Shown piece by piece: positions 1 through 29,071 of a stretch of DNA of 29,071 bases. Positions within the stretch are counted from its first letter, which is position 1. Each line of letters opens with the position of its first letter. The stretch covers positions 1 to 29,071 of the IMG/VR virus record IMGVR_UViG_3300043543_000516. The stretch is one strand, 5' to 3'. A program made the position numbers and the translations under genes. Source of the DNA: a virus. The notes beneath the pieces are model-generated. The model did not search any database. It saw nothing but the letters and a program-made list of their open reading frames with translations, and was not told the origin of the DNA.

Positions 1-253
1 TGGTCAAAAACTCATATGCGGCGCGTGCCGCCGCTTCCTGGTCGATGCCCCATTGCATCGCTGCATTGAGGTACTGCGGCGCCGGCTGACCGGTGAGCCG
101 CTCGATAATCAGGTCCGCCATCAGGTTGGCGCGTGAGGCAGCATAACCGCTCTTGGTTTTCGCGATTGCCTCATGCAGGCGCGAGGCGCCTAACGATCCG
201 AGTCTGGCGGCGATCCATTCCGGCGATCTTTGGGCGACGTCCAGATGCGTCAT
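1..253 (-). CDS. YqaJ/lambda-exonuclease-type phage recombinase nuclease (5' part, cut by window edge)
   Basis: The reading frame starts at an ATG at 253-251 and runs off the left edge, giving the first 84 residues. The start MTHLDVAQRSPEWIAARLGS and the following S-x-L-x-x-x-I-A-K-T-K-S-G-Y, then a region with QWGIDQEAAARAAYE, match the N-terminal pattern of YqaJ-type viral recombinases (relatives of lambda exonuclease). Such enzymes resect double-stranded DNA ends 5' to 3' and hand the single strand to an annealing protein. The start codon overlaps the stop of the ERF gene (ATGA), so the two are probably translationally coupled and act as a recombination pair. The catalytic D/E-x-K residues lie outside the window and cannot be checked. 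The family call rests on the N-terminal motif and the neighbour. Confidence 0.8.
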   Translation of the reverse strand, partial: MTHLDVAQRSPEWIAARLGSLGASRLHEAIAKTKSGYAASRANLMADLIIERLTGQPAPQYLNAAMQWGIDQEAAARAAYEFLT

Positions 254-1032
254 TGCGCCGATCCTCCAATTGCCCCCATGCGTTCGGCCTTCTTGCGCAG
301 GAGCGCCATCGCCGCGCCGAATTTCGCCGCCGGCAGATCCGATGGCGTCTCGATCCCGAATGCCGAACAGAAGCGCTCGATATCGGACTCCGTGACCTTC
401 AACGCGGCGAGCAACTGCTTCTCCTGTTCCTCATTGATTGTTGGGCCGTCGCTGACGAGCCCGCCAGCGCGATTGCCGTCGTCGTCGAGCCGGTCGGCGA
501 TGGCGAGATTGAAGATGTCGATCAACAGGTATCTCTTGCCATAGGTGTTTGCGGAGCCGGTCGCATGCACCGCGGTCATCACGTCGTTGCCGCGCGGGCC
601 CTTGGTGGTCACGGGAATGTCTATCTTGTAGGTCCGGCTGTGGCCGTGGCCGGCCACATAGGCGAGCACGCGCACGTAGTCCGGTCCCTTGGGCGACAAA
701 TCGGTGTCGTACGACACCGACAGACCGTGCCGGGAATAGATTGGCCTGATGGCGCGGTCGAGCTGCACATACGTAGCATAGCGGCTGCGGGTCTGGTCGT
801 TGCGCGCGTCGGCAACGATCGGCACCATTTCCGCTTGTGCCGCGGCGAGCGCCTCGTTGAACCGCTGTTCGGCTGCCCGCGCCTCCATCTGCTGGCGCAG
901 ATCGAGCAGCCGCTGCAGTTTGTCGATATCAACCGATGGATCACGCGCCGCGCGCTCGATCATCAGCAGCACGGCTGCGGTCTCCGACGCCGGCTGCGGC
1001 ACCGGCATCGATAGTCTTGGTGCGTCGCTCAT
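250..1032 (-). CDS. ERF-family single-strand annealing protein
   Basis: This 260-residue protein has the hallmarks of the ERF (essential recombination function) superfamily. A helical N-terminus is followed by a conserved core in which residues 84-110 (RYATYVQLD...HGLSVSYDT) and 159-170 (GSANTYGKRYLL) are the most recognisable blocks. ERF proteins coat and anneal complementary single-stranded DNA during phage recombination and genome circularisation. The length is usual for the family. The start ATG at 1032 overlaps the upstream gene's stop (ATGA), and its own stop overlaps the start of the exonuclease gene. The three form a tightly packed leftward unit, and the exonuclease next door supports a Red-like two-component system. 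Confidence 0.88.
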   Translation of the reverse strand: MSDAPRLSMPVPQPASETAAVLLMIERAARDPSVDIDKLQRLLDLRQQMEARAAEQRFNEALAAAQAEMVPIVADARNDQTRSRYATYVQLDRAIRPIYSRHGLSVSYDTDLSPKGPDYVRVLAYVAGHGHSRTYKIDIPVTTKGPRGNDVMTAVHATGSANTYGKRYLLIDIFNLAIADRLDDDGNRAGGLVSDGPTINEEQEKQLLAALKVTESDIERFCSAFGIETPSDLPAAKFGAAMALLRKKAERMGAIGGSAQ

Positions 1033-1655
1033 ATTACTTCTCCTATGATTTCGCGGCGCAGGGCACCCATCTTTTGCCCGTCATGAGCCACATCGCCATG
1101 GAGCGCGACAATCCATACGCGCTTGCCGCAGTAGGCGGACGGCAATAGCGTCGCATGCAGCGTGCCGGCGGAGCACAGCCGCAGCGGTCCGGCAGTGCGC
1201 TGTACCATGCCGGCGCACACTGGCTTGCCGCGCCCGCCGTTGCACGGTCGGCCATTTGCGTCTGACCGCCAGTAGGCGATGACGGCGCCGCGGGCGCGCG
1301 CGACTGCCAGCCGTTCGCGCCATTCCGTCGGCCATCGACCGGCAAAGACGTCGATCGCAGCCGTCCAGTAGTCGACGGCGCTCTCATTATACCCCTCGCC
1401 GCCGGAGAGCAGACCATATGCTGGGCCATCGCCGCGGCCGGCACCGTCAACGTAGCTCATGCCGTACGCGCGGCCGTCGGGGCGGTGGACGTCTTCGTGG
1501 CCGTCAGCGCCCCCGTAATCGTCGCCGTCATCGTAGCTGTCGCCGCGGCCGCCGCCGTCGGTGAAGCTGAGACCATAGCGGCCGTATCCGTAGCCGGTGC
1601 CATAACGACTGGCCGAACCGTAGGCGTCGTTAGTGCCGTTGTCTAGGCGCGCCAT
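1029..1655 (-). CDS. Gly/Tyr/Asp-rich repeat protein with a cysteine-containing C-terminal domain (unknown function)
   Basis: I take the ATG at 1655, which overlaps the end of the DUF6948-like gene by 13 bp, giving 208 residues; a longer frame reaching 1754 lies inside that gene and is unlikely. Residues 11-90 are low complexity (Y, G, D, S), with two near copies of one motif: YGLSFTDGGGRGD (27-39) and YGMSYVDGAGRGD (64-76), 37 residues apart. Residues 95-208 look globular and include AYWRSDANGRPCNGG, RLCSAGTLHATLLPSAYCGKR and a charged end. The LCSxGTLHA stretch faintly resembles DUF7666-type phage domains, which is only a suggestion. YG-repeat proteins next to DUF6948 genes are familiar from phages, but no function is known to me. 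It is coupled to the ERF gene by ATGA overlap. Confidence 0.7.
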   Translation of the reverse strand: MARLDNGTNDAYGSASRYGTGYGYGRYGLSFTDGGGRGDSYDDGDDYGGADGHEDVHRPDGRAYGMSYVDGAGRGDGPAYGLLSGGEGYNESAVDYWTAAIDVFAGRWPTEWRERLAVARARGAVIAYWRSDANGRPCNGGRGKPVCAGMVQRTAGPLRLCSAGTLHATLLPSAYCGKRVWIVALHGDVAHDGQKMGALRREIIGEVI

Positions 1656-1936
1656 GGCGCGGCCTCCCAACGATCGACCGCATCCGGCGAGACCTCGGTG
1701 ATGCTGGTCACGTCGCGCAGGTGAAGCACCGGCACCGCCGGACCGATGCGGCATTTGGCGCTCGGCCCATATACGGCCAGCCCAAACACGCCGCGCACGT
1801 CGGCAGACCAGTCGATGGCATTCCGCGCGAGCTCCAGGACGATTGTGTCACGCCCGATGTCAATCGGCGTGCTCGTGTAGCCGAAGAATACGCCGCGATG
1901 CAGCGTGGTGACCATTACGGGCTTCTTCTCTGTCAT
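1643..1936 (-). CDS. DUF6948-like phage protein
   Basis: The 97-residue product shows the pattern I associate with DUF6948: a short N-terminal strand ending in RGVFFGY, then a polar turn, VLELARNAIDW, a small beta region, and a C-terminal LRDVTSITEVSPDAVDRW stretch ending in APW. The function is unknown. The ATG at 1936 is preceded by a good Shine-Dalgarno (AAGGAGCAAC) lying just beyond the end of the upstream gene. This initiation region is almost identical to that of the 92-residue gene upstream. It is followed by the Gly/Tyr-rich repeat protein with a 13-bp overlap, so the two are probably co-translated and may work together. Confidence 0.7.
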   Translation of the reverse strand: MTEKKPVMVTTLHRGVFFGYTSTPIDIGRDTIVLELARNAIDWSADVRGVFGLAVYGPSAKCRIGPAVPVLHLRDVTSITEVSPDAVDRWEAAPWRA

Positions 1937-1956
1937 TGTTGCTCCTTTTCATTCAT
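1937..1956 (-). repeat. Duplicated translation-initiation region, copy A
   Basis: This 20-base stretch directly upstream of the ATG at 1936 differs at one position from 2232-2251. It contains the Shine-Dalgarno AAGGAG and, on the coding strand, begins inside the TGA of the preceding gene. Including the ATG, 22 of 23 bases match. Confidence 0.85.
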
Positions 1957-2231
1957 CTGGCGGGCCGGTAATTTAATGGATTCGCGCGCTCCGATTTAGC
2001 CAGCTGCGCGAGCCGCTGATCAATCTCCGCCATTGTAACCAGGTAGTCGGCGGCGTGGACGGCGGGATCGGTGGGCAGTCCGGCGTCTACGCGCGCCACG
2101 AAGGCGGCGTAGGCGTCGCGCCAGGACTGCGCCTGACGCAGCAGGAACGGGCGGCGCTCCTCGGCGGGGATCGTCGGCAGATAGGCGTCGAGCCGCGCCA
2201 AATAGCGCTCAACGTGCGGGGTCTGGCTCAT
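1953..2231 (-). CDS. Small helical protein, paralogue of the 111-residue neighbour (unknown function)
   Basis: A 92-residue, probably all-helical protein that I do not recognise. It aligns without gaps to residues 5-72 of the adjacent 111-residue protein at an offset of two. Shared positions include Y10, RL (13-14), FL (29-30), SW (36-37), Y41, D49, G51, P53, DP (55-56), V58, DY (62-63) and AEID (68-71), about 26 identities in 68 by eye. The two therefore arose by tandem duplication. The start at 2231 has the Shine-Dalgarno AAGGAGCG overlapping the end of the upstream gene. The codons are markedly richer in G/C than those of its paralogue. Confidence 0.75.
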   Translation of the reverse strand: MSQTPHVERYLARLDAYLPTIPAEERRPFLLRQAQSWRDAYAAFVARVDAGLPTDPAVHAADYLVTMAEIDQRLAQLAKSERANPLNYRPAR

Positions 2232-2251
2232 TGTCGCTCCTTTTCATTCAT
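2232..2251 (-). repeat. Duplicated translation-initiation region, copy B
   Basis: Second copy of the initiation module described for 1937-1956, with 19 of 20 bases identical. It carries the Shine-Dalgarno for the gene starting at 2231 and abuts the TGA of the 111-residue gene. Confidence 0.85.
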
Positions 2252-2587
2252 TCAATGGGTCGGCGCGCCTAGGCTCTCTTTTCCTAGCGTTTCTAGCAGA
2301 TAGAGGTAGAGCTTTATTTCCAGCTCCGCGAGATCATCAGAGCCGAATCGCATCGCGCGCTCGGCTTCTTGAAGAAGCTTGTCGATTTCAGCTATTATCT
2401 CAATGTAGTCCTCTAGATTTACTCTAGGATCGACCGGCGGGCCATTATCTATGCGCTTCTTGACCACAGCATATGATCGCTGCCACGAGTGCAGCAGCCC
2501 GCGCAGAAAATCCACCCGTTGTTTTAGGTTCAGCTTCGACAAGTGTATGTTCAGCCGATCCACATAGACTTGAACGAACTCTCTCAT
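2252..2587 (-). CDS. Small helical protein, paralogue of the 92-residue neighbour (unknown function)
   Basis: A 111-residue protein, predicted largely helical, with the same SW...Y...ID.G.P.DP.V...DY....AEID framework as the downstream 92-residue protein plus an extra C-terminal helix (residues 82-105, LAELEIKLYLYLLETLGKES). The start at 2587 is supported by a strong AAGGAGG about seven bases upstream. Its codons are noticeably A/T-richer than those of its paralogue (for example TCTAGATTTACTCTAGGATC-like stretches on the + strand near 2410-2430). This suggests the two copies had different histories, or that this one was acquired later. No function can be assigned. Confidence 0.75.
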   Translation of the reverse strand: MREFVQVYVDRLNIHLSKLNLKQRVDFLRGLLHSWQRSYAVVKKRIDNGPPVDPRVNLEDYIEIIAEIDKLLQEAERAMRFGSDDLAELEIKLYLYLLETLGKESLGAPTH

Positions 2588-2611
2588 CTCTTCCTCCCTT
2601 TCCCATCTGGC

Positions 2612-2842
2612 TCATCCCCGCAGGTATTGGGGCCGGAGATTGGCGACAGTCTGCGCCATCCTCTGAACGATTTCTTCATTATGTTGTGTGCGCAGAGATT
2701 GATCGACCAGGTCACGGACGACGCGGCCGAAACTCTGTCCCCTCTCGATGGCAATCCGATTGATCGCGCTCAGCTGATCCTCACGCCATCCGATTGATAC
2801 ACGCGCAAGCCTCTCGCTACCGAACTTCGTACCCTGTGCCAT
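2612..2842 (-). CDS. Ribbon-helix-helix DNA-binding protein
   Basis: The 76-residue product fits the ribbon-helix-helix (Arc/MetJ/CopG) fold: a strand at residues 12-18 (LARVSIGW), a helix at about 20-34, a turn with G35-Q36-S37, and a second helix at about 38-50 (VVRDLVDQSL). The C-terminal 25 residues look like a dimer or tetramer tail. Proteins of this type bind operators as dimers through the paired strands. It is the first gene of the leftward operon, with a strong AGGAGG before its ATG, and it faces the YdaS-like regulator across a 131-bp divergent region. It is probably one half of the early or lysogeny switch. An antitoxin role is an alternative, but no toxin is adjacent. Confidence 0.7.
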   Translation of the reverse strand: MAQGTKFGSERLARVSIGWREDQLSAINRIAIERGQSFGRVVRDLVDQSLRTQHNEEIVQRMAQTVANLRPQYLRG

Positions 2843-2887
2843 GTTTACCTCCTACTCTCAGGTCCGCCCATCTCGAGCCGCGAGCAT

Positions 2888-2916
2888 CATGTAGCACGGC
2901 CATCCCCACGAGTCAA
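2888..2916 (-). promoter_or_regulatory. Putative leftward early promoter
   Basis: On the minus strand a TTGACT -35 box (2916-2911) is followed after 17 bases by TACATG (2893-2888), a moderate -10 match. It would drive the leftward operon starting with the ribbon-helix-helix gene at 2842. Confidence 0.4.
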
Positions 2917-2929
2917 GAGGGTATTGACT
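2911..2929. promoter_or_regulatory. Inverted repeat formed by two back-to-back -35 boxes (putative operator)
   Basis: AGTCAAGAGGGTATTGACT has perfect 6-bp arms around a 7-bp centre. Each arm is a TTGACT -35 box for one of the divergent promoters, so a dimeric repressor bound here would block both. The ribbon-helix-helix protein and the YdaS-like protein, encoded on either side, are the natural candidates. Confidence 0.5.
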
Positions 2930-2951
2930 ATTCGCCCTGTCCTGATATATA
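2924..2951 (+). promoter_or_regulatory. Putative rightward early promoter
   Basis: TTGACT (2924-2929), a 16-bp spacer and TATATA (2946-2951) make a good sigma70-type promoter. Transcription would start near 2958, just ahead of the GGAGGT Shine-Dalgarno and the ATG at 2974. Confidence 0.6.
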
Positions 2952-2973
2952 CGGCGCAGAACTGGAGGTGCTC

Positions 2974-3165
2974 ATGAACCGCATTGATGAAGGATTGCGT
3001 CTTGCAGTCCAGGTTGCAGGCTCGCGAGCCGCGCTCGCGCGCAAGATTGGCGTCTCGCGCCAGGCGGTCTGGCGGTGGAAAAAAATTCCTGTGGAAAGAT
3101 TGAAGGCCGTAGAGAAGGCGACGCGGATTCCGCGCTACAGATTGCGGCCCGATATCTTCGGGTGA
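2974..3165 (+). CDS. YdaS/Cro-like helix-turn-helix regulator
   Basis: A 63-residue protein with a helix-turn-helix at residues 17-37 (SRAALARKIGVSRQAVWRW), followed by the KKIPVERLKAVEKAT segment and the C-terminal RYRLRPDIFG that is typical of YdaS/Cro-like phage proteins. Such proteins bind operators in the early control region. The ATG at 2974 has GGAGGT seven bases upstream and lies shortly after a good promoter. Frames reaching further upstream would cross the promoter and are rejected. It is the first gene of the rightward early operon, the position of cro in lambdoid phages. Confidence 0.85.
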   Translation: MNRIDEGLRLAVQVAGSRAALARKIGVSRQAVWRWKKIPVERLKAVEKATRIPRYRLRPDIFG

Positions 3166-3168
3166 TGC

Positions 3169-3591
3169 ATGCCGCGTCGCAACATCGAGGCCAAGATGCA
3201 GCGGGCGATATTCGCTCATCTGCGCCTGCGCGGCCATAAGGACCTCGTGGCGTGGCACACACCGCAGGGTAATCTGTTGGGTGGCCGCAGGTCGCGGCGC
3301 GGAGTGCCGATCCAGGGGGCCATCAACAGGGCTCTCGGGGTGCTACCGGGGGTATCCGATATATGCATTGTGCACCGCGGAAAATTTTTCGCCCTCGAGC
3401 TGAAGTCACGCGGAAGGAAACCCACAGAGGCACAGTTAGAGTTCATGACCAGGATCAATGGTGCTGGCGGTTTCGCGACCTGGGCTGACGATCTAGACCA
3501 TGCTCTAGCTATCCTCGACGCATGGGGACTGTTCAGGGCGCCCAGGACCAAGGATGAGGGGCGGTACGTAGTAGGACAGAGTGCGGCGTAG
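3169..3591 (+). CDS. VRR-NUC domain nuclease
   Basis: The 140-residue protein is a single VRR-NUC domain. The PD-(D/E)xK nuclease residues are visible as GVSD (D64) and ALELK (E77, K79), followed by KPTEAQ (85-89) and a C-terminal helix region ending GFATWADDLDHALAILDAWG. The N-terminal helix and the WHTPQGN motif (29-35) are also standard. These small phage nucleases are thought to resolve branched DNA in replication or recombination. The gene starts four bases after the YdaS-like gene, in the same operon, and precedes the replication gene, which fits such a role. Confidence 0.85.
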   Translation: MPRRNIEAKMQRAIFAHLRLRGHKDLVAWHTPQGNLLGGRRSRRGVPIQGAINRALGVLPGVSDICIVHRGKFFALELKSRGRKPTEAQLEFMTRINGAGGFATWADDLDHALAILDAWGLFRAPRTKDEGRYVVGQSAA

Positions 3592-3593
3592 TA

Positions 3594-3630
3594 CCCGATC
3601 ACTGGCGGGCTAACCGCTGGGGTGATCGGG
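3594..3630 (+). promoter_or_regulatory. Composite stem-loop directly after the VRR-NUC gene
   Basis: CCCGATCAC (3594-3602) pairs perfectly with GTGATCGGG (3622-3630). Inside, GCGG and CCGC form a second stem around a GCTAA loop. There is no T-run afterwards, so this is either a Rho-independent terminator lacking its U-tract or a structured regulatory element. Confidence 0.6.
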
Positions 3631-3802
3631 GTGGAGTAGGCGCTACCAGGGGGACCCGGCGCAGCGCCGACGGCAGTCCGAAAGGTCGAGGCCGCAGGAC
3701 CGGGGGGCGGGGAGGTAATCCCGTTCACAGCAGCGACCGAACCGCTGACGATGCCTCCGATCAGCGGTGCCCTTGCGACGGCTGGCTCCGCCGGGCATCG
3801 CA

Positions 3803-3883
3803 GGGCATAGGAACGACCCTGCTTAATCTGAGCGGGGGAGTTCGTCCTATGCCCTAGCTCAGGCTTCACCACCGGGCATAGGA
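3803..3883. repeat. Three copies of GGGCATAGGA
   Basis: The 10-base motif occurs at 3803-3812 (+), 3845-3854 (inverted) and 3874-3883 (+). The first two can pair as a 10-bp stem. The cluster lies 28 bases upstream of the replication gene and could be protein-binding sites. Confidence 0.75.
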
Positions 3884-3885
3884 CC

Positions 3886-3897
3886 TTGATTAATCAA
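3886..3897. repeat. Perfect 12-bp palindrome TTGATTAATCAA
   Basis: An A/T-rich perfect palindrome just ahead of the replication gene start, in otherwise GC-rich DNA. It is a candidate operator or an easily melted site. Confidence 0.6.
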
Positions 3898-3910
3898 TCT
3901 AATCAGCATC

Positions 3911-4630
3911 ATGGGCGCGCGCGCAAAAGGAAGGCCCTCCTCTGTTGCTCAATGCATTGAGCGACTGGTGGAGGCTGGCTGCCGGCGTTTGGTGGCGGAG
4001 GATGTGGTTCTGGCGCTGTCTGAGGCGCTGATGCGCAGACGGGCGTCGGATCGCGAGCGTGTGCGCAGATATCGTGCGCAGAAGCGGCGTAACGTTACAT
4101 CATCCGATATGTGTAACGTTACACTTCAGGACGAAAATGCAAAGAAGACCAAGACATCAGGTGGATGTAACGTTACACGTAACGTTACAAGTAACGGCGG
4201 GCGCAACATCGCGGAGTTGTTCGAGACGTTCTGGCGCGAATACCCGCGCCGCGAAGGTCCGAACCCCAAGGCGCCGGCGCGCAAGAAATTTCTGGCCCTG
4301 GTGGCTTCCGGCGAAGACGCCGATAGAATCATAGAGGGGGCAAGGCGTTGCCGCGAGGACCACAGCGCAAGAAACGAGATCAGGACCCGATATATAGCCC
4401 AGGCCGTGACTTGGCTGAATCAGCGGCGCTGGGAGGACTATCTGGCTATGGATCGGGCGGGATTGGCCGACGCGGGCCCGCCGGTACCGCCGGACCCGTC
4501 GATGCCTACGGATGACGAATTAAGGAGGAGATATGCGCATGAATCAATATCGAGAGTACGAGAAGAAAGCGCTGGATCATTTGCGCAGGCACGGCAAAAC
4601 GGAAGCCTCAACGATCAAACCGAATACTGA
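3911..4630 (+). CDS. Phage replication protein with embedded iterons (replisome-organiser-like C-terminal domain)
   Basis: A 239-residue protein. Residues 101-180 (LFETFWREYPRR, KKFLALVASGEDADRIIEGA, YIAQAVTWLNQRRWEDYL) match the C-terminal domain common in phage replisome organisers and helicase-loading proteins, the part thought to contact the host helicase. The N-terminal 60 residues are basic and helical. The linker carries four NVT tripeptides (61-63, 69-71, 87-89, 91-93) because the DNA below them repeats the palindrome GTAACGTTAC. Such a layout recalls lambda gene O, whose middle contains the origin. No clear Shine-Dalgarno precedes the ATG at 3911, so the start is uncertain. No dedicated N-terminal winged helix is evident. 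Confidence 0.65.
   Translation: MGARAKGRPSSVAQCIERLVEAGCRRLVAEDVVLALSEALMRRRASDRERVRRYRAQKRRNVTSSDMCNVTLQDENAKKTKTSGGCNVTRNVTSNGGRNIAELFETFWREYPRREGPNPKAPARKKFLALVASGEDADRIIEGARRCREDHSARNEIRTRYIAQAVTWLNQRRWEDYLAMDRAGLADAGPPVPPDPSMPTDDELRRRYAHESISRVREESAGSFAQARQNGSLNDQTEY
4089..4196. repeat. Palindromic iterons GTAACGTTAC within the replication gene (putative origin)
   Basis: Perfect copies lie at 4089-4098, 4113-4122, 4167-4176 and 4179-4188, with a half copy at 4191-4196. The second extends to a 14-bp palindrome (4111-4124). Start-to-start distances are 24, 54, 12 and 12, all multiples of 6 and all in the same reading frame. They are candidate binding sites for the protein that the gene encodes. 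Confidence 0.7.
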
Positions 4631-4781
4631 GGAGTGGGCGGCGTGGAGGCGGTATTTCCGCGATCGGTGGGGGTTCGTGCCGGTCGCGATGCTGCGGGCA
4701 GAGCACGGCGAGTCGCGGACGATGAGCTTCAGCGTACCGGAGCCATGGCCGGAATGGTTCGATGCGTCTTGGAGCCGATAA
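4533..4781 (+). CDS. Small conserved phage protein overlapping the replication gene (unknown function)
   Basis: An 82-residue protein that begins inside the 3' end of the replication gene in another frame, overlapping it by 98 bp. The strong Shine-Dalgarno AAGGAGGAG at 4522-4530 supports initiation at 4533 or at the second ATG six bases later. The middle (EEWAAWRRYFRDRWGFVPVAM) and the end (SVPEPWPEWFDASW) look like a familiar short phage protein type in which a Trp-rich C-terminus follows a Ser/Val segment, but I can give it no function. Its position suggests a replication or early regulatory accessory role. Confidence 0.7.
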   Translation: MRMNQYREYEKKALDHLRRHGKTEASTIKPNTEEWAAWRRYFRDRWGFVPVAMLRAEHGESRTMSFSVPEPWPEWFDASWSR

Positions 4782-4909
4782 TAGGGGGCCCGCCGACCCG
4801 ATTATAGGGCATTTTGCGGTCGGTCGAATTCAAGAGGTATTCCGGTGTGGATGGGAACGGCGGTATCTGGGTGTGGGATGGTAATGGGGTATGGGACGTT
4901 GGAGGTAAC

Positions 4910-5353
4910 ATGATAGGGCGCGCAATCATATCCATCACTGCAATCATCGTCGCGTCAGCCCCAGCCACCGCCACTGACCAATACGATTTGGCTCGGGCGG
5001 CTGTCTATGCAACCGCCACCGCGCCATCGCCGCCCGATGGGCGTCCGGCTGGGTGCCCGCCGCGCCGCTGGTGCGGCTGCGCGCTGGCCGTGCGCATCTT
5101 CGGCACCCCGCGCCGCGATCTCTGGCGCGCGCGCAATTGGCTGCGCCTCGGCCGCGAGCTTACAGGCCCGCGCGTAGGCGCAATCGTCGTATTCGCCCGC
5201 GGTCGCGACGGCGGACACGTAGGGCAGATCGTGGAGGTCATCAGCCCGAACCAGATCCGCATCTGGAGCGGTAACGATCGCGGCCAGATCCGCGAGAGCC
5301 TGCGCTCTACCGTCGGCGTGATAGGCTATCGCGATATTTTTGGCGCGCAATAG
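4910..5353 (+). CDS. Exported NlpC/P60-CHAP-like cysteine peptidase (TIGR02594-like)
   Basis: A 147-residue protein with an N-terminal signal sequence: basic start, hydrophobic residues 5-16, likely cleavage after APATA near 21. The mature part has the cysteine-peptidase triad pattern: WCGC (C55), GGHVG (H103) and SGN (N122), with LWRARNW between. The layout parallels the late TIGR02594-type endolysin at 28114, so both probably cleave cell-wall peptides; here the enzyme would act outside the inner membrane. The GGAGG at 4901-4905 supports the ATG at 4910, and the frame upstream to 4814 is low complexity and lacks a ribosome site. An early exported hydrolase could remodel the envelope or exclude other phages; that role is inference. 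Confidence 0.7.
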   Translation: MIGRAIISITAIIVASAPATATDQYDLARAAVYATATAPSPPDGRPAGCPPRRWCGCALAVRIFGTPRRDLWRARNWLRLGRELTGPRVGAIVVFARGRDGGHVGQIVEVISPNQIRIWSGNDRGQIRESLRSTVGVIGYRDIFGAQ

Positions 5354-5383
5354 GGACGCGCGGATCCGCGGATCCGCGCGTCC
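5354..5383. terminator. Perfect 30-bp palindrome between convergent genes
   Basis: The 30 bases directly after the peptidase stop codon are a perfect inverted repeat (first half GGACGCGCGGATCCG, second half its reverse complement). It sits between convergent transcripts, 25 bases from the end of the clamp gene. It could act as a bidirectional terminator, but neither side has a T-run. A DNA-level role such as a cruciform or protein site is equally possible. Confidence 0.6.
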
Positions 5384-5408
5384 ATCTACGATAGCGACCC
5401 AATATATT

Positions 5409-6185
5409 TCATCGCCTGGTGGTATCTGGCGCAGTCCAACGCCGCGTCATGATTACTTCCTCCGCCACCACGGAGGCACCGTACATAACCGAGAGCCGTA
5501 GCGCCGACAGTGACAGCTCAGCGACGACTTCGCTATTGCTGGGGCTGCCGCGCTCTATGGCGCGCAGCGCGCCCGCAAGATACGCCGGATTGATGGAGCA
5601 CGCGGCTTCCGCGTCGCCCTCCATAGCGCCGGCGACGTGCGCTACAATTTCCAGGTTGGCCTCCTTGTCCTCGGCCGCAATATTCACGTCGGCCCCGCGG
5701 ATCCCGATCATGATCGAGTCGAAGCCCGCGCGCTCAAAGGCACTCACGGCGCGCAGGAGTGGCGCGACACTGGTCACGCGCCCGAGGCGGACGGCGCCCC
5801 GCATCGCCTCCCGTGCGGCTCGCCATACGTCGGGATATGAGATGCCGCCGGCGATGGGCAGGGACAGCTCGCCGTTGCGCGCCATGCGATAGTCGTCTAC
5901 GTCAGCGACGGTGACAGGCCCGCAGAATGCTGGCCCCTCTGTCGCAGGGTGGAATACCCATCTGGACGCCCGATAGCCATCGGTCGCTGTGACATATCCA
6001 CTAGTGCGGGCCTTATCGACATCGACGTGGTAGGCATAGAGCCACCACCGCGCCACCCGCTGGACCGGTCCCGGCAGCGCGTGCTTGACGCGGTCTACGG
6101 CCGCTAGGAACTCCCGCGCATCATTGCCGGCCAAGGTCAATCGCGGAACGTAGCAAGTCGCCGCACCGGCGTCATTGTTGCCCAT
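5409..6185 (-). CDS. DnaN-like sliding clamp lacking the first domain
   Basis: The 258 residues correspond to domains II and III of the bacterial beta clamp. VPRLTLAGNDAREFLAAVDR (13-32) starts domain II, ATDGYRAS (67-74) equals the clamp signature ATDGHRLA, and GGISYPDVWR (113-122) equals the FPDY-RR segment that links to domain III. Domain III ends with SINPAYLAGAL (197-207) and VIMTRRW (244-250), matching the FNxxYLLDAL and VIMPMR motifs. The usual length is about 366 residues, so domain I is missing. A clamp tethers polymerase to DNA; a two-domain subunit would need three copies to make a six-domain ring. The start at 6185 has AAGGAGAG upstream. The gene is alone and leftward, with its own promoter-like site. 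Confidence 0.78.
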   Translation of the reverse strand: MGNNDAGAATCYVPRLTLAGNDAREFLAAVDRVKHALPGPVQRVARWWLYAYHVDVDKARTSGYVTATDGYRASRWVFHPATEGPAFCGPVTVADVDDYRMARNGELSLPIAGGISYPDVWRAAREAMRGAVRLGRVTSVAPLLRAVSAFERAGFDSIMIGIRGADVNIAAEDKEANLEIVAHVAGAMEGDAEAACSINPAYLAGALRAIERGSPSNSEVVAELSLSALRLSVMYGASVVAEEVIMTRRWTAPDTTRR

Positions 6186-6229
6186 GTTTTCTCTCCTTTT
6201 GTCCGGCCGGGGATCGGCCGGTTACGCTC

Positions 6230-6258
6230 ACCCTAGATCGGGCCGACCGCAGCGTCAA
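6230..6258 (-). promoter_or_regulatory. Putative promoter of the clamp gene
   Basis: On the minus strand TTGACG (6258-6253) is followed after 17 bases by TAGGGT (6235-6230). The -10 match is weak. Transcription would begin about 40 bases upstream of the clamp ATG. Confidence 0.35.
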
Positions 6259-6270
6259 TCCCCCATTGAC
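6254..6270. repeat. Inverted repeat GTCAATCCCCCATTGAC
   Basis: 6-bp arms around a 5-base centre. The arms contain back-to-back TTGAC boxes, as in the operator at 2911-2929, which hints at shared regulation. Confidence 0.5.
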
Positions 6271-6274
6271 ATCT

Positions 6275-6377
6275 GCGACAGAATGCCGCACCTGTGGCAC
6301 GTGCCGCAGCGCAATATATGCACAGGCTCGAGCCAAATATGTCAGCTATATCAATGACTTAGGCCGCGACAGAATGC
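6275..6377 (+). repeat. 12-bp direct repeat GCGACAGAATGC
   Basis: Identical copies at 6275-6286 and 6366-6377, 91 bp apart, each within ten bases of a TTGACA. Candidate regulator-binding sites. Confidence 0.6.
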
Positions 6378-6444
6378 GGGATTGACACGAATCCGCGAAT
6401 CACATACGCGCCCGCGCGCGCGGCCTCAGTCTCCGCTGAACCCC

Positions 6445-6478
6445 AGATATCCACAGACTCCGCCGAGATATCCACAGA
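6445..6478 (+). repeat. 13-bp direct repeat AGATATCCACAGA with DnaA-box-like cores
   Basis: Copies at 6445-6457 and 6466-6478, exactly 21 bp apart (two helical turns). Each contains ATATCCACA, one base from the DnaA box TTATCCACA. Host DnaA binding is possible but unproven. Confidence 0.55.
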
Positions 6479-6497
6479 TATCAGCGGGTCACAATAT

Positions 6498-6524
6498 CGT
6501 GATCGAGCATCACGGAGTCGTGAT
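6498..6524. repeat. CGTGAT inverted and direct repeats
   Basis: CGTGAT (6498-6503) and ATCACG (6509-6514) form an inverted repeat with a 5-base centre. A further CGTGAT at 6519-6524 lies 21 bp from the first, the same spacing as the adjacent 13-bp repeats. Confidence 0.5.
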
Positions 6525-6974
6525 CAAGCCCCACACGCCAAACGCGAATCCGGCCACGACAACGCAACCACTAGTCGGCCGAAAACGGCGGCAAAATTGC
6601 GGCGACTCGAAGCGAAATTCCTCAACAAAATCAACGGCGCGAGAAATTAAGCCCTCCGCCGCACACGCGCCGCTCACTCCACACACGCCGCCGTGCGTTA
6701 CTCACTCGCCCGCCGATTCCCGTCAGCCTGCGCAAGCCGTTGATCTTGCTCGAGATTTACTCCACGCGTTGGTGAGAGCTGTGCCAGCGGAGCAGCCGCG
6801 TCAATCCGCGCATGACACATATGTATAATGAGTCGGATCATGATACCGCCGTTATAGAGCGGCACTCAGCCAATCACTTGTGTTGGCTAATGTGTTGGTA
6901 CGCGACGGAATCTCATTGAGAAATGCTTTATACATCAATGGCTTGCGCCGTCTTTTGGATTCCCGCTCCGGTCG

Positions 6975-7454
6975 TCAAAACGGAATCTCGTCGTCCAGCT
7001 CGTCGCGCTCACCTCCGGCGGCTGCCGGAGCGGGGCGTCGGGTTGCGCCCTGGACGCCAAAGGCATTCTCGTCGGGCAGTTCGGAGCTGCCGTTGCGGTC
7101 GCCTGCCCGGTCGAGCATGGTGAGCTGCGAGTTGAAATTCTGTAGGACCACTTCGGTGGCGTAGCGCTCGACGTTGTCCTTGTCGGTCCACTTGCGCGTC
7201 TGCAATTGGCCTTCGAGATAAACCTTCGACCCCTTCTTCAAATACTGCTCGGCGATCTTCGCCAGCCCTTCCGAGAAGATCACCACGCGGTGCCATTCGG
7301 TCTTCTCGCGCCGCTCGCCGGTGGCCTTGTCGCGCCAGCTCTCGGTGGTGGCGACCCGCAAGTTCGCGATGACGCGGCCGTCCTGGGTGCGGCGGACTTC
7401 CGGGTCCGCGCCGAGATTGCCAATGAGGATGACCTTGTTGACGCTGCCTGCCAT
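6975..7454 (-). CDS. ssb: Single-stranded DNA-binding protein
   Basis: A 159-residue SSB. The OB fold runs from [17 protein letters not shown] (5-21) through [21 protein letters not shown] (40-60) to [12 protein letters not shown] (78-89) and the NFNSQLTML end near 114. A short flexible linker rich in Pro and Ala follows, then the acidic tip DELDDEIPF (151-159) that recruits partner proteins. Length and layout are those of bacterial SSB, so a host-derived copy is likely. It lies leftward, separated from the clamp gene by the repeat-rich region. It would coat single strands during phage replication and ERF-mediated recombination. Confidence 0.95.
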
Positions 7455-7515
7455 GACGAGAGCCCTACCCTCAAACCGCGCAAGTCCATCGCATCAGCAC
7501 AGCCGCTGACTCTGC

Positions 7516-7542
7516 TTGAGCGCGCAGCAGCCGGAGTATAAT
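7516..7542 (+). promoter_or_regulatory. Putative promoter for a possibly leaderless small gene
   Basis: A perfect TATAAT (7537-7542) with TTGAGC (7516-7521) 15 bases upstream, a short spacer. The start point would fall at about 7549, two or three bases before the ATG at 7552, so the message may be leaderless. Confidence 0.4.
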
Positions 7543-7551
7543 ATCTCCGCC

Positions 7552-7749
7552 ATGCAATATCGCAACGACCACCGCGGCAGCCTGATACTGATCAGGCAAT
7601 ACACCCCCGCCGAGGCGGAGGAAATGGACCGCAGGTTCTGCGCGGCCATGGAGCGGGCGGGATACCGCCCAACCCAGCCGCGGCAAGATGACCATCCCGC
7701 CTATCTCCGCCGCATCTACCCCATCGTTTATCCGCCGGCGCGGTCTTGA
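7552..7749 (+). CDS. Small protein of unknown function
   Basis: A 65-residue protein from the ATG at 7552. An in-frame TTG at 7516 would add 12 residues but falls on the putative -35 box. I do not recognise it. It has a YTPAEAEEMDRRFCAAMERAGYRP segment with a likely amphipathic helix and a Pro/Tyr-rich end (YLRRIYPIVYPP). No Shine-Dalgarno precedes the ATG, while a perfect -10 box lies about ten bases upstream, which fits leaderless translation. It diverges from ssb and precedes the DUF6456-like gene by 59 bases. Confidence 0.5.
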   Translation: MQYRNDHRGSLILIRQYTPAEAEEMDRRFCAAMERAGYRPTQPRQDDHPAYLRRIYPIVYPPARS

Positions 7750-7808
7750 GCATCTCGTTGAGTTTTCACCGGTTTTCCGCTATATGCGGGCGTCGCCTCG
7801 AGGGACGA

Positions 7809-8348
7809 ATGCCGCGCCGACGCCCACCGCCCGGCAAGACCCATGACCTGCGCGCAACCGACGTGCCCGGGCCAATATCCACCGCCGAGGCCGTAATCGT
7901 CGACCCCTACGGCGATCGCGGCGTAGTGCTCATGTCGGTACGCGACGACTATCTCGCCTGGCTGTGGGCGCACGGGCGAATCGAGGAGCACGAATATCGC
8001 GCAGCTCGCCGCTGGCAGCGGGCATTCGAAATCGTGGAGGCCGGGCTGGCCTCCGGATTCGACCCAACGCGCCCGGTGGTGGATTGCGCACGGCCATCCG
8101 AGCCGCTGACCGAAGCCCGCCTGCGCGCCTTCGCGCTGCTCGATGAGGCAAAGCGGTGCCTCGGCATCGAAGGGGATGCGCTGATGGCCGACGTCTGCGG
8201 GCGCGGGCTGGCCCTAATCGAGGCTGCCAAGCGCCGCGGCCTTTACTCCCGAAGGGCTCGCAATTACCTCGGGCGCCGGTTCCGGGAATGCCTCGACAGC
8301 CTCGCCCGCCTGTGGGGCATGCGCCCCCTGCCGGGGAAGGGCCGGTGA
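7809..8348 (+). CDS. DUF6456-like protein with a C-terminal sigma-region-4-like HTH (possible late-gene regulator)
   Basis: A 179-residue protein starting at the ATG at 7809 (GAGGGA ten bases upstream); a TTG at 7746 is in frame but has no ribosome site. Residues 42-78 form helical segments (DDYLAWLWAHGRIEEHEY, then RRWQRAFEI). Residues 125-168 (ALMADVCGRGLALIEAAKRRGL, then RRARNYLGRRFRECLDSLARLWG) look like a sigma-70 region 4-type helix-turn-helix. This matches my memory of DUF6456-type phage proteins. It sits immediately before a promoter-leader-terminator module and the terminase genes, the position of the antiterminator Q in lambdoid phages. The regulatory role is inference from position and the HTH. 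Confidence 0.6.
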   Translation: MPRRRPPPGKTHDLRATDVPGPISTAEAVIVDPYGDRGVVLMSVRDDYLAWLWAHGRIEEHEYRAARRWQRAFEIVEAGLASGFDPTRPVVDCARPSEPLTEARLRAFALLDEAKRCLGIEGDALMADVCGRGLALIEAAKRRGLYSRRARNYLGRRFRECLDSLARLWGMRPLPGKGR

Positions 8349-8353
8349 ACCCC

Positions 8354-8383
8354 TTGCGCGAGCGGTCAAATCGGTGGTATACG
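8354..8383 (+). promoter_or_regulatory. Putative late promoter with extended -10
   Basis: TTGCGC (8354-8359), an 18-bp spacer and TATACG (8378-8383) preceded by TGG, giving the extended -10 pattern TGnTATACG. Initiation near 8390 would produce an RNA of about 120 bases ending at the terminator at 8507-8513. Confidence 0.4.
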
Positions 8384-8393
8384 GCGCCGCAGT

Positions 8394-8446
8394 CTGCCGG
8401 AGTGCGCCTCGTGACCGGAGAAGCGGCCCGGTCAAAGCTTCGGCAG
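8394..8446 (+). ncRNA. Nested stem-loop in the putative late leader
   Basis: CTGCCGGAG (8394-8402) pairs with CTTCGGCAG (8438-8446), nine pairs including one G-U. Inside it TGACCGG (8412-8418) pairs with CCGGTCA (8428-8434) around a nine-base loop. The element lies between the putative promoter and the intrinsic terminator, so it would be part of the leader RNA. Confidence 0.5.
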
Positions 8447-8472
8447 GTCTTGGTGTGTCCCTGATACCCATG

Positions 8473-8513
8473 GCGAGCCGCCGGTTTCCTCCTTTACGGC
8501 GGCTCGCTTTTTT
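8473..8513 (+). terminator. Strong intrinsic terminator ahead of the late genes
   Basis: GCGAGCCGCC (8473-8482) and GGCGGCTCGC (8498-8507) form a perfect 10-bp GC-rich stem with a 15-base loop, followed directly by six Ts. It is the best Rho-independent terminator in the window and stands 15 bases before the first late gene. Confidence 0.9.
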
Positions 8514-8527
8514 CTCGAAGGTCGATC

Positions 8528-8701
8528 ATGCCATCCAAATCCAAGGCGCAGGCGCGGTTGATGGCTGCTGCGGCGCACAACAAGGATTTTGCGCGCAAGG
8601 TTGGGGTGCCGGTCAAGGTGGCGCAGGAGTTCGTGCGCGCCGATTCCGGCAGCGGTCTCTTGAGCGCAGCCATGCGTTCGCGCACGAAGAAACGGAAATG
8701 A
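8528..8701 (+). CDS. DUF3008-like small basic phage protein
   Basis: A 57-residue frame, MPSKSKAQARLMAAAAHNKD at the start and SRTKKRK at the end. The opening SKxQxRLMAAAAHN and the KVGVPVKVAQEFVRAD segment are the conserved parts of the short DUF3008-type proteins common near phage terminase and head genes. The function is unknown. It begins 15 bases after the terminator, with GAAGG as ribosome site, and its TGA overlaps the start of the next gene (ATGA), so the two are probably coupled. Confidence 0.75.
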   Translation: MPSKSKAQARLMAAAAHNKDFARKVGVPVKVAQEFVRADSGSGLLSAAMRSRTKKRK

Positions 8702-9093
8702 CGCAAACAAAACGCAAGCGTGGACGACCGCTCGGCTGGACCAAGGAGCGGCCGTTCTTGAATGCGCTGCGCATGGAGATTGCGCGCGCGGAGGACGACA
8801 ACGACTTCCGTCACCTGCGCAAGATCGCGCGCAAGCTGCTCGAGGTGGCGGCCTCAGGCGATATCCTCGCTATTCGCGAATTGGCGGACCGGCTGGATGG
8901 CCGAGTGCCGCACCGCGTCGCCGGCGATGCGGAGGAGCCGATCGAGGTCGTGCATCGCATCGAGCGCGTGATCGTGGATGCCATTGCCTCCGCGCCGCAG
9001 CCGACAATCGTGCCCGCGCAGCCGGATCCCATCCTGATCGAACATGCGGAAGGTCTCAATCCAAACGGCGGCGGTGTTCCGCCCGCTGCTTGA
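8698..9093 (+). CDS. Putative terminase small subunit
   Basis: A 131-residue protein starting at the ATG overlapping the preceding stop. A basic N-terminus (KRKRGRPLGWTKERPF) leads into two helices (ALRMEIARAEDDNDFRHLR and KLLEVAASGDILAIRELADRL), then DGRVPHRVAGDAEEP and a long tail. DUF5681-type proteins with this layout lie next to large terminase genes, and they probably provide the DNA-recognition subunit. The sequence does not prove this, and a general DNA-binding role is possible. It overlaps the large terminase start by 50 bp, which supports joint expression. Confidence 0.55.
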   Translation: MTQTKRKRGRPLGWTKERPFLNALRMEIARAEDDNDFRHLRKIARKLLEVAASGDILAIRELADRLDGRVPHRVAGDAEEPIEVVHRIERVIVDAIASAPQPTIVPAQPDPILIEHAEGLNPNGGGVPPAA

Positions 9094-10354
9094 GCCGGCG
9101 CGATACAAGGGCGCCTACGGCGGCCGCGGCTCCGGGAAGAGCCATTTCTTTGCTTCGCTCCTGATCGAGGATGCGCTCGCTCAGCCCGGCATCTCGGGCG
9201 AGGGATTGCGCTGCGTGTGCGTGCGCGAAATCCAGCGCGATCTGAAGGAATCGGCCAAGCTGTTGGTGGAGGACCAGTTGCGCCGGCACGGTCTCACCGA
9301 GGCCGATGGATTCCGCAGCTATCGCGAGGCTATCGCTACGCCGGGCGACGGCATCATCATATTCCGCGGCATGCACGATTACACTGCCGACTCGATCAAA
9401 TCGCTCGAAGGGTTCCATCGTTGCTGGATCGAAGAGGCGCATACGCTCTCACACGCCTCCTTCTCGATTCTGCGCCCGACCATCCGCGCGCCTTCCTCGC
9501 AAATCTGGGCCTCGTGGAACCCGCGCTCGCGGCGCGATGCGGTCGATGCCTTCTTCCGCGCCGGCGAGGTGCCGGATGCGCGCGTGGTGCGCGTATCATG
9601 GCGGGACAATCCGTGGTTCCCGCCCGAACTCGATGCCGAAAGGCGGCTCGATCAGGCGCGCTATCCGGATCGCTACGATCACATCTGGGAGGGCGAGTAT
9701 GCCACCCAGGTTCAGGGCTCGTACTTTGGCGCGCTGTTGTCGGCCTGCGAACGCGAGGGCCGCATCGTGGCCAAGCTCGCCGTCGATCCGCTGCTTCCCG
9801 TGCGCGCCTTCTTCGATATCGGCGGGGCAGGTGCCACTTCCGACGCCATGGCAATCTGGATCGTACAGTGGAGCGGGCAGGATATCTACGTGCTCGATTA
9901 CATCGAAGGGCAGGGGCAGCCGCTCGCCTACTATGCCGACCAGCTTCGGCAGCGCGGCTGGAGTCGCGCCATCTGCATCCTGCCGCACGACGGTGCGGTG
10001 ACCAACAACATCACCGGCAAGCGATACTGCGATCATCTGCGCGAGGCCGAGTTCGAGGTGCCGGAGCCGGTGCCCAATCAGGGCCGCGGCGCGGCGGCGA
10101 TGCGGATCGAGGCGGTGCGCAGGCTTTTGCCGCGCTGTTACTTCGACCGCGACAAGACCGCGGCCGGACGCGAGGCGCTGGCCTACTACCACGAACGCAT
10201 CGACGAACAGCGCGAGATAGGGCTGGGGCCGGAGCACGATTGGTCCTCGCACGCCGCTGATGCGTTCGGCCTGATGGCTATCTGCTACGAGCAGCCGACC
10301 CGGCAACAGAACTTCTGGCGCTCCCTTGAAGTGCCGAACATAGCGCTGGCCTGA
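9044..10354 (+). CDS. terL: Terminase large subunit
   Basis: A 436-residue packaging motor. The ATPase Walker A is GGRGSGKS (26-33) and Walker B is CWIEEAH (127-133), followed by the coupling-motif region around SSQIWASWNP (151-160). The RNase H-like nuclease domain begins at FFDIGGAG (256-263) with catalytic D258 and ends with HAADAFGLM near residue 405. This is the PBSX-like/Terminase_3 type. It cuts concatemeric DNA and pumps it through the portal. The start at 9044 gives the usual short N-terminus before RYKGAYGGRGSGKS. It precedes the portal gene by two bases. Confidence 0.95.
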   Translation: MRKVSIQTAAVFRPLLEPARYKGAYGGRGSGKSHFFASLLIEDALAQPGISGEGLRCVCVREIQRDLKESAKLLVEDQLRRHGLTEADGFRSYREAIATPGDGIIIFRGMHDYTADSIKSLEGFHRCWIEEAHTLSHASFSILRPTIRAPSSQIWASWNPRSRRDAVDAFFRAGEVPDARVVRVSWRDNPWFPPELDAERRLDQARYPDRYDHIWEGEYATQVQGSYFGALLSACEREGRIVAKLAVDPLLPVRAFFDIGGAGATSDAMAIWIVQWSGQDIYVLDYIEGQGQPLAYYADQLRQRGWSRAICILPHDGAVTNNITGKRYCDHLREAEFEVPEPVPNQGRGAAAMRIEAVRRLLPRCYFDRDKTAAGREALAYYHERIDEQREIGLGPEHDWSSHAADAFGLMAICYEQPTRQQNFWRSLEVPNIALA

Positions 10355-10356
10355 CC

Positions 10357-12573
10357 ATGCCGATCAGCGAGAGCGAACTGAAGGCGATACTGGCCGCCGA
10401 ACGGGCGGCCGCGCTCGGTTCCACGCCCGGCTCGCGCCTTGCCAACGAGCGCGAGCGGGCGCTCGCCTACTACCTGGGCGACATGACGCGCGATATGCCG
10501 TCGCTCGCCGGCCGCTCGACCGCCGTCTCCAGCGACGTCGCCGATACGGTAGAAGGCATGATGCCGGAACTGATAGAGATTTTTGCCGGCGGCGATGAAG
10601 TGGTGATGTTCAATCCCGTAGGCCCGGAGGATGAAGAGGCGGCGGCCCAGGAGACGGACTACATCAATCACGTGTTCTGGGAACAGAACGACGGATTTCT
10701 CGTTCTGTACTCCATGATCAAGGATGCGCTGCTGCAGAAGCTCGGCATCGCCAAGGTCTGGTGGGAGAAGGGAGAGAAATCAGAGCGCGAGACCTATTAC
10801 AACCAGACCGCGGACGCCTTCGCGCTCATCACATCGGACCCTGCCGTCGAAGTGATCGAGCATTCCGAGCACGACGGTCTGCATGATTTGACCGTGGTGC
10901 GCAAATCGAGCTACGGCTGCGCCCGCGTCGAGGCGGTGCCGCCGGAGGAGTTTGGCGTTGCCGCCTCCGCCCGCTCCTTGCGCGATGCGCGCTATTGCTA
11001 TCACCTCGTCATCAGACGCGTCAGCGATCTTATCGCGCAAGGATACGATGCCGAACAGGTGCGGAGCTTGAAACCCACCACCAGTCTCACCAATATCGAG
11101 CGCACGCGGCGCGATACCGTGCAGGAAGGATTGACGTTCTTTGCCTCCGACGCCTCCAACGACGTCGCGCGCGAAGTCGAGGTGGTTGAACATTACATCT
11201 ATCTCGACTACGAGCAGGACAACAAACCGGGCTATTACCGCATCGTCACCGGCGGCGAGGACGGCGAGGTGTTGAGGCTCAACGGCAAGCCCGACATCGA
11301 GCGCATCGACCGCATTCCGTTCGCCGCCATTACGCCGGTCATCATCACGCACCGGCTGATCGGACGGTCGATTGCTGATCTCGTGATCGACATTCAGCGC
11401 ATCAAGACCGCGATCCTGCGCGGCATGATGGACGCCACCTATCTTGCGGTCTATCCGCGGCCGGAGGTGGCGCAATCGCACGCCACGCCGGAGACGCTGA
11501 ACGACCTGCTTACCTTCCGCGCCGGAGCGCCGATCCGCGTCCGCCAGCCGGGCGGCATTTCCTGGACCAAGGCGCCGGACGTGGCGCAACAGATGTTCCC
11601 GGTGCTGCAGTATCTCGATGCACAGCGCGAATGGCGCACCGGCGTCACCCGGCAGGGGCAGGGCGTCGATCCGAACGCGCTGCAGAATCAGGTGGCGACG
11701 ATTGCGCACCAGATGTTCAATGCCGCACAGGCCAAGATTCGCCTGATCGCGCGCATCTTTGCGCAAACCGGAATCCGCGATTTGTTCCTGTTGCTGCATG
11801 AGACCGTGCGCAAGCACGGCGAACAGGCGCAAGTCGTGCGGCTGCGCAATCGCTGGATCGAAGTCGATCCGCGCAACTGGAAGACGCGCAAGGACATGAC
11901 CGTGAACGTCGGGCTGGGCTACGGCAGCCGCACCGAGCGGCTGGCCGGATTGCAGATGCTGATTGCGGCGCAGAAGGAGGCGCTGGCCGCCGGCATGGTG
12001 TCGCCGCGCAATCTGTGGGAGAGCGCGCAGGAACTGGCGCGGCTGCTGGGCCATCGCAATGCCGAGCGGTTCTTCGTCGAACCGGGCAGCGAGCCGACCG
12101 ATCCAATGTCGGCGCCGATCCAGCAACCGCCCGATCCGAAGTTGCAGGAGATCGCCGCCCGCATCGAAATCGAGAAGACGCAGGCGCTCGCCGACGCCGC
12201 GACGGAAGAGAAGAAGGCGCAATTCGAGATGGAATTGGAGCGACAGCGATTCGAATTCCAGAAGGAACTTGAGTTGTTGCGCCTGCAAGCCAAGGCGGCG
12301 GAGGTGGAGGCCAAGGCCAGGGCTTCCGAACAAAGCGTGCAGCCGCAGAACACCATACATTTTAATGCTTCCGACGAAGTGGCCGGAAAACTGGGCGAGC
12401 ATTTCGTGGCCTCCCAGCGCTCAATCGAACAGGCCATGGCGGCGTTGATCGAGGGTCAGCAGCAGTTGGCTGCCGCACTGCAAAGCGCAGCGAGCGCAAT
12501 TGCCGCGCCCAAGCGTGTGATCCGCGATGAGAACGGCCGCATCGTCGGCGCCGAAACCGTCACCACCCATTAG
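10357..12573 (+). CDS. P22-type portal protein
   Basis: A 738-residue portal. The central region (residues about 50-460) has the portal clip, stem and wing features: VSSDVADTVEGMMPEL near 57, the YINHVFWEQNDGF block near 102, and GRSIADLVIDIQRIKTAILRGM near 338 with the following ATYLAVYPRPEV. Residues about 598-658 are a long charged helix (RIEIEKTQALADAATEEKKA onward), as in the barrel and C-terminal extension of P22-type portals. Twelve copies form the channel at the capsid vertex and bind the terminase. The next gene in nearly all relatives is scaffold or capsid, but here it is a fibre-like gene. Confidence 0.88.
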   Translation: MPISESELKAILAAERAAALGSTPGSRLANERERALAYYLGDMTRDMPSLAGRSTAVSSDVADTVEGMMPELIEIFAGGDEVVMFNPVGPEDEEAAAQETDYINHVFWEQNDGFLVLYSMIKDALLQKLGIAKVWWEKGEKSERETYYNQTADAFALITSDPAVEVIEHSEHDGLHDLTVVRKSSYGCARVEAVPPEEFGVAASARSLRDARYCYHLVIRRVSDLIAQGYDAEQVRSLKPTTSLTNIERTRRDTVQEGLTFFASDASNDVAREVEVVEHYIYLDYEQDNKPGYYRIVTGGEDGEVLRLNGKPDIERIDRIPFAAITPVIITHRLIGRSIADLVIDIQRIKTAILRGMMDATYLAVYPRPEVAQSHATPETLNDLLTFRAGAPIRVRQPGGISWTKAPDVAQQMFPVLQYLDAQREWRTGVTRQGQGVDPNALQNQVATIAHQMFNAAQAKIRLIARIFAQTGIRDLFLLLHETVRKHGEQAQVVRLRNRWIEVDPRNWKTRKDMTVNVGLGYGSRTERLAGLQMLIAAQKEALAAGMVSPRNLWESAQELARLLGHRNAERFFVEPGSEPTDPMSAPIQQPPDPKLQEIAARIEIEKTQALADAATEEKKAQFEMELERQRFEFQKELELLRLQAKAAEVEAKARASEQSVQPQNTIHFNASDEVAGKLGEHFVASQRSIEQAMAALIEGQQQLAAALQSAASAIAAPKRVIRDENGRIVGAETVTTH

Positions 12574-12582
12574 GAGACTCTC

Positions 12583-13230
12583 ATGTCCGGCATGTCGGAT
12601 TACTGGGCGAGGAAAGTGCTCGATCACACCACCGGCAAGACCTCCATCGGGTCGCTGCCCACCATCTATGTGGCGCTGTTCACCGCCGCGCCTACCGACG
12701 CCGGCGGCGGCACCGAGGTCTCCGGCGGCTCGTATGCGCGCGTTGCCACCTCCGGCACCACCTGGAACGCCGCCGCGGGCTCGGCGCCGGCGTCGACCTC
12801 GAATGCCAACTCCATCACGTTTCCGACTGCCACTGCCGACTGGGGGACGGTGGTGGCATTCGGCCTGTTCGACGCTTCCACCTCCGGCAACCTCATCGCC
12901 TGGGACTATCTCGGCAACCATGCCTGGAAGCCGTTCACCGGCTCGGCCGCCTCCCCTTGCGTGCTCACGGTGCCGGCGCACGGCTATGCGAACGGCGATT
13001 CGGTGGTTGTCACCGAGGAATACGGCGGTACGCTGCCCGCCACCGGCGGCTCGTGGTCGGGGTTGAAAACGGTCGCCAACGCCACCACCGACACCTTCAC
13101 CTGCGGCGTCAACACCACCGGTACCGGCAACGGATTGGTGCGCAAGGTGGCGGCGCAATCGGTGCCGAGCGGAGTCACTGCGAGCTTTGCCGGCGGCACG
13201 CCCGGCAACCTGGTGCTCACGCTGGCCTAA
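12583..13230 (+). CDS. Fibre/tail-decoration-like protein (Gp80-like)
   Basis: A 215-residue protein. Its N-terminal 105 residues (SDYWARKVLDHTTGKTS, LPTIYVALFTAAPTDAG, GGTEVSGGSYARVA, ADWGTVVAFGLFDA, SGNLIAWDYLG) match the short phage tail-fibre family often called Gp80-like. Residues about 110-215 form a beta-rich Gly/Thr-rich segment with AHGYANGD and a VRKV stretch before the C-terminal GNLVLTLA. Such proteins decorate virions; the exact role is unknown. A good AGGAG lies nine bases before the ATG. It is the first of several genes that occupy the place where capsid genes are expected. Confidence 0.6.
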   Translation: MSGMSDYWARKVLDHTTGKTSIGSLPTIYVALFTAAPTDAGGGTEVSGGSYARVATSGTTWNAAAGSAPASTSNANSITFPTATADWGTVVAFGLFDASTSGNLIAWDYLGNHAWKPFTGSAASPCVLTVPAHGYANGDSVVVTEEYGGTLPATGGSWSGLKTVANATTDTFTCGVNTTGTGNGLVRKVAAQSVPSGVTASFAGGTPGNLVLTLA

Positions 13231-13245
13231 GGGTGAGGGGCGCTA

Positions 13246-13737
13246 ATGGCCACCGTCTCGCTGAGCTATGCGACCCCGATCACGCTCACGATCACGCTTG
13301 CCTCGCTTGCGAGCGACACCAACCTGATCGCGGGCCGTATCTCAACGGCGGTGGACAATTCGACCAACGGATACGTGGACTTCCTCGTGGGCGGCAAGGT
13401 GACCACCGGCACTACGCCTACCACCGCGCGGCAGATCGAGGTGTGGGCCTACGGCTCCTATGACGGCACCACCTATTCGGCGGGAGCCGGAGGCACCGAC
13501 GCCAATTTCTCGCCCACCGGCGAGAAGAACCTGATGCGCTTATTGCAGATCATCCCGACCGATGCGACCTCCAACCATACCTATGAATGGGGGCCGTGCT
13601 CGATCGCGCAGGCGTTCGGTGGGACTACGCCGTCGAAGTGGGGCATCTACGTGGTGCATAATACCGCCGTTGCACTCAACGCCACCGCCGGCAACCATGA
13701 GGTCAAGGCGACGCCGGTGAAATATGTGAGCGCGTGA
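13246..13737 (+). CDS. Conserved phage structural protein of unknown function
   Basis: A 163-residue beta-rich protein with the core LASDTNLIAGRISTAVDNST, YVDFLVGGKVTTGTTP, RQIEVWAYGSYDG, and the C-terminal FGGTTPSKWGIYVVHNTA and NHEVKATPVKYV. The same arrangement occurs, to my recollection, in a family of unannotated virion-region proteins of alphaproteobacterial phages. No active-site pattern is visible. It is translated shortly after the fibre-like gene, and its stop overlaps the next gene's ATG. Confidence 0.55.
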   Translation: MATVSLSYATPITLTITLASLASDTNLIAGRISTAVDNSTNGYVDFLVGGKVTTGTTPTTARQIEVWAYGSYDGTTYSAGAGGTDANFSPTGEKNLMRLLQIIPTDATSNHTYEWGPCSIAQAFGGTTPSKWGIYVVHNTAVALNATAGNHEVKATPVKYVSA

Positions 13738-14459
13738 TGGCCTTCTTCGACGGATCGACGGGATATTTGCTTAACTCATCCTCGCCGATCACCGCGCTGC
13801 CGTTCACGGTCGCGATGTGGGTCTATTGGGACGGCGCGACTGGAGACCGCGTCGTCTGGTCGCTCGGCCCGTCTACCAACAGCGTCGCTGCATTCGAAAT
13901 CGCAAAGGATGCCGGAGGGACCTGGACGTTCTATGCCAACTCGGTAGGAACGGGAACCTTTACCGCCACCGCCAATGCCTGGACCTTTCTGCTCGCGCGC
14001 GCCATCGCCACCAACAATCGACGCTTCTCGGTGCTGCAGCCGGATGGATCGATCAGCCATTCGCAGAGCACAACCAACGTTTCGATCACCATGGCGCGCA
14101 TGGTGCTCGGTCGCCTGATGGACGACACCGCACCGCAATACTGGTCCGGCGGGATCGCCGAATTCTGGTGTACCAACAACGACGTGGTGGGCGCCAATCT
14201 GGCGACGAACGACGATTTTCTGCGCCAGCTTGCGTTCCGCGGGCCGTTCGCGAACCGTCGCGTCGCCGCGAACATCGTCGAATACCGCTCGCTGCGCGCA
14301 AGCGTGGGCTCGGAGACGGATCGGTTCGACGAGGTCTGGTGGGGCAGAGCGGGGCGGCAGACCTGGAGCTTGAACGGCACGGTCGTCCAGGGTCCGCATC
14401 CCCCGGTCGCCGACAACTATGTGACGCCTATGGACTTCCGGCAGCTCGTGCCGGTCTGA
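13737..14459 (+). CDS. LamG/concanavalin A-like lectin-fold protein
   Basis: A 240-residue protein whose first 165 residues follow the laminin-G/concanavalin jelly-roll pattern of alternating short strands: SPITALPFTVAMWVYWDG, DRVVWSLG, WTFYANSVGTGTFTA, WTFLLARAIATNN, MVLGRLMDDTAPQYWSGGIA and EFWCTNND. LamG domains in phages bind sugars or mediate attachment to surfaces. The C-terminal part has LRQLAFRGPFANRR and WGRAGRQTW with no clear family. The start at 13737 is the ATG after the overlapping GTG. It belongs to the unusual block between portal and head-tail genes and may be a virion decoration or adsorption protein. Confidence 0.6.
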   Translation: MAFFDGSTGYLLNSSSPITALPFTVAMWVYWDGATGDRVVWSLGPSTNSVAAFEIAKDAGGTWTFYANSVGTGTFTATANAWTFLLARAIATNNRRFSVLQPDGSISHSQSTTNVSITMARMVLGRLMDDTAPQYWSGGIAEFWCTNNDVVGANLATNDDFLRQLAFRGPFANRRVAANIVEYRSLRASVGSETDRFDEVWWGRAGRQTWSLNGTVVQGPHPPVADNYVTPMDFRQLVPV

Positions 14460-14485
14460 TTTTGTTTAGAGCGGAGGCATTTTAG

Positions 14486-16090
14486 GTGCCGATTGCCGTC
14501 CGCATTCCGCTGCCGCTCCCTACCGGCGCGACCATCGCGCTCGAAGCGCGTGCGGCGCTTTCTTGCCGGGCGAGCGCGGCCGGAGATTTTACCGCCTCGA
14601 TTCGAGCGCGCACGTCATCCGCGCTCAGCGCGCGTTCGGCTGGCAGTTTCGCTGCCGATCTGTCAGGTCGCATCGGTACTGCCTCCACCGGACGCGGCAT
14701 CATTGATCGGCTGCTCCTCTTCGCGGCGCGCTGCACGGCGGCAAGCGGAGGGCGAGCTGATGGCGGATTTGCCGCCACGCTCATCGGCCGCACGGCGTTC
14801 GCCTTCTCTTGTCGCGCCGCAGGAAGCTTCGCAGCGGAGTTTGCGGCGCGCATAACATCGGCGAATGCGCTGCGTTCTGCCGGTAGCTTCTCCGCCGCAC
14901 TTGTGGGGCGTATCGGCGCCGCGAATGCATTGCGCGGCACTCTCGACCGCATACTTGGGCTTGCGGCGCGTTCTGCGTTTGCGCTTTCCGCCCGGGCCGC
15001 AGGAAATTTTGCTGCCGCTATAACCGGGCGCGCGGCCTCGACCGGAAGCGCGCGCTCTGTCGGCAGCTTTGCGACTTCGCTTGCTGCACGCGCGATTTTG
15101 ACGAATGCGTTGCGTTCGATCGGCAGCTTCACTGCTGCGCTCGCCGGCCACATTGGCGCCGCGAATGCATTGCACGGTGTTCTTGATCGGACACTTGAGT
15201 TTACGGCGCGTTCCGCGCTCGCGCTCAAAGCGCAAGCGGCGAGCGCTTTTGCCGCCGCATTCGCCGCGCGTAGCGCCTCGGCAAGCAGCACCCGCTCTGC
15301 CGGCAGCTTTACCGCCGCGCTCGCGGGCCGCATCTGCGCCGCCTCCGCCAGCTACGGTCCGCTTATCTTTCTACTTGAGCTTGCCGCGCGCGCCAGCTTA
15401 ACCATGGCGGCCGCCGCCCAAGCCGTCTATTCCGCCGCGCTTAGCGCGCGGGCGAGCATAAGCGGCGCGGGGCGCAGCGCGTTCACGCAACTGATTTTGA
15501 TCGCGGCGCGGGCTAATTTGGCATGCCGTTCAATGGCGATCGGAGCGTATGCTGTCGCGCTGCGCGCACGCGCCAGCTATGCTGGCGCTGGTCGCGGCGC
15601 ATCGAACCTTCTTGCCGCCCTTGTCGCGCGAGCTGGCGCAATGAGCGCGGCTGGCGCCGCGGCGGTTTATTCGATCACGTTGACGGCACGTGCAAGCGTG
15701 TCCAGCGCTGCGCGCAGCGCAATCGCTTTGCTGATGATCATGGTCGGGCGGACGACCATGGCCGGCGGCGGTGGCGGAAGCGGCGGCTATTCAGCGGCGC
15801 TTGGCGCGCGCACGGCGTTGACGATGGGCGGTTTTGGCGGCGGCGGCTTTAGGACCGCTCTCTCCGTCGTCACGCGTCTCTTTACCGCGCTGCGCGGTCT
15901 CTTCTCGTCGCTGCGGCCGTTACGGATCGATCCCGATTATTTGGTCGTTCCCGGCGCGCGCACGCGCACCATTGCCGTTTCATATGCGCGCGCAGTAGCG
16001 CCGGGCGCGCGCACGCGTGGCATCGCAGCCCCCGCGCATGCGCGCGCAATAATGCCAGGAGCGCGGACGCGTCATCTGCTCGTCGAATGA
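14486..16090 (+). CDS. Long 20-residue-repeat protein, Ala/Arg-rich (unknown function)
   Basis: A 534-residue protein of low complexity. Residues 8-467 are 23 consecutive units of exactly 20 residues with no insertion or deletion; unit 7 is ALRSAGSFSAALVGRIGAAN. Position 15 is arginine in nearly all units, and a G-x-F/Y core recurs at positions 6-8. Units 4, 8 and 12 are a distinct type (for example ALRGTLDRILGLAARSAFAL), giving an 80-residue superperiod. From unit 15 onward two types alternate, giving 40 residues. The last 67 residues hold three PGARTR copies (489, 506, 524). A GTG at 14486 starts the frame after GCGGAGG. The regular pattern suggests a solenoid or fibrous virion protein, which is inference. 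Confidence 0.8.
   Translation: MPIAVRIPLPLPTGATIALEARAALSCRASAAGDFTASIRARTSSALSARSAGSFAADLSGRIGTASTGRGIIDRLLLFAARCTAASGGRADGGFAATLIGRTAFAFSCRAAGSFAAEFAARITSANALRSAGSFSAALVGRIGAANALRGTLDRILGLAARSAFALSARAAGNFAAAITGRAASTGSARSVGSFATSLAARAILTNALRSIGSFTAALAGHIGAANALHGVLDRTLEFTARSALALKAQAASAFAAAFAARSASASSTRSAGSFTAALAGRICAASASYGPLIFLLELAARASLTMAAAAQAVYSAALSARASISGAGRSAFTQLILIAARANLACRSMAIGAYAVALRARASYAGAGRGASNLLAALVARAGAMSAAGAAAVYSITLTARASVSSAARSAIALLMIMVGRTTMAGGGGGSGGYSAALGARTALTMGGFGGGGFRTALSVVTRLFTALRGLFSSLRPLRIDPDYLVVPGARTRTIAVSYARAVAPGARTRGIAAPAHARAIMPGARTRHLLVE
14507..15886 (+). repeat. 23 tandem 60-bp coding units
   Basis: The DNA of the repeat protein is 23 x 60 bp. Copies are diverged overall, but some are close: a 19-base run starting GGCGCCGCGAATGC recurs at 14915 and 15155, 240 bp apart, and the corresponding position near 14675 and 15335 is recognisable. 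The 180-bp final step suggests loss of one 60-bp unit. Confidence 0.8.
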
Positions 16091-16097
16091 TCACGCC

Positions 16098-16424
16098 ATG
16101 TTGCACTTCGATCCCACGACCCCGGACGGGCGCTTGTTGTTGTCGGTTGATTTTTCTAACTTGGCGCCTGTTGGCGCTAATATCGATTCCGTTGTCGTTC
16201 GCATCGAGGTGCACGAATCGTCGCGTGTTGACGACAACAATTCGTCATTGCGACTCGACGGACCTCCGGTCGTAACTGGAAAAATCGTTTCGCAATGGTT
16301 CAAGCACGGCGTCGAGGGCGTCGACTATGTGTTGCACTTCATCCCGACATTTTCCGACGGAACGATCGAACCGGTCAGCGTGAAAATTCCGGTTCGACGC
16401 TACGCGCCGCCGCAACAATCGTGA
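16098..16424 (+). CDS. Small Ig-like tail-adaptor-like protein
   Basis: A 108-residue beta-rich protein. LLLSVDFSNLAP, SVVVRIEVHESSRVDD, PPVVTGKIVSQWFKHGVEGVDYVLHF and DGTIEPVSVKIPVRRY resemble the Ig-like proteins of about 100 residues that phages encode next to fibre genes (BppU-like or fibre-tail adaptor-like). The function is not certain. The ATG at 16098 follows the repeat-protein stop by seven bases. No distinctive catalytic motif is present. Confidence 0.45.
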   Translation: MLHFDPTTPDGRLLLSVDFSNLAPVGANIDSVVVRIEVHESSRVDDNNSSLRLDGPPVVTGKIVSQWFKHGVEGVDYVLHFIPTFSDGTIEPVSVKIPVRRYAPPQQS

Positions 16425-16430
16425 GCAGCC

Positions 16431-16778
16431 GTGACCATCGCCTTCGATGAGATCTTGTTCGCCCCGCTCTATTCCGTGTTCGGCGTCGACGCGCAGATGG
16501 AGATCGGCTCGGCGATCTATGAGCTGCGCGTTATCGATCGCACCGTCGGGGTGGCGATCGAGCGCGTCGATGGCGGTGACGGCGTCATCCAGAGTGTTCG
16601 GCCGGCCGCCGCCGTGCGCGCCGCCGAACTCGCCAATCACGGGATCGCGCCGGAAACTCTGCGCGGCGGTACGCTTACCATTAACGGCCGCGACTGGATC
16701 GTGCATGCGGTGCAAATGCAGCCTACGCATCGCGGCGAGCGCGACGGCGAGGTGCTGATGTTTCTTGAGGCGGCCTGA
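16431..16778 (+). CDS. Putative head-tail joining protein
   Basis: A 115-residue protein starting at the GTG at 16431. It has the layout of small phage head-tail joining (FII-like) proteins: a short N-terminal helix then IYELRVIDRTVG, RPAAAVRAAELANHGI and a C-terminal strand pair ending in TLTINGRDWIVHAVQM. Such proteins cap the portal-connector and receive the tail. Its position before the tail terminator and tube genes supports the call. The sequence resemblance is moderate. Confidence 0.45.
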   Translation: MTIAFDEILFAPLYSVFGVDAQMEIGSAIYELRVIDRTVGVAIERVDGGDGVIQSVRPAAAVRAAELANHGIAPETLRGGTLTINGRDWIVHAVQMQPTHRGERDGEVLMFLEAA

Positions 16779-16783
16779 AGGCG

Positions 16784-17239
16784 ATGACTGACAAGCGCGA
16801 GGCCATTCTGGTTCGCCTGCTCGAAATCGCCGCCGGTCTCGACGGCATCAAATATGCGGCGCGCAACGACATCAATATCGGCGATGAACAGTTGCCGTCC
16901 GCGATCGTCCTCGACAGCGAGGAGGAAGTCGACGCCGATCAGCTTCGGCGCAATGTTGCGGCGCTCGCCCCTATGCTGGTGCACATGACGCCGCAGACGA
17001 GCCTATTGGTATTGGAGGGGGCAGTCGGCACCGTGTTGAACGGTTTGCGTGCACAATTCGTGCGCGCGGTGTTGTCCGATGCGGTGCTTGCATCGCTGGC
17101 TGGTACCGGTGGCGGGCGGTCCTCCGGCGCGGTGCGTTATCTCGGCTGCGCGCTCCGCCTGCAGGAGGGCCGTGCGATCATCGGCAACCTCGTGCTCCGC
17201 TTTCAAATCAGTTACCTGTTCGATCCGAACGATCTCTAA
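16784..17239 (+). CDS. Putative tail terminator/completion protein
   Basis: A 151-residue protein starting at the ATG at 16784. Helical residues 1-30, a short strand region with SAIVLDSEEEVDAD, then ALAPMLVHMTPQTSLLV, a long helix near 95-115, and a final strand (IIGNLVLRFQISYLFDPNDL) resemble tail-terminator proteins that cap the tail tube. It lies directly before the tube gene as expected for a gpU-like function. The identification is positional with modest fold resemblance. Confidence 0.5.
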   Translation: MTDKREAILVRLLEIAAGLDGIKYAARNDINIGDEQLPSAIVLDSEEEVDADQLRRNVAALAPMLVHMTPQTSLLVLEGAVGTVLNGLRAQFVRAVLSDAVLASLAGTGGGRSSGAVRYLGCALRLQEGRAIIGNLVLRFQISYLFDPNDL

Positions 17240-17260
17240 CAGCATGCAAAGGAGGTTATC

Positions 17261-17767
17261 ATGGCCGTATCACCGTCGCCGCTGAACTATTTCATCGGCA
17301 AGGGTAATGTCTATTTTACCCCGACCGGCGGGACCGAGCGGCACCTTGGCAACGCGCCGTCGGCCCGCCTCGAGCCGAAAGTGGAAAAGAAGGAGCACTT
17401 CTCTTCGATGCAGGGTATTCAGGAGAAGGACGATACCTTCATCATCCGCAAATCCGGCACGCTCACGCTCACGCTCGACGAGATCACGTTGGAAAACCTC
17501 CAAATGGCGCTGTTCGGCGGCACTATTGCAGTTGGTCCCCCGCGCAGTTTCGAGCTGTTCGCCGCCAACGAGGTCACCGGCGCGATCCGCATCGAGGGCA
17601 CAAACGAGAAGGGCAATCAATTCGAGGCGGAAATCGCTAAGGTGTCGTTCGACCCCGGCTCGTTCGACTTCATCGGCGACGATTATGCAACGATCGAACT
17701 GACCGGCGAGTGCCTGTCGGTTGGCGGTTCCTTCGGCACCATTACTGAGACGCAGGCGGCGGCGTGA
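17261..17767 (+). CDS. Major tail tube protein
   Basis: A 168-residue beta-rich protein starting at the ATG at 17261 with a strong AAAGGAGG. NYFIGKGNVYFTPTGG, ERHLGNAPSARLEPKVEKKE, the IRKSGTLTLTLDEITLENLQ segment, then ELFAANEVTGAIRIEG and the terminal ATIELTGECLSVGGSFGT, are typical of siphophage tail tube subunits, which stack as hexamers to make the DNA conduit. It immediately precedes the tail assembly chaperone. No sheath gene is present, so the tail is non-contractile. Confidence 0.85.
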   Translation: MAVSPSPLNYFIGKGNVYFTPTGGTERHLGNAPSARLEPKVEKKEHFSSMQGIQEKDDTFIIRKSGTLTLTLDEITLENLQMALFGGTIAVGPPRSFELFAANEVTGAIRIEGTNEKGNQFEAEIAKVSFDPGSFDFIGDDYATIELTGECLSVGGSFGTITETQAAA

Positions 17768-18201
17768 GTGTTTCCCTGCTCGATCTGGCGCCGCTCAAGC
17801 GCACGGTGCGCCTGCGCGGCGTCGATGTGGACGTGGTGGGGATCGCGGCGCAGGACATCCCCTATCTGGTCGGGCGCTTTTCGGTGCTCGGCCGGCTTGC
17901 GGCGGAGGGCCGCTTCGGCCTCGACGAGCTTGCCGCCGCGGCGCCGGAGGCGCTCGCCGCCATCCTCGCCTGCGGCATCGGCGCGCGCGGCGACGAGGCG
18001 GTCGAGGCGCGCGCCAAGGAGCTCAAGCTCGGCGAGCAGGCGGCGCTGTTCGCCGCCATCGTCGAGGTGTCGCTGCCGGACGGCCCCGGCCCTTTCCTCG
18101 ACGCCCTGCGCAAGCTGGGGCTCTCGCTGCAGGCGATCATGAGCGAGGCGGTGACGGCCGCGCCGCCCTCGACGCCCTCGCCGCCGTCATCGACGAATTG
18201 A
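17764..18201 (+). CDS. Tail assembly chaperone, short (G-like) form
   Basis: A 145-residue protein starting at the GTG at 17764, overlapping the tube gene stop. It lies between the tube and tape measure genes, the constant position of tail assembly chaperones. It has an N-terminal strand region (KRTVRLRGVDVDVVGI), then helices (ALAAILACGIG, LKLGEQAALFAAIVEVSLPD, FLDALRKLGLSLQAIMSEAV). The frame ends at 18201 in a low-complexity PPSTPSPPSST tail. A second, -1 frame continues the protein (next entry), so this is the short product of a lambda-like gpG/gpGT pair. Confidence 0.75.
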   Translation: MSVSLLDLAPLKRTVRLRGVDVDVVGIAAQDIPYLVGRFSVLGRLAAEGRFGLDELAAAAPEALAAILACGIGARGDEAVEARAKELKLGEQAALFAAIVEVSLPDGPGPFLDALRKLGLSLQAIMSEAVTAAPPSTPSPPSSTN

Positions 18202-18386
18202 TCGGCGCCGGCTATCGCGAAAGCGAATTGTGGCCGCTGACGCCGCGGCAACTCATCGCGCGTCTTAGGCTTGCGCGCCGGCGCCGCCGGCACGAGCTCG
18301 CCGCCGCCTTGAGCCTCAACGCGCTCGCCGCGCGCGGCGAGGCCAAGGAACTGAAACGCCAGCTCAAGAAATTGCAGCGCGACTGA
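17764..18386 (+). CDS. Tail assembly chaperone, -1 frameshifted (GT-like) form
   Basis: The frame that is -1 relative to the short form is open to 18386 and codes for ALDALAAVIDELIGAGYRES and the following ELWPLTPRQLIARLRLARRR, then a basic end (ELKRQLKKLQRD), as expected for the T part of a GT chaperone. By eye the codon-third-position G/C preference moves from the first frame to the second around 18150-18165. A canonical heptamer CCCTTTC stands at 18090-18096 in phase for -1 slippage, but using it would skip the helix FLDALRKLGLSLQAIM. A TTG at 18198 overlapping the stop could alternatively start a separate 62-residue protein. Confidence 0.6.
18090..18096 (+). promoter_or_regulatory. Candidate -1 slippery heptamer CCCTTTC
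   Basis: C CCT TTC fits the X XXY YYZ rule in the frame of the chaperone: slipping one base back gives CCC and TTT, both readable by the same tRNAs. It lies 35 codons before the first-frame stop. It is the only canonical heptamer I found in the overlap. Confidence 0.45.
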
Positions 18387-19033
18387 TGAGCCTCTCGTTC
18401 TCGTTCGATTTCGAGCCGCAGGCGTTCGCGCGCGCTTCCGCCGCGATCCGCGAACGGATCGCAGTGGCGGCAACGCTCGCCGTCCGCGACGCCGGGCGCG
18501 CAGCGCAAACGGCGGGGCGCGCCGATATCCTCGCCGCCGGCCTCGGCAACCGCTTCGCCGCCGCCCTGCGCTTGAGGCTTTTTCCCGAGCGCAAGGCATC
18601 GATCAACGCCGCCGCCTATCTCTATTCTAAGATTCCCTATGCCGGCGTGTTCGAAAGCGGGGCCACGATCCGCGGCAACCCGCGCCTGTGGCTGCCGACC
18701 AACAACGTTCCGATCCGGCGCGGCGGCCATCGCATGACCCCGCAGTTCTACGCCCGCAACATCGGCCGACTGATTTCGGTCAACGTGGCGGGGCGCCCGC
18801 CGATGCTGATGGGGGTGGTGCCGGAAAGCGCCGTCAAACGCGCCGCTGGCGGGCCGCTTAAGCTCAGCCGCCGCCGTTCCCCCGGCTTCGCTAGCCGCCG
18901 CGCGCGCTTCGTGCGCGTGCCGATGTTCATCGGCGTTAATCAGGTGCAAATCAAAAAGCGCCTGCGCATCGCCGACATTGCGGCACGCGAGCGCGCCCGC
19001 CTTCCCGAATATTACCGGCGTCACATCGGATAG
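18386..19033 (+). CDS. DUF6441-type tail protein
   Basis: A 215-residue protein starting at the ATG at 18386. Early residues (FARASAAIRERIAVAATLAVRD), then LGNRFAAALRLRLFPERKAS, AAAYLYSKIPYAGVFESGATI and LWLPTNNVPIRRGG form the pattern of the DUF6441 family, in which a strand-helix domain precedes a loop ending W-L-P-T. The family is found between chaperone and tape-measure genes of alphaproteobacterial siphophages and is presumed to help complete the tail. It begins where the GT frame stops and precedes the tape measure gene by 39 bases. Confidence 0.75.
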   Translation: MSLSFSFDFEPQAFARASAAIRERIAVAATLAVRDAGRAAQTAGRADILAAGLGNRFAAALRLRLFPERKASINAAAYLYSKIPYAGVFESGATIRGNPRLWLPTNNVPIRRGGHRMTPQFYARNIGRLISVNVAGRPPMLMGVVPESAVKRAAGGPLKLSRRRSPGFASRRARFVRVPMFIGVNQVQIKKRLRIADIAARERARLPEYYRRHIG

Positions 19034-19072
19034 CCGTCACCCGTCCTTTTTCGGAACTCCAACAATCCCATC

Positions 19073-21982
19073 ATGGCCGCCGCAACAATAGCTCAACGCA
19101 TCGCGCTTGAAGGCGCGCGCGAGATCGCGAAAGAACTGGCCGAGCTTGGCATCACCGGCGAGCGCGCGCTGCGCCAGATCGCCGGCGCGGCGCAGGAAGC
19201 GACGCTGCCGATGACGGCGTTCGAGCGCCGCGTCGCCGACATGCGCCAGGCGCTTTCTTCCGCCGCCGCGAACGCGCGCGCGGCGGCGGGCGAGATCGGC
19301 ACCCAGCTCGGCAATATCGCCGCCGCGGTCGGCGACACGGCCAAGCGGTTCGGCGTTCTCGCCGGCGCGGTTGCCGCCGCAGCGACGGGATTTGCGCTGT
19401 TCGTGCGCTCGGGCGTGCGCGCGGCCAACGAGATCGAGGATACCGCTGCCTCGCTCGGGCTTTCGACCGATTCGTATCAGCGCCTGCAATTCGCCGCCGC
19501 GGCGGCCTCGATCGAGCAGGACAAATTCGCCAACGGCATGAAATTCCTAGCCAAGAACGTGGCCGATGCGGCGCAGGCGAGCGCCGAGGCGCTGGTTCAA
19601 TGGCGCGAAAGGCTCGGCGTCGTGTCCGTCGGCGCGATCGATGCCTTCAACAAGATCGGCGCCGGCGCCGATCTCTTGCGCGATCGCCTTATTCGCATGG
19701 GCGTCCGGGTCGCTACCGAGGCGCCGTTCGAGGGCGCGTTCGACCGCCAATTGACCGCGCTCGGCGTGCGTTTCGTCGAGCTTAGCCGCAACGTGCAAAC
19801 CGCCGACAACAAGCTGTCGGAAGTGGGGCGCGCCTTCGACCGCCTCGGCGTCTCGGTCGTCGATGCGTCGGGGGCGATGCGACCGCTGGAGGACATCGTC
19901 GGCGATTTGGCGGATCGCTTCGCGCGGCTTGGGCGCGGGCCGGAGGCGACGGCGCTGGCGTTGCAAATCTTCGGCCGCCAGGGCCACGCCATGCTGCCCC
20001 TGTTGTTGCGCGGCCGCAACGGCGTGCGCGAGCTCGCCGAGGCCTTCACCGCGCTCGGCTTGGCTTTGACCGAACAGGATGTGCGGGCGAGCGAGGAGGC
20101 GATCGGCGCGTTCACCCGGCTCTCGAACATTGTCGAAAATCTCAAGATCAAGCTCGCCTCGATTTTCGCCCCGCAGCTGGCGACGCTCGTCAACGCCATC
20201 ACCGGCGCGCTCGCGCGCAACCAGGCGGCCTTGCGCGCGTGGGCGCAGCAGATCGCCGAGCGCGCGCGCCCGGTCATCGACGATTTCGTGGCGGTGCTTT
20301 CCGGCCGCGCGCCGACCGCCGGCGGCTTGGTCGATTCAATCGTGCAATCGTTGACGGGTTTCGCCGCCCGGGTGCGGGAATTGATCCAGGGCGCCGTCAT
20401 TCCGGCGTTCGAAACATTGATGGGGCTGCTCGATCGCCTGGCGCGGGCCGTCAATGCGGTGTTCGGCACCAACCTGACCGGACGCGACGTGGCGATCATC
20501 GCCGTCGTCGGCCAGATCACCGGCGCGTTCTCGCTGCTCTTGACGACGACGACCGCGCTCGCCGCCATTTTCGTTGCACTCGGAACGGCCATCGGTGCGC
20601 TCGGGCTTCCCGCCCTCGCCGCCGCCGCCGTATTGGCCGAAGGCGCGCTGCAACGCCTCGCGCAAGGGTTCGGCCTCTCGGAAGCCGCCGCCAAATCCCT
20701 CGTCCTGGCGCTTAAGGCTGCCGCTATCGCCGGCCTCGTTTTTGCCGGCCCCGCTGGCTGGATCGCCGCCGTCATCCTGGCCGCGCCGCAGGTGGTCGGC
20801 GCGATTCAGGACATGATCGACGCATTGACGCGGTTCCAGGCCGCCGCGCGCGGTCGCGCCGAGGCGGTTCGGCAGCTCAATCAGGCCGATCGCGAGCTGT
20901 TGCGGCTCGGCGAGGGCGAGATTGCGCGGCGCGAGGACGCCGGGCCGCTGCTCGAACGGCGCAGGCAATTGCTGGCGCAACTAGAGCAGGCCGGGCGCGA
21001 ATCGGCGGACCGCCGCGTCGAGGCCGAACAGGCGGCGGCACAGCGCATCGAGCAATTGCAACGTAACGCCGCCGACAGCATCGGTAAGGCCGCTTCGGAG
21101 GCCGCCAAGCAGGTCGAAGGTGCGCTGAGCGGCGCCGATCGGCAGGTCGGTCAGCTCAAATCAGCTTTCGATGATCTCGCGCGCTCCATCCGCACCGTCG
21201 GGCAGGAGGCGCAACGGTCCTCAATTGCCGTCCGCGGCGTGAGCGAGACGCCGCTGACGCCGGGCGCGCCGACATCGGGTGCCAAGCCGCCCGGCGTGAT
21301 CGATTTGAAACCGGTCGAGGACGCCGCGGCCGCGCTGCGCGCCATCCTCGATCAACTGATGGCCGCCGCCGGCGAGCGCGCGCAGGGTATGGTCAATGCC
21401 ATCACCAACGCCGTTTCCGCCCTGCCCGCCGCCGTAGACGCCGCGCTTGCTGGGCTTGCCGACATCATCGCGGCGCCGTTCCAGCAGGCCGCCGATCGCA
21501 TCGAACAGATTCTCGCTCCCGTCGCCCAGCGCGTGCGCGACATCCTCGCCGACATCGACCGCGTCGGAAGCGGCAATTTCGGCGCCATCGGCTCGCCGTT
21601 CGCCTTCGGCGGCCTGGTGCGCGGTCCCGGCACGGCCACCTCCGATTCGATCCCGGCGTGGCTCTCGCGCGGCGAATTCGTCGTCCGCGCCGCCGCGGTC
21701 GAGCATTACGGCGCGGCGTTGTTTGCGGCGCTCAATGCCTTGCGCCTGCCGCGCTTTGGGTTCGGCGGCCTAATCGAGGAAATTAAGCGCCTGCCGCCGT
21801 TGTCCTTTGCCGACGGCGGGTTGGTGCCGGCAGCCGTCGCCGCGCGGCCGGTAACGCTGATCATCAACGGAGAGCGCGTCAACGGATTGACCGCCAACGA
21901 GGACGCGCTCGATAGCCTGCAGCGCATCGCCGCGCTCAAGCGCGTGCGGCTCGCCGGGCGCCGTCAGAGCGCCTATCGCTGA
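19073..21982 (+). CDS. Tape measure protein
   Basis: A 969-residue protein, the largest in the window. The N-terminal 400 residues are Ala-rich helices with IEDTAASLGLSTDSYQRLQF and FGRQGHAMLPLL, common in TMPs of alphaproteobacterial siphophages. Two hydrophobic regions follow at about 473-523 and 543-577 (membrane-active part). Residues 600-760 are charged coiled coil, and the C-terminus repeats FGGLV/GLIEE and FADGGLVP motifs. The TMP sets the tail length; at about 1.5 angstrom per residue, 969 residues would give about 145 nm. The start at 19073 has a weak ribosome site. Confidence 0.9.
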   Translation: MAAATIAQRIALEGAREIAKELAELGITGERALRQIAGAAQEATLPMTAFERRVADMRQALSSAAANARAAAGEIGTQLGNIAAAVGDTAKRFGVLAGAVAAAATGFALFVRSGVRAANEIEDTAASLGLSTDSYQRLQFAAAAASIEQDKFANGMKFLAKNVADAAQASAEALVQWRERLGVVSVGAIDAFNKIGAGADLLRDRLIRMGVRVATEAPFEGAFDRQLTALGVRFVELSRNVQTADNKLSEVGRAFDRLGVSVVDASGAMRPLEDIVGDLADRFARLGRGPEATALALQIFGRQGHAMLPLLLRGRNGVRELAEAFTALGLALTEQDVRASEEAIGAFTRLSNIVENLKIKLASIFAPQLATLVNAITGALARNQAALRAWAQQIAERARPVIDDFVAVLSGRAPTAGGLVDSIVQSLTGFAARVRELIQGAVIPAFETLMGLLDRLARAVNAVFGTNLTGRDVAIIAVVGQITGAFSLLLTTTTALAAIFVALGTAIGALGLPALAAAAVLAEGALQRLAQGFGLSEAAAKSLVLALKAAAIAGLVFAGPAGWIAAVILAAPQVVGAIQDMIDALTRFQAAARGRAEAVRQLNQADRELLRLGEGEIARREDAGPLLERRRQLLAQLEQAGRESADRRVEAEQAAAQRIEQLQRNAADSIGKAASEAAKQVEGALSGADRQVGQLKSAFDDLARSIRTVGQEAQRSSIAVRGVSETPLTPGAPTSGAKPPGVIDLKPVEDAAAALRAILDQLMAAAGERAQGMVNAITNAVSALPAAVDAALAGLADIIAAPFQQAADRIEQILAPVAQRVRDILADIDRVGSGNFGAIGSPFAFGGLVRGPGTATSDSIPAWLSRGEFVVRAAAVEHYGAALFAALNALRLPRFGFGGLIEEIKRLPPLSFADGGLVPAAVAARPVTLIINGERVNGLTANEDALDSLQRIAALKRVRLAGRRQSAYR

Positions 21983-22434
21983 TGCCGCTGCCGCCGCTCG
22001 GAACATTGCTGGTGATCGCGCCGGCGGAAGGCGGCGGCGCGCCGCGGCTTGCGCCCTATTCCGCGCGCGGGCTCACGCAAACGCTGGAATTGATCGACAC
22101 CGCGCCGCCGCGCCGCACCATCAACGGCGCGCTCGACGGCGCCACGCCGGAACGGTTCCGCAAGTACCGCAGCACTATCACTTGCACCGATTTTTGGACG
22201 CCGGCGCTCGACGGCGCCTATCGCGGCCAGGCGGTGACGGTCGATTGCGTGGCCGAACTCGCCTATCCCGCGACCGGCGCGGCGACGCGGCCGGCGGTGC
22301 CGGGTTCCGAGCGCACCGTCGGCGAGTTTGTGTTCTATCGCCCGCGCCTTGAGATGCTGGTGCTCGACATCCGTGTTTCCGCCGACGAGTACGGTGCCGA
22401 ATACAGTTGGCAGATTGAGCTTGAGGAAATCTGA
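21982..22434 (+). CDS. Tail-tip protein of unknown function
   Basis: A 150-residue beta-rich protein starting at the ATG overlapping the TMP stop (TGATG). SARGLTQTLELIDTA, RRTINGALDGAT and FRKYRSTITCTDFWTPALDG are followed by VTVDCVAELAYP and EMLVLDIRVSADEYG, AEYSWQIELEEI. Its position after the TMP corresponds to distal-tail or minor-tail genes in siphophages. No specific family is recognised. It precedes the large hub-like gene by three bases. Confidence 0.5.
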   Translation: MPLPPLGTLLVIAPAEGGGAPRLAPYSARGLTQTLELIDTAPPRRTINGALDGATPERFRKYRSTITCTDFWTPALDGAYRGQAVTVDCVAELAYPATGAATRPAVPGSERTVGEFVFYRPRLEMLVLDIRVSADEYGAEYSWQIELEEI

Positions 22435-22437
22435 TCC

Positions 22438-24408
22438 GTGCCGGAATTCTTCTTCGCCTGGGTCGATGCGGACGATACCGAGTTCGTCCCATCGTTCGCG
22501 CGCGAGGACGAGAAGATTTACGGCTTCGTGCTGGAGCACGTCGAGGGCGAATTCCCGTCGCTCTCGATCGAAATCAGAAATCCGCGCGCAGGCCTGCTCG
22601 CCCCCGGCCGCAAGCAATGGGCCTGGCTCGCCTGGAACGACGGCGGCGAGACGGAACCGCTGTTCTTCGGGCGCCTGGTCGGCATCCCGAGCAACATGCT
22701 GGCCGAGGTGGTGACGCTGGAACTGGTGGCGCAGCCGGCGGACTTCGTGGCGCGCAAACATACATTGGCGCAGACGTTGAAGGTCGCGCCCTATTACGAC
22801 CCGATCTTTCTCGACGACGCGCACCGCGACGACCCGGACGCGATCCTCGAAGCCTATACCGCGTCCTGGCATATCGACCGGGTGACGCACGAGGTCACCG
22901 TGTCCGATTGGCTCGACGACGAGGCGGGCATCGAGGAATTCACCGCCGACGATGCGTTTTACGATAGTGTTTCCGTCACCTTCACCGGGCCGCCGCAGCG
23001 CGGCATCACGGTCGAGGCTTCGGTGACCTGGGCCAATGCCTCCTCCGGCTACGTCGATTTCGACGCGCGGCGTTTCACCACCTATTGCGGCCAATCGCTG
23101 ATCGGCGACTGGCCGCGGATCGGCGCCTCGCTCGGCGGCGGCTGGAGCGTGTTCCATGCGGAGGCGCGCGACGACAACGATATCGGCGCGCGGCCGCACA
23201 TCTCGCTGCGCTACAGTTGGCAGAACCGCGCCAAGCGGCATGCGGTCGGCGATACCATGTCGCTGAGCATGAGTTATTCGGCGCCGCTCGGCATTGCGCC
23301 TGGGACAGGCGTTCTGCTCACGCGCAACCAGGTCATCGGCGTCATCAACCCCTACGACCCGGATTTCACCGATCAGCCGCGCTCCAGCATCCAGGAATCG
23401 CGCATGGTGCTGCCGGTCTGGCAGGTTTCGACCCGCCTCGTGCTGCGCTACGACGCCGGCCGCAACCGCACCGAAAAACTGCGCTTCCGCCTGACCGCCG
23501 ATTTGCAGCCGATGCTCGCCGAAGCGGAAACACCTGCCGACGAGGAGGTATTGACCCTCGACGGCGCCGATGTCGGCGCGCCCCTGTTGGGCACGGATTT
23601 CCTGACCGGGGAGACGCTGAATATCGAGGGGCCGCCGATCGTCGATCCGGGGCGCATGACCTATTTCCCGACCGAGCGCGGCCTAAAAAGCGTCGAATAT
23701 TGCCTCATGCGCGCGCGCGCCAAGCTCGCCTTCGCCGCGCGCGCGGTGCAGGTTTCGTTCGATTGCCGCTTTGCCCGCGCCGCAGGCTTGTCCTGCCGTC
23801 ATTCGGCGCGGCTGCACGATCCCCGGCTGCCGGGCGGCGCGGCGCTCGGCAAGGTCGTGTCCTATCGGTTGAGCGTCAACGGCGACCGCGGCGAGATGAT
23901 CGGCAACGTCACCATCGCCTGCGTGCCCGGCAATGGAGGGGAGCCGACGGCGGAGGTCGGTGAGCCGGTCTATGTCGAGGAGGACGTGCTTGAGCCGGGC
24001 ATCCAGGCCTACACCGGCGCATCGTCCATCGCCACAAGCGGCGATATCGCCTACAGCCTCCCCGAGTTCCCCACCAACGCGGAGGGGATGCAGTTCCCGC
24101 TCACCCGCGACCAGGTGGTGCTGCGCGAGGAGGTGCACGGTTCGCTCGCCGCCGAAGAGGCGGCGCTTGCGCCCGCCATTGCCGCCGCGGTTGAGGCGGC
24201 GCGCATGCAGCAGGAACCGACCGTGGAAAACCAGATCGCTATGCAACGGCAGAACCGCGCCGGTATGAGCGACGCGCTCACCGACGGCGCGATCTGGTAC
24301 GAGCTGGAATTGCGGCCCGTGGACGACGAGGGGCTAGAGGCGACCTACGAATTGCAGACCTCGCCGCTCGTGCTGCCGCCGCAGATCGATCTCGCCGCGC
24401 CGGCCTGA
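22438..24408 (+). CDS. Putative tail-tip hub (baseplate hub-like) protein
   Basis: A 656-residue protein from the GTG at 22438. The first 100 residues (FFFAWVDADDTEFVPSF, VLEHVEGEFPSLSIEIRNPR, LFFGRLVGIPSNM and VVTLELVAQPADF) have the paired-strand layout of tail hub domains. A middle part with VSDWLDDEAGIEEFTADDAF and TLSRRYSWQ-like repeats of hydrophobic strands follows. Its C-terminal half has VSYRLSVNGDRGEMIGNVTI and a helix of about 35 residues near 585. Hubs sit at the tail tip and contact the TMP and fibres. No lysozyme or peptidase motif is visible. Annotated by position and layout. Confidence 0.55.
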   Translation: MPEFFFAWVDADDTEFVPSFAREDEKIYGFVLEHVEGEFPSLSIEIRNPRAGLLAPGRKQWAWLAWNDGGETEPLFFGRLVGIPSNMLAEVVTLELVAQPADFVARKHTLAQTLKVAPYYDPIFLDDAHRDDPDAILEAYTASWHIDRVTHEVTVSDWLDDEAGIEEFTADDAFYDSVSVTFTGPPQRGITVEASVTWANASSGYVDFDARRFTTYCGQSLIGDWPRIGASLGGGWSVFHAEARDDNDIGARPHISLRYSWQNRAKRHAVGDTMSLSMSYSAPLGIAPGTGVLLTRNQVIGVINPYDPDFTDQPRSSIQESRMVLPVWQVSTRLVLRYDAGRNRTEKLRFRLTADLQPMLAEAETPADEEVLTLDGADVGAPLLGTDFLTGETLNIEGPPIVDPGRMTYFPTERGLKSVEYCLMRARAKLAFAARAVQVSFDCRFARAAGLSCRHSARLHDPRLPGGAALGKVVSYRLSVNGDRGEMIGNVTIACVPGNGGEPTAEVGEPVYVEEDVLEPGIQAYTGASSIATSGDIAYSLPEFPTNAEGMQFPLTRDQVVLREEVHGSLAAEEAALAPAIAAAVEAARMQQEPTVENQIAMQRQNRAGMSDALTDGAIWYELELRPVDDEGLEATYELQTSPLVLPPQIDLAAPA

Positions 24409-24412
24409 CCGC

Positions 24413-24991
24413 ATGCCCAGCTTCGAACGCCTCGTCCGTCCGTTCACGGCGCCGTCGGTGGCGCCGCGCCGCACCGCCCCGGCAAGGCCCGCCGCCGGCG
24501 CCGGCGCGCTGCGCGTCTCCCTCGGCGGCACGCCAAGCGCGGGCGCGCAATTGGCGCTGACCGTTTCCAGCGCGGCGCTCGCCGGCAATCCGGTGACCGT
24601 CGGCTACACGCTCGATAGCGACGACACGCTCGCCACCGCCGCGCTGGCGATGGTCGCGGCGATCAACGGCAATGCCGCGCTTGCCGCCGCCGGCATCGTC
24701 GCCGCCATCGTGCCGACGCAGCCGCTCAATTTCACGGTGACGCAACCGGCTTCGCTCAACCCGCAGGCGACGTTCTCCGGCAGCGCCAGCGGCGGCGTGA
24801 CCATGGAGATCGAGAACAAGAACGTGGTGATCCAGGCCGGCCGGCGCGGGCGGCTGACGGTGTGGAACACTTCGTTCAGCTCAGAAGTCACGGTGTACGT
24901 CATCAAATATCCGAAGGAAGTGCCGCAGGACGACGTGCCGCCCGAGATGCGTATCGGCATCGCCCAGGCCGCAGCGCAGTTCCGCAACTGA
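24413..24991 (+). CDS. Small tail protein of unknown function
   Basis: A 192-residue protein starting at the ATG at 24413. The first 30 residues are Pro/Arg-rich and probably disordered. Residues 35-105 (LRVSLGGTPSAGAQLALTVS, then VTVGYTLDSDDTLATAALAM and VAAINGNAALAAAGIVAA) resemble the small domain found in some phage and bacterial surface fibres that begins with a beta strand and carries an AAINxNxAL helix. The remainder (VVIQAGRRGRLTVWNTSFS, SEVTVYVIKYPKEVPQDD) looks globular. It lies between hub and receptor-binding genes, so it is probably a tail-tip connector. Confidence 0.5.
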   Translation: MPSFERLVRPFTAPSVAPRRTAPARPAAGAGALRVSLGGTPSAGAQLALTVSSAALAGNPVTVGYTLDSDDTLATAALAMVAAINGNAALAAAGIVAAIVPTQPLNFTVTQPASLNPQATFSGSASGGVTMEIENKNVVIQAGRRGRLTVWNTSFSSEVTVYVIKYPKEVPQDDVPPEMRIGIAQAAAQFRN

Positions 24992-24992
24992 C

Positions 24993-27041
24993 ATGCCCAA
25001 CGATTTTCTTTACCGGTTGCGCCTGCGCGATCCGGACGACGCGGAGAACTACGTCGACGTGCTGGTCTGCCAGGCGGCGGCGGTGCGCGACGCCAAGACC
25101 GGCGCGCAGGAATATGGCCTGATCTTCGACAATTCGGAGAACGGCGGCCGCATCACGCACCGGCATGTGGTCGAAAACCCGGCCGATCCGTCGCAGCGCA
25201 TCGAGGTCGAGCGCATCGACGGCCTGATCCTGCGCGACGCCAAGGGCGACGGCGAATTGCGCGGCTATGTCGTCAATAACAACGACCCGCCGCCGCGCCG
25301 CGCCGAGCCGCAGCCCGGCGACCCGGCGCACATCCGCACCCACGTGGTGCGCTATTGCCGTGATAACGACCCGGACGGCGTGCCGTGGGTCGATGTCGAG
25401 CGCATCGATTGCCTGGCGCTGCGCGACGCCAAGGATTTCTCGCAGGAATTCGCGCTGATCGCCGATTGGCCGCAAGCCGGCGCACCGATCGACGATCCGG
25501 ACGATCCGTTCGAGCCGCGCTTCTGCGAGGTGCCGGAGTCGCTATGGCTCGACGATCGCGATTACGAGCGCATCAACCCGCCCTGGCGGCTCGATCCGCT
25601 GCAGAACATCGTCAACGTGATGTGGTCGGGGGCGGTCGAGTTCCAGACTGAGCCGGCGATGGCGAGGGTCAGACAATCAGCGACGACCATCGCAGACTTC
25701 AAGAAATTTACTTTTTCGGCGTTTTTCAGTTTGGCGTCGGAAACCAGCTTCGGCGAGGAAATCGGTAATGCGTTCGGGCTACTGCATTTCGGAGGCTCCG
25801 ATGTGGGCTCGATTTTTAGTCCGTTGACGAGCTTTATTCGCGTCGGTCGTGTTCCATCGGGCGAAGGGACTGAGCTTATAATCCATGTCCTGCTGCGCGG
25901 TCCGGCATTTGAAATTGAATGGGGAACAACTCCCAATTTTTACGGTTTGATCGAGGAGGAGCCGACCAAAACGCTTGGCGTCTGTCTCGATATCAGGAAA
26001 TCGTTGGCAGAATTCAAACCGGAATGGAAATCGGTCGATGACGGCGGCGATAACGGTGCTTCCTTCATTGATCGATATCATCATCTAGCGATCAGCATCG
26101 ATGCCAGCTCGCAAAGTTTCTCAACCGCAACCAAGCAGGTAAATTGGCAATGGGTGTGGGAATTTGACGCGGCCGTCATCGACGAGAGCTTGGTGCCAAT
26201 TTCGTTTTCGTCCTACACCCAACAGCATGGCGTGCTCGACTACAACAATTCTCATTACGGCTCGACGGTCGTCGATTTGCGGCCGGGCAAACTGGATATC
26301 GAATTGCTGCCCGACCCGAATTCTATGCCGGGGGATCGCATTTATGTCATCTGGATCGATGTTGACGGAATTTTCGGTACGCCGGGTCGGGAAATTCGCA
26401 GTGCTTATGCTGGTTGGCCGATAACGTCGGTGATGACAGCCCAGGTGCCGTTTCAAATGTTTCTCGATGGCAAGGATGGTTACGCTGACGCGGGACACAT
26501 GGTCGATTTTTCCATTGTGCAAATCGCAACGTCCGAGGACATGACAGGCCATGATGGGTTTGTGCTCGCTGGCACCGAGCTTGCGGTTCCACGACAGGTG
26601 CGGTCGCAGAACCCGTTCGACTTTGAGGCGAGCGACACGCGCACGCGATTTGCGAAGATGCAAATCTGGTTTGATAAATATATCGAGCTGTCGAATCCGG
26701 AGAATCTGGCGCGACTGATTGACATCGAGACTGACAACAATCCGCAATCGCCGACGTTTGGGCAGCAAGTTCTGAACCCGGCAAAATTTTCCGCCGAGGA
26801 GTTGGCCGAAATGGATGCTCTAAATGTTCCGCCGGAGCAACGAATATCGCCGGCGGCGCGCACTTTCGGCGTACCGCACGTCTACTTTGACGGCGGTCCG
26901 CCCAGCATTGACGCGGATACCGGTCAATTTCGTTCGCCGCCGACCGGTTTTGCCAACAATCGCGGCAGCGCCGGAACATTCGAACCGCTGTACGAATTCG
27001 ACCCGTTCCCTGCGCCGCGAAACATTCCCGTGTTGAGCTGA
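24993..27041 (+). CDS. Large tail-tip/receptor-binding-like protein with three N-terminal repeats
   Basis: A 682-residue protein. Residues 8-160 hold three diverged copies of one unit: VLVCQAAAVRDAKTGAQEYG (24-42), VERIDGLILRDAKGDGELRG (72-91) and VERIDCLALRDAKDFSQEFA (135-154), each with a conserved RDAK. Residues from about 230 onward are a different, A/T-richer segment with alternating aromatic strands (for example FKKFTFSAFFSLAS, then LLHFGGSDVGSI), typical of sugar-binding or adsorption modules. The C-terminal PFPAPRNIPVLS end is Pro-rich. The protein is likely an adsorption or tailspike protein whose C-terminal part was exchanged. No catalytic motif is recognised. Confidence 0.6.
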   Translation: MPNDFLYRLRLRDPDDAENYVDVLVCQAAAVRDAKTGAQEYGLIFDNSENGGRITHRHVVENPADPSQRIEVERIDGLILRDAKGDGELRGYVVNNNDPPPRRAEPQPGDPAHIRTHVVRYCRDNDPDGVPWVDVERIDCLALRDAKDFSQEFALIADWPQAGAPIDDPDDPFEPRFCEVPESLWLDDRDYERINPPWRLDPLQNIVNVMWSGAVEFQTEPAMARVRQSATTIADFKKFTFSAFFSLASETSFGEEIGNAFGLLHFGGSDVGSIFSPLTSFIRVGRVPSGEGTELIIHVLLRGPAFEIEWGTTPNFYGLIEEEPTKTLGVCLDIRKSLAEFKPEWKSVDDGGDNGASFIDRYHHLAISIDASSQSFSTATKQVNWQWVWEFDAAVIDESLVPISFSSYTQQHGVLDYNNSHYGSTVVDLRPGKLDIELLPDPNSMPGDRIYVIWIDVDGIFGTPGREIRSAYAGWPITSVMTAQVPFQMFLDGKDGYADAGHMVDFSIVQIATSEDMTGHDGFVLAGTELAVPRQVRSQNPFDFEASDTRTRFAKMQIWFDKYIELSNPENLARLIDIETDNNPQSPTFGQQVLNPAKFSAEELAEMDALNVPPEQRISPAARTFGVPHVYFDGGPPSIDADTGQFRSPPTGFANNRGSAGTFEPLYEFDPFPAPRNIPVLS

Positions 27042-27053
27042 TCGGAGCAACAG

Positions 27054-28100
27054 ATGCCATTTACCTACCGCGGCTCGGGGCCGTGGGGCGCCGGGACCGG
27101 CGCGCCGTTGACGCAGGCGCAGTTCGACGGCAACACCTACGAAGCGCAGACCCGCATCGAGGCGCTGGAGGCGGCGATCACCGCGTTCGGCGGTGTGATC
27201 GAAAGCGTAACGCTATCCGGTACGACTCTGACGTTCCATCTGGTCGGCGGCGCACAACATCAGGTGACGCTGCCAGTGCCGCGGCCGAACCGTGTCGAAG
27301 CCTGGCAACCGGACACATTCTATGTGCCGTGGGATTTTGTCACCCACAACGGCAGCGTCTACATTGTGCTATTCGCGCATCAGAGCGCAGCGACATTCGA
27401 TCCCGGCGCCAACAATGGGCAGGGTCAAGACTACTACGGATTATTTTTCACCGAGCCCGCGCTGATGTTGCCAGAAGGCGGGCTCACCGGACAGGTTCTC
27501 GGCAAAGCGTCAAACGCAGATTTCGACTGCATCTGGACATATTTTGCGCTCGGCGATCTGCAAGATGTCGAACTTGACGATCCGGCCATCGGCCAGCATC
27601 TGGTTTTTGATGGTGCTCAATGGATCAATGCATCGCTTGTGCTACCGCCGCCCGCGGAAGATAGCCGCGGCGGCGTTGAACTATTTGAACCCGCCGCCAA
27701 TCAATTTTTGACCGGCGTCGACAGCAACGGTGAATTCAGCGCGGCGCAACCGTCATTCGCTAATCTCTCCGGCCGCATCGGAATGAATCAGCATTCCGCC
27801 GCGGTCGATCTGGGAACGCAAAGCGGTTCCGTGTTGCTCGATCCAGCGGATGGCGGAATTTTTCAATTAACGCCGACCGCAAATTGCACAATTGATGCCA
27901 TTGAGATCCCGATTGGATTCTTTCTTACCGTGCTCATCGTCACATCTGGCACCACAAGCTATTCGGTTGATTTTGATCCGAACTCGTTCGTGTCGGCTGG
28001 TGCGCTGTCGACCGGCACCGAGAGCGGCAAGTCGTTTACCCTAACCTTCCGCTCCAATGGCGTGCGATTTTACGAAATTTCGCGCACCGAGGCTATGTAG
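27054..28100 (+). CDS. Tail fibre protein
   Basis: A 348-residue protein starting at the ATG at 27054 (GGAGCAAC upstream). The N-terminus (PFTYRGSGPWGAGTGAPLTQ, then AQFDGNTYEAQTRIEALEAA) is the common phage fibre head-attachment region with a short coiled coil. Residues 80-110 (VEAWQPDTFYVPWDFVTHNG SVYIVLF split by a strand) hold a carbohydrate-binding-like YxxGDxVxxxGxxY pattern in a variant form. Gly/Asn-rich beta segments follow with LGDLQDVELDDPAIGQ and SYSVDFDPNSFV. It binds the host surface. Codons are A/T-richer, like the preceding gene. Confidence 0.7.
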   Translation: MPFTYRGSGPWGAGTGAPLTQAQFDGNTYEAQTRIEALEAAITAFGGVIESVTLSGTTLTFHLVGGAQHQVTLPVPRPNRVEAWQPDTFYVPWDFVTHNGSVYIVLFAHQSAATFDPGANNGQGQDYYGLFFTEPALMLPEGGLTGQVLGKASNADFDCIWTYFALGDLQDVELDDPAIGQHLVFDGAQWINASLVLPPPAEDSRGGVELFEPAANQFLTGVDSNGEFSAAQPSFANLSGRIGMNQHSAAVDLGTQSGSVLLDPADGGIFQLTPTANCTIDAIEIPIGFFLTVLIVTSGTTSYSVDFDPNSFVSAGALSTGTESGKSFTLTFRSNGVRFYEISRTEAM

Positions 28101-28113
28101 GGGGAATTCACAA

Positions 28114-28644
28114 ATGCTGCCATCCCGCTACGCCTGGCTCGCGCGCGAGCCGGGACCGAAGATGATCGTCGAGGCGCTCAAGCTCTACGGCACGATGGAA
28201 AAACCAGGCACGGCGGACAATCCGATCATCATTGGGTGGGCGAAGGAGGTCGGCGGCGAGGTCGCCGATGTCTACAGGGCCGACAGCATTCCGTGGTGCG
28301 GCCTGTTCATGGCGGTGGTCGCCAAGCGCGCCGGCAAGGAACCGCCGAAGCATCCGCTCTGGGCTTTGTCATGGTCCGCCTTCGGCGCCAAAGCGCCGGC
28401 GCCGGCGCTGGGCGATGTGCTCGTCTTCACGCGCGGCGGCGGGGGCCATGTCGGCCTCTATGTCGGCGAGGACGCCTCCGCCTTTCATGCGCTCGGCGGC
28501 AACCAGTCCGATCGGGTCTGCATCGCGCGGATCGCCAAGGCCCGCCTTTATGCCGCGCGCCGCCCGCTCTATCGCATCCAGCCCGCCAACGTGCGCCCAA
28601 TCCATCTCGAAGCGACCGGCGCGCCGTCGCTGAACGAAGCCTGA
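28114..28644 (+). CDS. Endolysin, TIGR02594-type cell-wall peptidase
   Basis: A 176-residue protein starting at the ATG at 28114 (AGGGGGAATT upstream). After RYAWLAREPGPKMIVEALKL and GTADNPIIIGWAKEVGG it shows PWCGLF (C62), GGGHVGLYVGED (H112) and LGGNQSD (N130), the Cys-His-Asn pattern of the TIGR02594/NlpC-P60-like family. Such late proteins cleave peptide bonds in peptidoglycan at lysis. No signal sequence is visible, so release depends on the holin encoded next to it. The early peptidase at 4910 has the same triad layout. Confidence 0.85.
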   Translation: MLPSRYAWLAREPGPKMIVEALKLYGTMEKPGTADNPIIIGWAKEVGGEVADVYRADSIPWCGLFMAVVAKRAGKEPPKHPLWALSWSAFGAKAPAPALGDVLVFTRGGGGHVGLYVGEDASAFHALGGNQSDRVCIARIAKARLYAARRPLYRIQPANVRPIHLEATGAPSLNEA

Positions 28645-28772
28645 TCGTTTCGGCCCGTTTCCGCCTCTTTCCGCCTGCGGTTCGCGGCGCCGTCGGTGCT
28701 GTCATCCGTGGGCCTTCAACCGGCTCCTGCGCCCGGCCGTGAATGCGGCGCTTTCTCCAATGGAGGCTCTCT

Positions 28773-28961
28773 ATGCTCAAGGGTTGGAAAACGCTTGCCT
28801 TCAACGCCGCGCTTGCCGTGCTCGGCGTCCTTCAGGCGGCCGATTGGGTCGATCTCCTCGGCTCCGAGCGCGCCGGCATAGCCGTCACTGTGATCGGCAT
28901 TGTCGGCGCCATCCTGCGCTTCGTGACCGACACGCCGGCGATGCAGAGCAAGACCGAATGA
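28773..28961 (+). CDS. Holin-like small membrane protein
   Basis: A 62-residue protein starting at the ATG at 28773, preceded by TGGAGGC. Hydrophobic residues 6-22 (KTLAFNAALAVLGVLQ) and 33-50 (RAGIAVTVIGIVGAILRF) form two membrane segments separated by a short polar loop, and the tail is polar (VTDTPAMQSKTE). This fits small phage holins that permit endolysin access. Its stop overlaps the next gene's ATG. Confidence 0.6.
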   Translation: MLKGWKTLAFNAALAVLGVLQAADWVDLLGSERAGIAVTVIGIVGAILRFVTDTPAMQSKTE

Positions 28962-29071
28962 ATTGGCTTGCGGCTCTGTTAGCACTCGCCCGCATCGTTC
29001 TCGCCGTGCTCGCCATGGCGCGCGAGCTGCGGGCAAGGGGCGCTGGCCGGGCCGAAGCCATCGCGGAATCC
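28958..29071 (+). CDS. Small membrane protein, spanin-like position (5' part, cut by window edge)
   Basis: The frame opens at the ATG at 28958 (ATGA overlap with the holin-like gene) and runs to the window end, giving 38 residues. Residues 1-20 (MNWLAALLALARIVLAVLAM) form a membrane segment, followed by a basic RELRARGAGRAEA stretch. The position after endolysin and holin suits an inner-membrane spanin subunit, but the decisive part is outside the window. Confidence 0.5.
   Translation, partial: MNWLAALLALARIVLAVLAMARELRARGAGRAEAIAES

Follow-up and report, generated by a model that had tools for sequence, protein, structure and literature searches.

Fibre I of the Ralstonia podophage GP4, as worked out by Zheng et al. 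in 2023, is reported to consist of five gp80 dimers, an elongated rope protein that links them, and a 15-fold adaptor. The corresponding PDB entry 8JOU, which bears the title "Fiber I and fiber-tail-adaptor of phage GP4", contains 10 chains of the gp80 homologue and 3 chains of gp77. The rope chain of GP4 was not identified when the PDB was searched with JC1-type profiles. The GP4 group is that of the Bcep22-like phages, and in one of them, Burkholderia phage JC1, the genes follow each other in the order bead, repeat protein, anchor. Gp53 of JC1 belongs to the Gp80 family (1.7e-43) and gp55 to the Gp77 family (4e-19), while gp54, which is encoded between them, is made up of repeats of about 21 residues. 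Mass spectrometry of JC1 virions detected gp53 and gp55, and gp54 is absent from the list of proteins (PMC9144972). Furthermore, Anabaena phage A-1(L) possesses five beaded neck fibres and a 15-fold neck ring (PMC10966104). Trimers of gp81, joined onto gp82/gp80, form its beads, and the available portion of the article describes no repeat string (PMC10966104). The gp80-gp82 fibre of A-1(L) is likened here to the locus under study by its architecture (PMC10966104).

The locus is located on the virus contig IMGVR_UViG_3300043543_000516, whose complete stretch of 29,071 bases is referred to as the window. Here, a protein of 534 residues that is largely composed of 20-residue repeats is encoded between the genes of a gp80-like and a gp77-like protein. 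A list of the relevant features is given in Table 1. With a probability of roughly 0.6, we interpret the 534-residue protein as the string ("rope") of a chain-like neck fibre, on which beads would dock and which would be anchored on the gp77-like adaptor. The same type of gene is found beside bead and anchor genes in many phages, and the structure would thus be one that has already been seen in one solved phage.

Table 1. Features of the repeat gene and its surroundings in the window.
Feature	Position	Strand	Remarks
gp80-like bead protein, 215 aa	12583..13230	+	PF23140 Gp80 E 1.2e-32; PHROG 240 E 2.5e-21
163-aa protein	13246..13737	+	retained alongside the cassette in L003-L005
LamG/ConA-like lectin protein, 241 aa	13734..14459	+	PF13385 E 1.5e-6
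Repeat protein (putative rope/string)	14486..16090	+	534 aa, GTG start at 14486
Repeat units 1-14	14507..15346	+	80-residue superperiod; units also present in L003-L005
Repeat units 15-23	15347..15886	+	40-residue alternation (weak); same register as units 1-14; no close relative detected
Tail of 9-residue R-x-hydrophobic repeats	15965..16087	+	candidate anchor segment
gp77-like fibre-tail adaptor (anchor), 108 aa	16098..16424	+	PF23148 and fold match
Lambda-FII-like head-tail attachment protein	16431..16778	+	PF05354 E 1.4e-5; start of the siphophage-type half

The protein contains 23 repeats of 20 residues

A sequence-only reading of the window had divided the protein into 23 consecutive blocks of 20 residues, which are free of indels and span residues 8-467 (nt 14507-15886). 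These coordinates proved exact, and the block counts close on 534 amino acids, leaving a tail of 67 residues. In a self-alignment, identity was high at multiples of 20 residues (lag 20, z 9.7; lag 40, z 9.5; lag 60, z 11.5) and strongest at lag 80 (0.41, z 17.0). In shuffled sequence, the best value among 130 lags seldom exceeded 4.5, and the only off-register signal of the protein was a minor one at lag 8 (z 3.5). Position 15 of the unit is, as had been noticed, nearly always an Arg (21 of the 23 units, plus a His in one), and units 4, 8 and 12 form a distinct [IL]-D-R-x-L type. The consensus fits units 1 and 23 poorly. Ala, Gly, Ser and Thr together make up 59% of the repeats. The 20-residue repeats of this reading frame are real. 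Searched directly with the 534-residue sequence, neither viral contigs nor phage records nor the PDB yielded a match, except for three contigs, L003, L004 and L005.

The repeats had further been described as a layout with two tiers and without a known family. The first tier, a superperiod of 80 residues in the first part of the protein, was confirmed by permuting the order of the units (p=1e-4 for units 2-14). The second tier, a superperiod of 40 residues in units 15-22, is marginal with p=0.066 (lag 80 in this part: p=0.03), and this half of the claim is therefore weak. Units of the LDR type are numbers 4, 8 and 11 in L003 and numbers 8 and 11 in L004 and L005; due to these shifted positions, the 80-residue spacing is not conserved among close relatives. 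The supposed lack of a known family did not hold: proteins with repeats of 20-24 residues, some of them with superperiods of 40 or 80 residues, are encoded at the corresponding position in other phages. For example, the repeat protein of DSL-LC06 has a z of 5.8 at lag 40 versus 3.8 at lag 20, and that of mycobacteriophage Faith1 has a z of 5.4 at lag 80 versus 4.7 at lag 20.

Genes for a bead and an anchor flank the repeat gene

The GP4 fibre I family region of the gp80-like protein comprises residues 3-111, and its C-terminal half is extra. The gp77-like protein is weak by sequence. Its match to PF23148 (E 2.9e-5, 25 bits) lies just below the cut-off of 27, a custom HMM gave an E-value of 0.06 and hhalign a probability of 38%; a search of viral contigs with this protein yielded no match. 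When the AlphaFold model of the protein (pLDDT 72) was compared with 350,542 PDB chains, chain 8jou_B, the fibre-tail adaptor of GP4, ranked first (probability 1.00, TM 0.74, E 2.8e-3).

The bead gene is part of the same operon as the repeat gene, the adaptor gene adjoins it, and the repeats lie in the range of 20-24 residues, as in a cassette of the GP4 fibre I type. The likeness to GP4 fibre I and its adaptor (8JOU) lies in the flanking bead and anchor genes. In contrast to the GP4-type arrangement, bead and string are separated in the window by two extra genes, which code for the 163-residue and the LamG protein. Moreover, the window protein has 23 units compared with 10-11 in JC1 and BcepIL02, and the repeat sequences cannot be aligned. 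For the 163-residue protein no Pfam or PHROG family was found. LamG also occurs elsewhere: DSL-LC06 has such a gene near its cassette, and in contig L023 a LamG domain is inserted between the repeats of the repeat protein.

Similar cassettes occur in other phages

A trio of gp80-like, repeat and gp77-like genes was found in JC1, BcepIL02, Itty13, PBC5, Atu_ph08, DSL-LC06 and Faith1, with string units of 20-24 residues. The trio corresponds to gp53-54-55 in JC1, gp55-56-57 in BcepIL02, gp16-15-14 in Itty13 and gp22-24 in Faith1. The repeat proteins of the first three (JC1 gp54, BcepIL02 gp56 and Itty13 gp15), which are labelled hypothetical or virion-associated, resemble the window protein in their place in the cassette, in units of about 20-22 residues and in a C-terminal tail of 9-residue repeats. 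They differ from it in that their unit length varies between 18 and 24 residues, that there is no exact 20-residue register, and that the consensus is another one. In the proteins of JC1 and BcepIL02, hydrophobic cores are spaced about 21 residues apart, with 11 of them in JC1 and 10 in BcepIL02.

Repeats of 20 residues are also present in a 448-residue protein of DSL-LC06, in MEP401 gp59 and in Venkman gp51, which are encoded next to a gp80-like gene, a gp77 gene or both; of the three, Venkman gp51 is located farther from them. In the complete circular genome of DSL-LC06, the genes for gp80, for the repeat protein with its 20-residue units and 40-residue superperiod, and for gp77 follow in succession. 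The consensus of these three repeat proteins is similar to GTxTLxAxGxRIRxG and unlike the profile of the window, and a 9-residue tail was not seen in MEP401 and Venkman. Faith1 gp24, which is annotated as a minor tail protein, adjoins the gp80-like and gp77-like genes and has periods of 20 and 80 residues. Unlike the window protein, it comprises 762 residues with extra N-terminal domains, and the gene order is anchor, bead, string. In Microcystis phage Mae-JY22, a 22-residue repeat protein is encoded two genes ahead of gp77; a bead was not seen. Gordonia phages Vasanti and Phendrix encode 24-residue repeat proteins directly after gp77 (L037 5294-6793 and L039 5268-7337, respectively). In these two proteins, an Arg-rich segment with a 9-residue-like spacing is N-terminal, at the end that faces gp77, and not C-terminal. 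The likely string gene of Agrobacterium phage Atu_ph08 (L043 3369-3923) is unannotated, and gp30 is annotated on the opposite strand over part of it.

No other cassette has repeats that match the consensus of the window (permutation p 0.22-0.996). The repeats of the other cassettes are also mutually unlike, except for those of Venkman, MEP401 and DSL-LC06 and those of PBC5 and Atu_ph08. Since the repeats cannot be aligned between the window and the others, and mostly not among the others, the repeat sequence is unusable as a criterion for membership.

Two siphophage contigs with tail genes akin to those in the right half of the window bear on the location of such chains. In L023 (4361-6832) and L024 (4568-6334), a chain of 23-residue repeats forms a single protein with head-tail attachment domains of the FII-like type (E 4e-11, 6e-11 and 6e-8; two domains in tandem in L024). 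These fusions place such chains at the neck. Both these fusions and the cassette of gp80-like, repeat and gp77-like genes support the role that had been proposed earlier, namely that of a fibre or a head or neck decoration.

The string proteins share a C-terminal tail of 9-residue repeats

The window protein and most string proteins of the cassettes end with copies of the pattern R-x-hydrophobic-x-hydrophobic-x4. In the window, the copies read RTIAVSYA, RAVAPGART, RGIAAPAHA, RAIMPGART and RHLLVE. Their number is thus five, with the first copy one residue short, compared to seven in Faith1 and three to six in the others. A strict motif was defined as three R-x-hydrophobic copies that are 9 residues apart and lie within the last 100 amino acids. 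It matched 6 of 656 non-overlapping ORFs, all six of which are repeat (string) proteins of a cassette; only Itty13, BcepIL02 and Faith1 are independent matches, because the motif had initially been spotted by eye in the proteins of the window, JC1, DSL-LC06 and Mae-JY22 and was derived from these four. With other spacings, the strict motif gave 0-3 matches, and none of these was a string protein. A looser 9-residue motif was not specific and was discarded; it matched 30 ORFs, much like other spacings.

Close relatives differ in the second part of the protein

Contigs L003, L004 and L005 are close relatives of the left half of the record. Their portal proteins are 95-97% identical to that of the window, the DNA is about 84-89% identical, and the gene order (portal, gp80-like, 163-residue protein, LamG, repeat protein) is the same. 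In their repeat proteins, the N-terminus and 13 units are kept, after which a proline linker leads into a terminal coiled coil. The nucleotide identity to the window is 0.60-0.90 for units 1-14 and at most 0.57 for units 15-23. The 9-residue tail is absent in these relatives, a gp77-like gene was not seen on their contigs, and no second contig confirms units 15-23, the tail and gp77 of the window. In L004, genes for an FkbM methyltransferase and a TPR-GT9 glycosyltransferase adjoin the repeat gene (5987-8112). L005 originates from the same metagenome; here, the first of these genes is missing, as is most of the second (6993-7253).

According to one alternative interpretation, the reading frame consists of two repeat genes that were fused near unit 14/15 by recombination or misassembly, such that units 1-14 stem from a podophage repeat protein and the part from unit 15 to residue 534 from another phage. 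This would account for the match of the three relatives to units 1-14 and not to units 15-23, for their continuation after the coiled coil into the methyltransferase and glycosyltransferase genes, and for the break of the superperiod between units 12 and 15. However, units 1-14 and 15-22 follow a common repeat profile and are in register with each other (permutation p=0.0005), and the C-terminal part carries the tail of the cassettes, with gp77 coming next, an arrangement also seen in complete phage genomes. The shared profile and the occurrence of the tail in other phages also weaken the notion that another gene contributed units 15-23 as an unrelated repeat.

The record as a whole is a hybrid. 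Its left half is of the podophage type, with a terminase, an SU10-type portal (1.8e-183) and the fibre cassette, and the relatives of this half run toward head genes of their own. The right half contains a lambda-type siphophage tail; a relative of this half, L027, has a lambda portal, capsid and cement proteins upstream. Homology to L027 begins at position 16437, at the FII gene, and the cassette consequently belongs to the left side. The podophage-type and siphophage-type halves join at 16424-16437 of the window. Neither a capsid nor a scaffold gene was detected in the record, codon usage fails to separate the halves, and genome collections that were scanned with the portal and with an alignment of the tail protein gave no match. 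The record arose either as a chimera during assembly or through genuine recombination. Its hybrid nature and the missing capsid gene would be in line with a fusion inside the repeat gene as well, but the clear foreign junction is located later, at the FII gene. We consider such a fusion doubtful; even if true, it would amount to an exchange of one rope part for another.

A proposed string that takes its order from its partners

The sequence-only reading had envisaged a self-standing stacked solenoid with two or four turns per layer. A self-folding beta-solenoid or fibrous shaft of this kind would agree with the regular units of 20 residues, their lack of indels and the conserved Arg, and the AlphaFold model of the repeat protein (pLDDT 32.6, pTM 0.23), which was based on an alignment of four sequences from the window and its three relatives, neither supports nor refutes it. 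The gene context, however, fits an extended string ordered by beads: the cassette has genes of its own for a bead and an anchor, which argues for a chain that receives its order from its partners. The solenoid is thus left without support and appears improbable. Less probable still is a capsid surface decoration or glycosylated linker that is unrelated to gp80 and whose Ser/Thr-rich repeats are modified by a methyltransferase and a glycosyltransferase: the high content of Ala, Gly, Ser and Thr, the FkbM and GT9-type genes downstream in L004 and the glycosyltransferases upstream in DSL-LC06 would be compatible with it, but the window repeat gene has no such genes beside it, L005 keeps the repeat gene after the loss of most of the modifying genes, and the gp80/gp77 context speaks against it.

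For the preferred interpretation as the string of a chain-like neck fibre, the following mechanism can be envisaged. Each 20-residue unit would serve as the docking site of a single gp80-like bead subunit (product of 12583). Docking of one subunit per unit is proposed because the 10 gp80 chains in 8JOU are close to the 10-11 cores in the repeat proteins of JC1 and BcepIL02. Bead number and fibre length would then depend on how many units the string contains, and superperiods of two or four units may mirror beads that are bound as dimers or as pairs of dimers. The basic C-terminal tail of 9-residue repeats would bind the ring of the gp77-like adaptor (product of 16098). The lectin-like LamG protein encoded at 13734 may be a receptor-binding component and would then possibly form the tip. 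Several observations count against this interpretation: gp54 is missing from the list of JC1 virion proteins, L003-L005 lack the tail and showed no gp77-like gene, two genes separate bead and string in the window, its gp77-like protein is weak by sequence, its repeat consensus has no counterpart in other cassettes, and the GP4 rope chain was not identified in the PDB.

A broader proposal is considerably more tentative. The string proteins might constitute an unnamed family that is widespread in phages of proteobacteria, actinobacteria and cyanobacteria and that is defined by the tail and the gp80/gp77 neighbourhood rather than by the repeats, which change rapidly. Their repeats could serve as a ruler for the beads and the superperiods could reflect bead stoichiometry; the fibre of the window might then carry about 23 bead subunits. 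If so, fibre length and bead number are predicted to track the count of repeat units. Proteins labelled hypothetical or minor tail protein would now be linked to a beaded neck fibre as its string, and the bead, repeat and anchor genes together with the 9-residue tail would provide a simple genome signature for such fibres.

Repeats of another length were observed in the tail-fibre region of Venkman, where gp55 (L008 11072-13264), a protein of 730 residues, contains very strong 17-residue repeats (z 22).
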